DNA from: Tridacna crocea
Lineage: Eukaryota > Mollusca > Bivalvia > Cardiida > Cardiidae
Direction of reading: 5' to 3'
Length of the DNA stretch: 64,000 bases
Assembly (NCBI GenBank): GCA_943736015.1
Contig: OX031070.1
Location: 38,928,173-38,992,172, forward strand
Every line of letters starts with the position of its first letter. Within the stretch, counting starts at the first letter, position 1. The notes under the pieces are model-generated. The model searched no databases. It had not been told where the DNA came from and saw nothing but the letters and a program-made list of their open reading frames with translations. The position numbers were made by a program, and so were the translations under genes. This document shows positions 1 through 64,000 of this stretch, piece by piece.

Positions 1-1042
1 CATAAATTGTCAACACTAGCTCTGTTGAATTACAGCTGCAGCTCATTTGTTCATGTTGTTGCTGCGTTGCACTAAAGCTAGGCTTGGGGTTGGGTACAAT
101 AACTTGCTTACGTGAACTTCCAAAGCTCAAGCAGTGAAAGAGAAAATCGACCATCTTGATCAAAATCTGTTACACAGAGCTATTTACAACAGTTCTAATA
201 GCACCCTGTTTCGTTTGTCAGTATCTTATCGAATAATTTACTAGTATTTTTCTCTATGGTATAAGGACTTGTAAAGTCTTCAAAATATTTCATAGGCCTA
301 TATTCAGCAACAATTCTCAGAAACATTCCTAGTCAAGTTCTAAAGGATTTTCTGGTTTGTAAATGAAGGAAATCTCTGAATGGCTGAAAGAAAAAGTTTA
401 GCCAATCAGAAGGTTCTGTATCTAGACTGATATTGCGAATGGAATTTAGGTTAATACAGGCCCGCCCTGGTTGTTATAAATTGGCAATGAAAGAAGTGGT
501 GTTTCATATGTGTAACGTTCTCGACAAAGTTAAACAATTTACTTTACAAACTTTTTTTTTCAAGGAACCAGATTACGGATAACTAAAATTGTTTTTTTAA
601 GCATTACATAGCAATTATTTAGCATTCTTAAGGACATACTGTTTTTATGACTTTCATCTTTCGCACGACCTAATCTGGTAGTCTAATCAGCCTTTGATCT
701 TCATACATGTATCAATAAGGGGCATTAATTAGCTATTAATGACTGACTGACGAAAGGGGGTTGGAAAAGCAAGTTATGATTAGGGTAAAATAGATTGACA
801 CATTTCGAGTCATCAGACCATAATTGAGCAGCACAAAAATTAATATCTACGTAAACCTCAACGATGTTTTTTTCATTAATATTTTTCTTTCTTCCCCCTT
901 TTTTCATTCATTTTAAATATCAATAACCAAAACACAAAACAATAAAATTGTTTTTGAGAAGCATCATGCCCCTATAGAGATGGGTGTGTGACAATACATG
1001 ATTTAACCAGATATTTTGTATAATTTCTAAAAGTCTTTTCAT
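1..1042. other. Unrecognised AT-rich DNA with a possible decayed family H end
   Basis: No coding frame longer than about 60 codons and no clear repeat. Around 395-475 the motif TTTAGCCAATCAGAAG followed by TTAATACAGGCCCG resembles the right half of family H elements, but it is too decayed to bound. Confidence 0.4.
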
Positions 1043-1044
1043 TT

Positions 1045-1421
1045 AAGGTAAGACTTGTGTAATGGAAAAGAGCTATTTCCACTAAAATATCATCGTGCAA
1101 AATTAGCTATAATTAAAAATGAGTATAATTGAACTACTTTCACCTTTTCATTTTTTCCATTTTTTCCTTCTTTGAATTATCATTTATAAATCTAAAACCG
1201 CTATATTCTCAATTGAAAAAGAGATAATAATTACCTCCCTTTTTAAAAAACAAACAGAAGTATCAAAAAATAGTTTCAAGATAGACATAAACGGAATTTC
1301 TGATCCGTTAGAAATGTGCAAAAATATTATTTCTGCATAAATCCTTATTTATCCTTATTTAACAACCAATTAGAATTTTTGCAAAATGTTCACCGGAAGT
1401 GCATTACACAGGTCTTACCTG
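1045..1421 (+). mobile_element. Family J element, copy 1 (complete)
   Basis: A non-coding element of about 377 bp. The left end AAGGTAAGACTTGTGTAAT is mirrored by ATTACACAGGTCTTACCT at the right, an inverted repeat of about 19 bp with one mismatch. The body contains ATAATTACCTCCCTTTT and GATAGACATAAACGGAAT, shared with the copies near 3.9, 32.5 and 60.5 kb. It has no frame for a transposase. I read it as a MITE; the superfamily is not identifiable. No clear target duplication is visible. Confidence 0.75.
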
Positions 1422-1663
1422 AACTGGGCCCATGTAGACTTTTTATCATCAATATTTAAGGTAGAACACTCTTTGATACCACAGGATATAATCTTATAGA
1501 AATTGACAAGTTACAATCATTTAAATAGTGCAATTTGCCGGTCACATAGCTTTGTAACCTGGAAATCCGTCAGTTTTTACAAAGCCAAATATGAGTGTAT
1601 ATCCAGACCCTATAAAATTTATATAACATTCTACAATGTACTGTGTTTACAAGTAATAATGTA

Positions 1664-1793
1664 GGTTATTGCACTTATATGGCAATATATTGTGTTGAAC
1701 GAGTTCTTTTGGCAGAGTTGCCAGAGCTTGCGAGGGCAACTACGCCAAAAGAACGAGTTCAACACAAAATATTCCCATACAAGTGCAATAACC
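1664..1793. repeat. Hairpin K, 130 bp inverted repeat
   Basis: GGTTATTGCACTT at the left is matched by AAGTGCAATAACC at the right. Inside, TTGTGTTGAACGAGTTCTTT pairs with AAAGAACGAGTTCAACACAA, around an inner repeat of GAGTTGCC and GGCAACT. Only this copy is present. It could be a foldback MITE or a fragment of one. Confidence 0.75.
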
Positions 1794-3851
1794 TTTTTAT
1801 TATATACATTAATATTGTTTACATAATTTACCGTGATTTAATAATAGAAATTTATCGAATTCTTGATTTATCTTTTAAAAAAATAGTCTTATTTATTAAA
1901 AAAGCAATGAGAAATTTGTTTCGTCGCCACACCGCGCTTTCACTGAATTTTCAATTTTCGCTTTTGATGACGATTCGTTGATCAATAACGGTGTGTATAC
2001 AAACAAGATAGCGACAGAAGATCCCTTTTCATTGCTTGAAATTTTCATCGTCGATGTGTATATTCGATATACAAATTTTTCACACATTCGTAGTTACTGA
2101 TATTCAGGAAACAAGTATTTTGTTTATTTATCACGTTTATAATAAGATCAATGATTTGAAATGTTTGTGAATCTTGATGTCTGACGCTGACTTTTTTTTT
2201 ATAATGGCAGCCGTCCATATTTTGATTTTTAGAGAAATGGCGGGTTTTAAAATAGTTCCGTATTTAGCAACGCACGTGAAAAAAACTTTAAACTATGTAA
2301 TATGAAAGTGTGCAATATGGAAAATCATTGCATACTTTCATCCAGTGCAAATACATGGGAACAATATCAAAGTATATAATAATATCCGAAATACATAATT
2401 CTCGTTCTGTTTATATGTTTTAGATATTCGCTGTATTGTTAGTGACAACAGTGTTGTCTGTTCAGGATACAGACTGTAATTTAGCGACAAGGGCCAAGTG
2501 AAGGACATCCAGAAGCTAGAATCAGCTAGGTATCATCGTTTATGGTATATAAAAGTAGTGTGAATCGTCCATGAACACTCGAAGAGGGCGTAAATTATCG
2601 AAAACCAGCCTTACATTCTCATTTTGTTAGAAATATTTTCGCTATCAGAAGCATTTCTGTGATAACTGATATATGTGAGCCACTGTGTACTGGTATCCCT
2701 TACATAAAGATAAATGGTACCTTATACGTGCGTATAGTTCGCAGTGGACGCTACGCTCTTGTTTCAGGCTACTTTTTGATTCCTTAACAAAATTTTTAAT
2801 CATCTTGTTACGGACTTTATGCAAAACAGTGATATTGATTTAACTGTTTTCCCTTATCACTGTATATCTCTCTTTTGTTCATTTACAGAATCACATCATA
2901 ACTGTTCAAGTTTGGGCTTGGGATGTGGCAGTTGGGGTAATGGTATCCGATTCCACCGGTCTTATGTTGGCCACTCAAGTATCCCCTTTTTAATGTCTGA
3001 TTCCTCTGCGAGTCGATTTTCCAATGACACTGCAAACACCTTACAGACTTTTAAAACGCAACCTAATAGATCTAGCACCATTACTTTGTATCCTATTGGA
3101 CTTCTCTTAGTAAACAAGGCACTTGTCACGTCATACGTTTATTATTCTTTGTTGTCCGTCCAATATTTTGTAACTAATTTGACACGTGCAGTCTATCCCT
3201 AAGGAGTTATCACGTGGTACTGTTTATTTCCAAAGAAGACAGCAATGTTCCAAGCAATTACTAGGGAAAAGAACACATCGGACCTTATTTGGGATGTGAT
3301 GGAATGACTTATTTTATTTGATCTTGTGCCTTTTTTATCGACATCGATTTACATAGTTAACGTAGAGTCTACTTGTGCAAGTTTATTTTTGTTAAATGTA
3401 ACATTCTGTGATCCGTTCAATTCGGATGTCAGGATTATACTGTTTGTTTTAAACTGGTAAGTGAAAATTCAGTTTAAACCAATTACAACTTTTCTGCTAA
3501 GACGTCGTGGTTCATTTAGCATAGTTGTAAATGAACACTAGTTAATGGAGAGAAGAAAAACGTTTATTTCACAAATATGCTTATTATATGCGCAGCCATT
3601 GCAATCTTTTACAACTATCGCATACATGTTTGAGATAAGATTTATTATATCATGGGATCACATGTGACATCATTTGAAAAGGCGTTGAATTTGTATTCCT
3701 GTCTGCCATTTTTGTTTTACAAGTAGGGCTCCATTACGACTTTTCTCATCGTTTGCATATTTGAGCTAAGATTTATGACGTCATAGGATCAATTTGACGT
3801 CATGTGCAAAAGCGTTGCAAATATTTGTATTCATGTCTGCCATTCCTTGCT
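1794..3851. other. No supported feature
   Basis: AT-rich DNA. A 127-codon frame at 2819-3202 (+) has no recognisable domain, no coding-like composition and no related copy here. The sequence near 2310-2345 (TGCAATATGGAAAATCATTGCATACTTTCA) is weakly palindromic. Confidence 0.5.
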
Positions 3852-4112
3852 TAAAGGTAAGACCTGTGTAATAATGAAAAACAGCTATTTCCACTAAAAT
3901 ATCATCCTGCAAAATTAGCTATAATTTAAAATGAGTATTATTGAACTACTTTCACCGATTCATTTTTTTCCATTTTTTCCTTCTTTGAATTATCATTTAT
4001 AAATCTAAAACCACTATATTCTCAATTCAAAAAGAGACAATAATTACCTCCCTTTTCAGAAAACTAACAAAAGTATCAAAAAATAATTTCAAGATAGACA
4101 TAAACGGAATCA
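3852..4112 (+). mobile_element. Family J element, copy 2 (3'-truncated)
   Basis: Starts with AAAGGTAAGACCTGTGTAAT and follows copy 1 closely, including the TTTTTTCCATTTTTTCC stretch. It stops after ACATAAACGGAAT, where unrelated sequence begins, so the right inverted repeat is missing. Confidence 0.7.
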
Positions 4113-4654
4113 CTCTCTTGCACTCCGGATCATTCACATTCACCTTTGTAGTGGGCTCAGAAAGTAGTCCGTCATTACGTCATATTTTCGTCACATGACC
4201 ATAACTCAAAATGGCGACACAAACGCCGGTGACAGAAAGACCAATATTGATTGTTTCGTGTGCTATTCAAACAGCATATGGCAAATCGGACTTAGTGGTA
4301 GGAAATGTGAAAAAGAGGGGTTTTCGGAAAAGCTTAGATATCTTTTAAAGGACGATAACTTGTTTTTTAATCTTACAAACTTAGATCTATCGGTGTGTCA
4401 AATCAGTTGTCAACATTCATAGGCACAGCCATTTTTTTGTTAAAATTGGCGTAAGATTCTGATAAGTAAAGAAGCTCGAAAAAAATAGCTCCATTCTATA
4501 CAGGTAAATTCATCAGTTTGAATGCACCTATAATGCATCCAGAATTATATTTCCTTTGTCTATTTTATAATGTTACACATGAAACAGTTAAACAGCAACA
4601 AAACATGTTTTCCTCGGTTTGACAAGATTCTTGTCATTTAGTCCATTGGAGAGA
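4113..4654. other. No supported feature
   Basis: A 75-codon frame at 4195-4422 (+) is present but has no recognisable family. No repeat of this window matches here. Confidence 0.4.
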
Positions 4655-4793
4655 TGTATGGTGAAAGTAACGAACGACAACTCTGCTAAACCGTTTGGTT
4701 TAACCAATCAGAAGTTGTGTTACTTACAAATGTAGAAAACCTTGGAGAACAAGACTAAGAATATTCTCAAGAATGGTTGATGAATACGGGCCC
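4655..4793 (+). mobile_element. Family H element, copy 1 (left end lost)
   Basis: Carries the H core, an inverted pair around CCGTTTGGTTTAACC with AACCAATCAGAAGTTGTGTT, and the H right end GAATGGTTGATGAATACGGG. The left terminus is eroded. Family G sequence follows directly at 4795. Confidence 0.65.
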
Positions 4794-4794
4794 T

Positions 4795-4939
4795 GGTAGC
4801 GTTTTATTGACTAAACTTTTATTTTAGTTTGAAATTCAAAGTAATGGTTGTCGCGTAGGAAAGCAGTCCGGTTCTGTACTCAGTATGCCCAAATTCGATA
4901 GATGTGTATTTGTAGAATGCCATCTAGCGGATAATGGGG
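4795..4939 (+). repeat. Family G repeat, 3' part
   Basis: Matches the last 145 bp of the G repeats near 19.2 and 48.9 kb, from GGTAGCGTTTTATTG through GGTTGTCGCGTAGGAAAG to AGAATGCCATCTAGCGG. The 5' 200 bp are absent and the left neighbour is a family H end. Confidence 0.75.
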
Positions 4940-5125
4940 GTAAATCTAAACCATAAAATTAGGTTGCTTGTTCGATTTGCTTAGTCTCGAACGTTTCGAT
5001 AATTATTTGACGTCAGGATCTGGTAACCTCTCCGGTAACGCATCGTGGCTATAATCTAGAAAAGTTTCGTTTTAACTTTGACCTTAGGTTTTCTCCACAG
5101 CTTTTAATGAACTATTTTCGATCAG

Positions 5126-5395
5126 CATAGGCTTCTTTGAAGGGATCTCGATCAGTTCAGGCTATTCTAAAAGAGTCGCTCTCGTTATAGGCTTCTATAA
5201 AAGATTTATTTTCAGGATAGGCTTTTGTGAAATGTCTTCTCTAATAATTGGCTTTGGTACACTCGTCCGCTTTCTGCATACGTTTTTTTTTAAATACGAA
5301 AGTTCAGCTTTCAGCATAGGTTTTAACGACATGTAGATCCTCTTTCAGCAAGGCTTTTATGCGGTCCGCTCGTGATGGACATAGATTTTTATGAT
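5126..5395. repeat. Degenerate minisatellite, period about 30 bp
   Basis: The phrase ATAGGCTTYTRTGAA recurs about every 30-35 bp, for example CATAGGCTTCTTTGAA, TATAGGCTTCTATAAA and GATAGGCTTTTGTGAA. It is followed by TCTTTC or CTCTCG spacers. Units are strongly diverged, so copy number (about eight) and edges are approximate. Confidence 0.5.
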
Positions 5396-5662
5396 GGATC
5401 CGATTCTACCATGAACTTTTCTTTTACTTGTCGACTGCACATGCTCTGAATTTGGACAAGTCTGATAAAGAATTCATACCAATAAACACGTATCACCGTC
5501 CTCATTCGGTAGATAAACAGCTCCAGTTATAACCCTTGCGAAATGTTTTTCTACATAAACTGTCATTTAAGAAACCTTTTAACTCATTTGAAAATGACAG
5601 CAGGCAGCTTGAAGAACATCGGCGTAAAATATTGTTAATCAATACGAGGTTAGGTTAAGATT

Positions 5663-5694
5663 TGTTGTTTGTTTGTTTGTTCGTTCGTTCGTTT
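5663..5694. repeat. (GTTT)n/(GTTC)n microsatellite
   Basis: A run of TTGT units that changes to TTCG units within 32 bp. Confidence 0.8.
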
Positions 5695-5888
5695 GAATGG
5701 AACTCCGTTCAACATTTATCGGTTACCTCGCACCAATCCATGCTTTTCTACAGTTTTTTTACCACCATATCCCACAGCATCCTTTTGTAGTCGCCGGCTT
5801 TTTATTTTTTGAACAGCAAAGCGATGAGAGAAAGGAATCTAAAATCTAAATTACCAATTACCGTCAGCAATTCTAATACCGAATAGTA

Positions 5889-6120
5889 TTAACTCTTTAT
5901 CACACAACACCGACCTTTAATAACCCTGAGAAAGAAGACTTTTGAAAACATTGTAGGAAAAGGAGAAAATGCTGGTAACCAGCATTTTCTCCTTTTTCCC
6001 ACAATGTTTTCTACCCTTCCCATGACAAGTTTCAATTTTTCGTGCCATACTTAGGTTGCCGTCTGCAAATGCTTTGAATATTTGGACTGGTCTACAATTT
6101 TGTCGTTTGATAAAAAGTAA
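5889..6120 (-). mobile_element. Family A hairpin MITE, copy 1
   Basis: Reverse-oriented copy with TTAA at the left edge followed by CTCTTTATCACACAAC. The hairpin core spans about 5945-6010. The right end TCGTTTGATAAAAAGTAA is decayed. Arms differ slightly (left GTAGGAAAAGG, right CCTTTTTCCCAC), so the differences here are not paired. Confidence 0.85.
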
Positions 6121-6584
6121 ATCTGATAATCAAACCAGCAGCGGTTGGCTTCCAATCCCTGCACCTTAACGACTAAGCTACCAGATTTTGCAGTCACACA
6201 CATCATTTTATGGTACTATGTCCAAGTCATATCAAGTCGTCATCCCAAAATAAAATAATAGCCCATAAAATAATTTCTAGATTCCCCACTTGGCACGTCT
6301 ACCCAATTTACATGAAATATGACAATGGTAATAGCGCCTTAGACATTATAATGCTTCGATAAGTCTTCATTTTCAGCAGCATTTTGTGTTGATCATCTTT
6401 ATTCTTCTCTTTTTGACATTTTTTATATTCTTTGCGTCCTTAGCTATAACAAAAATAATGATACCAAAGAGTCTTAGATTGGGGAACCAGATTCTGATCA
6501 AAGCACTGAAATTCCTGAAATATTAAACTGGTTCCCGTTGCAAATTGAACAGATATATACTTTGGTCTATCAAGAGAATTGAAC
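6121..6584. other. No supported feature
   Basis: AT-rich sequence with no repeat match in the window. Confidence 0.4.
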
Positions 6585-6750
6585 AATCTAGTACAGCTGT
6601 TTTCTGTAATTCCCGTGGTGTACCTCTCCAACATAAGAACGCATTAAAGTATGACATAACGCTCACAAAATGTAGGGTAAATGCACGTACGTACATAACG
6701 TCATATTTTCGCCTGGTTGAACGGTACACATTATTTACATTGGTGACTAG
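6585..6750 (+). repeat. Family B fragment, decayed
   Basis: Resembles the middle of B elements: CCCGTGGTGTACCTCTCC, then ATAACGTCATATTTTCGCC and TGGTTGAACGG. In the copy near 18.7 kb the equivalents are CCCGTGGCGTACCTCTCC and ATGACGTCATATTTCCC. Neither end of B is present. Confidence 0.55.
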
Positions 6751-7662
6751 TGTGTTGGGACAACTGTTTTTGCCTTCAGTTGAAGAGCTACGGAATTTTT
6801 TACGATTCATTTCACGGGTCGCAAATTTGAATTATCAAACGTTAATTTATCCACCATTATTTTCTTACTAAATAGCCGAAAAGCACTAAAAATCTTTCAC
6901 TTATGGGTGATATATTTCTAAGACTCTAAAGTTAAGTAAATGGTCTCATTCTCGTCATCTCGTTCATGACCGATAATTCTCTCTTTTCACCTTACCCTCG
7001 CCCCAACCTCTCGAATTTTGGTTGAACAACTTTCAGGGATTTTTTTTTTTTTTAAGCTGTAGAATTTTCAATGCGATTGATATGTTTCTGCCTTAAGAAA
7101 TACCTAGGTGTTGGTGACTTTTCTACATTTTGGACAGGGAAAACTAAATCTTTCATCAGTAAAACTGAACTTACCCACTTTGCTGAAAATCCGTTGTGAC
7201 TTTGTTCAACAACTTTCGAGATACAATTACAGAGAAAATAAAACCTTTTTCCACACTCAGGGATTCACTATAAGAACAGAAAATGTTGATATCACAATAT
7301 TAGAAATTGCTTCAAGATTTATAACTTTAGCTGAAAGTATGCGACTTTTTTTTTTTTTTTTTTCCATTTTTCTTCTTTAATTTTTTTAATGACTTCCGAA
7401 ATATAATTATACTGTAATTAAATCTTTTTATGATTCAACGATTTTATCTAAGAACGAAAAAAAAAAATCCAAAAAAAGAAAATACTTGAAATGAATTGCA
7501 ATCGCTTTATTTTTTGCTAATCGCTGTGTCATGTCAATTACTCTTTCTGTTGCAAAACTGTATGAATTCTATCGCGGTTACCCAAAGAGTGTATGACAAT
7601 TAAGACTGTGCGATACGATACTGCAATACATAGAGTTTATTTCATCAGCTTGTGGTTAATAT
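6751..7662. other. No supported feature; homopolymer T runs
   Basis: T runs at about 7039-7053 and 7347-7363 interrupt AT-rich DNA. A 90-codon frame at 7108-7380 (+) ends in the T run and has no recognisable family. Confidence 0.4.
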
Positions 7663-7760
7663 GGTGAAATATTTGACGATAAAGGGAAAGGTATGCGAAA
7701 ATAACGAAAGGCACGAGTTATTTTCGCGGACCTTTCCCCTTTTAGACAAATATTTCCTCT
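7663..7760. repeat. Imperfect hairpin of about 98 bp
   Basis: AAATATTTGACGATAAAGGG pairs with CCCCTTTTAGACAAATATTT, and GCGAAAATAAC pairs with GTTATTTTCGC around the loop GAAAGGCACGA. It has single-base bulges. No second copy is seen. Confidence 0.65.
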
Positions 7761-8430
7761 TTATGATAACAAACTAAGATCGAAGCCTAAAGACGGTAAA
7801 AGGCGATTGTCTTTCTTGCCTGGAAGCCAAAATTCCATCTTTGAAGAAATGTCTACTCCACACGAAAACCCCTTGCAAAAGCTCGAACCTGATTGATATT
7901 TCCTATTCACTATGCACGTTTCATTTCAGAACGTAAAATATCACTAGGCCTACAAAAAATAATCATATTTAAGAATCGGATTCTGACAAATTGTCTTTCC
8001 TTTTTTCAATTCTTTTTAATGTGTAAACCCAGATAATTAGCATTATTGTACCCCAGACGTTTGTCCCAGCCGTTTATTACAAATTTATTAGCAACGCATG
8101 TAACTGATGACGTCAACTATGACGCTTTGATTACCGGATGTTTCGAGGAGGAATTACAATTTTATTTCCTTACCGCCTGATGCAGACATTTGCTCGTTAA
8201 ATTCCGAAATTAATACAGCATTTTTTTTTCTTATTCCCCCCGATTTACATAAATCTATTTTATTAGTGGCAGCGTTGCACCGGATAGACACTGAATCATT
8301 TGAAAACACAAGCTGTGTGACTAGTCTTTCAGAAAAAAACAAGTCTGAACAAACCAATTGTCTAACGAGAATTTATCACCGTATATCTATCAAATAAACG
8401 CATTTCTTGGGATTCGCAATTTGTTCATAG
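7761..8430. other. No supported feature
   Basis: No coding evidence and no match to other repeats in the window. Confidence 0.4.
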
Positions 8431-8662
8431 TTAAACCCTCCACCACACCAGCCTGAGTTCTAAAGACCCTTAGAAACGAGCCTTTTTTAAAACTTATTTT
8501 GAAAAAGGAGAACATGCCGGTGACCAGCATTTTCTTCTTTTCCCACAATGTTTTCCGTCCATCCAAAGGCGAATTTTTACTGTTGAATGACATTTATTAG
8601 GTAGTCTGTGACAGCTTTCACTTTGGGTAAGTCTAAAATTTTGTGGTTCAGTAAAGGATTGA
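8431..8662 (-). mobile_element. Family A hairpin MITE, copy 2 (diverged)
   Basis: TTAAACCCTCCACCACACCA at the left. The core carries GAAAAAGGAGAACATGCCGG and GACCAGCATTTTCTTCTTTT. The right end is GTGGTTCAGTAAAGGATTGA. The outer part of the left arm is rewritten, so the hairpin is imperfect. Confidence 0.75.
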
Positions 8663-8861
8663 ATGTAGTCGACGTTTTTGCGTTCTAAAGCAGACCACTT
8701 TTAAGTTCTTGCAGACGACAATATTACAGACATTTTCAAATTACGAAAGCATTTGCATACGACAGACTGGATGTTGGCCAAATAAATAAACATGATGTCA
8801 TGGGAAAAGGGAAATTTGATGCTGACACCACCAGATAAATACAATACGGGGGAAGGGGGAC

Positions 8862-9005
8862 CCTTATCACACAATTCCCAGTTTTGTAACGACCCTGAGA
8901 TATGAGCCTTTTGAACACATGGCGGGAAAAAGAGAAAATTCTATATTAACCAGCATTATCTTTTTTTCCCACAATATTTCCTGCCCTTTCAAATGCCTCA
9001 GGATT
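8862..9005 (-). mobile_element. Family A copy 3 (3'-truncated)
   Basis: The left part CCCTTATCACACAATTCCCA, GACCCTGAGATATGAGCC and a degraded core are recognisable up to CCTGCCCTTTCAAATGCC. The distal part with the GCAAATGCTTTCAATTTGGA block is missing. Confidence 0.7.
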
Positions 9006-9167
9006 GTCTCTGAATGGATCGAAAGCATCATGGGGAAAATAAGAAGTTAATTCTACCAGTGTTTTCTCGCTTTTCAAAGTTTTTTTTTTTTTTTTCAAAA
9101 GTATTCGTCAGCATCTGGGCTTTCTTGGAATAAGCGTTACGTCTTTCAGTGCCAAAGGCGATAGGTT

Positions 9168-9345
9168 GGTTGTATTGGTTGTATTGGGGTTTAACGCCAC
9201 TTTAACAGCTAAGGTCATATCATGGCGATCGAGGACGCACATGTGTTTCCTGGCTTTCTCACACCGGTACTAATACAACTTTCTTTCCAAAGCCACCGAC
9301 TACTTTTCTCACATGCTTCAGCAGAGGTGAGAGGCGAAAATACGC
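9168..9345 (-). mobile_element. tRNA-type SINE body, reverse copy (head lost)
   Basis: Reverse complement of the body of the SINE at 46436-46672. Shared blocks include CATGCTTCAGCAGAGGT, AAAGCCACCGACTACTTTTC, TTTCCTGGCTTTCTCACAC and the 3' tail GTTGTATTGGGGTTTAA. Similarity stops at GAAAATACGCC, where the tRNA-like head would begin, so this copy is 5'-truncated. Confidence 0.8.
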
Positions 9346-9513
9346 CGGAAAGAAAGTTCGGCCAAAGGTGAGAACGAGGTATCCTGCAAGCGGTGCAGAT
9401 CAAGATTACACTGCACAGAAAGTATGATCTGTTTATGAATCTATGCTGTGACCAGCTTATTTAGTCAAGCTTTTCAGTCAAAAATTCCTTCAGAGTTTCA
9501 TGCGATCGTATTC

Positions 9514-10003
9514 TATTTCATGCTTTCCGGTAGGTTATCGAGAAATATCGGTGAAATATATTTCGATATTTCATGGTTAAGACCAGTGAAAATATCGATT
9601 TTTGAATATTCTATCTCTTCAAGTGAAGACAGAAACAGTTGTTTTCCCCAGCACTAGTTACCTAGGTAAAATGCGCGTGCCTCACAACCAGATGGAAATA
9701 TGACGTAATGTACCTTACATTTCTCGGGCCTGATGTAATATGCGTGGCTATGCGGAGGGGGTACACCACGGGTAATAATCGAAAAGAACCGTACTGGATT
9801 TTGATTAAGTCTACCCCCTTTGAAAGGGTTATAGGCATGAAATTAATGGATTTTTCTTCGATGAAAGATCGAATTTTATTTCATCGTGTGAACATCATCG
9901 GTAATATTTTCACGAGTGGCGCACCACTCGTGAAAATATTACCGATGATGTTCACTCGAAAAAAATAAATCTCGATCTTTCACCGTTAAAAAATAAAATC
10001 CTT
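9514..10003 (-). mobile_element. Family B element, copy 1 (reverse)
   Basis: Starts with TTTCATGCTTTCCGGTAGG, the reverse of the B right end, and ends in the hairpin next to AAAAAATAAAATCC. The hairpin (about 9862-9985) pairs CATCATCGGTAATATTTTCA with TGAAAATATTACCGATGATG around GAGTGGCGCACCACTC. A shared block TATGACGTAATGTACC lies in the middle. There is no transposase frame. Confidence 0.85.
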
Positions 10004-10099
10004 TAATTCAATCACAAAGATTATGTATATTTGTCACGGAAAGAATTTGTCTTTGACCAAAGTAAAAGTTTCTATCTTTAAAATGGTAGTAACCATTTT

Positions 10100-10210
10100 A
10101 GAAAAAGCCGAAAAATGCTGGTTCCCAGTATTTTCTTATTTGCCCTCAATGTTTTAAACGGCTTCTTTTTCGGGATCGTTAAAACAGTGTAATATTTGGT
10201 TAAATATTAA
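10100..10210 (+). mobile_element. Family A fragment, copy 4 (decayed)
   Basis: Core remnants AAAATGCTGGTTCCCAGTAT and GCCCTCAATGTTTTAAACGG, then GGCTTCTTTTTCGGGATCGT. The outer left part is unrecognisable. Confidence 0.6.
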
Positions 10211-10507
10211 GATGCAGCGGATGTAGACGTTCCATCGTTAAACAGCATAAGTAGAATGTCGTGTTGAAATGTTTTTATGTTTCTTGTTATGGAATGAAGG
10301 CTATATTGTTAGTATGGGAATATAACTGTGTACCGAAAAGATGAAAAGAAAAATAAATCTTGAAAATTCTTTGTGTTTTCTGCGTGAATTCTAGGCTTTA
10401 ATTTTAATGCCATCTTTGCACGCAAACGCAAAAAAGATTTTCAGTCTTTGTTTAGATTTTTTAAACAAAAAAAAAAAAATGCGGAATGAAATCTGGCTTT
10501 ATGTTCA

Positions 10508-10736
10508 TTTGTCATTTACCATACAATCCCTAGATTTCTCTACCCCAAAGAAGAAGCCTATGGAAAACGTTGTGGTAAAAGGAGAAAATGCTGGTAACCA
10601 GCATTTTCTCCTTTTCCCACAATGTTTTCTATCCCACCAAAAATTAAACTTCAATTTTTGAGTAACATTAAATAAGGGGTCTACAAAAGCTTCAATTTCG
10701 ACAAGTCTAAAATTTTGTTGTTTGGTAAAGAGTTAA
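10508..10736 (-). mobile_element. Family A hairpin MITE, copy 5
   Basis: Length 229 bp, matching the family. The left end reads TCATTTACCATACAATCCCT and the right end TTTGGTAAAGAGTTAA is intact. The core is GAAAACGTTGTGGTAAAAGG against CCTTTTCCCACAATGTTTTC, so the two left-arm changes are not mirrored on the right. Confidence 0.88.
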
Positions 10737-10789
10737 GTCACCTTTTGTAAATTTTCTGTTATTGAAAGGACTCTCGTACCTTCTGATTC

Positions 10790-11015
10790 AGCCCATTTTA
10801 AGAACAAATGTAAAGATTGAAAGCAATTGCAGACGACAATTTAAATTCTGGTCAAATGATAAAAGTCATTTTCGATTGGATAGGAAACAAGGGGAAAAGA
10901 CAAAAAAAATGCTGGAAACCAGAATTTTCTCCTTTTCCCACAATGTTTTCAAAATGTTTCTTTCCCAGGGCCATCAAACTTTGAGTCGGCTTTGTGTGGT
11001 AGAAGGATATGTCTG
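10790..11015 (+). mobile_element. Family A copy 6 (diverged)
   Basis: The block TTGAAAGCAATTGCAGACGA and the right arm CTCCTTTTCCCACAATGTTT are clear. The left arm GGGGAAAAGACAAAAAAAATG is degraded. The right end GTGTGGTAGAAGGATA has lost the TTAA. Confidence 0.7.
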
Positions 11016-11105
11016 GTTTGCCCTACGATGCAAAAAACAATCTCAACTGTCAGCGGTAATGCGTCCTCCGAATCTCGTTTATTAGATACAGTGATAAATT
11101 CTTGT

Positions 11106-11334
11106 TTAACCCATTACCATACAATCCCTACTTTTGACGACCCTGAAAAAGAAGCCTTGAGAGAAAACAGTGTGGGAAAAGCGGAAAATGCTGGTAACCA
11201 GCATTTTCCCCTTTTTCCTACAATGTTTTCTACCCTTCACTAAACAAATTTCAAATTTGTCGCTTTTATTTTGTTGTCTGCAAATGCTTTCAATTTGGAC
11301 AAGCCAAAAATTTTGTCCTTTGGTGATGAGTTAA
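11106..11334 (-). mobile_element. Family A hairpin MITE, copy 7
   Basis: TTAA at both edges and 229 bp long. The hairpin carries one paired change: GCGGAAAATGC at the left against GCATTTTCCCC at the right, where most copies have GGAGAAAATGC and GCATTTTCTCC. Other differences (CAGTGT, CCTACA) are in one arm only. Confidence 0.9.
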
Positions 11335-11690
11335 AAACCAATCGTTGTCTCAGACTCGTACTTCCTGAAAATTTGTCTCGTGGCCTTGTTTCTCAAATAG
11401 TGGAATGTCTGTTCATACAACTCTAGCGCTGAATGATTATGTAAATCTATGTAAAGCTGGGTAACACAAAAGTACACGAATTTCGAAGTTTTTCGTGCGC
11501 ATGTGCATGTCTGTATTAGAAGGTGAAGAGTTCAATCGGTTCCTTCTACAGCCCTATTTACGGAAAAATTTCCGCTTTCAAACTGAAGATAATTCTTGTT
11601 TCGAGCGGTAATACCGTGCCAGTAAAATACGTAACAGAGGCCATTCGATACTTAGCGTAATGGAATTTCACAATGGTTTCCCAGGATCAC
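11335..11690. other. No supported feature
   Basis: Spacer between a family A copy and the first N element. No coding evidence. Confidence 0.4.
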
Positions 11691-12093
11691 CATCTTCGCA
11701 AACCAAGGCCGACGATTCACTACGTTACTCTACCCTTGGCGGATCAAGCTTGATTTTTACGTTCACCCGATACGCTTTTTCATTGGATGCGGCCAGCTCT
11801 AGCTGCATCGAATGAAATAGCTCGCAGCATTTCATCTTTGATAAAAATAGAACATGGTATCTACCTTTCGAATAAAAGGTAAAACATGGAAACCCATGTG
11901 GATGTTTGCTTGTCGCTTCATGTGTATTCGTAAGCGGTTTGTAAAACGATATTTCATTTGCTTTAAAAAACATGGTGTAAAGGGGGATAATAACTAGCAT
12001 CCAATAGAGGGCGCATCGCAGGAATCTCGAAATCGGGCTCAATCAGTCAAGGTAAGATCCACGTAGTGATCGTAACCTTGGCTCGCGAAGATG
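11691..12093 (-). mobile_element. Family N element with 9-bp target duplication, copy 1
   Basis: A 403-bp element starting CATCTTCGCAAACCAAG and ending CTTGGCTCGCGAAGATG. The outer inverted repeat continues inward (GATTCACTACG against CGTAGTGATCG). It is flanked by a perfect direct repeat CAGGATCAC at 11682-11690 and 12094-12102. Target duplications of 9 bp are typical of Mutator-like transposons; Merlin (8-9 bp) is the alternative. The minus strand holds a 105-codon frame (11725-12042), also open in copy 2. The differences between the two frames mostly change amino acids, so I do not call it coding. Confidence 0.93.
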
Positions 12094-12254
12094 CAGGATC
12101 ACATGAACCTGGCTCATTTCTCAGGTTCTAGGTTTTTTGGGCGGTGCACAACGGCCGTCTGGCAGCCGGCTACGCTCCCAAGTTCAAGCATATATAGCTG
12201 TAGGTGTGTGCCTACTGTTGTTGTAGATATTGATTATTTCTCTCTTTGAACCCT

Positions 12255-12483
12255 TTAACCCATGACCACACAATCCTTACTTTTGACACCTCTGAGAAAG
12301 AAGCCTTTAGAAAACATTGTGGGAAAAGGAGAAAATGCTGGTAATCAGCATTTTCTCCTTTTCCCACAATGTTTTCTACCCTTCACATGACAAATTTCAA
12401 ATTTTCAGTCACTTTTATTTTGTCGTCAGCAAATGCTTTCAGTTTGGACCAATCTAAAATATTGTCGTTTGGTGATGAGTTAA
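12255..12483 (-). mobile_element. Family A hairpin MITE, copy 8 (tandem with copy 9)
   Basis: TTAA at both ends and 229 bp long. The hairpin arms are almost perfect around GGTAATC. The right TTAA at 12480-12483 is also the left TTAA of the next copy, so the two lie head to tail with no spacer. Confidence 0.92.
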
Positions 12484-12702
12484 CAAACAATTCCTGCTTT
12501 TTACGACTCTGAGATAGAAGCCTTTTGAAAAGACTGTGGGAAAAAGGAGAAGATGCTGGTAACCAGCATTTTCTCCTTTTTCCACAATGTTTTCTACCCT
12601 GCTGGAATCAAATTCCAATTTTTGAGTTACATTTAATTTGTCGTCTGCAAGTGCTTTCAATTTGGACTGGTTTGAAATTTTCTCGTTTGGGAAAGGGCTA
12701 AT
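12480..12702 (-). mobile_element. Family A hairpin MITE, copy 9 (tandem)
   Basis: Shares its left TTAA with copy 8. The core is GTGGGAAAAAGGAGAAGATG against CATTTTCTCCTTTTTCCACA; both arms have five-base A or T runs instead of four. The right end GTTTGGGAAAGGGCTAA differs from the consensus TTAA by one base. Confidence 0.88.
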
Positions 12703-12727
12703 AAAGGTCAGCTCTGGCCAGAACCTG

Positions 12728-12988
12728 GAGTATAACACGCGAAAAGGGGCATTCGGACATTTGCGTAAAATGTCGTCCCGAATTAACCTGCGCAGTCCGC
12801 GCAGGCTAATCCGAGACGGCACTTTACGACTACATTAGATTTTGTGCTAAAGTAGACTTGCGTAAAACAGAAAATCACATAAAATCGGAAAGTGTCGTTT
12901 CGGATTAGCCTGTGCGGACTGCACACGCTGATCCGAGACGACACTTTACGCAAATGTCCGAATGCCCCTTTTCGCATGTTGCAAGCCA
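12728..12988 (+). mobile_element. Family D element with two GC-rich hairpins, copy 1
   Basis: The ends are AACACGCGAAAAGGGGCATT and AATGCCCCTTTTCGCATGTT, an inverted repeat that continues through CGGACATTTGCGTAAA. Each half also contains its own hairpin, CTGCGCAGTCCGCGCAG at the left and CTGTGCGGACTGCACACG at the right. The middle has TTAGATTTTGTGCTAAAGTA. No coding frame; a MITE of unknown superfamily. Confidence 0.85.
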
Positions 12989-12990
12989 CC

Positions 12991-13095
12991 TGGGCCCGTA
13001 TTCACCAACCATTCTTAAGAACGTTCTTTGTCTGATTCGCCAGAATTTTCTACATTTGTAAGTAACACAACTTCTGATTGGCTAAACCATTCTCG
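12991..13095 (+). mobile_element. Family H element, copy 2 (3'-truncated)
   Basis: Begins TGGGCCCGTATTCACCAACC and runs to TTCTGATTGGCTAAACCATT, where it meets a family A right half. Confidence 0.8.
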
Positions 13096-13185
13096 TTACG
13101 AGCAATTTCTCCTTTTCCCACAGTGTTTTCAAAAGACATGTACTGCAGACACGTAAAAACGAGGGCTTGTGTGGTACAGAGTTAA
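13096..13185 (+). mobile_element. Family A copy 10 (right half only)
   Basis: Holds only the right hairpin arm (AATTTCTCCTTTTCCCACAG), then ACGTAAAAACGAGGGCTTG and the terminal GTGGTACAGAGTTAA. The left half is missing at the junction with family H. Confidence 0.8.
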
Positions 13186-13595
13186 AGTGTCGCTCCGGAT
13201 CAGTCCGCGCAGGCTTATCCTAAACGACAATTTTCGTTTTCATGCAATATTCTGTTTAGTGCAAGTCTACTGTAGCATACAAAATCTAATATAGATGTAA
13301 AGCGCCGGTGTAATGCAGAGAAATGACCCTCCCCTACAAAATGGCCCATGGGTCATTTCACTACGTAGAGAAATGACCCGGGTCATTATTCTACGTAAAG
13401 AAATAACCCTCTGGGGTCATTTCTCTACGTAGAATAATGACTCGGGTAATTCTTCTGCGTATTCAAATGACCCAATTTTCATTTTGTAGGGGAGGGTCAT
13501 TTCTTTGCATTACACCTGCTCGGTTTAGGCTAATTCGGGACGACACTTTACGCAAATGTCCGAATACTTAAATTCTTTTCGCGTGTTGCAGGCGA
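13186..13595 (+). mobile_element. Family D element, copy 2, split by element U
   Basis: The left part has GATCAGTCCGCGCAGGCTTATCC and ends near GATGTAAAGCGC. The right part resumes at GGCTAATTCGGGACGACACT and ends TTTTCGCGTGTTGCAGGC. The outer left terminus is missing. The two parts flank a 210-bp inserted element. Confidence 0.8.
13307..13516. mobile_element. Element U, 210-bp palindromic MITE inside D
   Basis: Terminal inverted repeat: GGTGTAATGCAGAGAAATGA at the left, TCATTTCTTTGCATTACACC at the right. It continues through CCCTCCCCTACAAAATG. The interior repeats GTCATTTCTCTACGTAGA-type phrases in both orientations. It has no coding frame and no second copy here. I could not define a target duplication. 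Confidence 0.85.
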
Positions 13596-13721
13596 TATGA
13601 ACCCATAAAATGTGTTTTGACTAACAGCTGATTGAATCAGAATGTAAAAAGAGTCCTTTTACTGGCTGAAAATTGACCAATAGCAAGATTTTTTTTTCAA
13701 CAAAGTCAGTCTGAGCGGTAA

Positions 13722-13963
13722 TAGAGGATATTTGGTTTTTTTTCGGTGAAAGATCGAAATTTATTTCATCGCGTGAACATCATCGGTAATATTTTCACGA
13801 GTGGCACGGCCACCGAAAAAATCAAATATTCTATTTATTTCATGCATTTTACCTAGGTAACTAGAATATAAAAACCGTTATTTTCACTGGTCGTATATAT
13901 GTGGAATATCGAAAATATTTTCATTTCTATTTCACGATATCCTACCGAAAAGCATAAAATAAT
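13722..13963 (+). mobile_element. Family B element, copy 2 (internally deleted)
   Basis: Starts TAGAGGATATTTGG and GGTGAAAGATCGAAATTTAT, has only the left arm of the B hairpin (CATCATCGGTAATATTTTCA), and jumps to ATTTATTTCATGCATTTTAC. It ends CCTACCGAAAAGCATAAAAT. About half of the 450-bp element is missing. Confidence 0.8.
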
Positions 13964-14329
13964 GCACTGGCTTACATAGATCAGTTATTTTGAAGCTGAA
14001 CAAAGTCCCTTGTCACAGAGCATTACTCAAATGCATCTGACAACATCTGATGACTAAAGTACAATTAGACTGCAATTAACATAATCATCATCTTCGTCTG
14101 AAATGAAAAAAAAATCACGCACACGCGTTTTTTATGTCTTCTAATGCAACGTAATGGTCGTTTTGGTGATAATGGTCTCTTAATTTGTCATGTTGTTCAG
14201 ACGGCCATTATTAAAACTGTTGGAAAAAATCGGCGTCACGCAAGACCGTTACTTTAACCTTTCAGAAGATGACAAAATTTTAGTTTGCAGTCTTATATGT
14301 TTATTTGTAGTCAGCACATTATTAGTTTT
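13964..14329. other. No supported feature
   Basis: AT-rich spacer with no coding or repeat evidence. Confidence 0.4.
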
Positions 14330-14615
14330 ACGGTCAGGTGGCAGGAAGCCGAAGGTGAGGGACTAGGAAATTTGTTCACGACTGTGGTGAATCATGTCGT
14401 CCCGAGCCGAAAGCAAGCCACAGCCGTGAACAAATTTCCAAGTCCCCTGCCACCTGACTGTTCAACATATTTATTATACTGCAAAGTTTTACCATTCCAA
14501 CGTTTTTTAAGCCAATTTTACCTGTTTTCTTTTTTGTTAAAAAAATTGAGTACGCTGATGAAGTAGAACTTCCCTTCTGAATACCCCACCTCAATGAAAG
14601 CTGACGTCACTGAAA
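14330..14615 (+). mobile_element. Family M repeat with 130-bp hairpin, copy 1
   Basis: The hairpin at about 14334-14463 pairs CGGTCAGGTGGCAGG with CCTGCCACCTGACTG and AATTTGTTCACG with CGTGAACAAATT. The following 150 bp (TTTTACCATTCCAACGTTTT, TGAAGTAGAACTTCCCTTC) recur in reverse at 63428-63590. Next to its right end, GACGTCACTGAA is repeated (14602-14633). Confidence 0.75.
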
Positions 14616-14689
14616 AAATGACGTCACTGAAGCCTTGGTAATACGTGCTAATCATACGCTTTGTTTTTGTTTTCCTGGGTGTAAAGATG

Positions 14690-14849
14690 CATCTTTTAAT
14701 GACGGAGTTCTACTTTCAAAGGGTAGAAAACATTGTGGGAAAAAGAGAAAATGCTGGTTACCAGTATTTTCTCTTTTTCCCACTATGCTTTCAAAAGGCT
14801 TTCCAGTCAGGTTCGTTGAAACTCGGATTTTTGATACAAAAAGGGTTAA
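14690..14849 (+). mobile_element. Family A copy 11 (5'-truncated)
   Basis: The hairpin is present and the right end is AAAAAGGGTTAA. Both arms carry one paired change (GGGAAAAAGAG against CTCTTTTTCCC, where most copies have AAAAGGAG and CTCCTTTT), and the right arm has three unpaired ones. The left block with GCATTTGCAGACG is absent. Confidence 0.8.
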
Positions 14850-14963
14850 TTGCTTTTTTAAGGTTGTTTAGGTAAGAATATATAACAAAGAAGAGGATTG
14901 TGTAAATTCAAAATCAGACTGCACATTATCGAAAAGACTGTGCAGTTCGATTTCGATCTACGC

Positions 14964-15366
14964 CATCTTCGCAAGCCAAGACCGACGATTCACTACGTTA
15001 CTCTACCCTTGGCGGATCGAGCTTGATTTTTACGTTCACCCGATACGCTTTTTCATTGGATGCAGCCAGCTCTAGCTGCAACGAATGAAATCGCTCGTAG
15101 CATTTCATCTTTGATAAAAATAGAACAAGGTCTCTACCTTTCGAATAAAAGGTAAAACATGGAAACCCACGTGGATGTCTGCTTATCGCTTCATGTGTAT
15201 TCGTAAGCGGTTTGTAAAACGATATTCCATTTGCTTTTAGAAATGTGATGTAAAGCGGAGTAATAACCAGCATCCAATAGAGGGTGCATCTCAGGAATCT
15301 CGAAATCGGGCTCAATCAGTCAAGGTAAGATCCACGTAGTGATCGTAAACTTGACTCGCGAAGATG
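14964..15366 (-). mobile_element. Family N element with 9-bp target duplication, copy 2
   Basis: Also 403 bp, with ends CATCTTCGCAAGCCAAG and CTTGACTCGCGAAGATG. It is flanked by perfect GATCTACGC at 14955-14963 and 15367-15375. The insertion lies just right of a family F motif (about 14916-14958). The minus-strand 105-codon frame (14998-15315) is open here too. Confidence 0.94.
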
Positions 15367-15970
15367 GATCTACGCTAGCTGCATAAATGTCTCATTATTG
15401 AGCACACGTTTTTCCTTAGAATATTAGAATTTAACTTCTTGTGTTTAATGCTATTTTAAACACATTTTCACATGTATCGCACAAACAAATACATGCATTT
15501 CTTCTATTTCTTTATTTATCATTTTTAACTTTTCAACGGCCTTTTTTTCCTCATGGTCCTTGAACTACGTTATTGTTTAGAAAAGAGTTTAAAGACATTT
15601 TGCAAGATTGGTGTAATCTAACCCCGCTGGCTTTTTAGCACAACTTTCACCTGCTCTCGGAATATAATCCCGGAATTATAGCAGAAAAAAATGCAGGCAG
15701 AATTTGTCGGAAGTAATTTGAACAGCAGACACCGAAAAGCAAACAGAAAAAGTGGGAAGAAATAATGTTTTTGACGTCTTTGACATTTCTGTGATTTCAT
15801 GGTACATTCATCTCACGACTGCCAAGCCCGATCTATAGCACTAGTAACAAAGGCAATGTGCAAAACTGCTCAGATGTGCAATCCTACGATTCATCAATTC
15901 TGTCCGTTTTTGGGACATTTAAAGCTTTGCTCACATGTATACGAATTCATGGGCTTATAGGCTTCTATAT
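15367..15970. other. No supported feature
   Basis: Between an N element and hairpin L. Only short frames without recognisable domains. Confidence 0.4.
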
Positions 15971-16052
15971 ATCGTCGGTTAACTTCAAAAACCTCGTAAC
16001 TACAACCTATTTCAAGCTGTAGTTACGAGGTTTTTTGAAGTAAACCGACGAT
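15971..16052. repeat. Hairpin L, copy 1
   Basis: ATCGTCGGTTAACTTC pairs with GAAGTAAACCGACGAT and AAAACCTCGTAACTAC pairs with GTAGTTACGAGGTTTT. One base in the right arm is extra. A second copy lies at 52189-52267. Confidence 0.8.
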
Positions 16053-16180
16053 ATGGAACAACACAAGAGAAACGCCGTAAGAGGTACTTTTATATGAATA
16101 TCAAAATTCATTTGGGGTTTAAAATGAATTGAAATTATGAAAAGTAACCTCGCTAGCATTGGCCTCTTTTACCTGATTGT

Positions 16181-16246
16181 TCTGCATGTTGTTGAAAAGT
16201 AACATTTCTGTGTTCTGCATGTTGTTGAAAAGTAACATTTCTGTGA
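16181..16246. repeat. Perfect 33-bp tandem duplication
   Basis: Two identical 33-bp units (16181-16213 and 16214-16246), each starting TTCTGCATGTTGTTGAAAAG. A recent slippage or assembly duplication. Confidence 0.85.
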
Positions 16247-16427
16247 TATCCTAGTTTATTTGCCTGTAGACTACCAAAGCTGACCGTGATGACCAGCGAG
16301 GACAATGTAACAGGCTGCTTTGGATGTGCAATCCTATTACCTCTTTATCCTGTCCAAGTTTGGTCGATTTTTTTTTCAAGCTTAATACACATGTATATAA
16401 ACATAAAAATAAAGGCATATACATTTG

Positions 16428-16836
16428 CATCTTCGCAAGCCAAGGCTGACGATTCACTACGCTATCTACCCTTGGCGGATCGAGCTTGATTTTTACATTC
16501 ACCCGATACGCTTTTTCATTGGATGCAGCCAGCTCTAGTTGCAACGAATGAAATCGCTCGTAGCATTTCATCTTTGATAAAAATAGAACAAGGTCTCTAC
16601 CTTTCGAATAGAAGGTAAACATGGAAACCCACGTGGATGTCTGCTTATCGCTTCATGTGCATTCGTAAGCGGTTTGTAAAACGATATTTCATTTGCTTTT
16701 AGAAATATGATGTAAGGGGGGGGGGGGGTATAATAACCAGCACCCAATAGAGGGCGCATCGCAGGAATCTCGAAATCGGGCTCAATCAGCTAAGGTAAGA
16801 TCCACGTAGTGATCGTAAACTTGGATCGCGAAGATG
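16428..16836 (-). mobile_element. Family N element with 9-bp target duplication, copy 3
   Basis: About 409 bp, ends CATCTTCGCAAGCCAAG and CTTGGATCGCGAAGATG. The flanks ATACATTTG and ATACATATG match at 8 of 9 bases. A G run (16716-16728) replaces the AAAGGGG or AAAGCGG of the other copies. One base is lost near 16618, so the minus-strand frame seen in the other two is broken. Confidence 0.92.
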
Positions 16837-17052
16837 ATACATATGGAAACAAAACAAAAAAAACGATCAGTAGCGTAAGAGTTTTTTGTTTATGAATATT
16901 TAAACTCTTTTGCAGTTCAATCTGTCTGGAAATAATGAAAAGTAGCTTTGCCAGCTTATTGCCTCTTTTACCTCAATGTTTTGCATTTTGAAGAGCGTAA
17001 TTTTAAATAAAAATTCCTTTCAAGACAAGATGGTAAAGGGGTTTCAATTCCT

Positions 17053-17316
17053 GTATGGTCTGCAACACGCGAATAGGGGAATTCAGAAATTTGCGTAAAG
17101 TGTTGTCTTGGATTAGCCTGCGCTGTCCGCGCAGGCTAATCCGAGACGACACTTTACGACTACATTAGATTTTGTGCTACATTAGACTTGCATATAGTAG
17201 AAAATTACATAAAAACGGAAAGTTTCTTTTCGGATTAGCCTACACAGACTGCGCAGGCTGACCCAAAACGACACTTTACGCAAATGTCCGAATGCCCCTT
17301 TTGGCGTGTTGCAGGT
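17053..17316 (+). mobile_element. Family D element, copy 3 (complete)
   Basis: The left end is TCTGCAACACGCGAATAGGG and the right end CCCCTTTTGGCGTGTTGCAG. The left hairpin is CCTGCGCTGTCCGCGCAGG; the right half has CCTACACAGACTGCGCAGG. A family A copy follows 12 bp later. Confidence 0.85.
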
Positions 17317-17327
17317 CGAATAATAGT

Positions 17328-17561
17328 TTAACTCTTTACCACACGAGAAAATTTTAGACTGGTCAAAATTAAAAGCCGCATGATTTGCAGACAACAAAAT
17401 AAAGGTGACTGAAAAATTGAAATTTGTTCAGGGAAGGGTAGAAAACACTGGGGAAAAGGAGAAAATGCTGGTTACCAGCATTTTCTTCTTTTCCCACAGT
17501 GTTTTCAAAAGGCCTCTTTCTCAGGGGCGTCAAAAGTAGGGATTGTGTGGTAATAGGTTAA
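17328..17561 (+). mobile_element. Family A hairpin MITE, copy 12
   Basis: TTAA at both ends. Left end CTCTTTACCACACGAG, right end GTGTGGTAATAGGTTAA. The hairpin has a paired change (ACACTG at the left, CAGTGT at the right, where most copies have ACATTG and CAATGT). The left arm also lacks one T and the right arm has TTCTTC for TTCTCC. Confidence 0.92.
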
Positions 17562-17584
17562 TAAAAGTAATGTCAAATAGGCAC

Positions 17585-17735
17585 GCAGTGGCCAGCATAT
17601 TCCCTTTTTTCCCACTATGTTTCCGAACCTTTCACAGTCAAAAAGCGTTATTCAAACCACATCTAAACTGTTGTCTTACAATGCTTTCAATTTGGACAAA
17701 AGTGTAAAACTTTGTCGTTTTATAAAGAATTCAAG
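17585..17735 (-). mobile_element. Family A copy 13 (5'-truncated, decayed)
   Basis: Begins inside the hairpin (GGCCAGCATATTCCC) and continues through CAATGCTTTCAATTTGGACA to TCGTTTTATAAAGAATTCAA. Confidence 0.65.
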
Positions 17736-17914
17736 GCGTCTGCTAGTAATTTGTTTTGGAAGGTAATTTGTTGCTTTAACTTCGGGCCCCGATTATATTA
17801 ATGTTTGCTAGACCGTTCAAAAATTCTGTGGGATTGACCCAATGTCTGACACAACCATTGATTTGGTATCTTACAAACGAGCGACTTTTCGTTATGTGAA
17901 CGCCTCGAGATGCT

Positions 17915-18452
17915 TTAAAGGTGGCCCTTCAGATTTTGGGACGAAAATGCAAAATAATCATCCTTGTACTCAAAAAGCCTTTTAATTGGCGTTCATAAAA
18001 CCCCAGTAGTCGAAAACACATCCGACAACACCAGAAATTAGAGATTTACTACGGCCCAGGTTGACACCAACGGGAGACACGCTCTATTTTTAGATGATGA
18101 GTTCGCTCATTTACATACAGGAATACACAGACGAAATTTCAAACAGCGTGCGAAGAATACATTATGGAAAATAATTATTACATGTTTGTTATGTAATGGA
18201 ATTTAAGCGTTATGAGTCACGTGCCACTCACTTGACATTCCCAAAATGCTGTATTGATTTTTGGCGCGAAATCTAAAAATACCTTAAGAGGCTACGTAGC
18301 CTTTTACGGGAACACCATAAAAAATATCTTTTTTTTGTAATTTTATGAATCTTAATTATTGATGGCTTGCATTTTCTTTCATATCAATTTCAGTGATATA
18401 TATATTTTTTAATTTGGTGAGATGTAAAAAAAATCTAAATACCCACTTTTAA
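17915..18452 (+). mobile_element. Family I element, TTAA-bounded, copy 1
   Basis: A 538-bp element bounded by TTAA. The ends are TTAAAGGTGGCCC and CCCACTTTTAA, a short inverted repeat. The interior matches the copy at 45722-46258 throughout, including CCTTAAGAGGCTACGTAGCC and CATTTACATACAGGAATACA. No coding frame. TTAA targets are known for piggyBac and Kolobok; I cannot decide between them. Confidence 0.85.
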
Positions 18453-18489
18453 GAGCTTGATGGAGTATTCTTAAGCCTCTCACAGAGAT

Positions 18490-18940
18490 ATAGAGGATAT
18501 TTGTTTTTTCCGGTGAAAGATCGAAATTTATTTCATCGAGTGGACACCATCGGTAATATTTTCACGAGTGGCGCAGCCACGAGTGAAAATATTACCGATG
18601 GTGTTCACGAGATGAAATAAATTTCGATCTGTCACCGAAAATAACAAATGTTCTATTTATTTCATGCTTTTTAACGTTTCTGGGTGGCGCTTTATCAAAA
18701 TTCAGTACAGTTCTTTTCCCTTATTCCCCGTGGCGTACCTCTCCCGCATAGCAACGTTACGTCAAGCGCGAGAAATGTAAGGTATATGACGTCATATTTC
18801 CCATCTGGTTGTTAGGCAAGCGCAATTTACCTAGGCAACAAGAACGTGAAAGTCGGTATTTTCACTGGTGGTACTAGTGTAAGATCGAAAAATATTTTCA
18901 CTGCTACTTCTCGATATCCTACCGGAAAGCATGAAATAAT
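18490..18940 (+). mobile_element. Family B element, copy 3 (full length)
   Basis: About 450 bp from TAGAGGATATTTG to CCGGAAAGCATGAAATAAT. The hairpin (18537-18632) pairs CACCATCGGTAATATTTTCA with TGAAAATATTACCGATGGTG. Both arms have C/G where copies 1 and 4 have T/A, so the variant is mirrored. The middle contains ATGACGTCATATTTCCC. Confidence 0.9.
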
Positions 18941-19009
18941 ACTGTTATAACCAGCTCGTAAATGTTGATTTGCGTCGTTACACACACGTGAACCAATGAT
19001 CGCGCGTTG

Positions 19010-19355
19010 TCTGCGCATGTCATATTCTTCGAAGATTCGACTGTCTTATATGACGCATCACTACTAGCCCCAAAAGCGGGCTGACTGTAATATTACGCTC
19101 TATAAAGTAGCCATGTTGAAAATAGTTTTTACGTATCAGTACGTTTGGGGTGAAATGAGACCTTCTTTAGCAACAGATTTCTGGTGATCATAGTTGAGTT
19201 AATTGCACGAGGTAGCGTTTTATTGGGTAAACCTTTATTTCAGTTTGAAATTCAAAAGTAGCGGTTGTCGCGCAGGAAAGTGATTCGGCTCTGTACCCAG
19301 GATGCCCATATCAGATAGATGAGTATTTATAGAATGCCATCTAGCGGGAGATAAT
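19010..19355 (+). repeat. Family G repeat, copy 1
   Basis: About 345 bp from TCTGCGCATGTCATATTCTTCGAAG to GAATGCCATCTAGCGGGAGA. Contains ACTGTAATATTACGCTCTATAAAG and GGTTGTCGCGCAGGAAAG. It has no inverted termini and no tRNA-like boxes that I can see, so its type (SINE, MITE or LINE tail) is undecided. Confidence 0.85.
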
Positions 19356-19379
19356 GAATGATCGCGTATCCGACGAAGT

Positions 19380-20310
19380 ACATTTGACTTCGTTAAAAGG
19401 GGATGCAACATCTTGAACAGATAAGTTATCTGACGCTAGAGATACAGCAGCTAATGCAAGGGAAATTTGACGTAAGGACCAGGACATCAATGTTAACCCT
19501 TTCCCAAACGACAAACTTTTGGACTAGACCAAATTGAAAGCATTTGCAGACGACAATTCAACTCGTGCTGAAAAGATGATTTCTGTCTATGATAGGATAG
19601 AAAACATTGTGGGAAAAGGAGAAAATGCTGGTTACCAGCATTTTCTCCTTTTCCCACAATGTTTTCAAAGGCTAATATTCCAGACTCGTAAAAACCAGGG
19701 ATTGTTTGGGAAAGGGTTAATAGGTTAGATATCTGATGCTAGAGGCATCTGACGTAGCAGATGCAACCTTTGACTCAATTTAGTCATAATCGATAATTTG
19801 ACACAAGAGATACGATATCTAATGTAAGAGACATTTAACTGAATTCAAGCCACACCTGATCGATAATTTGACGCAAGAGATACGATATCTAATCTAAGAG
19901 ACATTTAACTGAATTCAAGCGACACCTGATCGATAATTTGAAGCAAGAGATACGACATCTAATGTAAGAGACATTTAACTGAATTCAAGAAACAGACGAG
20001 GCATCTGATGAAAAAGACGAGGCATCTGGCACTTCACATGTTGCATGTGAAGTGCGACTTTCCAGACAACCGTTGTGATATCTGGCGCAGAAGACATGTG
20101 ACATAAGTAAAAAGGAGTGACACTAGAGATGCAAAATTTTATGCCAGAGGTCCGATGTCTACAGGATGACATACGGGATCTCACGCAAAAATACGTCATC
20201 TAACTTAATCGATGCGACATCTGCTGCAGGAGATGCAACATCCGATGCAAAAGATATCAATAAAAAGATACGGCATCTCTCTGAAGAGATACGGCATCTG
20301 AGGGAACGAA
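19380..20310. repeat. GATACGRCATCTG-type minisatellite, with three exact 70-bp units
   Basis: Phrases such as GAGATACGACATCTAATG, GACGAGGCATCTG and GAGATACGGCATCTG recur on both sides of the family A copy at 19493-19720. The clearest part is three 70-bp units starting CGATAATTTGA at 19791, 19861 and 19931 (the last is about 58 bp). Near 20270 a 21-bp period gives two heptads of an IRHLSEE type in a 91-codon frame (20166-20441), which I regard as a by-product. A small palindrome, GCACTTCACATG and CATGTGAAGTGC, sits at 20029-20055. Confidence 0.75.
19493..19720 (+). mobile_element. Family A hairpin MITE, copy 14 (reference copy)
   Basis: Exactly 228 bp including both TTAA. The termini are CCCTTTCCCAAAC and GTTTGGGAAAGGG, a perfect 13-bp inverted repeat directly inside TTAA. 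Next comes ACCAAATTGAAAGCATTTGC, then the 67-bp core with perfect 33-bp arms (starting GAAAACATTGTGGG) around a single T. It has no coding frame. TTAA targets and a CCC start recall piggyBac-type termini (known family trait), but Kolobok also uses TTAA. It interrupts the minisatellite above. Close to copy 41 (about 10 differences by eye). Confidence 0.95.
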
Positions 20311-20445
20311 TGTCTTCAAAACAAGTTAAGGGCAACAACTCACAAAAACGGAAAAAGATACCAACATGCAAAATGTGTCAACGATTAACATCAAACCAAT
20401 GGAATAGAGAAAGGCAAAGAATTCACACAATCATAGTATAGTCCA

Positions 20446-20643
20446 GGACCCGTATTCACCAACCATTCTTAAGAGCGTTCTTTGTCGTATTCTACAGAAT
20501 TTTCTACATTTGTAAGTAACACATCTTCTTATTGGTTTAACCGAGTGATTTAGCCAATCAGAAGTTGTGTTACTTACAAATTAGAAAACTTTGGAGAATA
20601 AGATTAAGAATATTCTCAAGAATGGTTGGTTAATACGGGCCCA
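20446..20643 (+). mobile_element. Family H element, copy 3 (complete)
   Basis: The ends GGACCCGTATTCACCAACCA and TGGTTGGTTAATACGGGCCC are inverted. The interior pairs AGTAACACATCTTCTTATTGG with CCAATCAGAAGTTGTGTTAC. About 198 bp and no coding frame. Confidence 0.9.
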
Positions 20644-20944
20644 GATTTACCAGTATCATTGAAGCTTGGCAAGACCTTGCTCGATCAAAAACGAATCCTA
20701 ATGCTCAAGCTTTCCATGTCTCATTTACTACGGGTATGTTGTAACATTACAAAGGTTTTATTGGTTACATGGTGCAGATGTTCCCTCTAAAATGACATAA
20801 AAGTATTACGATAGCTTAGAAACCCAATAACAGTCAAGCAAAATACAGTTACTTACGATTCGCACTAATTCCTATCAATAATGGGTCGGATTTTTTTTTT
20901 CTCTTGCTTTGTATTTTAACCCTTACAGTGCCAAAATAGAGAGT

Positions 20945-21030
20945 GAGGAATTTTGCGGACGGCATAGATCAAAGATCAGACTGCACGGAACGTGCAGTCT
21001 GATCTTTGATATATACCGTCCGCTTAAATA
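20945..21030. repeat. Family F hairpin motif
   Basis: AGATCAAAGATCAGACTGCAC and GTGCAGTCTGATCTTTGAT form a near-perfect hairpin around GGAAC. It is flanked by GGACGG and CCGTCC. Similar single motifs lie at about 14916, 24541, 29045, 29247, 40950, 49120 and 52275. Confidence 0.8.
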
Positions 21031-22816
21031 GTCAAAGCTATGAGGTAAAAATCTCCCGGAGTTTAAGTGGACTCTTTTAGTAGCCGGAAAAATGTCTAGT
21101 TAGATATATTTAGGGCCGAAAGAGTTGACGTGTTCCGCTGTATTTCGGTTATGTTTTACCATACAATAATACTATCACGTGATTCCATGACAGGGTCAAG
21201 AGGCACGTGACCGGATTTTTAGGTGACTGCAAAAGAAACAAGCCATGCTTCGGAATAGTTTATGAGTTTTTTGTCTGTAGGAACATGAGTTATTGGTCAG
21301 CAGATATTTATGGATTTCAACGATCATAATTACAGCGAGCACTGTCCTTATCGTTGATATCTGTCTTTTACGTGACAGGATTCCAACGAATCTCTTTAAT
21401 GAACTTCTTCGTATGTGGACTACATACTGTATACTAGTATTCTCGCCAGTCAGAATAAACGTATGATCGGGAAATTTGTTCTAATAGTCACGAAATGTAC
21501 AGACATCTTTAAATATTCATTCATTCATTCATTCATTCATTCATTAAAGTGAAGTTTACCAAAGTTGATTGTACAACGTACAAAAAATATGATTCGGTTT
21601 CATTGGAAGTTAATGAAGCTGCATGACATAGTTCTGTGACAAGCCATCAGCTCTTGCATTACTCGTACTTGCCAAACGTGTAGGCCACTGAATTCGACCT
21701 GTAGGTTCGAAGATTCGAAATATTCATCACAATGGAATAATATTTTGCATCTAAATCGTGTGAAAGTAAGGGTGAAGTAACTGTGAAGTGATAAAGGACT
21801 ACAAGTGTAAGTTTTATTTAATATGATTTGTTGTTGTTGTTGACTTTGTTGTTGCTGCTGCTGTTGTCACACCTGTTAGTGACATTTTTTTTGTTTTGTT
21901 TTGCAGTTATCACTATATTATTATCGCATGTATTTCAACTTGGACACTTGGACATTTTCATCATTGTCATGCCCGCTAAATGGCCCTGGACGTCGATGTG
22001 ACCTAAACAACATTCACTAACTGATTCTAGGACATTTAGAGAGCATGCTACACGAATAAACGAGTATCGTTTGCCATAACGTACACCATTCAAGTTAAGT
22101 GACGAGTATTAAGGACATATATGACTATTTTTTCTAGCGAACAGATTTTTTTTTAAACTTTGCACATACAAAACTCATATCTCTATGAAATTACAGTAAA
22201 AATTGATGTGAGTGCCCGTGCTCGTTTCTGATAAATTTGGCTTCGAAAAATGTATATACGGTGCCAAAATTCAACTTGTATTGGATTTAAAGCGTTTTTC
22301 TGTAATAGTCAGTTATACAAGAAAACTATAGGAAAAGTATACAAATATACATCATTTTTATGTTTTTGCACAAAAAATATATGAAAGCCTGGTTTTGAGC
22401 ATGATAGTGTACAAGTATGCATGTTATATGTAGACCATTTAATTAAAAAGGATGATAATTTGATCGAATTAAGGGTTAATCTTAAGAAAATACATACTTC
22501 TAACAGACAGATTTTTCTTTTTTTAATTTCAACATTATAGTGTATTTAATTCTAAACAATACGAAAAATAAAAATTATACCTACCCGTGCTTATTTTATC
22601 AGAAAACAAGTTTGAAGGTCACTATGGAAGTAATTTTAAAATATATATATAGAATAAAAGTTCAGCATGCAGGAGGGAAAGGGAGAAATTGCTCAATAAG
22701 AGCGCTTTTTTCCTCTTCCAACAATAGTTTTCAAATTGGAAGTAGCTGTACGTCCACAGATTTAAATTTCCTGCCTTTGTTTTCTTGCTTGGTGTGTAAT
22801 GCCTCGTCAGCAGCGT
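21031..22816. other. No supported feature apart from microsatellites
   Basis: (ATTC)n at 21514-21545 and a TTG-rich tract at 21834-21866. A weak family A-like core (GGGAAAGGGAGAAATTGCTC, CCTCTTCCAACAATAGTTTTC) lies at 22665-22735. No supported gene. Confidence 0.5.
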
Positions 22817-23036
22817 TTAACTCTTAACCAAACGAGACCATTTTGAAATTGAAAGCATCTGCAGACCACAAAATGAGTGCAATTCAAAAATTGAAATTTG
22901 TTTCCAGCAAGGTCGAAAACATTGTGGGAAAAGGAGAAAATGCTGGTTACCAGCATTTTCTCCTTTTCCCACAAAGTTTTCAAAAGGCTTCTACCTCAGG
23001 GTCGTAAAAACCAAGGATTGTTTGGGAAAGGGATAA
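22817..23036 (+). mobile_element. Family A hairpin MITE, copy 15
   Basis: The left TTAA is followed by CTCTTAACCAAACGAG. The right end GTTTGGGAAAGGGATAA is one base off TTAA. The hairpin is near-perfect, with CACAAAGTTTTC at the right against GAAAACATTGTG at the left (one unpaired change). Confidence 0.9.
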
Positions 23037-23699
23037 ATCATTTCTCAGTGACAGTTCGAAGGTCCTCTTTTTCTTCTTCACAAATACTACCCGAAGAAAG
23101 TGCTAGTTGTTTCAGTGAACCAATAGTGTTACCATTATGTGCAAAAAAATGCATATGTGCACTTTTGATTGAATATCCACGACAAAAATACATGCGCAGT
23201 GGGATGCGCGCCAACATTTGTCATATGCGCCGTTAAAAAAATACCTTCGATACCACAACGGAAGCCCACCACTGATAGAACAGTTTGAATTACACAATAA
23301 ATTTGTTCTGTCACATTTTCGATTTAGGTGTCTTTCCGCTTCTATCTTTATGAGCACACATTCTGAGCTAAGACAGGGGTTTTTTTTGTGAGCCTTTCTG
23401 GTATTTTGCTTGGACGAATTTGCATTCGCACATTACAGTAATATTAACGTATTGAGCTGTTGATATTAGAATACTAGATCTCATACAGTTCAAAGTTTCT
23501 TTGTAGCGTTATTTCGTACTTTATAAACTCTTCGTTAAAAGCAGCCAAGATCCAAAATATTGCTTGACAGTTGAATCATCCATAGCGTAATTTAACTTAA
23601 TTCAGAAGGATGATCTCACTTTAATAGCTCGCTTAATAACATTTCCCTAGACTCGTTTAATAAAATCTTATCTCAAAAGCCAACTCATGTCAGATCCTA
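23037..23699. other. No supported feature
   Basis: AT-rich spacer. Frames of 81 codons or fewer with no recognisable domain. Confidence 0.4.
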
Positions 23700-23919
23700 T
23701 ATCCCATAAGGCATTTCTATGGCATCTCAAATTGACCCTAAATAACAGCAAGGATGATGCTGTTTCTTATGTGTATATGACACCTTTTGATAGCATAGAA
23801 AACATTGTGGCAAAAGGTGAAATTGCTAGTCACAAGCAATTTCACCTTTTGCCACAATGTTTTCCAAAGGCTCCTACAAGCAATGCGTAGAAATGAGTAT
23901 CTATAGAGTAAAGAGTTAA
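23700..23919 (+). mobile_element. Family A copy 16 with a fully compensated hairpin
   Basis: The right end is AGAGTAAAGAGTTAA. The left outer part is diverged and the left boundary is estimated. The core (23798-23864) has perfect 30-bp arms with a 7-base loop. Three positions differ from the family consensus: GTGGCAAAAGGTGAAATTGC at the left, GCAATTTCACCTTTTGCCAC at the right. All three changes are present on both arms, while the flanks are decayed. Confidence 0.85.
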
Positions 23920-26204
23920 CGCAGGAAAGATTTACCAGAATCCTTGTTTGTCAAAAAACAACATATGGAATATAATTCATCATTACTTAGGAATCGCCAT
24001 GTACGCGCAAAAATATAGGTCAAATATATCTTGTAAAAATACAAAGATCATAAATTTCAATTTTCGCTCATCTATCTTAATTTCCTGGTACTATCCCCTG
24101 ACATTGCATATTCTTTCTGAATGTGTTTCCTCCTATATGACACAAATCTTGATTCAGTCAGGGCTAAATATGGTCTGCAACACGCGAAAAGGCATCTATC
24201 TTTTTTCAAAGCCACTTGCTCTATATTGATTCTGTGCTCTCGTCCTTTGATATTTCAAATGTCATTCTAAAATAGCGTTGACTTCCTTCTTCAAACATGT
24301 CCGTGGCTGAAAATCTACATTCACTCCTGTAACCAATATATGCGAATCAGCTTTTTATAGATGAGATTTCCTTGCACTTACGTCACAGGGTTTCGGTCTA
24401 CATTTATTTCTTATGATATCTGCGATTATATTCTTTTGTTCGAGTTGTACGTCTTCAAACTCGGCCTCTTACGCCGGATGAAAAATATAAATCGCTGAAA
24501 CTCTAAGAGATTTTCATCTTGCAGGCTGAACTGATTAAGCTGATGTTGAAGATCAAGATAACACTGCCTGTTCTATTCAGTCTAATCTCGATCTGTGTTG
24601 TCCGCCTAGGAGTATACAGTAAATGTGATATGAATGCGGTTGAAGATTGGTAATATTTCGTTTTAGTTTGTCCTATGGCAGATTATTGGGGTTAGAAGAT
24701 GCATTTAACCCCTTTTTCACAGCGCGTAGCTCATTTTTCGTCATTGGGTACTCAATAGCTCTTTGTTTGATACTGATCGCTTGCTGTAAAGCAGTTTGCC
24801 ACTGTAACAGGTTTTATGGCAGTTTTACCCTATCAAAGACAAACTCTATAACTAAAATCAAATTTTATTTGATATCTGCAAAATCTTTCGATTAGGACAA
24901 ACCCCCAAACTCTTTTTTCTGGAAAACGGTAAGTGTCAAAAAGTAAATCTCTTGAGTAAGATTAAACAAGATAAGACGGCGACCTTAAAATAGTTTGTAA
25001 TGTTAAAGGTGAGCGAAAAAATGCGTTTGAAAAGTTGTAAGAAAAGAAAATGTTTTTGCAACTAGTACATCCTCACAATGTAAATCACGCTTGGGTATAA
25101 ACAGGGTGAAAACCAGTCTTTTTATAAGGTATTAAGAGATGAACCTCAAGAAGAAAGAGAACGACTTACTTTTACATTTACTGAAAGCTTATCCAAATTT
25201 CACGAAAGACCAGCATATGAAGAAAGAAAATATTTCCTTAGTCTATATGGAAAACTGCAGAACAAGGGGGCCGACAAAGCTTTATAAACCTTAAGGGGTT
25301 TAAATGCATACTTTTATGTGATTGGTTTTTGACAAATTAATGAAAATAGTTCTACAACATGTTTCAATCACGCATTGTTGAAAAAAGCTCGAGAGAGAGA
25401 GAGAAAAAGGGTTTGTGTATCCAAACAAGCTAATTATCTGCAAGTCTTAAAAAATCTTTAGCAAGGTCCTGAGCGCCTAATTAAAAGGAAGTAAACCAGT
25501 GTTCTGGCCTGATTTTATTGAGAGTTCTTAAAGGAAATAAACAGGCATTTACAGACACTGTCTGTCAATCTAGGTCTTGGCTATGAAAAGTACTGAACCC
25601 GTATTGATATCAATGTTTATGATCCTGGTCACGTGTCTTGCCCTCCACTTTGTCTTATATCTCTTCGTGTTTCACTTCCCGATAGTGCCTGACTTTCTGA
25701 CTGATTGACTGTCCTTCTCCTTCTCTCTCTCCCCTGTATGTCTGATAGTCTGTACATCTGATCATTTTTCCTCATAAATGGAATTTCTTTGTACAGCTGT
25801 ATTATTCTCGCTCTGTGTATCTCTCGATATTCCTCGTTATTACTTTCTATATACTTCTCTGTGTTACTCCATACAAGGGTCAACCGCTCCATTAACTTCT
25901 GTATGTATTATATGTATCTCTCACAGTCTGTCTCCGTTACTCTCTATCTACTTATCTATGCATCCCCTATGTTCCTCTCTAGTGTATGTATGTACCACTA
26001 TGATGAACTTCTCTGTCTACGCATCGCTCAGTGTCCATCTCTTTCCCACTGTCTTAGAACTTATAACGTGTTAATCTCTCGATTAAATATCTTGACCATT
26101 TCCTCTGTAAGTCTAAAATTCACAAGTTGTAGGTTATGGCTCTAAAATAATTGTTCAGAGCACATTCCAATGGTAAGAATCAACGAATCCTGTAGATAGT
26201 GTCT
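23920..26204. other. Mostly unrecognised; pyrimidine-rich tract and small fragments
   Basis: GGTCTGCAACACGCGAAAAGG at 24171-24191 is a family D terminus only. A family F-like motif (GATCAAGATAACACTGCC) lies at 24551. GA repeats occur at 25389-25404. From 25680 to 26060 the plus strand is rich in TCTCTGTCT and TCTATCTA phrases, a decayed tetranucleotide repeat. The frames there (60-118 codons) follow this composition and are not supported as genes. Confidence 0.5.
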
Positions 26205-26437
26205 TTAATCATTGATACCAAACAATCCCTGGGTTTTACGACCCGGAGATATAAGCATTTTGGAAAGATTGTATAAAAAAGGAGAAAATCTGGTAACCAG
26301 CATTTTCTACTTTTTGCCCATAATGATTTCTACCCTGCTGAAAACAAATTTAAATTTCTGAGTTAGGTTTATTTTGTCTTCTACAAGTGCTTTCAGTTTG
26401 GACTAGTCTAAAATTTTGTCGTTTGGTAAAGAGTTAA
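26205..26437 (-). mobile_element. Family A copy 17
   Basis: TTAA at both ends, 233 bp. The right end TTTGGTAAAGAGTTAA is intact and the left is diverged (TTAATCATTGATACCAAACA). The hairpin is weakened by several unpaired changes such as GTATAAAAAAGG and TTTTTGCCCATAAT. Confidence 0.87.
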
Positions 26438-26689
26438 GAATTCCATAATCTTATTAGATAGTCCTGTTTTACGACTCTAATGATGAAGAAAACAAAAGAA
26501 GGAAAAAGATCTGATTAGCAACACCGCCCATTTTCACCCCAACAGTATTTCCTACTATAATGGCTAGCATAGTTGCCTCCCTTTTATTTTATGCAAATGA
26601 GGCAGGCTTGTCAGAGCGTTCCAGTCCTTGTGTTGGTATATCAGTTGTGGCTGAATCATGTCCTGTGTAGACCATCCAGAAAAGCTCAA

Positions 26690-26822
26690 GTGAAACTCTG
26701 TTGGATTTGCAAATGTCACGCGAAGATGTGGGTTCGAGTCCCGCAGCTTGATATCTAAAATTACGTTCGAAAGAGAAGTTAAATCGAGATCCAATGAGGC
26801 AGTGTCATACACCGAGCAGGTT
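26690..26822 (+). mobile_element. Possible SINE remnant with a B-box-like motif
   Basis: GGGTTCGAGTCCCGCAG (26731-26747) resembles a tRNA T-arm. The end TCATACACCGAGCAGGTTAA is similar to TATATACCGAGTGCGTTAA at 30760-30775. There is no convincing A box. Confidence 0.35.
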
Positions 26823-26829
26823 AAAGAAA

Positions 26830-27067
26830 CGTAACTTATTATTTGTCCTTAAAAACCAGGCGTAACTTATGATTTGTCCTTAAAAACCAGGCTTAACTTA
26901 TCATTTGTCCCTAAAAACCAGGCGCAACTTATTATTTGTCCTTAAAAACTAGGCGTAACTTATGATTTGTCCTTAAAAACCAGGCGTAACTTATGATTTG
27001 TCCTTAAAAAAAACTAGGCGTAACTTATGATTTGTCCTTAAAAACCAGGCGTAACTTATGATTTGTC
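26830..27067. repeat. 31-bp tandem repeat, about 7.6 units
   Basis: Units start CGTAACTTATGATTTGTCC and end AAAAACCAGG. Most are 31 bp; one has three extra A. The array ends in a partial unit. Variants (CTTAACTTATC, CGCAACTTATT) sit in the first four units, and the last three are nearly uniform. Confidence 0.95.
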
Positions 27068-27106
27068 TTGTATCTGCATCATCCTTTGTAAGTATACAAA
27101 CAGCTC

Positions 27107-27124
27107 GGGGGGGGGGGGGGGGGG
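27107..27124. repeat. G18 homopolymer
   Basis: Eighteen consecutive G, followed by GAGGAGTGGGGGAAAGG. Could form a G-quadruplex; also a place where base calls are uncertain. Confidence 0.8.
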
Positions 27125-27473
27125 AGGAGTGGGGGAAAGGTTGGGTTGGGTCCCCCATATGGGCCCATGATGGCGACGGTATATCAACGCAAATTCAATT
27201 CTCTTATATCCCGTACTATCTGGAGGCGTCGCCTATATGGAAAATCTAGTGGCGACAATAGATAAACAGAAAATCAAACAACCATTTCCTCTTAAATGTC
27301 AGATGCTCCAGTCTGTTAGTGCGCATTAAGTTCCCATTTTGGGCGCCTTCGCCGTATCTGTCTAGCTTTTCTTGCCTTTGAAAGACAAATCCTATTATCT
27401 AAGGTACATTCAATTTATCGTAGGCAACTTCTTTCAATAAGAGCAGACTTCTACTTTTGACATCTGGTTAAGC

Positions 27474-27827
27474 CGTAACCTTTCACCACACAATCCGAGT
27501 TTTAACGACCTTGATGAAGAAAGCTTTTAAAATACAATGTAAGAAAAGGAGAAGTGCAGGCAACCAGTGTTTTCTCCTTTTCTAATAATATTTTCTACCC
27601 TATTAAAGATGGAAATCATTATTATCCCCCCGCAAAGCGAGTGTGTGTCCGTGTGTCCGACTGTGTACAAAATACATACACTAGCAATTGCCTGTTTCCG
27701 TCAAAGCGCTAATGGGGGTATTAAGTCACATTTAGTGACAGCTCTAGTTTGAGCCATATTCAGATGGTCGCCGGCAAATACTTTCAATTTGGTCGAGTAC
27801 AAAAACTTGTCGTCTGGTGAGGAGTAA
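27474..27827 (-). mobile_element. Family A copy 18, split by element O
   Basis: The left part 27474-27617 has CCTTTCACCACACAATCC and the hairpin. The right part 27751-27827 has GGCAAATACTTTCAATTTGG and GTCTGGTGAGGAGTAA. The parts total about 221 bp, close to the 228-bp family length. The intervening 133 bp is an O repeat. Confidence 0.85.
27618..27750 (-). repeat. Element O, copy 1 (short form)
   Basis: Reads ATTATCCCCCCGCAAAGCGA at one end and AGCTCTAGTT at the other, matching in reverse the ends of the copy at 51367-51690 (AACTAGAGCTGTCA and GCGGGGGTATA). The interior has TGTGTCCGTGTGTCCGACTG. It is inserted in family A copy 18. Confidence 0.8.
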
Positions 27828-27874
27828 CCAAATTGAAAGCATTTGCAGGCGACAAATGTGACTGGACAGATGGA

Positions 27875-28102
27875 TTAACTCTTTACCAAACGACAAAAAT
27901 TTAGACTTGTCCAAATTGAAAGCATTTGCAGACAAGAAATAAATCGGACTTAAAAATTGATACTTGACTTTAGAAGAGTAGAAAACATTGTGGGAAAAGG
28001 AAAAAATGCTGGTTACCAGCATTTTCTCCTTTTCCCAAAATGTTTTCAAAAGGCTTCTATGTCAGGGTCGTAAAAACCAGGGATTGTTTGGTAAAGAGTT
28101 AA
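27875..28102 (+). mobile_element. Family A hairpin MITE, copy 19
   Basis: Exactly 228 bp, both TTAA present, termini CTCTTTACCAAACGA and TTTGGTAAAGAG. The hairpin has one unpaired change in each arm (GGAAAAAATG; CCCAAAATG). A short left-end fragment (CCAAATTGAAAGCATTTGCA) lies just upstream at 27828-27870. Confidence 0.93.
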
Positions 28103-28365
28103 GCCTTTAATAAAGTAGAAAACAACGTGGGGAAAAGGAGTTTACCTTTTTCTTTTCTTTCTTCCTTTCCCCCACAATGTTTTCAAATTGCTTCTTCCTC
28201 AGGGTCGTAAAAACAAGTGATTGTTTGGTAAAGAGTTAAGCCTTTAATAAAGTACATGTAGAAAACAACGTGGGAAAAAAGAGTTTTTTTTCTTTCTTCC
28301 TTTCTCCCACAATGTTTTCAAATTGCTTCTTCCTCAGGGTCGTTAAAATTCTGTAAATGGTTGGT
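28103..28365 (+). repeat. Two tandem family A right halves
   Basis: Two units (28103-28239 and 28240-about 28365), each starting CCTTTAATAAAGTA and containing GAAAACAACGTGGG, a T-rich core and AAATTGCTTCTTCCTCAGGG. The first ends in GGTAAAGAGTTAA. They follow copy 19 without a gap, so three right ends are stacked head to tail. Confidence 0.8.
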
Positions 28366-28460
28366 ACATTACTCCCACATGGTCGGAAACTGTCGCCATA
28401 ATGGAAGTGAAATTAAAATCGTGTAGACAGATCGTAAATCTGAAATAAATCTACATTGAT

Positions 28461-28974
28461 TTAATGTTTTATCAAAGAATCCCGACTTTTAACGATCCTG
28501 GGACAAAAAGGCTTTTGAAAACATTGGGGAAAAGAAGAAAATGCTGGTTACCAGTAGTTTCTCCTTTTTCCACATTGTTTTATATCCTTTAAAAAACAAA
28601 TTTCACTGAATGAGAGATATACTAGGACGAAAAACAAACGCAGGGTAACCTTTCAAAGTAGTTTAGAGGTGTTTAACTTGATTGAGAATTCTAAATTATG
28701 ATTTTAATATGTTTACCACTGATCAGTTTTGAATATTTTGACGAAGTATCATTTTAGTGTGGCCAAAAGGAAATGAGAAAATGGCTTCTTACTGACAGTA
28801 CCCCCTCCTCAGTGAAAAAAAAAGTAGTGACTGACTGCATATGGAGACTCAAAGCTTGTTCAATATCGTGTATGGTACCCTGCGTTTCTTTTTCGTCCTA
28901 GTATATTTGACTGGTCGTTTTCAAGCACTCTTATCTGAACCTGTCTAAAATTTTGTCTTTTGGTAAAAACTTAA
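28461..28974 (-). mobile_element. Family A copy 21, split by element P
   Basis: TTAA at both ends. The left part runs through the hairpin to TTTCACTGAATGAGAGATAT; the right part resumes at TTGACTGGTCGTTTTCAAGC and ends GTCTTTTGGTAAAAACTTAA. Removing the inserted element and one copy of the 4-bp flank leaves 228 bp, the family length. Confidence 0.88.
28621..28902. mobile_element. Element P, 282-bp DNA transposon-like MITE
   Basis: The ends ACTAGGACGAAAAACAAACG and CGTTTCTTTTTCGTCCTAGT are inverted with one mismatch, and continue (CAGGGTAACC against GGTACCCTG). Flanked by ATAT on both sides (28617-28620, 28903-28906); a TA duplication cannot be excluded because the flank is repetitive. No coding frame and no second copy. 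Confidence 0.9.
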
Positions 28975-29039
28975 TCTGGCCGATAGAACTGTAAATTATT
29001 ACTACCATTCACTTCGGATTTCATGCTGGTTCCTTAGAA

Positions 29040-29303
29040 AAGTGCAGACTACAGATCAAGATCACTTTGCACGGTTGGGCTATCTGATCCCAATCCACAA
29101 ACTCCGACTAATTCATCCGTTTTAGCAATGGCAATGGAGGGGTTGAACTTTTAAAAAGATTTCAACCTACCAGCCCAAATCCAAAGTAATGTGATTTCAC
29201 ATCTACTTTTCGCAGGAAAACAACTCATTATATCGGACAAGGTAGATTCAAGATCAGACTGCACGTTCTGATCTATACCGTGCATAGAGCTCTACCTTGC
29301 ATC
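29040..29303. repeat. Two family F-like motifs
   Basis: At about 29045 CTACAGATCAAGATCACTTTGC, and at 29247 AGATTCAAGATCAGACTGCAC followed by GTTCTGATCTATACCGTGC. Both are shortened versions of the F hairpin. Confidence 0.6.
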
Positions 29304-29408
29304 CTTAGAATTTTCTTTTTGAAAAAGGAGAGTGTCTCCCGACTGCCATATTTTCTTTGGAATGATGATATTCCCAAAAGTGAACAGTCCTGCGTGGCCC
29401 ATAAGTAA

Positions 29409-29610
29409 AGTTTGGGGCTCGTGACCTAGAGGTCCCGGGTTCGAACCTCAATGTTTTTCCTGGGAGTTTCCTTGGACAAGACACTTCACAGCCCTAGCCT
29501 AATATAGGTGAAACCCAGTAAATAAATGAAAGGGTGAGTTGTCGACGTGATATGACTGAACTAATGTTAAAAAGCGGGGTAAAACACAATTCAATTAATC
29601 AGTCAATCAA
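29409..29610 (+). mobile_element. tRNA-derived SINE (second type)
   Basis: The B box-like GGGTTCGAACCTC at 29437-29449 is followed by a body with TTTCCTTGGACAAGACACTT, AATATAGGTGAAACCCAG and a tail GCGGGGTAAAACACAATTCAA. The A box region (TGGGGCTCGTGACC) is degenerate. A related fragment without the head may lie at 60865-60930 (TTTCCTGGGCAAGGCACAA). Confidence 0.7.
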
Positions 29611-30655
29611 GAATGAATTTCAATTCGCTATTTGTTAAAGAAACCAAGAACAAGTCATGTGATGCAACGATGGTTTTCATATAGACTCTGCATTCATGGG
29701 TTGTGTAGTAACATTCAAAAATTTCAAATTACCAATTACTACCAAAATCGATTATACAATTAAGGATTGGAGAGAATTTTATTTTTTTCAAGGAGGTATG
29801 AAAAAAATCTAATCAGACCTTTGTATGAAACCCCGAAAATTATCTTCATTCCTTTTAATTTAAATCTACAGACAACACCACATCCACGGAAATAATTCAA
29901 ACTGCATTCATTTCTTTAGTTTTAAATCTAACATTGGAGTTTCTAAAGCCCCTTCCACTCATATTTGTATGGCGCAAGAATACTACAGGGAAGCAGTTTT
30001 CAGATCCCCTATACTAAAAAAATTAACCAATAGAACGAAAGTAATTGAGCAAAGCAGTGTGTAGGACCCGCAAAAGTAACCTTCACCGGCACAAGGTGAT
30101 TTTTTTCATGGAGCTATGAAAAAAAAAAATTCAGCCAGTCAAAACTCGCCAATGTTCATGAAAACAACTGATATTAAATAATTTCATAATAAAAAGAAGA
30201 TATCTATTTGCTAAAATGTGTATCGATTAGTGTCATAAATGGGTCCGCAACAGAATCACAAGAAGGCCCGCAAATAAACGTCAGCATTTTAACCAATCAC
30301 GAATTACGTTTCATTCACTCGAGACTAATACCAAGAAGCAGGCCAAAAGCCATTTTTCACAGATACATGTACGTCAACAAATAAGATACCATGCAACATT
30401 CATTCAAAGCAGTAAAAGACTTCATATTCCTTTTATTGAGATATTTGAGGAGTAGAAAATCTCTCTTATTACAAGAAAGGGCAATATAAACGTACGATCT
30501 AGGAAAATGATCCAACAATTTCTTCGTCATAAAAGAGAACTTTATATTGCCTGTGATTCTCACTCGTAGTCATTAACCCTTCGCACAGTAGTACAATCGG
30601 AAGCCTAAAGTTAGCAGGTCTCTGATTCAAATTCCCTTCATCAAGTTCTGGGTCA
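29611..30655. other. No supported feature
   Basis: AT-rich, only short frames. No repeat of the window matches. Confidence 0.4.
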
Positions 30656-30771
30656 CTTCAGAAAGTGGGTTCGAGCCCCACGGCAGGGCAACTTGGTTCC
30701 CATGTACTGATAATCTGTCGATTTAGATGTTAGACCGACGTCCTTTGTGACGGTTCTATATACCGAGTGCG
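30656..30771 (+). mobile_element. Possible SINE fragment
   Basis: AGTGGGTTCGAGCCCCACGG is B box-like with a short stem. It ends TATATACCGAGTGCG directly at the TTAA of the next family A copy. No A box. Confidence 0.4.
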
Positions 30772-30944
30772 TTAACCCTAAACGATCCCTGGTTTTTACG
30801 ACCCTGAGATAGACAGCTTTTTGAAAACATTGGGGGAACAACGTTTTCTGCCTTGCTCGAAACAAATTTCACTTTTTTTGTCGCCTGCAAGTGCTTTCAG
30901 GTTTGGACCATTTTAAAATTTTGTCATTTGGAAAAAGAGTTTAA
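30772..30944 (-). mobile_element. Family A copy 22 with hairpin removed
   Basis: TTAA at both ends but only 173 bp. The outer segments (CGATCCCTGGTTTTTACGAC, GCAAGTGCTTTCAGGTTTGG) are preserved. The core is reduced to GAAAACATTGGGGGAACAACG plus TTTTCTGCC. Deletion of the palindrome while the flanks remain is what palindrome instability would give. Confidence 0.88.
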
Positions 30945-31104
30945 GAACCGGGCGTAGGTTTCTCTTGTATAAAAAGGATATTGCTGTGAGGTACATATAG
31001 ATATTTCTAAGAAATTTCAGTCGCCGTGAAACGATTTAGATGAAATGTTGAAAACGATGATGAACACCAAACAAACAAACAATCAAGAGATAAGGGGTAA
31101 AATC

Positions 31105-31452
31105 ATTATCTCCCGCTAGATGGCATTCTATAAATGCTCATCTATCTAAGTTGGGCATCCTGGGTATAGAACCGAACCACTTTCCTACGCGACAACCGTT
31201 ACTTGGAATTTCAAACTAAAATAGACGTTTACTCAATAAAACGCTACCTGGTGCGATGCACTCAGCTGTGATCAGCAGTTAAGAGAAATCTGAAGCTAAA
31301 ACAGGCCTGATTTTTCCTCAAACGTATTGATAAAATCCATTTTCTATATTGCTACTTTATAGCGCGTATTACTACAGTCTCCCCGATATCGAGGAGAGTG
31401 ATCCGTCATATAAGATATGTCGAACCTTCGAAGAATATGACATGCGCAGACA
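31105..31452 (-). repeat. Family G repeat, copy 2 (reverse)
   Basis: Begins ATTATCTCCCGCTAGATGGC and ends TATGACATGCGCAGACAACA, the full reverse of copy 1. Confidence 0.88.
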
Positions 31453-31519
31453 ACAGGAATAAAATGGCCCACGCTGGAGGTGTTCCATCATTCATTATTC
31501 AGTGCTAAAGAAGTAGGAG

Positions 31520-31751
31520 TTAACCCATCAACCACATTACAAAAATTTAGACCCCGGCTATTGAAAGCAGTTTCAGTCGACTCTACCACACAACCCCGAC
31601 TTTTGACGACCCTGAGAAGGAATCCTTTTCAAAACATTGTGGGAAAAGGAGAAAATGCTGGTTACCAGCATTTTCTCCTTTTCCCACTATGTTTTCAAAA
31701 TTCTTCTTTCTGAGGGTCGTAAAGGCGCTAGATCGTTTGATATGGGGCTAA
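31520..31751 (+). mobile_element. Family A copy 23, inverted-duplicated right half
   Basis: After TTAACCCATCAACCACATTA and a trace of the left block (TTGAAAGCAG), the sequence turns into the reverse complement of a right half (TCTACCACACAACCCCGACT, GACGACCCTGAGAAGG) and then enters the hairpin. A normal right half follows. Right-half sequence is thus on both sides and the palindrome reaches about 165 bp. Confidence 0.83.
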
Positions 31752-31830
31752 TTTAGAAGGATAAAAGTATTATTTATTAATGAGATACTCTAAAGCCAGC
31801 ACGCAATATCAACTGTAAGATGTTCCGTAA

Positions 31831-32340
31831 CCCTTTGGCTACCGAGTGCGACTCACTGACCTTTTTCGGTCAGTGTAGATCAAGATCAGACTGCACAGAA
31901 CGTGCAGTGTGATCTTGGATCTACACTGTCCGATAAAGAGATATCATTCCTCAAACTATAACTTTCAAATAGCAGTATTTGAATTGTTGCCAGCGAAATC
32001 AACCCTTAGGCTGGTAAACGCGATTCACTGACCTTTTGCGGATAGTGTACATCAAGATCAGACTGTACAGAACTTGCAGTCTGATCTTGGATCTACATTG
32101 TCCGATAAGGATATATTTTTACTGAAAGCACAACTTTGAAATGACATTTTTTGGACTTTTGCCATCGGAATTATCCCTTAGTCTGCTATGTGCGACTCAC
32201 TGATCTTTCGCCGACTATATAGACAAAGATCACAGGACGTGCAGTATGATCTTGAATCTTCACTGTCCAAAAAAAAAAAAAAGACAACATTCCTCAAAAC
32301 ATGACTTTGAAATGGCAATATTTGTGTTTTTCCTCTCGAA
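31831..32340 (+). repeat. Family F satellite, three units of about 170 bp
   Basis: Each unit begins CCCTTWGGCTR or CCCTTAGTCTGC, then GCGAYTCACTGA, then the F hairpin (AGATCAAGATCAGACTGCAC to GTGCAGTGTGATCTTGGATC in unit 1), then TGTCCGATAA and a tail with AACTTTSAAATRRCA. Unit starts are near 31831, 32003 and 32174. Hairpin pairing is best in unit 1 and weakest in unit 3, which also has an A run. Confidence 0.82.
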
Positions 32341-32483
32341 CTGAAACTTTCATTTTTATAATTTAGCAAAATAAGAGTTAAAATTCCATTATAGTTCTTT
32401 ATCACGGTAAGGTTGAGCTTTCCAATCAGCTGTTTTCGAAGATAACTTTGAGATATATAGGATCTGACATGGGTTGGTATTCA

Positions 32484-32709
32484 TAAATCTAAAACCAATA
32501 TATTCTCATTACAAAGGGAGATAGTGATTACCTCCCTTTTCTGGAAACTAACAAAAGTATCAACAAATAATTTCAAAAAAGACATCAAAGAAATTCCTGG
32601 TCGGTTAAAAATGGGCAAAAGTATTCCATATGTATAAATTCGTACTCATCAACTATCAAGAAATTTTAGTCCATGCTGCACTAGAAGAATTGCGGGTCTA
32701 CTACCTTAA
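32484..32709 (+). mobile_element. Family J element, copy 3 (5'-truncated)
   Basis: Shares TAAATCTAAAACC, TGATTACCTCCCTTTT and CTAACAAAAGTATCAA with copies 1 and 2. It ends AATTGCGGGTCTACTACCTTA, which matches the reverse of the left end of copy 4 (TAAGGTAGTAGACCCGTAAT). Confidence 0.75.
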
Positions 32710-32838
32710 GCGAGCCTCTTGCTAGCTCAATAACTTTCTTTTGGTACAGGAGTTTAATAAATTCTTATCTCAAAAAGAAAAACAGCTCATGTCAGATTCA
32801 GTTTATCACATTACTGCCGATGGACCGGTTGTCTAACA

Positions 32839-32907
32839 GCAAAAAGGTTTCGGCTCATGTCAGCCTGCGCGCACTGCGCAGGCTGACTTGGGTTGATACC
32901 CTTTTGC
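32839..32907. repeat. Hairpin E, copy 1
   Basis: GTCAGCCTGCGC against GCGCAGGCTGAC at the centre. Outer arms GCAAAAAGGTTTCGGCTCAT and TTGGGTTGATACCCTTTTGC pair with about six mismatches over 32 positions. Confidence 0.8.
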
Positions 32908-32929
32908 AGAAGCATTAAGCCTCCTTTTC

Positions 32930-33911
32930 AAAGAGCATGGCATATTATATACATGACATATCTACTTCTTAATTCTTCAAGCAAGCGATAGTATCATTAA
33001 ATACAAGATTAACCCGGCTCAATGGCTTTCCTCTCAGTTCGTGAGGTCATTGTGGACGGATTTTAGGCTATCCGGGAAAATGCGAGGGACAAATTAAGGC
33101 GCCCCTTCGGAACGTGCGGATAAATTCCAGGCCAGGCAGAAAATGACATTACTAATATATTCTCCTATCTTAAATCTGTGCTGCTGAATTTATTTTAAGA
33201 CATATAGTTCGGGCTTGCTATTGTCTTGTCATTATCCTGAGACCGGAAGTAGAGGACAATGTACAGCGAAAAAATACACCTCTATCTCTCTCTCTCGGCA
33301 ATGGGGCGGGGCGGGGCCAGGGCCTTTGGTCAAAGTAAACGAGCACACATTTTGTGGAGCTCAACTTTTTACCGTCAATAGGGCTGAAACATACTTCACA
33401 TATGCAAGCTTTAATCACAATTTACATGACGACGCTACGGGTTTGTCCAGTTTACATATCAGACAGAGGTTCATCGATCCTTCGACAGTTTTTTAAGTAT
33501 AATAAATGTTTCACATAATTTCAGGTTGTCTTTTTTCGTTGGAACGATTCGATTGAATTAAAATACTAATTAAAATACTAATTAGAAAGAGTGACACACG
33601 CTGGTATTTCCTCTAAAACGAAACAAATACTAAAATTTTGTTTTAAAAATGAAACGCAAAATTATTTTATCCCTACACTACATCTATATATAGAATGAAC
33701 AATCTCAGTCCTGGAAACCCGTATTGGTATGTTGATAGACGTAGCCCAGGGGTACTAACTGTTTAAGCTATGACAATAAAAGAATGACTGTTATGTTTAC
33801 CCGATATCGAATATAATAATTTTCCTATGGTAATTTATTACTTCAAATCAGTCACTTATTTATCCAATCTTTTATTCGTTCTGTTTTCTTTTCATTTTTT
33901 CTTTATTCAAT
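32930..33911. other. No supported feature; short G-rich spot
   Basis: GGGGCGGGGCGGGGCC at about 33304-33319 is a possible G-quadruplex. A 93-codon frame at 33215-33496 (+) has no recognisable domain. Confidence 0.45.
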
Positions 33912-34201
33912 AAAGAATAGTTTATGAATACGGGCCCCGGGTCGCTTAAGATGCTTTCAGCCTTTCAAAGCCATTGTACCTTTTCTGGCATTGGAGCCTA
34001 TTGGAGACAGAGAGAGAGAGAGAGAGCGAGACAGACAGACAGAGAACGAGTGATACCACTCGTTCTCTGTCTGTCTGTCTGTCTCGCTCTCTCTCTCTCT
34101 CTCTGTCTCCAATAGGCTCCAATGCCAGAAAAGGTACAATGGCTTTGAAAGGCTGAAAGCATCTTAAGCGACCCGGGGCCCGTATTCATAAACTATTCTT
34201 T
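33912..34201. repeat. 290-bp near-perfect palindrome ending in family H termini
   Basis: The left arm begins AAAGAATAGTTTATGAATAC and the right arm ends GTATTCATAAACTATTCTTT. The arms are identical by eye over about 143 bases, including equal runs of nine AG units, except that the right arm has one more GACA unit. The centre is ATAC (34053-34056) between GAGTG and CACTC. The ends are GGGCCCGTATTC-type family H termini. No coding frame; the frames of about 60 codons on both strands are mirror images. Confidence 0.95.
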
Positions 34202-34367
34202 ATAACACTCTTAAATCTTTTTCTTCAGAACTTCATCAATGTGAAAGTAACGAACTTCTGACTGGCTAAACCAGCTGGTTTAGCCAATGAAAAGTTCTGT
34301 CACTACCACAGTTAGAAAGTTAGAAAATGAACATTCTTAAGAATGGTTGGTGAACACGGACACCGGG
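34176..34367 (+). mobile_element. Family H element, copy 4
   Basis: Left end GGGCCCGTATTCATAAAC (shared with the right arm of the palindrome), right end GAATGGTTGGTGAACACGG. The inner pair GGCTAAACCAG and CTGGTTTAGCC is perfect. Confidence 0.85.
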
Positions 34368-34518
34368 CTCTTAATATGTCAGACAGGTGTAGATACTTTG
34401 AAAGAGTCCTGTGCAAATTATTAGCTGGGAGAAAAGGCAGGATTGGTGCATTGGTCGCCTCATCATCTATTGATCTACATTCGTGACCCATCACGCAAAA
34501 AGTGACCTTCTGGGAACT

Positions 34519-34585
34519 GCGAAAAGTGTCAACCCTGGTCAGACTGCGCGAATTGCGCAGGCTGACCAGGGTTGATACTTTTCGC
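34519..34585. repeat. Hairpin E, copy 2
   Basis: GCGAAAAGTGTCAACCCTGG pairs with CCAGGGTTGATACTTTTCGC. Two mismatches in 31 pairs, loop GAATT. Both arms have the CCCTGG/CCAGGG version of the middle block. Confidence 0.88.
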
Positions 34586-34819
34586 TTTAATGAAATTTTC
34601 TGTATGAAAAGTGGTCATTGCACATTGTTATACAATCTTTTGAATTATCAACTTCAGCTGACCTGGACTGTGGTTGGTCTGTTTTCATGTAATTTGATGT
34701 ACGGAATTCCCAGATGGTCTCTCTGACGCAGTTATCAGGAGGTATTGTATTTAAATCGGGACAAAGCTACGCACGAAGAGGTGGTTATATAAATTTAAAA
34801 TATTTTGAGACAAAGAAAA

Positions 34820-34960
34820 CACTAGTGTGACTCAAAAATTGGAATTTCTTTCGGGAAGGATAGAAATGTGGGCAAAGGAGAAAAAGCTGTTTACCAACAT
34901 TTTCTCCTTGTCACACAATGTTTTCAAAAGGATCGTTAAATGGTGAAGCAAATGGTGAAG
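34820..34960 (+). mobile_element. Family A copy 24 (decayed)
   Basis: GTGACTCAAAAATTGGAATT, a weakened hairpin (GTGGGCAAAGGAGAAAAAGC, CATTTTCTCCTTGTCACACA) and AAAAGGATCGTTAAATGG. Both ends unrecognisable. Confidence 0.65.
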
Positions 34961-35208
34961 GGTTGGAAATGTGCCTTGCCATTCTTTTTTCAATAAATCT
35001 GTCAATCAGTCTGTTGGATTCGTAAAATTCTGTGCTTTTCACAACAATTTTTATTACAGAATTCGTAATTAAATTTCTTCTTTCAGGCTGGATTTTTATC
35101 ACCTCCAAAAAATATAATTTTTCAAGCTAATAAATTTTGTACTTTGTGATAAACTCCGTAGTGCAGTCGGTAACATACAGGTTGATTGATTGATCGATTG
35201 TATGGCGT

Positions 35209-35395
35209 TTAACTCTTTACCAAACGACAGTTTTAGACTGGCCCAAATTGAAAGCATTTGCAGACGACAAAATAAATCTGACTGAAAAATTAGAATTTGT
35301 TTTTGCTACCAGCATTTTCTCCTTTTCCCACCATATTTTCAAAATGCTTCTTTCTCTGAGTCGTTAAAAGTAGGAATTGTGTGGTATACAGTTAC
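35209..35395 (+). mobile_element. Family A copy 25 lacking the left hairpin arm
   Basis: TTAACTCTTTACCAAACGAC at the left, GTGTGGTATACAGTTACC at the right (TTAA lost). After GAATTTGTTTTTGC it passes straight to TACCAGCATTTTCTCC, so one arm of the hairpin is deleted at the loop. 187 bp. Confidence 0.87.
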
Positions 35396-35419
35396 CGCCG
35401 TTTTCAACTTTATTTCAGT

Positions 35420-35640
35420 TATATCGTGGCGGCCAGTGCACCGATCCATGCTTTCCTAGGGTCTTGGTTACCAGTGCTCCTCTCAACTTTCTTTTTGATC
35501 CACTGGCTGCTTTCCCACATAACCATCGTCGAGACAAGGGTCAGCGGTGGGAGAGGAATGAAACCAGTCGCAATGACTATCATCATACCTCGGAAAGAAA
35601 TTGGCCGAGCCAGGGATCGAACCCGTGACTTCCTGTTATG
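35420..35640 (-). mobile_element. SINE-like repeat with reversed B box
   Basis: On the minus strand ACGGGTTCGATCCCTGGC (B box) lies near the start and is followed by TCTTTCCGAGGTATGATGAT and further body sequence to about 35420. There is no clear A box. A weakly similar stretch (CACCAATCCATGCTTTTC) lies near 5730. Confidence 0.5.
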
Positions 35641-35648
35641 ATTGCGCA

Positions 35649-36070
35649 TGAATATTTATAGATGGAAATAATTGGTTGTAATGTTGAAAATTAAATGTTA
35701 ACGGCTAAAAATATTTCAAAATTATACTTTTCAGGCACAAACTTATTCTATTCGGTGTATTCACATGGTTTTTCGATCAATCCATCATGCATCCTACTGT
35801 CAAGGGAAGTTACTCCTGAATCCTCCTAATGATCAAAGGGAGACCACTAGTACACAAATAATCCAAACTTTGTAATGAATACTCTCCTTTCAGCCGAAAA
35901 GGTAGTGCTTAGTACGTTGAATTTTAAGCCAATATTTGAACAATGTCTCAATTTCTTTCAAATTATTAATTCCAAATTATTAATGGGCTCCTTGACAAGT
36001 ACCACTTCAGCGTTCCCAATGCTTTGATTTTTTAAAATTTTAAATTAAATTTAAACATATTTTATTCATC
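35649..36070 (+). repeat. Repeat R, copy 1
   Basis: Matches 55205-55640 throughout: ATGAATATTTATAGATGG, AAATTAAATGTTAACGGC, GTTACTCCTGAATCCTCC, TCAAAGGGAGACCAC and TCCTTGACAAGTACCACTTC. The similarity ends at AACATATTTTATTC, where the LINE 3' end appears to begin. Confidence 0.8.
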
Positions 36071-36511
36071 AATTATATATAAATACAAAGATCTAAAGAC
36101 AAATCAACAAATTAATAAACAATAACTGACGAAATGGATCAGAACGAAAGCTAAGCTTATATTGTTCCTCTCCAAAATTTCAGGTACACAGTTACAGGTT
36201 GATAACGTAATAAAAAATCATAATGGTATTTTGATTGCCATTGAAAGAAAACCGTTGGAAAGAAAAACAGAACAGGAAAATAAGCTAAAAAATAAGCTGA
36301 ATTATGATCTGAATTGGTGTGGAGTGTTTCACTGTGGGTGCGGGGAGGAATTTTTCACAAACAATTGACCTCCTCCATGACCATCACATATCAATAGATA
36401 TTGGATGCTATCAATAACAGAACATGCCGTTACTTATTTAAATATAAGCATTTAAAATAAGTTTTGGAAGCAGGATTTACACATCCAAAGAATGAAAAAG
36501 CCATAATTATT

Positions 36512-39500
36512 CTAAGTAAATCTTCTACTTTGACTGATATAAGAATGAACTGCTGCGAATAGTTTTTCGTTATCAGGTTGATCAAGATCTTCATCACCAT
36601 ATAAGATGACTTGAAGAGTAACTCTCGTAATTGTACTTATATCATCATTTAGACTGATTCTTATTTCTCTGTAGAATGGGCATTCAAAGAAGTAATGATG
36701 TGTTGATTCAACAGAGCCGCATCTACAAAGGGGTGACTGGACTATATTTTTCAAATACAAATGCTCATTAAGACAACTACACTTGTTACGTAACCTAGCA
36801 TGTATGATCTGAGTTTTTCTATCTCCAAAGAAATAAAGCTTATTTGGCCTCGGTTTATCAATGTTTAAGCGATATTTAAAGGAAAACAACGTTCCGGCAT
36901 TTTTTGTTTCATCTGATAAACAATTCCAATCATTTATCACTGATGGCAAGAATGAATTTTTGTACAAAGTGGTTCTGCAAGCTATGGTTCGCAAGTTATT
37001 TGGTCTTCGAAGATTGTAAGATGACGACTCTCCAACTGTCTGAGGAACAAGAGCATTAAGATAGTTAGGAGACAGTCCGTTGAACATTTTGTAAAAGAGA
37101 ATCAGTTTGTGTTTTCGCCTCCTTTGGCTTAAAGTTTCCCATCCAGTTTCTTGGTATAAATCACGGATAGCAGTTAGTTTGGTGCAGCCTGTTACTATGC
37201 GAGCCGCTTCATTTTGAACTTTATCCATTTGATCTTTCAGACCCTGAGAAAAGTTGTCCCATACAACATCACCATATTCCAGAATAGGTCTGATAAATGA
37301 AAAGTAAATAGTTTGAAGAGAAAGACGATCGAGACGCGTTTTAAGATGCCGCATGATCCCAATCCTTTTCCAGGCCTTTTCAATAGATTTACTAACGTGA
37401 ATATCCCAAGAACCGTCATTGGAGAGAAAGAATCCCAAATGTTTATGACTGGTAACAGAGGGTATTTCTATATTTGACATAAACAGATCTGGGTGATTTG
37501 GCTTGGAACGTTTACGAGAAATTACTAAAGATTCAGACTTTGATGGATTAAACTTGACCAACCACTTCTGAGCCCACTGATTAATTTTGTCGATATCTGA
37601 TTGTAAAACTCTTCCTACTTCGTCCGGATTGTCTACAATCATTGATAAGCTGGTATCGTCTGCAAACAGGTTAATATTAGCCTGAATATCATCTACTATA
37701 TCATTGATGTAAACTAAAAATAAGAGAGGTCCGAGTATAGAACCTTGGGGGACTCCGGCTTGCACAAGACTTAAAGTTGAGACACCGCCAGGCAAAATAA
37801 CCCTTTGATAACGAGCAGAAAGGTAACTGGAAAACCAAGATAATAACTTCCCACGAATCCCTGCTCTCTTAAGCTTAAAGAGTAAACCGTCATGCCAAAC
37901 TTTGTCAAATGCTTTACTTATATCGAAAAATAAAACTCTGAATTCCAAACCATCATCCAAAGCTTTACAAATATGGTTATAGAGACAAGCTACTTGGTTA
38001 ACAGTTGAGTCACCTGGCATAAAACCAGATTGCCAAGGTGTAAAGAAATCGGTGTCCTTTAGATAGTTGTAAACATGTTTAAATATAATTCTTTCTAAAA
38101 CCTTTTCAATATTACTCAACAGTGAAACGGGCCTATAATTGGAAGGAAGGGATGCATCACCTGATTTATATATTGGACACACATTTGATATTTTCCATGA
38201 TGATGGAACAGAACTTGTATTTAAAGATTGATTAAATAGATCACACAGGTGAGGTGCTAGCTGACCAGCAGCCTCGATAAGAATTCTGTTATTTATGCCG
38301 TCAGGTCCAGATGCCTTACCAAGCTTAAGTGTTTTGAGAACATCTAGTACTTCAGACGGCGTGACATTGATAGAATCTAAAGAATTGTTTGTAAATTCCT
38401 GATTTTCAGCTGGAATGAAACTTAAGGAATCGTCTATACACGACTGGCTGGCAAAGTATGAATTAAGTAAGTTTGCTTTCTCGTCCTCTTTGATAATCAT
38501 ATAGTCATTGGCAGTATCATACAAAGGAGGGATAGATGTTGACGAATGAGGACACATGAGCGACTTTAGAGTTTTCCACCAACCACGCGAAGACAGAGTT
38601 CCAGATTTCAATTGTGAAGCCAACCGTTCGAAATATTGTGCTTTATTTTGTCGGATCAATGCAATGACTTCATTTCTAGCCGACCTAAAATTTGACCAGT
38701 GGCTGACATCGTTTGACTTCTTTGCTTTTCTATATAATCTTTTACGGCGACGTATTTTCTTTTTAATCTCACAGGTCAACCACGGAGGTTCTCTGGGGTT
38801 GACATAAACTTTTTTGCTGGGGATAAACTTACACGCATTTTCTGTAATGACATCCGCTAAACTGTCAGCATAAATGTCAATATTAGAATTGTGTACAGAG
38901 CTCCAATCGAAAGTTGAGAAGTTATGTCTGAGCTGATTATAGTTACCTTGGTCATACTTCCAAATTGTTCGCTGTATATTCTTAACCTTGGGTTTAAGAA
39001 AATTAAAGACACCAAAGACAGGACAGTGATACCGCACTGTAAGATCCAGACAAGGTTCACCAACGCCCGTTGTTAATATTGAGTCTTTATTTGTAACAAA
39101 TAGAAGATCAATTATAGAGTGAGAATTTTCTGTAAAATGTGTTGGTTCGTCTATACATTGAATCATATTAAATTGGTTACAGAGGGCCTCTACTTTACGA
39201 AACTGGGTTTGATTCATTATGTTTAAGTTAAAGTCCCCTGTAATAATAACATCAGAGATATTTGAATCAATAGCAAGACCAATAGAGTCCTCTATCAGTG
39301 AGGTGTAGACTGAATCAGAGGTTGGCGGTCTATAGAATACCCCATACAGGATATTCCTGTTATTACTAGACTTAATCTGAATCCAAATACATTCAAGGCG
39401 ATTAAGTTCCAGATCGTGCCTTCGGATGTAAGACAAATTATTCTTGACATATAGAATAACTCCTCCGTATCTATTATCAGCTCGATCTTTACGTTCGGGT

Positions 39501-39994
39501 GGATGGAAAGACGGAAAAAGTAATTCATTTGAAGAAACTTCATTATGTAACCAAGTCTCAGAAAAAGACATAATATCAAAATATGAGAACTCAGCAATCA
39601 AAGTATCAAGCTTATTTGCGATACTTTGGACATTATAATGGATAGTTGAAAGATGATTAGGAAGGTTGAGAAAATTGTAGAGATCAAATGAACTAGAACA
39701 ACTATATGAGCTCTCGCTAGGTGGTGGACCAGGATTCGGATGGACATCGCCTGATTTTAATATCAAAAGTATAATCACGACTGACGAAGGCAACAAACAA
39801 GAAAAAGTACAGTAAAACATCAGCCTGGAAAATTCTACATTCTTTTTACAACGATTGCTGGTCACTAAGCGCTTCGGGTTCAAGTGTATTATGTATCCAG
39901 TCAAAGTTTCTGACTGTTTAATGTTTGTGAAAACTGAGTATGAAAGAACATTACTACCTAATAATGGGAATAGAAAAAATAGCGTAATAGTCAT
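36512..39994 (-). CDS. LINE polyprotein: 2A-like leader, endonuclease, reverse transcriptase
   Basis: 1160 codons, no internal stop or frameshift, ending in TAG. Residues 1-80 form a leader with a hydrophobic stretch (about 58-79) directly before the 2A-like SGDVHPNPGP (81-90). The APE-type endonuclease is at about 115-335: Asn121, Glu146 in SETWL, YRPP (221-224), GDFN (253-256), SIIDLLF (293-299) and His323. The usual SDH triplet reads RYH here. The reverse transcriptase is at about 600-860: YRPVSLLSN (620), FFDISKAFD with Asp691, GVPQGSILGP (747-756) and FADD (777-780). A C-terminal Cys/His cluster (CSC, CRCG, HHYFFEC; 1072-1105) may bind nucleic acid. In this group the enzyme nicks the target and copies the element RNA there. 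The start is the first ATG after an open frame of about 65 codons without ATG. The intact frame suggests a recent insertion. Confidence 0.95.
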   Translation of the reverse strand: MTITLFFLFPLLGSNVLSYSVFTNIKQSETLTGYIIHLNPKRLVTSNRCKKNVEFSRLMFYCTFSCLLPSSVVIILLILKSGDVHPNPGPPPSESSYSCSSSFDLYNFLNLPNHLSTIHYNVQSIANKLDTLIAEFSYFDIMSFSETWLHNEVSSNELLFPSFHPPERKDRADNRYGGVILYVKNNLSYIRRHDLELNRLECIWIQIKSSNNRNILYGVFYRPPTSDSVYTSLIEDSIGLAIDSNISDVIITGDFNLNIMNQTQFRKVEALCNQFNMIQCIDEPTHFTENSHSIIDLLFVTNKDSILTTGVGEPCLDLTVRYHCPVFGVFNFLKPKVKNIQRTIWKYDQGNYNQLRHNFSTFDWSSVHNSNIDIYADSLADVITENACKFIPSKKVYVNPREPPWLTCEIKKKIRRRKRLYRKAKKSNDVSHWSNFRSARNEVIALIRQNKAQYFERLASQLKSGTLSSRGWWKTLKSLMCPHSSTSIPPLYDTANDYMIIKEDEKANLLNSYFASQSCIDDSLSFIPAENQEFTNNSLDSINVTPSEVLDVLKTLKLGKASGPDGINNRILIEAAGQLAPHLCDLFNQSLNTSSVPSSWKISNVCPIYKSGDASLPSNYRPVSLLSNIEKVLERIIFKHVYNYLKDTDFFTPWQSGFMPGDSTVNQVACLYNHICKALDDGLEFRVLFFDISKAFDKVWHDGLLFKLKRAGIRGKLLSWFSSYLSARYQRVILPGGVSTLSLVQAGVPQGSILGPLLFLVYINDIVDDIQANINLFADDTSLSMIVDNPDEVGRVLQSDIDKINQWAQKWLVKFNPSKSESLVISRKRSKPNHPDLFMSNIEIPSVTSHKHLGFFLSNDGSWDIHVSKSIEKAWKRIGIMRHLKTRLDRLSLQTIYFSFIRPILEYGDVVWDNFSQGLKDQMDKVQNEAARIVTGCTKLTAIRDLYQETGWETLSQRRRKHKLILFYKMFNGLSPNYLNALVPQTVGESSSYNLRRPNNLRTIACRTTLYKNSFLPSVINDWNCLSDETKNAGTLFSFKYRLNIDKPRPNKLYFFGDRKTQIIHARLRNKCSCLNEHLYLKNIVQSPLCRCGSVESTHHYFFECPFYREIRISLNDDISTITRVTLQVILYGDEDLDQPDNEKLFAAVHSYISQSRRFT
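39725..39754 (-). other. 2A-like ribosome-skipping motif, residues 81-90
   Basis: Encodes SGDVHPNPGP after the hydrophobic run VVIILLILK. The 2A core is D(V/I)ExNPGP; here the Glu is His, while the NPGP tail and the Asp-Val are kept. APE-type non-LTR elements with 2A sequences at this position are known from sea urchins and molluscs. Skipping would release the 89-residue leader and start the rest with Pro90. Whether the His form works cannot be told from sequence. Confidence 0.75.
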
Positions 39995-40191
39995 GTGGAA
40001 GTGAAGAAGTGAACAGTGTGTTGGCTGGCTACAAGTACATGGCCAACTTTATCATGCAAATCAAACCCGGTAACTGTTATTTGACCGCTATGTAAGCCAA
40101 TTAAATTATGAGAGTTTGATCCCTTTTGGCCGTGAAATCGATCACATATGAATTGATATATTGACTGGCGATCTCTGCAAACCCTTTGCAC
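39991..40191 (-). other. Short upstream frame overlapping the LINE start (ATGA)
   Basis: A 66-codon frame ends with TGA that overlaps the ATG of the large ORF as ATGA. It has no recognisable domain. It could be chance, a 5' untranslated uORF or a remnant ORF1. The main frame is also open back to a TAA near 40190. Confidence 0.25.
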
Positions 40192-40369
40192 TTACAACCC
40201 GAATTTCGCGCTTCGAGTGTAGAGGGTTTCAATTTATTGGAAAACAACTCTGCGGGATATCTGGAGTTGTAAATTACTCGGGTACCAAAACTTGTAGCAT
40301 TTGTTTTCCTTTCAGGTCTTACAATTTGATCTACCTCAAATGTTACCGAAAGCACGCGTTTGAAAAATT

Positions 40370-40530
40370 ATGGCCAGCTATAGAAATGCTTTTGACCAGC
40401 ATTTGCTCTTTTTCAAGCAATGTTGTCATGCCTTAATTAATACAAATTGAATAATTTGAGCCATATTTATTGTATTGTCTACAACTGCTTTAAATATTGG
40501 GGCAGCCATACATTGCCAGATCCTGAAGAG
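40370..40530 (-). mobile_element. Family A copy 26 (old)
   Basis: Traces GAAATGCTTTTGACCAGCAT, CTCTTTTTCAAGCAATG, TACAACTGCTTTAAATATTGG and the end CCTGAAGAGTTAA. Strongly diverged. Confidence 0.55.
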
Positions 40531-41890
40531 TTAAAAAAAAAAGAAAAATATCCGCAGTACAAGTTTCTTATGATGAGACTAAAGCCGGGGGAGGAGCGCG
40601 ACACGAACGCTAGAAATGTAACAGCACATATGTTTACTGCACCTTTGGAATTTTATCTCTGATTTTTTCATCATAATTTTGAATTCAATCTCTGATATTT
40701 TTATTGATTTATCAACAAAAATGGTACAATAGTAAAAATACTTCGGTTGGATATATTTCTGAATAGCTACCCACAAAGTAAAGGATATTATGAAGAGGCT
40801 TCTCTTGTTACAATGTTTTAGAAAACATTAATTTCCAACCTGTAGCATAGAGCTATTACATAGTCAGCAGACGGCATTTTATTGTAACTGTTTTACATAG
40901 CATCGTCACAAATACATGTACGTACATGTATATTAGGCTGGGGAAAGTGTGGTGGTAGATCAGACCACACGGGTATCGTCTGATCTATCATAAACAAACC
41001 AACCGTATACAAATTGTACTTTTTAACCTTTATGTTCAATAGGTCAGTTGTGATTAAAATAATTTCGTCATTTTTAAGAAGTCAGTGGTTTTGTGAGCAC
41101 ACGGCAAACATAAATCAGCCAGTACAATATTGTTGGAAAATCAAAATTATCTTCAGGGAAGTCAGAAAGCTTATTTATTGTTCTTTAATATAGCGTAGTT
41201 TTCAGTCATTCAGAAAATGCATTTTTAGCCCTTTTTTACACTTTTTTAAAGCAACTGTCGTATTTTCTTTTTTTTTTCCCTGATCGTTTGCATTGTGCCG
41301 GAGTTCTCCGATGATGACCGAGTCTCACTGTTAGATAAGACGCCTATCGGGTATCTTGATTGGTGTTACGTAATGGTATACATTGAAACATTTATAAATA
41401 CGGGGTTATCGGAAAGAAAGTATCAGGAAAAAAATCAGACTACTTTAGGGAGAGAAACTATATAAGCTTTGATGCTTTCGTTTCAATCCTTTTCGCAATA
41501 CATGTTGTTGTAAATGAATGATGTTAGTATATTGAATAAATTAAAACTAAATGTTTAAACTAAGATCAGACTTTTTATGAGATTATTTCTAAGGATTTAA
41601 AGTCAAGTTTAACAATATTTTGTATAAGGAAGTCCAATTTGCCGCCTTCTCTCTTTAGCTCTTTACCTGTAAATGTGTGATGATTAATGCATTTTCAAAA
41701 GTATTTTATGGCGACAGCTCACATATTCAAATTTCTTCGCTATTTTCAATCTGATCACATGTATTTTCTCACTCTCATGTGTTTTCAAAAGTCAATAATT
41801 CAAAACCTTTTCCCATATGGAGAACTTTTTGACTTCACCAACTTTTAAAAAAAAGCAATTTCAGAAAATAAATCAAATGTAGCTAAATTG
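40531..41890. other. No supported feature; single family F-like motif
   Basis: TAGATCAGACCACACGGG and CGTCTGATCTATCA at 40955-40990 form a short F-like hairpin. Otherwise AT-rich with no coding or repeat evidence. Confidence 0.45.
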
Positions 41891-41894
41891 ATAT

Positions 41895-42020
41895 TCTTCA
41901 CTTTAAAAGAGTAAAAAACATTGTAGGAAAAGGAAACAATACTGGATATTGGTATTTCTCCTTTTCTCACAATGTTTACAAAAGGTTTTATGCAGGACCG
42001 TTGAAATTCGGGAGTGTGCT
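41895..42020 (+). mobile_element. Family A copy 27 (decayed)
   Basis: Hairpin remnants ACATTGTAGGAAAAGGAAAC and TATTTCTCCTTTTCTCACAA, then AAAAGGTTTTATGCAGGACC. Ends eroded. Confidence 0.6.
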
Positions 42021-42615
42021 GTACGAGTCACATAAATACTCCCAAAACGTAAATTGTTCTCTGCTGATTTCAGTCATATATTGATATTGCAACGTCAATT
42101 TTTTTAAGCCAAAGAATTTCGACACATAAAATAAAACCGATTGGCCCAGGATCAGACTGCTTGTTTTGTACAGTTTGTTACTGGTCTATTGACCGCATAA
42201 TTATTATAATGATCCAATAGTACAACAAATTCAATCTTCTTTAGAAATAAAGACAAAAAAAAAAGAAATGAAAATGCAATTCAAAGAAATTTATGCTAAC
42301 TAAATTGAAATTATTTTTCGAGAAAGAATTAAAAAAGACGATACTGGGAAGATAATGGTTTTTACAAATCTCTTAAAAGTTTCACTGATGCAAATGATAT
42401 ACACGTACATGTATAAAAATGATAAATACAATCATTATATATTTGGACAATGTGTAAAGACAGGATCCAGGTTTAACAAAACAATATAGACAAGGTTTTC
42501 ATGTCATCAGTTCTTATCTTCCCTTTATCCGTTGCTAAATCTTTTCACCCAGTCTTAAAATCTCACTTAGCTCGATACAGCATTTTTATACAAAAATTAA
42601 CGATAGTGTCGTTTT

Positions 42616-42925
42616 TAAACTAAAATGGACGCAAGATCTCAATTTAACAAATGTAAAGGAATACTTTGATCATAATCACAACAAAACATAGAATACTTCA
42701 TGACGTTATAGATTTTTTTCTTGCTATTCATTTTTATGTTATTTAGCGTCAAAAACGGCGCAAGAGCAAATTTCTTGAACCTTTCTATAGAAATAAGAAG
42801 GAGAATGGGTCAGTAACTTTAAATCAAAATGGACGCAACTTCCCGTTTTGCTACAGGAATTAGAATTATATTGAAGTAAAGTAGAGATATTACAGAATAC
42901 TTCAAGACGTTATAGATTTTAATCA
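42616..42925. repeat. Diverged tandem duplication, period about 203 bp
   Basis: TAAACTAAAATGGACGCAAG at 42616 recurs as TAAATCAAAATGGACGCAAC at 42820. GAATACTTCATGACGTTATA near 42695 recurs as GAATACTTCAAGACGTTATA near 42895. The spacers are poorly conserved. Confidence 0.6.
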
Positions 42926-43541
42926 TTTTAGAAGAAAAATGTGTTTTAGTCGATCAAAAAATTTTCCCTTCTGAATCCTATATGACAGGCCGTTATCGGA
43001 AATCCTTTCGGACCAGTTAATCGATAAGTTCCAAGGAGAGTAACTCTTGCTCGACCTGCAGCTGAAAGTTGGGGATGAAACCTTTGAAAACTACATTGTA
43101 TCATGTTACCGCACATACTAGGTACAGGAACAGCATGCAGCCATACAACACATGTCCAGATCCACGTTTCTTACACGCTTCTACAGGTACACTATCTATT
43201 AATTCAACAATTATCACCAGACACTCCACACCAATGAAAAGAAAAAATAAAGATGTACAAGAAAAAAATGATAAACACAGCTGATAAATGTAGGAAAAAT
43301 GGCAAAACACACAAAGCATAATCTGTAAAACAAACTAGAATGGTCTAAATCAGAAGACAGTTTATGAGTTGGTTACAAGCAAACAATGGAATGCATGACA
43401 TAACGCTATTACAAGTGTTTCAATAAGGATGAGATTATCAAAGCTCTAGAGGAAATATATCTTCATCATTATATGTACTCCGAAAAACAAAGTAACAAGA
43501 AATAGTATCAAATCAGCTGTTCAGATGACATATATTTCCAA
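42926..43541. other. No supported feature
   Basis: No coding or repeat evidence. Confidence 0.4.
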
Positions 43542-43905
43542 ATAGACTGATAGAATTGATCGAACGCATACCAAAACTAACCAAGCTTACAGACATGCAG
43601 ACAGACGGACGGACGGACAATCAGATGGACAATGTTCTCGTTATACACACAAACAAAACTATGGTAATTGGTAATCAGTGTAAAAACTAGACAAAATAGC
43701 ATGATAAATCAACTGATCAATCGATAAACATGCAGATAGACTGATAGGATAGGTCAAATACATATCTAAACTAACAACCCAACGTGACAGACAGACAGAC
43801 TGACAGATGGTCAGACGAACGGACGGACAGACAGACAAACAGATAGTCAGACGATTAATGTTCTCATGATACACACCCACAAAGCCATGGTAACAGTTGA
43901 AAGCT
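43542..43905. repeat. Tandem duplication (period about 194 bp) with GACA/GACG tracts
   Basis: Two units start ATAGACTGATAGAATTGATC (43542) and ATAGACTGATAGGATAGGTC (43736). Each contains an expanded GACA/GACG tract (43594-43632; 43789-43850), then AATGTTCTCRT-GATACACAC and CTATGGTAA or CCATGGTAA. The tract is longer in unit 2. Confidence 0.75.
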
Positions 43906-44261
43906 AACTATAAAAAAAACAGAAAGATAAATCAAAGTACTGCTAGTTTGAATTTTAAAAAAAAACATCACAAAAGTAATCTACGATCGAAGATCGGAAT
44001 GATTGCTCTGCACAATCCGATTTCGATTTACACTTATCTAATCAATAATATGGCCAAACCACCCCAACGTTACTTCGAGTAAATGCTTCTCAAGGTAACA
44101 TATAGAGTAGATCCAAAATCAGACCAAATGCTACGCACAACCAAATTTCTATATATGTCCGAAAAATTCAGTTTTCATGCGATAGATACAAAACCAAGCC
44201 ATGGCAAGCGATCTAAGAATTAGTAAATATCACATTTGCTAGTCAACAGTCTATAAGTACT

Positions 44262-44410
44262 TTTGCCGCACAATGCCGAAAGTTAACGACACTGGAAAAG
44301 ACGCCTTTTGATTACATTATGATAACATTGAGGGAGAAGGAGAAAAAACTAGTAATAGCATTTTCACCTTTTTCCAAAATACTCACAACCCAAACAAAGA
44401 AAAATTGCAC
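44262..44410 (-). mobile_element. Family A copy 28 (decayed)
   Basis: TTTTGCCGCACAATGCCGA, AACGACACTGGAAAAGACGC and a weak hairpin (GAGGGAGAAGGAGAAAAAAC, GCATTTTCACCTTTTTCC). The distal half is missing. Confidence 0.6.
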
Positions 44411-44764
44411 CATATGAGCCATTTTTTAAAATGAATACAGGTGTGTAAATTCACCGGAATGGACAAGATTGCACCGATTTTTGTCCTCTTTTAAGATATG
44501 AAAAAGATCCATTTACATGCCTCCTAAAACAGAACGGTGCAATTGAACCTTCTGAAATGAGGGGGTACGACGTTTATTTGGGATGAGTCAACCCTGTATT
44601 TTTTCTGCCTCGAGATCGAATTATCTTGAGTCGAGTTTATAATCTGAAATATTTCTGTGTGTAACAAGCTCGTATTACAAGCAGAATATTTAAAAACAAC
44701 ATTAAAAAAATCTGAAAAGCAGTAGAAAATAATCAAAAACATTGTGACATCAAAAATTCATAAA

Positions 44765-44935
44765 AACATCCTTAGTCTCATTCTCAAGAATTTTCTGATT
44801 TGAAAGTAACACAACTTCAGATTGGCTAAACCGTTTGGTTAAACGGTTTAGCCAATCAGAACTTGTGTTACTTTCTAAATCTATATCTAAACTTAAAATG
44901 ATTTTTAAAAAAAACGGTCGGTAAATACGGACAAA
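44765..44935 (+). mobile_element. Family H element, copy 5 (ends decayed)
   Basis: A perfect inner palindrome CTAAACCGTTTGG and TTAAACGGTTTAG joins AGTAACACAACTTCAGATTGG to CCAATCAGAACTTGTGTTACT. The right end GGTCGGTAAATACGG is decayed. Confidence 0.8.
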
Positions 44936-45169
44936 CGGTACTGACCGAGTGAAGATGGTCCCAGCTGTGTTAAAAGTACGAAACACTTTCTAAAATTCCG
45001 ACCTATATAAAAAAAAAACGAACGCATTCTAGCGCGTGTTATTATCTTTTGTCAGACATTTATTTTCCCCAAACCGTCCGTAAATAATATAGAAATGACT
45101 TACGCTGATAATTTACCTCTGATGTAGTACTGATTTATTCTTTTTTACCCATAACTCTAAATCACATGA

Positions 45170-45240
45170 TAAAACTTGAGACTCTTCCAAATTGAAAGTA
45201 TTAGCAGACGACAATCCATATGCGACTCACATATTTTTTG
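45170..45240 (+). mobile_element. Family A left-block fragment
   Basis: TTCCAAATTGAAAGTATTAG followed by CAGACGACAATCCATATGCG, without hairpin, just before the next copy. Confidence 0.6.
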
Positions 45241-45269
45241 GAGTCATCCAAAATCAAAGCACATTAGCC

Positions 45270-45497
45270 GTGCTTTGGTATAACGGCAAAATATTAGATC
45301 TAACCGAATTGAGAGCATCTGCAGACGACAATTTCAAAGTGGCTCAAATGATGCAATTTTACTTTCATAGGGTAGAAAACATTGTGGGAAAAGGAGAAAA
45401 TGCTGGTTACCAGCATTTTCTCCTTTTTCCACAATGTTTTCAAAAAGGCTTCTTCTTTAGGGGTGTCAAAAGTCGTCATTGTGTGGTAATGGGTTAA
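45270..45497 (+). mobile_element. Family A hairpin MITE, copy 29
   Basis: The left end is diverged (TTTGGTATAACGGCAAAAT) and the right end GTGTGGTAATGGGTTAA is intact; 228 bp if the family length is used. The inner block TTTCAAAGTGGCTCAAATGA puts it in the same subfamily as copy 31. Core arms near-perfect. Confidence 0.88.
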
Positions 45498-45721
45498 CGC
45501 ATTCCCGTGGTGTATAACAAACACGCAATCACATACAAGTGCATCCATGCCAATCCATGAGCATGGTCCTTCGGCAAGTAGAAAATTGCTGACCCATATT
45601 TCATTGTGAAACTATCTGTCAAAATTAGTGATCGTGAAGAAGCTGTGATTCTCATCACCTATAGATTTTTACATAAGAAAGATCATGGTAAGCAAATCTC
45701 TTTGGAACTATTTTTTGTCCA
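45498..45721. other. No supported feature
   Basis: Short spacer between a family A and a family I copy. Confidence 0.4.
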
Positions 45722-46258
45722 TTAAATGTGGCCCTTCAGAATTTGGGATGACAATTTTACAAAATTAGAAATCATCTCTATACTCACAAAGCCTATTAAT
45801 TTTCATTCATAAAACCCCAGTAATCGAAAACCATCCGACAAAAAAAAGAAATGAGAGATTTACTACCGCTCAGGTCGACACCGATGGGAAACACGGTTTA
45901 CTGTTACATGAGCAACTCGCTCATTTACATACCGGAAATACACAGACGAAGCTTCAATCATATCGTCCGAAGAGTACATTATGGAAAATAATTACGTTTG
46001 TTATGTTATGGAATTTAAGCGTCATTATCACCTGCCAGTTACTTGACATTCCCACAATGCTTTTATGATTTCTGGCGTGAAATCTAAAAATACCTTAAGA
46101 GGCTACGTAGCCCTTTAAGGGAACATCATCCTTTTTTTGTACTTTTATAATTCTTAATCATTGATGATTTGTATTATTTTTTCATATAAATTTCAGTAAT
46201 ATATATATATATTTCTTAATGTGGTTAGATGTGGAAAAATCTAAATACTCACCTTTAA
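45722..46258 (+). mobile_element. Family I element, TTAA-bounded, copy 2
   Basis: 537 bp, TTAA at both ends, next to AATGTGGCCCTTCAG and CTCACCT. Colinear with copy 1 (538 bp), including AATACCTTAAGAGGCTACGT. An AT dinucleotide run at 46199-46212 is longer here. Confidence 0.85.
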
Positions 46259-46435
46259 TGCACATTTAACTGTAAAGAAGCGAATAGGCCGCATGCGAAT
46301 TTCAGTACAGTTTTAAAGACATCGTGAACTATAATTCCTAAAATTGATTTTAAAAAATCTTACATTCGTTGGCTTGAAAGGCAAAATTTTATCAAACTTG
46401 TCCAAAGAAAAAATACCAAAGGCTCGCTTGATGAG

Positions 46436-46672
46436 GCCCGGCCGGGTGGCTCAATGGTGAGCGTGTCAGACTAATGACCTGGTGGCTGTGGGTTCGATTC
46501 CGGCGTATTTTCGCTTCTAACCTCTGCTGAAGCATGTGAGAAAAGTAGTCGGTGGCTTTGGAAAGAAGGTTGTGTTAGTACTGGTGTGAGAAAGCCAGGA
46601 AACACGTGTTCGTCACCGACCGCCATGACATGACCTTAGCTGTTAAAGTGGCTTTAAACCCCAATACAACAA
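46436..46672 (+). mobile_element. tRNA-derived SINE with perfect 11-bp target duplication
   Basis: Starts GCCCGGCCGGGTGGCTCAAT. The A box region is TGGCTCAATGGTG (46447) and the B box GGTTCGATTCC (46491-46501), 44 bases apart as in a tRNA. The head resembles an Ile-type tRNA (CTAATGACC in the anticodon region). The body has TGCTGAAGCATGTGAG and CTTTGGAAAGAAGGTTGTG; the tail is AAACCCCAATACAACAA. Flanked by CGCTTGATGAG at 46425-46435 and 46673-46683. The reverse copy at 9168-9345 shares the body. Confidence 0.93.
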
Positions 46673-46824
46673 CGCTTGATGAGATTTTCTCTGTTTTTTT
46701 TTATAAAAGCTTTTTCAAATGCAATCTCAAATGCAATCTCATAAGAGATGCTCCGTTCCCTCATATTCATAAATTCACCATTGCATTATTAAATTCTATG
46801 TTCTATGTGCACTTTGATCGTGAC

Positions 46825-47037
46825 TTAACCTTTTACCGAACGACAAAGTATCGGTCTGGTCCAGATTGAAAGCACTCGCAGACGACAAAATAAACGTAAC
46901 TCAAAAATTGAAATCTGTTTCCAGTCGGTTAGAAAACATAGTGGGAAAAGGAGAAAATGCTGGTTACCAGCATTTTCTCCTTTTCCCACTATGTTTTCAA
47001 TAGGCTTCTGTCTCAGGGTCGTAAAAAACAGGGTTAA
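46825..47037 (+). mobile_element. Family A hairpin MITE, copy 30
   Basis: TTAA at both ends, 213 bp; a deletion of about 15 bases removed the inner part of the right terminus (CGTAAAAAACAGGGTTAA). The hairpin is perfect and carries a paired change: ACATAGTGGG at the left, CCCACTATGT at the right. Confidence 0.92.
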
Positions 47038-47269
47038 ATCTACAAAGTGAAATAAGTTCTTAATGAAAAGGAAATGCCTTAAAAATGACAAAAAGAAAGT
47101 TGTTTACCAGCATTTAGGTGTATTACGTTACCCAAAGTTTGATATATGAAACCAAGCAAAAAATACTCTTCTTTGGGAGGAAAAAAATATTATAATTCTA
47201 ATGTCACAAAAAAAAAACATTTCTTTTCTCAAACTTTTTTTGAGACAGCATATATCTCTGCGCTTTTGA

Positions 47270-47375
47270 GATTGTATGGCTTGCTACACGCGAAAATGGG
47301 CATTAGGACATCTGCGTAAAGTGTAAATTCGGATCAGCCTGACACACAGACCGGCACTTTGTTGTTTCGACGCAT
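47270..47375 (+). mobile_element. Family D fragment, copy 4
   Basis: ATGGCTTGCTACACGCGAAAATGGGCATT and CATCTGCGTAAAGTG, then GGATCAGCCTGACACACAG. The right half is lost. Confidence 0.7.
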
Positions 47376-47698
47376 TGAATTTTCACGTGCTGTTTACGTC
47401 ACTATTACATCACTGTAGACATTTCGGCTAATCGTCAGCGACCATTGATGTGAACAAACAGATAATGCGACATGATAGGATCTGTTCTAATTTCAAAATT
47501 CTTTTTTTTTCTACCATTGACTGGAGCTTTTACAAACAGCGCCTTAACATGCCGGTAAAGCCATAATAATTGCCATATTTTACATGGTAAAAATGAAATT
47601 TACCTTTATTTCATAAAGAGACCTTCTTACATTCGGACTTTACTGTGCCTTCAATATTCTACCATTTAAAATCACCCCTCACAACGTATGTCAGTGTG

Positions 47699-48138
47699 AC
47701 GTCACAGGTAGTGATATCGGACCCTTGTTATAAAGTCAGTGTGCGTGTTTGTTTTTTTTTTTTGTAATCGTTCCTTTCAATGATCTGAAAAAGTCTTTAG
47801 ACCTCCAAAGCGTACAATGCCTAGGGACTTTGTTTTTTGTCAAAGCTTTTGTTAACTACCTATAATAATGTAATAGACTTCGACCAACTATTAAAACCCA
47901 ATCACTTTTGATATTTGGTCAAAGTGTTTGTGCATATAGACATCTGCTTCCTGTCTAAAACATCAGAATATTAAATGTATTCATCTAATGTCTTTGATAA
48001 ATACTTTCATGAGAGTCTTTGTAGTCCGTTTGTATCCACCCAAGCTAGCCTCATTCTATCTTCATATCGTACTTACTTTTCAATATGGCGGATATAAGTT
48101 ACGAAAATGCGCAGGTCCGATATCACTTCCTGTGACGT
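47699..48138. mobile_element. Element T, 440 bp with inverted ends
   Basis: ACGTCACAGGTAGTGATATC at the left is mirrored by GATATCACTTCCTGTGACGT at the right, and both continue with GGACC / GGTCC. The left end also contains the CRE-like palindrome TGACGTCA. The interior is AT-rich with no transposase frame and no second copy. No target duplication identified, so the exact ends are approximate. Confidence 0.75.
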
Positions 48139-48475
48139 AGGTTATTTCCCTTGAAAATTATATTATGGATATTAACGTAAAGATGACAATCTAGAGGCCT
48201 ATTGTGCAGTCGGTCTAAGTGTAGCCACTAGTAGAAAAAAACCATTTCCAAATATTTCGTTAAAGATTCTATTTCTGATTGAATTTCGTCGTAAGCAGAC
48301 AAAGAGTTAAAGAACTACGGTATGGCTTCAGTACTTTAATCTCACTGTCATAAGTTAATTACTATTCCAGCCTATTAGTTGAACACCAAGGCGCCAAGAT
48401 CGTCATTTTCTTCAATATCTTCTCTAATGATTGTGTTTCTAAAGCCTTTCAAAATTTCGGATAAACTAATCTAAT
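48139..48475. other. No supported feature
   Basis: Spacer of AT-rich DNA. Confidence 0.4.
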
Positions 48476-48703
48476 TTAACCCGTTACCACACAGCAAAAT
48501 TTTAGACCTATCCAAATTGAAAGCATTTGCAGACGACAATTTCAAAGAGGCACAAATGGTAAAATTTTGCTTTGATAGGGTAGAAAACTTTGTGGGAAAA
48601 GGAGAAATGCTGGTAACCAGCATTTTCTCCTTTTCCAACAAAGTTTTCAAAAGGCTTCTTCCTCTGGGGTGTTAAAAGTCGTCTTTGTGTGGTAAAGGGT
48701 TAA
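48476..48703 (+). mobile_element. Family A hairpin MITE, copy 31
   Basis: Exactly 228 bp with both TTAA; termini CCCGTTACCACACAG and GTGTGGTAAAGGG. A paired change (AAAACTTTGTG at the left, AACAAAGTTTT at the right) plus one unpaired change and one lost A. The centre base is A (GGTAACC) although the orientation is forward, where most forward copies have T. Confidence 0.93.
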
Positions 48704-48736
48704 CCCCTTTCAGCGCTGCAATAATACTGGATAATC

Positions 48737-49092
48737 GTTGTCTGCGCATTTCATATTCTTCGAAGATTCGACTGTCTTATATGACGCATCACTACTAGCC
48801 CCGAAAGCGGGCTGACTGTAATATTACGCTCTATAAAGTAGCAATGTTGAAAATAGCTTTTACGTATCAATACGTTTGAGGAGAAATGAGACCTGCTTTA
48901 GCAACAGATTTCTCTAAACTGCTGATCATAGTTGAGTGAATTGCACGAGGTAGCGTTTTATTGAGTAAACCTTTTTTTTTTTGGTTTTAAATTCAAAGTA
49001 ACGGTTGTCGCGTAGGAAAGTGGTTCGGTTCTGTACCCAGGATGCCCATATCAGATAGATGAGTATTTATAGAATGCCATCTAGCGGGAGAT
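48737..49092 (+). repeat. Family G repeat, copy 3
   Basis: Full length from TCTGCGCATTTCATATTC to CCATCTAGCGGGAGAT, with a T run at about 48971-48982 in place of TTTATTTCAG. Confidence 0.88.
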
Positions 49093-49117
49093 ACACGTAA
49101 TGACTGGATAATGTACT

Positions 49118-49190
49118 GTTATAGACAGTGTAGATCATGACAAGTCTGACTATAAGGTGCAGTCTGATCTTAGATCTATACTGTCCGATA
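49118..49190. repeat. Family F motif
   Basis: ACAGTGTAGATCATGACAAG and GCAGTCTGATCTTAGATCTATACTGTCCGAT; the outer stem pairs, the inner one is degraded. Confidence 0.7.
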
Positions 49191-49301
49191 CGGTGATACT
49201 GAATCGTAAAACCGAGCTTTAAAATCGCACAATTTTTCGTACAAAATACTGGAAATTTTCTATTCATTCATTTAGAAATTTAAGCGTCAAATCGTTACCG
49301 A

Positions 49302-49428
49302 ATGGCTTGCGACACGCAAAAAAGGGGCATTTGGACAATTGCGTAAAGCGCTGTCTCGGATCAGCCTGCGCTGTCCGCGCCGGCTGATCCGAGACAGCAC
49401 TTTACGACTACGTTAGATATTGTCCTTC
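49302..49428 (+). mobile_element. Family D copy 5 (left half)
   Basis: TGGCTTGCGACACGC, then a near-perfect hairpin CTGTCTCGGATCAGCCTGCG against CGCCGGCTGATCCGAGACAG. Stops at GTTAGATATTGTCC, where a family A core fragment starts. Confidence 0.8.
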
Positions 49429-49490
49429 CACAATGTTTCCAGCTGGGTAGAAAACATTGTGGGAAAAGGAGAAAACGCTGGTTACTAGCC
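49429..49490 (+). mobile_element. Family A core fragments, copy 32
   Basis: CCACAATGTTTCC followed by GGGTAGAAAACATTGTGGGA and GAGAAAACGCTGGTTACTAG. It reads as two arm pieces in unusual order and is probably a rearranged copy. Confidence 0.6.
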
Positions 49491-49589
49491 ACTCTGAATT
49501 ATGTTCTGACGTACATTCTTAAACTAGTCATTTGATTAACGGAGAAGGTTTATTCATCCTAACATGACAGGAATAAATCCTGTAGCAAT
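49491..49589. other. Short spacer
   Basis: Nothing recognised. Confidence 0.3.
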
Positions 49590-49880
49590 GCGTATTATCT
49601 CCCGCTAGATGGCATTCTATAAATAATCATCTATCTAATTTGGGCATCTTGGGTACAGAACCGAACCACTTTCCTACGCGACAACAGTTACTTTGAATTT
49701 CAAACTAAAATAAACGTTTACTTGATAAAATGCTACCTCGTGCAATTCACTCAGCTATCATCAGCAGTTTAGAGAAATCTGGGGCTAAAACAGGCCTGTT
49801 TTCTTTCATCAAAGGTATTGATAAAAGTCATTTTCTCCATTGCTACTTTATAGCGCGTATTACTACAGTCTGTCCGATAT
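49590..49880 (-). repeat. Family G repeat, copy 4 (reverse, truncated)
   Basis: TATTATCTCCCGCTAGATGG to GCGCGTATTACTACAGTCTG. The part that holds TCTTCGAAGATTCGAC in other copies is missing. With copy 3 it forms an inverted pair about 500 bp apart. Confidence 0.85.
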
Positions 49881-49905
49881 CAGTCTGTCCGATAAAGTCT
49901 GTTCT

Positions 49906-50095
49906 TTAATTCTTCACCAAACAACAAAATCAAAGCCTTTTCCAAATTTAAAGTATCTGCTGGAGACATGTTGTGTTGATTTTAAAACATGAAATTTCTA
50001 TTTCAACGGGTAGAACACATTGTGGGAAAAGGAGAAAATGCTGGTTACCAGCATTTTCTCCTTTTCCCACAATGTTTACAAAAGCCTCCATCCAA
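49906..50095 (+). mobile_element. Family A copy 33 (right end lost)
   Basis: TTAATTCTTCACCAAACAAC at the left; the hairpin is nearly perfect (GAACACATTGTG at the left, CACAATGTTTAC at the right). Similarity ends after CAAAAGCCTCC. Confidence 0.85.
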
Positions 50096-50400
50096 ATCCG
50101 AAGAATCCAAATCACGACCCTATGATCACCAGTCCAAAATGCAACTGAAAAAGAAAACGACGCCATTAAACTTTCAATATAATCCATCTAAATCCTGCAG
50201 ACGTTTTTGAGACTACTTTTTATTCGCATCATTACATTTCGTTGGCGGTGATGTGTCTTGCATTTCCGGTTCAGTACTGAGAATATTACGCTGAACTCTT
50301 TATCAGACTGCAAATATATTACAGATCCGTACTGATGCATTAGCAGGCGACAGTTTAATCCATTCCAATTTTAGACTTTAAATTTTAGACCATTCCAAAT

Positions 50401-50630
50401 TTAACCGTTTACCAAAAAATCCCTGTTTATTACGAACCAAGAGAAAAGAGCCATCCGAAAACATTATGGGAAGAGGAGAAAATACTGGTAACCAGCATTT
50501 TCTCCTTTTCCCACGATGTTTTTTACTCTTCAAAAGTCAAATTTCAGTATTTGAATCTCGTTTATTTTGCTGTCTGCAAATGCGTTCAATTTGGACAAGT
50601 ATAAAATTTTGTAGTTTGGTAAAGAGTTAA
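50401..50630 (-). mobile_element. Family A hairpin MITE, copy 34
   Basis: Both TTAA present, 230 bp. The left arm has ATTATGGGAAGAGG, the right CCTTTTCCCACGATG; these changes are not paired. Confidence 0.92.
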
Positions 50631-50790
50631 GAGAGCTGCAAACGACAAATCTGGAAGTGGTACCAATAAACTGTTGGTTTTTGACGAGGTAGAAAACATT
50701 CTGGGAAAAGGTAAAAACGTTGAATACCGGCATTTTCTCATTTTCCCACAATGTTTCCATAAGGGTTATTCCTCGGGGTAGTTAGAAGGT
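50627..50790 (+). mobile_element. Family A copy 35, sharing a TTAA with copy 34
   Basis: Starts at the right TTAA of copy 34 but in the opposite orientation. It keeps CTGCAAACGACAAATC, a worn hairpin (GAAAACATTCTGGGAAAAGG, CATTTTCCCACAATGTTTCC) and GGGTTATTCCTCGGGG. The left 30 bp and the right end are missing. Confidence 0.78.
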
Positions 50791-50895
50791 GGACACTTTC
50801 AATATAGATTTAGATAATCGATTTGTCTTTGAAATTGTAGAAAAAAATGGGTTAAAAGGGAATATGGCTGCCTTTTCCACTTTTCTCTCTATAAT

Positions 50896-51124
50896 TTAAC
50901 TCATTACCAAACAACAGTATTTTAGCCTTGTCCAAATCGAAAGCATTTGCAGACGACAAAATAAGAACGACTGAAAATTTGAAATTTGTTTTGTGAAGGG
51001 TAGAAAACATTGTGGGAAAAGAAGAAAATGCTGGTAACCAGCATTTTCTCCTTTTCCCACAATGTTTTCTAAAGGCTTCTTTCTCAGGTTCGTCAAAAGA
51101 AGGGATTGTGTGGTAAAGGATTAA
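50896..51124 (+). mobile_element. Family A hairpin MITE, copy 36
   Basis: Both TTAA present, 229 bp. The core is almost perfect (one unpaired change, GGGAAAAGAAG). The centre is GGTAACC in a forward copy, as in copy 31. A further partial right end (CGGTCGTTAAAACGCGGG) follows at 51136-51170. Confidence 0.93.
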
Positions 51125-51304
51125 AAAACATTTTTCTTTACGGTCGTTAAAACGCGGGAAAGTTTGGTGTAAAATTAAGGTGGGCGAACATTAAAATGAT
51201 GCATAAATAAAACAGCGAGAGGCCTCTGGAAAAGAGGTGAACTTACAAATTGATGACATACTCAATCGCTGTAAGCTTTGGATCATATCAGGCAATTCAA
51301 CCAA

Positions 51305-51766
51305 TTGAACTCTTTACCAAAACGATAAAACTTTGGCATAGTTCAATTGAAAGTACTTGCAGGCCGAACTAGAGCTGTCATTGAATGTGACTTAATACCC
51401 CCACCAGCACTTTGACAGAAAAAAGTATCAAGTTCAAGGGGAGATAATTCCTCAAGAGCTGACACTTGAAAATCGCGTCTTGCAAATCTTCAATATATGT
51501 TCAGTACACTGACAAAGTTTCAATCCAATTGAAGGAAAACTGTAGGAGGAGTTCGCGACACAAAATTACTAGTATTTTGTACACAGACGGACACACGGAT
51601 GGACAAACACACACAGACGGACGGACGTACCGACGTGCAGACAGGCTGATTCCAGTATACTCCCGAAAACATTCGTTTTGCGGGGGTATAAAAATAAATG
51701 TGACACAATAGATTGGGATTTTATCTGAAAGAGTAGCAAACATTGTGAGAAAAGGAGAAAATGCTG
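51305..51766 (+). mobile_element. Family A copy 37, split by element O and truncated
   Basis: The left part 51305-51366 (AACTCTTTACCAAAACGA, TTCAATTGAAAGTACTTGC) and a piece of the core after the O insertion (GAGTAGCAAACATTGTGAGA, GAGAAAATGCTGG). The right arm and right end are missing. Confidence 0.8.
51367..51690 (+). repeat. Element O, copy 2 (324 bp)
   Basis: Begins AACTAGAGCTGTCATTGAAT and ends TTGCGGGGGTATA. Contains AATACCCCCACCAGC near the left and a GACGGA-rich tract at 51583-51645. Like copy 1 it sits inside a family A element. No inverted ends or tRNA boxes seen; the class is unknown. Confidence 0.78.
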
Positions 51767-52086
51767 GTTTTTGTCTGGCAACCGACTAAATCATGAGGCA
51801 GAATGGCTCTTTGGCATTCGTCACATGCACAACATTTAACAGTTGCTAAAGCACACTAAATACACTCAGGACAGCCTGCATGGATTTTGCAGGCTGTCCA
51901 GGTCTACACATTTCCAGATGCATTTGCCCCTCTTCTCAGAGACCACAACATTTCCTGATTTTTATTCCCTACCAATATTCCGACCCCTCTACATATAGGT
52001 ACATTCAGTACATATGTATTCGTGGAGAAAAACATTTCTGTCGGGAATTTGAAAATGAGAATTATGGATTAAAGCATTTTTTTTTT

Positions 52087-52130
52087 GGGGGGGGGGGGGG
52101 GAGGGGGGGGAGGGGGAGAGGGGGGGGGGG
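52087..52130. repeat. G-rich tract (G-quadruplex candidate)
   Basis: Four or more G runs separated by single A or AGA, preceded by a T run (52077-52086). Confidence 0.85.
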
Positions 52131-52188
52131 AAATAAAGCATGGCCAATAGTATTCAGATCAAGCGATTTTCAAATGTCTTCTCACATG

Positions 52189-52267
52189 TCGTCGGTTCAC
52201 TTCAAAAACCTCGTAACTACAGCTTGTAACAAGCTGTAGTTACGAGGTTTTCGAAGTAAACCGACGA
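52189..52267. repeat. Hairpin L, copy 2 (near-perfect)
   Basis: TCGTCGGTTCACTTC against GAAGTAAACCGACGA, and AACCTCGTAACTACAGCTTG against CAAGCTGTAGTTACGAGGTT. The centre TAA is 3 bp. A family F-like fragment (CAGTCTGATCCTGATCTACACTGTCCG) follows at 52285. Confidence 0.88.
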
Positions 52268-52312
52268 TGCCATTGGATTGGACAGTCTGATCCTGATCTA
52301 CACTGTCCGAGA

Positions 52313-55204
52313 GAGCGTATCCAATCATGTTAAGCAACTTTTAAAGTCACTAAACAAAATAAAGGTACATCGAAGTTCAGGTTATACGTTTTAATCGAGT
52401 TTCCGAGTCTTTTACAAAAGTGCCTCGCCAGCTTAATTCAATAATGTGTGACATTCAATCTCACCATGCCAAGGAAATATTGTCACTGTAGGAACTTCAT
52501 TGTGGGAACACACTGATTCCTAAATTAAAAAAAACTACAACCGCGGGATTGCTGGTCGAATTTTAGGGATTGTCTAATTTAATAAAATCGAGTTATTTGT
52601 TTGCCTAATTTGTTTTGTTTGTTCATATGTGGGTGACTGTATCTAACACTAAAATTAGAAGCTGAAAGATGGTAGTCTATATTTCTCCGACAATATTGTC
52701 ACGATGAACATACTCCGACTAAAAGCACAGATTGTGTATCATTTCTTGTTGTTTATTTAGTATTTAGATTATTTGCGTCATCTTTCAGACATATTTAAAG
52801 GTGAAAAACTTCTTTCCCCTTCCCCTCCCCCCATTCCAAACTATATCACCTAGTTTGGTGATTTTGACAATTTTGACTTTTTTTATGGAGAAGGGCCATA
52901 TAACAACAACAAATCAAAGGACTGATAGTCCTGAGAGTCGCCTGTAGGGTAATGGGTTAGAAGTTTTCACCCTTTTTTGTTGAAATCTATCAAAAGCATT
53001 CAAGATACAAAATAACTTAACCACAAGACAGTATTATGCAAGCATATTTCTGAGTTGTCATCCTAAAATTCAAAATATCCGTATTAAAATTTACATTTAA
53101 AAAAATGTGGTGGAAATTAAAATTTAGGCACCAGGACCAGCTTAATGAGTTCAACGTTTTTTATTCACAGACAACAACCCTTTACAAATAAGACCAGATT
53201 ATCTTCTGGTATAGGATCTAGTGACATACTTTTAGACCAAAAATGCCCTTTTGCAACTCGCTCATATCTAATCTTTGCAGTCTGACAAAGTTTCATAAGT
53301 ATTAGACTGAACATAAATGGATTCTACAGCTCTATTACGGTTTCGCCTGATTTGACCTAATGACAACCTTAATGGTTTTTCTTTTAACCCCAGGTGACCT
53401 ATATTCAGTTTTGTCAATGAAATTATTGAGACAAACAGCCGGGCAATTTCATGATCATTGGACTGAACTGTAGCCTTTGGAGCACAAACAAATATTTGAC
53501 TCAGTGATCTACCTGTCCTTTGGAAATAATTTGTTTTTGTCGTTGTCCAGGTTGAGGTTTTGACCAGCATTGGACTCTATGAATGTGGCTGCTACAACTC
53601 AATAAAGTCTATATATAACCCAACAGCATGATCATCAGCCTTTAATATTTGTATGCGTTTTATAACGTCCCAGGGATTATAGTGCTTCTACACCAATCGA
53701 AAATTGTCTACATGTATGTTGCTTTGGTGTAAATTAAATGTTTGCGATTCGCTTTATTACCCTTTACAAAAACCCTTCACAAGATTACAAACACTCCAAT
53801 AAAGAACTTGTTGTTCGAGCGGGTAAACACTGATCTGTTCTATTATATTTGAATTATAGCGGAGTAAAAAGTCAATTTCTCAGATTGCTGGTTGTTAGAA
53901 CTGCGTAGTGTAAATTCAGATTTTGGCAGTTACAAAAGCACCTTTGCGTTCTAACACCCGCACTAATAAATTGTTGTTTAATAAATACTAGATCTAAGTT
54001 AATCGCTCATTGAAAAAGAAACAGCAGACTTTAACAAATTTGGCCGTCTTTATGTACGAAAACCAATTAAATATAGTAAATTTCCAACCCTCTCTCTACA
54101 TAGGTCGGTGCACGCTGAAAGTAAAGGCCGGTTCAGCGACTGATTCATAAATATGTAAATTCATAAAGATTTCCGTGGTGCAAATGACGTTTATACGTCA
54201 CGTGATTACAAGATCTATATTTGTCGCAAAGCTACATTCCAGAAAACACCTGCAAAACGATAACTTGGTACAGCCTAGAACCGTGTACATTGCATGTACG
54301 CTATGTACGATCTCTGGTGCACCTAGAATATGGGTGTGCAAAGTATCTAAAGTCTAGATTAAAAAGCTGGGAAGAAGCAACGTGTAAGAATGTCTAAGAA
54401 GGCAATGCAACCATTCCATGTCGTTAAAAATTCGTTAAAAAAAATAGCCTACTGTTGACATGTTAACTCGGCATCGCCTTTCTCTGTCCAATCATAGGTT
54501 GAGCGCTGAATTGAAATAAGGCTTGCAGTTAGGATTGTAAGATTGTAAGAGTTAGAGTGTACTTCTAATAGGTAATTATCAAACAATTTTCACTGAGAAT
54601 TGTCCTCAAATAGAAGCAGAAAAGATGCTTGTAGCTGACGATTTCTCAGCGTGCCCGCAGACTTGTTTAGTTCAAGGCAGCTATTTTTACATATATACGT
54701 AATGCGCTATTTTTAGAGATGATGTCTTACACAGACACCAGGCTATAATGCGTACCCTTGTGTGCGAAATGATTGTTTCAAAGGTTTGTGAACCGTGAAA
54801 CAACTCAGTCTTTATAGACATATTCATTATCACAAAGGCACAATTGTAAATTCTTTACAACAGAAAAAACTGGGTTGTTCACCGAATTATTAGAAAACTG
54901 TTTTATCTCGTAAACCGGAACTTGGGACAGGAAGCAGTACAAGGCCGGAGGTATGCTTACGTCACCCCATAGATCAATACGATAACAATGAGAGCCTGTT
55001 TGCTACGCAAACAGGCGACTCAAAAAATACACTGGGTGAGGCCATCGATCCTGGAAATACTATTTTTTTAAATTGAAAATAGCTTCATTCGATCATAGCC
55101 TTACAGTGGCGCAATGATACATAAATTTGTCTGCCGGTTGGTTGGTCCAAGGCTTTCAAAACCGATCCATGGTTTGTTCATCCCATGATTGCGGGCTACT
55201 CCAT
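52313..55204. other. No supported feature
   Basis: 2.9 kb without repeat matches in this window and without a long frame. A short hairpin GCCTGTTTGCTACGCAAACAGGC lies at 54993-55015. The frames of 60-100 codons have no recognisable domain. Confidence 0.5.
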
Positions 55205-55640
55205 TTGATAGGGGATGAATATTTACAGATCAAATAATTGATTGTAATGTTAGGAATTAAATGTTAATGACCAAAGATATTTCAAAATTGCAGTTTTCAG
55301 GAACAAACTTAATCTTATTCAATATATTCACATGGTTTCCCTCTCTATCCATCATGGATCCTACTTTCAAGGTACGTTACTCCTGATTCCTCTTAATGAT
55401 CAAAGGCGGACCACAAATACACAAATAATTAACATAACTATGTCATGGGTACTCTCCCTTCAACAAAAAAGGTATTCATTTGCTTAGAAGGTTTACTTTC
55501 AAGCCAATATTCAAATAATATATCTCTCTTTTTTTAATCATTAATACCACACAATGGCTTCCTTGACAAATACCACTCCAGTGTTCTCAACGCTTAGATT
55601 AATTAACTATTTGGCGCTTTCAGGCTGAACATATTTCATT
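55205..55640 (+). repeat. Repeat R, copy 2
   Basis: Colinear with 35649-36070, from GATGAATATTTACAG to AACATATTTCATTC. It continues into unrelated sequence, with no LINE, and so serves as the comparison for the LINE 3' junction. Confidence 0.8.
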
Positions 55641-55818
55641 CTTAATGCTAAACTTCTTTTTCGGCTTAAAACAGAAGCCTTTTAACATTACTATAGCAAA
55701 ACAAAACACGATATAAATATTGTAGATCACTTTTTCTAATTCTGTCCTGATGACCTTTTTGTTGTTGTTGCTGATGTTGTTGTTAGAGCCTTGTTCGTTA
55801 TAAAGGGTTTATTGCAGT

Positions 55819-55885
55819 GTAAAAAGCATCGAACCAGGTCAGTCTGCGCATTCCGCGCAGACTGACCTGGCTCGACACTTTTTGC
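55819..55885. repeat. Hairpin E, copy 3
   Basis: CCAGGTCAGTCTGCGC pairs with GCGCAGACTGACCTGG around ATTCC; the outer arm has four mismatches in 31. The T/A pair in AGTCTG/CAGACT is present on both arms and is unique to this copy. Confidence 0.88.
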
Positions 55886-56107
55886 TATTTGTAAATTGTC
55901 TGCATGTGAAAAGACAAATCTACTGTGTCTCATGATTCAAAAGTTTGTTAAATGATCGCATTTTTTTAGATCCATAATTATGTCATGATTTATTTGGTAT
56001 CATACACAAAGGGCATGAATTAAGCCCCTTTTTTGCCGGACCAAAGCTTATACAGATCTCATATTATTATTCAAAGGGCCTACTTGTATCATGCAATGGA
56101 ATTTTCG

Positions 56108-56446
56108 TGGCCTGCGCATGTCATATTTTTCGAAGATTCGACCTGACTGCTATAACGCATCACTCCTTCCCTTTTTTGGGGGGATTGTAGTAATACGCAC
56201 TATAAAGCAGCAATTGGAAAATGGCTTTTATCAATACCTTTGAGGAGAAATCAGGCCTCTTTAGCTCTAGATTTCTCTAAACTGCTGATCATAGCTGAAT
56301 CAATCGTACCAGGTGGTGTTTTATCGAGTAAACGTTTATTTTAATTTGAAATAATTTGTCGCGTAGAAAAGTAGTCCGGTTCTGTACCCAGAATGCCCAA
56401 ATTAGATAGAAGTGTATTTGTAGAATGCCATCCAGCGGGAGATAAT
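56108..56446 (+). repeat. Family G repeat, copy 5
   Basis: From CCTGCGCATGTCATATTTTT to CCATCCAGCGGGAGATAATG; the most diverged near-complete copy. Confidence 0.85.
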
Positions 56447-56793
56447 GTCGAATTTTTTCAATGCCGTCTAGATAACCAATCAAAGTACTGAAAGTACTGT
56501 TGGAAGGCGAGTTTAGAATATAGGCATAACATATTGCAATACATTTTCCTGTACTTAAATCGCCTCTCCTGATACAGCAAAGTCTATAGAGTTGTGCAAT
56601 GTTCCTGTGCAATGAAGACCAGCTTACCATCCTGAGTTTTAGCAAAGTTGAAGAAGGCTTGTTAAGATATGTTGAAAAAAATTAAAACGAATGGTCTTTT
56701 CCATTTCATTTGAAGGAAAAGTTTTATGTGATAGCAAAGAGTTTTAACTTGCTGTTACCCGTATATGTTTTTACGTTGTATAGAAACTTAGAT

Positions 56794-57960
56794 CTAACCC
56801 TCTATTAGCCCAATAATGAGTTTAAAAGGTCTAGGAAGAAGGCTTGAGAACTTTTGGTCTGAAAAGGAGAATACGGTGCTAATTGACATTTTTTCCTTTT
56901 CCTAAAATGTCTTCCATCCTATTTCATACAGGTTCCATCAATGGTGCCAGATCAAAAATTTGCTACCTGAAAATGCATTCAATTTTGGAAAGTCTGATTT
57001 TTTTTTTCTTCGTGTAAAGAGCCAAGAAAGTTTCTCCTTTTCAAAATTAAGTTTTTAAATGGCCTCTTTCTCAGGGTTGTTAAAACTGTACTTGATAGGG
57101 TATGGTAAAGGATTAAAGAATAGTTTTTGCTTGAAAATGCAATCAATTTTGATAGATCTAAAACTGTAACTGCGTAATGAGATTATTAATTTCTTGAAAG
57201 TCTGTACCATTTTACTCTATGGATAATTTTATTGAGAGAGCAAAGAGTTTTTAGAAAGGTACATCTTAGAGTATAGAAACTGAGATTCAGCCTTTCAGAT
57301 CAAATTACTGACTTTCAACAATGTTGAAGAAGAGGCTTTTCAAAGCATTGTAGGAAAAGTAGCAAATAATGATAATCAACCTTTTGTTTGACTTTCCTAC
57401 AATGTTTTCCATCTTAGTAACCCTTTACAAAACCCTTCAGAAAATAACAAAAAAATTGGGCCGTCTACATTAAAGCAATTAGCAGATAAAAGTTAAGAGC
57501 AGCTGAAAATGTGCCGTTTGGCTGGGAAAAAGTACAAAACATAGTGGTAAAAAGAGAAAATACTCGTGACTAGCGTTTTTTCCTTTTCCAAAAGTATTTT
57601 GAAACTTTTTTTTCCCTTGAGGTTGTCAAAATTTCAGTGTCGTTCAGTTAAAAGGCTTATTTTTTTTTTAATTTGTTTACCATTTTATTTGAAATATACT
57701 TTATCAAGACTGAAAAAAACTTTCAAACAAACGACTTTCAATGTTCAGAACGGAGATTTAACATTTAGATTATAATACATGTGCTGGGTTTTAATGACCT
57801 TAAAGAATGGGGCTTTTTAGAAAGGGAAGGGTATTTTGAAAGCATGCAGGAACATGAGAAAATACTGGCAACGAACATTTTCTCCGTTTTGCGCAATGTT
57901 TACCATCCTATCAAGGATAACCAACCAACATCATTTGACGGTTGACTTCTTAGGTCCTAT
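56794..57960. mobile_element. Cluster of five or so old family A copies
   Basis: Recognisable pieces: reverse copy 56794-57025 (CATTCAATTTTGGAAAGTCT); forward right half 57028-57117 (ATGGCCTCTTTCTCAGGGTT, GGTAAAGGATTAA); reverse left-block piece about 57118-57190; reverse copy 57285-57430, whose arms share GTAGG and CCTAC; forward copy about 57430-57650; reverse copy about 57770-57930. All are strongly diverged, which makes the boundaries approximate. Confidence 0.6.
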
Positions 57961-58619
57961 AAGGAACGTCGGAAGGTGTTCTTCGTTTATACGATTCTCG
58001 TAATCTATGACTCTGTTAACCCTTATACTAGAGTGCTAGATTGATGAAAATGGCATTTCACATCTCGGGCAAAATGCTTAATTATTGCAACGTCACCCTG
58101 GGCTGTTTTGGTCGGATTATTACAATACAGCTAATCCGACATAAGATTGCATATTCTGTGCAGACTATAGAATCATCTGCCTTGTCTTCAAAAGAGACAG
58201 GCGTAATTATAAACGATCTAATGCTTTATTGACATTAACGCTTGTCTTTCATTAATCCCGCGTAACCGGAATGTACGTTCAGCTTATCGGCAAACATGAA
58301 AGCAAAATGATTGCCAATTCGTCAATATTGAGATACACCCTATTCCTTTGTTCGACAAAAATGTATCGTGCACAGTTACACAGATACAGGCCCTTGGTCC
58401 GTGTTCTTAGAAAATCACGAACACGTCCGATGCACTCTAGGACAGTGGGGATTCTCCCTGTCAAGTTAATTTTATCATTGTGTTATTCAGTTTTGGAAAA
58501 AAAGTGTATAGTTGAAGGAAATTCTTTCGAGGAAAATAAATGGGAATATATAAGGTAAAGATTTCAGTTCTAATAATGACGGGGGTAAGTGATTATGATA
58601 ACAATTCATTGCGATAAGC
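57961..58619. other. No supported feature
   Basis: A 95-codon frame at 58271-58558 (+) has no recognisable domain. No repeat match. Confidence 0.4.
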
Positions 58620-58821
58620 GTTTATTCTTTACACGACAAAGAAATTTCAGACTAAGTTGAATTTGAAAGCACTGATTCATACAGATGACAAATTCAGGGT
58701 GGCCCAAATTAGCGACGAAATTTGTTCTTGATAGGGTAGAAACATTGTGATAAAATGAAAAAAAAATGCCGGTTTTCGATTGTAATTTCAGAGTCGTTTT
58801 AAGTGAGCGGTAAAGGGTTAA
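58620..58821 (+). mobile_element. Family A copy 39 with right arm deleted
   Basis: Left TCTTTACACGACAAAGAAAT, inner block GGTGGCCCAAATTAGCGACG, left arm GAAACATTGTGATAAAATG, then directly TTTCAGAGTCGTTTTAAG and GGTAAAGGGTTAA. About 26 bases around the right arm are missing. Confidence 0.78.
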
Positions 58822-59757
58822 ATATTTATGAATAATTGCTGAACGTTAAGCAACGTGACGACCAAAATAAGAAGTTAAAATTCTTTGCATGTTACAGATC
58901 ATGTTATTGTCATTTTTGACGTAGTAAAATCCGATCATACTCGTATATAAGGAAAGAAGTGATCAGCCTGGAACCAAGGGTATAATACATCGGTACATCA
59001 TTTTGACCAGAACTACTTCGAAATGACACATCTATTGTGATTTCAACTGATTTACCTTTTTCTTTTCACGGGTCTCCGGAATCAAAACTCGGCCACGCCG
59101 ATGCGTAACAATAACCTAGTCATTAATCATAAAGTCAAGCACAACTTTGATAAAAGAAAAATATTTCTTTGAAAGAGAAAATTTTGTTTAAACACTTGAT
59201 GATTCAAAGGAATTTATTTCATTGAAATTTTACTTCTCACAAAGACAGAATAAGGTTGCCAACAGAGGAAAGGGGTCTATCAGCGGTACGCCATTCAAAG
59301 AAGCTATCCGATTGGTTAGTTCTAGGGTCGTAAATTTACATGTACGATCCCAATGGTTAGTTGTTTATGCGTTGTGAAGTGGAAGTAGGTCCGAATGACG
59401 TCATGTTAGTAGCTTTCGATTGGCTTATAATAGCTATGGTTTATTTGTTGCTGTAGCAACGTGATTATATCAATGAACTGATCCAAACTATTTTGCATTT
59501 GTCAAAAACGATGCTTTTTACGAATTCGATTTCATTCCTTCTAGAAACTTGAAGTTTCTTCTTGCTGTTCTGATTAAATTTACAATGGTCTCGACACTAT
59601 TTTGTTCTAATGTACTCGAGAAGTATCGAACTGTTTGAAAGGCGTTTTGATAATGCTGTTCAGAGGCATTTTCAGCAAGCTGCCGAGCGTTGACAAATGA
59701 AGGCGAGAATGAAAATCTCGCCTTCCAAAAACAAAGAGTTTTAACTCGTTAGGAGTT
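58822..59757. other. No supported feature
   Basis: AT-rich spacer. A 17-bp phrase GAGTTTTAACTCGTTAG is repeated in tandem at 59736-59769, at the edge of the next element. Confidence 0.45.
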
Positions 59758-60001
59758 TTAACTCGTTAGGTCTACCAAACGACAAAATATTAGACTGGTC
59801 CAAACTGAAAGCAGTTACATACGAGATATTACATATGGCTCAGTTATTTCGATTTTCCTTCCCTTCTTTTTAAAGGGGTTGAAAACATTTAGGGAAAATG
59901 GTTAACAGCATTTTCTCCTTTTCCCTAAATATTTTCAAAAGCCCCCCCCCCCCCCTCCCAACGGAGAGTCGGTAAAACATAGCACTGTCTGGTAAAGGTT
60001 T
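59758..60001 (+). mobile_element. Family A copy 40
   Basis: TTAACTCGTTAGGTCTACCA at the left, CTGTCTGGTAAAGGTTTTAG at the right. The left arm is shortened. Two adjacent positions are changed on both arms (ATTTAGGG and CCCTAAAT, where most copies have ATTGTGGG and CCCACAAT). A C run (59943-59956) lies in the right part. Confidence 0.82.
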
Positions 60002-60240
60002 TAGCTGATAAGTTTAAGCCTTTTCCTTGAAATCATTTTTTTTATCTCGACTGCAAATGCCAGTTTTTTTGTCAGTAATAGGATTTTCCTCAAATAGAAG
60101 TTACTCTTTTTGTACTTGGTTGAGTATTTTTTTCTCCTGTTTGCTAATGTTGTTGGCGAATTTCTAATGCCATACGGTGACAACAGTTTAGACAACTTTG
60201 AATTTTAAGGGTTTGGTTGAGAGACAAATTTTAAGCCTTT

Positions 60241-60292
60241 CAGACAGACAGACGGGCGGACGGGCTGGCTGGCAGGCAGGCAGACAGACAGC
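60241..60292. repeat. GACA/GGCA microsatellite
   Basis: CAGACAGACAGACGGGCGGA, then GGCTGGCTGGCAGGCAGGCA and CAGACAGACAG. Confidence 0.85.
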
Positions 60293-60321
60293 TAGTACTC
60301 ATAGTTTTCATCTATTTTCTT

Positions 60322-60810
60322 TAAGGTAGTAGACCCGTAATACTTCTAGTGCAGCATGGCACAAAATTTCTTTGTAGTATTTGATAAATACTGATTTATA
60401 CAGATATGATACTTTTGCACATTTTTAATCGACCGGAAATTCCTTTGATGTCTATCTTGAAATTATTTGTTGACACAGGGTGTCCGGAAAGTAAGGTAAC
60501 ACTTTTGTATTTCTATAATATGGCTTTGAAAATTAGATAAAGAGGTAGAAATAAGCATAATGTATGTAACATATGAAAGTTTTTTTGTGTGTATATTTGT
60601 TAGTTTCCAGAAAGGGGAGGTAATTATTATCTCCGTTTGTAATGAGAATGTAGTGGTTTTAGATTTATAAATGATAATTCTAAGAAGGACAAAAAAGAAA
60701 CCGTGGCTGGTGAAAATAGTACAATAATACTCATTTTCAATCATAGCAAATTTTGCAGGATAATATTAGAGTGGAAATAGCTGTTTTCTATTACGAGTTC
60801 ACAACCTTAA
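60322..60810 (-). mobile_element. Family J element, copy 4 (reverse, with a 120-bp insertion)
   Basis: Ends TAAGGTAGTAGACCCGTAAT and ATTACGAGTTCACAACCTTA. The segment GATGTCTATCTTGAAATTAT then GTTAGTTTCCAGAAAGGGGA shows the reverse J order. Between them about 120 bp (about 60475-60595) starting CAGGGTGTCCGGAAAGTAAG is not in the other copies and is likely an insertion. Confidence 0.78.
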
Positions 60811-61082
60811 GCCTAAGCAATTCTGTACATTACTGGCCACCTTTCTTTGATCTCGTATCAACAGTTTGCTCCTAAACTTTTCCTGGGCAAGGCACAACAG
60901 AGCCTATTTCTAGTAACGGTGAAACCAATGAATTTCATAAGGAGACAATGCTCCGGCAAACGGTTCTAAATGCATGTCTTTGATCCGTCATACTTAGCTT
61001 ATCATCACATAATTCTATAGTGCAGCGACAATCTTGATCATGAGGTAAAATCTTCCTTGGTCATGCAGAGAACTTACCCACA

Positions 61083-61149
61083 GCAAAAAGTTTCGACTCA
61101 GGTCAGCCTGTGCGGATTGCGCAGGCTGACCTGAGTCGATATATTTTGC
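61083..61149. repeat. Hairpin E, copy 4
   Basis: CGACTCAGGTCAGCCTG pairs with CAGGCTGACCTGAGTCG; outer GCAAAAAGTTT and ATATATTTTGC pair with three mismatches. The ACTCAGG/CCTGAGT form is unique to this copy. Confidence 0.88.
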
Positions 61150-61533
61150 AAATTCATTAAAGCTATTTTCCATGGAACATAACTCAAACGAGTTGTTACT
61201 GTTCAATGGTCGAACTATTTATGCAAGCGACTGAAAAACAAATCAAACAAAGAAACGGACATAGAAAAATGACGTACAACCAATCCCAAAGAACGGATTT
61301 ATGATGGAAAGAAACCACAAATTATCAAAAATGACATCATTTTTTTTCCCGAAGACATCGTGTAAGAGAAGGTTATTAACAAACTTAATTAACAGGTGGC
61401 CGCGGCAAGTTTAGGAGAAATACTAATAAACATCCATGTAATTGGCTACGACATGCACATTACACTATGTTTTCCTATGTTCTGTAACCTCAAAAGAAAA
61501 TCCACATTTTGCTGTTAAATGCAGTTCCGACAA

Positions 61534-61587
61534 CTCCCTCCCCCCCACCCCATCGCATTCCTCCCCCCCATCCACCCCCACCCCCAA
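61534..61587 (-). repeat. C-rich tract (minus-strand G-quadruplex candidate)
   Basis: Runs of four to eight C separated by short A or T, such as CCACCCCCACCCCCAAATA at its right end. Confidence 0.75.
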
Positions 61588-61630
61588 ATAGATTTGACAT
61601 ACAGCGACTTTGTTGGTCTTACAAATGAAA

Positions 61631-62110
61631 GAGAGAATATCTGTTTTTTTCACGGTGAAAGATCGAACTTTATTTCATCGAGTGAACATCATCGGTAATA
61701 TTTTCACGAGTGGCGCAGCCCAGAGTGAAAATATTATCGATGAAGTTCACGAGATGAAAAAATGTTCTATCTTTTACTGAAAAAAAAAAATTCTATTTTT
61801 TATGCTTTTAACCTTTTTTTTTTTTTTTTTGGGGGGGGGGGGGGGGGGCAGTTCTTTTCACTGAATCCCTGTGGCATACGCCTTTCCGCATAACATTGCA
61901 TCAAAATATTACGTCAAGCACGAGAAATGTAAAGTAAATTACGTCATATTTCCAACTGCTTGTGAGGCACCCGCTTTTTACCTAAGTGTTTCAACCTTCA
62001 ATTGAGGAGTTAGAATATAAAAATGATATTTTCACTGGTCGTAACCATGAAATATCGAAAAGCATTTCACCGATATTTCTCGATAACTTACCGGAAAGCA
62101 TGAAATAATA
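61631..62110 (+). mobile_element. Family B element, copy 4
   Basis: GAGAATATCTG at the left, CCGGAAAGCATGAAATAAT at the right. The hairpin has CATCATCGGTAATATTTTCA and TGAAAATATTATCGATGAAG (two unpaired changes). A T17-G18 block (61814-61848) replaces the sequence TAACGTTTCTGGGTGGC of copy 3. Confidence 0.87.
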
Positions 62111-62201
62111 AGCTAATATCGTTATTTCCCGTTTACCAGAATGTTCAATTTTTATAACGCTACATGTTTGTTAAATGCTAAGTAGCAGCCTAAAAGTCAA
62201 A

Positions 62202-62280
62202 TCGATGGGTGAGAGCAACACTATCCTAAGTGCCTATACTTTGTATAGGCACTTAGGATAGTGTTGCACCCAGCCATCGA
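62202..62280. repeat. Hairpin Q1
   Basis: GCAACACTATCCTAAGTGCC pairs with GGCACTTAGGATAGTGTTGC, flanked by TCGATGGGTG and CACCCAGCCATCGA. Loop TTTG inside TATAC/GTATA. Confidence 0.9.
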
Positions 62281-62372
62281 AATAAGGTGTTAAAACGCAT
62301 TTAAATTCATATCATACATGTAAAGAGTTCTGGATAATAGGGAGTGATGGTATTCTAAAGCCATTATTTCTC

Positions 62373-62456
62373 TTCCAAACCCTTTGTTGTGGGTACTCAT
62401 TAGAATCGTCTCGATGAGACGATTCTAATGAGTACCCACAACATAGGGTTTAGTGG
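62373..62456. repeat. Hairpin Q2
   Basis: TTGTGGGTACTCATTAGAATCG pairs with CGATTCTAATGAGTACCCACAA and TCTC/GAGA close to the centre; outer AAACCCT pairs with AGGGTTT. It lies 92 bp from Q1. Confidence 0.9.
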
Positions 62457-62657
62457 AGAATTATTAATATTCTAAATTTGTAAATCGAAATAATTTCCTC
62501 TATTTGGAGCTCTGATGTACCTTTTGCAAGTTTGGAGAATACTGTGAAGATGATAATCTGTTCAATTTTTGGTCGGTCCAAGTGTGAATAGCTGGCAGAA
62601 AAAAAAAAGTTTTAAATCAGGCAAAAATGTACAAAATATGGACTGACTCGGCAGGTT

Positions 62658-62885
62658 TTAACCCTTTCCCAAACGATAAACTTTTGGACTAGACCAAATT
62701 GAAAGCATTTGCAGACGACAATTCAACTCTTGCTGAAAAGATGATTTCTGTCTCTGATAGGGTAGAAAACGTTGTGGGAAAAGGAGAAAATGCTGGTTAC
62801 CAGCATTTTCTCCTTTTCCCATAATGTTTCCAAAGGCTACTATTCCAGACCCGTAAAAACCAGGGATTGTATGGGAAAGGGTTAA
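62658..62885 (+). mobile_element. Family A hairpin MITE, copy 41
   Basis: Exactly 228 bp, both TTAA. Termini CCCTTTCCCAAACG and TATGGGAAAGGG. By eye about 10 differences from copy 14, spread along the element. Hairpin changes GAAAACGTTG and CCCATAATG are unpaired. Confidence 0.94.
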
Positions 62886-63427
62886 GCTAGGTTTGAATTT
62901 TAAAAAAATTGCCAGCGACTTAGTCTGGGGCCGACATCACAATGAAAGGCTGTCATCTTTACAATAACTTCCATACTTTTAAACGGTTTGATTAAACTTT
63001 AATTGCATTTCAACCCATGCTTCCTTCACTTTCGGCAGTTATTGTTACTTTAAGAAATGGAAATTTTCATGCCGAACCGAATAGCTGAAATATGAAGTAT
63101 CCACTTTGATATGTAACAAAGTAACAGAGGTCTCATTGTAATCATAGATCTACGAATGCAATAGTCCATTAAATGTTAATATTGTACTGCAAAGAAATTT
63201 CTTGTGATCTGATTGGATAATATGCCCAGAACATATATATTATGCGCACTGGGAAAACCAACGCATAGGCAGTTTCCCTTTCGGGAGCCCCGTATACATG
63301 ACTACACTGTCAAAGCAAGTATCCAAATGGCGGCATCGATCAAGATTAACATCAAGATTATGCGCTAACCTGCACGTTTTAGCACGTATCACCAAGGTTT
63401 CAGGGACGTCTTCAGTGTCGTCATTTC
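62886..63427. other. No supported feature
   Basis: Spacer. A weak F-like phrase ATCAAGATTAACATCAAGATT lies at 63338. No coding evidence. Confidence 0.4.
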
Positions 63428-63710
63428 CCAGTGACATCAATTTTCATTGAAATGGGGCACTCTGAAGTGAAATTCTACTTCGTCACCGTACTTATTTTTC
63501 TAAACCAAAAAAAACCAGGTAAAATTCCATTAACAAACGTTGGAGTGGTAAAACTTTGCAGTATAATAAATTCGTTGCACGGTCAGGTAGCAGGGGACTT
63601 GGAAACTTGTTCACGGCTGGGGTGGTTCATGCCTTCGGCTCGGGGCGACATGATTCACCACAACAGTGAACAAGTTTCCAAGTCCCCTGCTACTTGACCG
63701 TTTACAACTA
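63428..63710 (-). mobile_element. Family M repeat, copy 2 (reverse)
   Basis: The 120-bp hairpin at about 63588-63703 pairs GGTCAGGTAGCAGGGGACTT with AAGTCCCCTGCTACTTGACC and GAAACTTGTTCAC with GTGAACAAGTTTC. The left part (GAAGTGAAATTCTACTTCGT, AACGTTGGAGTGGTAAAACT) is the reverse of copy 1's right part. Confidence 0.8.
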
Positions 63711-64000
63711 ATACAATTGTGCTGAACACATTACAAGCTAAATTCACACACACGAATCATGCTCTGGGAAATCATGCGGTAGGGTGGTCCTTTGAAGTGC
63801 AGTAAATTGACCAATAGAAGAAAAATCCGTCCACACAAGCCTGCTCTACGTACTCAGGTTGACGTAGGTTTGAATCTTTTTTTCCCAAATGCATAGAACC
63901 CCCTTTTCACATGTTTAAAACTCGCATTCTTTGGGGGTTCTTTTTCCGATTATAATGTCGATCAAAAAGCGAAATGAAATCAACCCTATATACCTACAAA
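63711..64000. other. No supported feature
   Basis: Window end. Nothing recognised. Confidence 0.3.

Follow-up and report, generated by a model that had tools for sequence, protein, structure and literature searches.

The hairpin at positions 23798–23864 of the window, by which we mean the whole 64,000-nt stretch of Tridacna crocea DNA analysed here, carries three substitutions that are mirrored on both of its arms. In this copy (copy 16) they were inherited, and the paired changes in the wider family are best explained by occasional copying of one hairpin arm onto the other; to this combined reading we give a probability of roughly three in four. Mirrored changes have two sources, namely descent, for copy 16, for the copies with mirrored T8C and for subfamily A2, and, to judge by A18C, the one variant that was fully controlled, recurrent arm-to-arm copying. 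At the A18C site, recurrent copying in individual copies looks real and amounts to about 2% of the changes.

Copy 16 and its transposable element

On the forward strand, the left arm of copy 16 spans 23798–23827, its 7-nt loop 23828–23834 and the right arm 23835–23864, with zero mismatches across 30 bp of pairing. Folded as DNA, copy 16 reaches −34.6 kcal/mol, compared with −7.43 ± 1.84 kcal/mol for shuffles (z −14.8). Differences were read against the arm (A1, 33 nt) that is most frequent among the family members of the window. Relative to it, arm positions 14 (G>C), 21 (A>T) and 26 (A>T) are changed complementarily on both arms, at 23811, 23818 and 23823 on the left and at their partners 23851, 23844 and 23839 on the right. 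Both arms also differ from A1 at position 31, but without pairing. The first-pass annotation had described perfect 30-bp arms and three departures from the family consensus, each mirrored on the other arm, and both descriptions hold. Its view that the flanks are decayed does not, as those of copy 16 agree with the consensus of a distinct subfamily, A2, at 100 of 107 positions (left) and 53 of 55 (right), and its hairpin does so at 65 of 67. Wear is seen at the outer left terminus, where the first 13 bases hold four of the seven left-flank mismatches together with one inserted base. A search against Rfam gave nothing at gathering score, and the arm was not found in scans of viral and prokaryote contigs.

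The A2 element is a short non-autonomous DNA transposon (MITE) with TTAA ends, and the hairpin is its central palindrome. Alignment to the A2 consensus places the whole of this copy at 23690–23919 (+ strand), with the left flank at 23690–23797 and the right flank at 23865–23919; the left end is worn and the right end reads ...GTAAAGAGTTAA, closing with TTAA. From TTAA to TTAA, an A2 element measures about 229 bp with the hairpin at its centre. Terminal inverted repeats are present, the consensus ends being TTAACCCTTTAC ... GTAAAGGGTTAA. The A2 boundaries are sharp at TTAA among the 17 loci aligned out of 30 fetched; a strand filter left out the other 13, and the later flank typing drew on the full set of loci. 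The element is without coding capacity, with no stop-to-stop frame of at least 120 aa overlapping 23690–23919. In a check of the element ends, for which alone the loci L051–L060 were used, both ends were present in 54 of 59 A2 hits and in 147 of 510 A1 hits, and in these 147 A1 and 54 A2 copies direct repeats directly outside the TTAA ends showed no excess over chance. This is consistent with, and no proof of, a piggyBac-type duplication of the TTAA target; the elements were probably mobilised by a piggyBac-type transposase.

In 200 kb there were 145 hairpin hits, 109 of them full, from which we estimate about 7 × 10^5 hairpins in the 1.05-Gb genome of 31 contigs that contains the window, a rough figure because the 20 sampled stretches range from 0 to 21 hits and come from five contigs. 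Copy density is very uneven, with 20–21 hairpin hits per 10 kb in L038 and L047 and 0 in L035, L036 and L048. Two A1 copies lie head to tail at 12290–12690 of the window, with about 218 bp between them. Other repeats of the window include an inverted repeat at 33910–34203, whose 134-nt arms are 100% complementary and 26 nt apart, a far longer and cleaner structure than the MITE hairpins, and 172-bp units at 31848–32268, 2.5 in tandem, which contain a different palindrome. The minus strand holds an open stop-to-stop frame of 1178 aa at 36512–40048. Its homologues carry PF00078, PF14529 and PF03372, from which domains we take it to be a non-LTR retrotransposon; the stretch DVHPNPGP, which lies among the first 110 residues of the frame, looks similar to a 2A peptide. 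Some hits of this protein are labelled as MAGs of Candidatus Thiodiazotropha, no more than a hint at a bivalve host.

Inheritance of the three changes within subfamily A2

A genome search with 99 nt (hairpin plus flanks) returned, out of 537 candidates, 40 scored places of 96–100% identity, copy 16 included. By their flanks we typed 251 full hairpins, taken from the window, from 20 evenly spaced stretches of 10 kb on contigs C1 to C5 only, and from 30 loci of the 99-nt search. Typing was restricted to hits that cover nearly the whole hairpin, which in the window and the 20 stretches were 140 of 186. Of the 44 rows typed as strong A2, which represent 43 distinct copies since one was entered twice, 43 carry C, T and T at positions 14, 21 and 26 on both arms, and the exception has a gap. 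None of the 204 A1 rows shows all three mirrored changes. It follows that those of copy 16 were inherited, and that copy 16 is an ordinary A2 member. In the sample unselected for similarity (window plus 200 kb), 10 of the 140 full hairpins, one of them copy 16, are strong A2, and the subfamily is therefore large. The first-pass annotation had proposed arm-to-arm copying or selection on a folded molecule as the cause of the mirrored changes in copy 16, and had named a large subfamily with exactly these three changes as what would speak against this. A2 is such a subfamily, and for copy 16 itself neither cause is supported.

Partial forms of the A2 hairpin were also found. Position 26 is mirrored without positions 14 and 21 in L017_62 and L022_1866, which have other flanks, and in L043_9121, whose flanks are A1-like. 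In all three, position 31 is mirrored as well, as C in L022_1866 and L043_9121 and as T in L017_62, and L043_9121 additionally has a mirrored 8C. Within A2, C stands at position 31 on one arm or both in 30 of the 44 rows. These partial forms suggest that the hairpin was altered stepwise between subfamilies while remaining paired. Arm-to-arm copying may have acted in the lineage that founded A2, and either this process or selection acting on the hairpin of active elements may have kept the A2 arms matched during their evolution.

Paired changes in the wider family

The first-pass annotation had further suggested that, across the family, paired substitutions should be compared with single-arm rates. 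For the family, this comparison comes out in favour of paired changes. A hairpin-selected A1 set from the window plus 200 kb (72 of 81 copies, after removal of the T8C and position-26 groups) held 15 mirrored changes in register, while sliding the arms by 1–8 positions gave 2.4 on average and 5.2 at most. The excess was weaker in a flank-selected set (88 of 97 copies), with 20 mirrored changes against a mean of 9.2 and a maximum of 14.4 in slid registers, and within A2 (43 rows) no clear excess was seen (3 against 1.3 expected). In 73 of 129 A1 copies, 25 mirrored changes were observed against 4.3 in an arm shuffle, nine of the 25 being T8C. Among rare A1 variants with at most two carriers, one mirrored copy stands against 29 left-arm and 31 right-arm changes. 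Because small unresolved subfamilies could produce such a sample excess, a genome-wide count was made, and there, too, paired changes exceeded the single-arm expectation.

For this count the variant A18C was chosen arbitrarily, before any A18C counts were known, and it is the variant for which mirrored, single-arm, off-register and flank counts were obtained together. Perfect arms carrying A18C number 673. In the inner 35-nt hairpin, 23 copies have A18C mirrored and 1,047 have it on a single arm, alongside about 143,000 unchanged inner hairpins (extrapolated from 36 in 264 kb). By chance, mirrored A18C would be expected in about 1.9 copies. The mirrored share, (23 − 1.9) of the 1,070 inner hairpins that bear A18C, is hence about 2%. 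As an off-register control we counted 18C on one arm with 17C on the other, in both configurations, and found 1 copy where 4.2 were expected; this expectation is based on A17C, which with 1,138 single-arm copies is as common as A18C. Further variants were counted without regard to the kinship of their carriers, and these raw counts gave mirrored T9A in 59 full-length hairpins, compared with 408 in which it is confined to the arm 5′ of a loop read as T, and mirrored A24T in 7 copies genome-wide.

Parsimony on a flank tree gave 23 mirrored doubles, 37 non-mirrored doubles, 354 singles that do not restore pairing and 17 that do. We set it aside as proof, since the tree is shallow, since parsimony hides sibling clades, and since the non-mirrored doubles outnumber the mirrored ones, a pattern that misaligned old copies would produce. 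The hairpin is less diverged than the flanks (0.050 versus 0.094 and 0.119 in the flank-selected set), which was not counted because subfamily structure or putative CpG decay in the flanks may explain it. Among the 204 A1 rows, 120 are free of gaps and insertions, and in these the central loop base, usually T in element orientation, is T in 103, A in 13, C in 3 and G in 1, and its being A in 13 of 120 is as expected if the spacer is occasionally inverted. Mirrored changes accompany the loop A in 8 of 13 copies and the loop T in 15 of 103; the association weakens on stratification by divergence, and loop inversion was dropped as a strong signature of copying because copy age confounds it. Neighbouring changes that may have been mirrored at once occur in L047_3642 (9C, 10A) and L038_7296 (14T, 15G), and L065 has four mirrored changes.

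Arm-to-arm copying among the possible sources

Compensatory change under selection for a folded hairpin, be it a transposase-binding palindrome, a cruciform or an RNA in active lineages, is the most serious alternative, and it is compatible with arm-to-arm copying; as the explanation of the paired changes we consider it rather doubtful. The consensus hairpins of the subfamilies remain paired despite divergence of their flanks. When the A1 and A2 consensus flanks are aligned, 56 of 111 columns agree on the left and 34 of 56 on the right (z 2.8 and 5.3, respectively, against shuffles). It would also suit such selection that piggyBac-type transposases bind palindromic end motifs via their cysteine-rich domains (PMC11707139). 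Selection is, however, powerless on immobile and presumably dead copies, where the A18C excess occurs, and neither binding nor transcription of the hairpin found support in this analysis. Copies presumed dead are free of selection for pairing, so that in them the mirrored changes are better accounted for by a mutational mechanism.

It is less likely still, and on the whole improbable, that every mirrored change was inherited from a few master copies and that no process acted on individual copies. Descent does account for copy 16, agrees with the lack of a clear mirrored excess inside A2, and holds for T8C. The 14 copies with mirrored T8C, which served as a positive control, have a mean flank distance of 0.161, a tightness reached by none of 300 random subsets, and for every one of them the nearest flank neighbour is a further T8C-mirrored copy, two of the 14 forming a separate pair. 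Mirrored T8C was hence ruled out as evidence of conversion. In contrast, the A18C-mirrored copies belong to different flank subfamilies. Of the 23 we fetched 16, and the left flank could be used in 13 of them; these 13 show a mean flank distance of 0.341, compared with 0.263 in random A1 subsets, and the nearest flank neighbour was another A18C-mirrored copy in one of the 13 (distance 0.28). Judged from these flanks, the fetched copies are not siblings. Masters, too, must somehow become mirrored.

Hairpins are difficult sequencing templates, and errors in sequencing or assembly might have copied arm onto arm in the data. We regard such an artefact as very unlikely. The mismatch was retained in the 1,047 single-arm A18C copies, and from this it follows that no wholesale correction took place in the data, an argument that bears on frequent rather than rare artefacts. 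Chance double hits concentrated in old copies are the least probable source, for mirrored A18C exceeds its expectation more than tenfold and the off-register doubles fall short of theirs, even if divergence is higher in the A18C-mirrored copies than in the reference set, a set that was filtered for good matches and hence looks younger. The 23 copies may include some chance double hits, but few, judging by the off-register control.

Taken together, the A18C excess, the few off-register doubles and the non-sibling flanks make arm-to-arm copying a better general mechanism than selection for the fold, which is needless for dead copies and possible in active lineages. Replication or repair would encounter an extruded hairpin, one arm would then template the other, and a point change on one arm would thereby be either erased or mirrored. 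The enzymatic step may be a template switch or mismatch repair of the hairpin; by the bases left behind, polymerase template switching would look no different from such repair or from gene conversion.

Template switching between the arms of inverted repeats is already known (PMC8604942, PMC8794818). In short inverted repeats of yeast it leads to arm homogenization and spacer inversion (PMC8604942). There, as in our family, a change on one arm is copied complementarily to the other, and spacer inversion and multi-base changes are described as well; unlike the yeast repeats, which were followed as single loci along strain trees, about 10^5 dispersed copies of one genome are read statistically here. 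Yeast strains deficient in Rad27 or RNase H2 are likewise reported to show template-switch mutations at inverted repeats (PMC5677150, PMC3820800). Template switching was also reported to create and maintain RNA hairpins (PMC8794818), and the likeness lies in paired stem substitutions with a mutational rather than selective source; that work treats RNA genes, and the word stem "transpos" is absent from its main text. Closer in kind is DINE-1, an abundant short element of Drosophila whose stem-loop differs between species with both sides of the hairpin changing together (PMC2374699). Its stem comprises 7–11 nt near the 3′ end and the change is between species, whereas the palindrome described here is central, has 30 bp and changes between copies of one genome. 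Conversion between palindrome arms has furthermore been described in Caenorhabditis (PMC1803023), on the human Y chromosome (cited in PMC1803023) and in mitochondria of Nematomorpha (PMC6649704). In these cases arms likewise evolve in concert, and gene conversion or template switching was proposed; each concerns single palindromes at given loci, in part with far longer arms, and not a dispersed transposon family. A search of open-licence literature, at the level of titles and the beginnings of abstracts, found no description of arm-to-arm copying inside MITEs or palindromic transposons.

The hairpin of copy 16 is itself a case of ordinary inheritance, and the copying process is a known one; what is useful is a reporter that nature offers in about 10^5 copies. 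Paired changes in stems are usually taken as proof of selection for the fold. Dispersed transposon copies that are presumably dead allow selection to be told apart from a mutational origin, and here they are numerous enough for the rate of copying to be measured by position, base and loop state within one genome. We think the chances about even that this one palindromic MITE superfamily acts as a natural germline reporter of arm-to-arm copying, mirroring some 2% of A18C changes, and that the same process lets the hairpin drift between subfamilies, its pairing kept while the flanks turn over.
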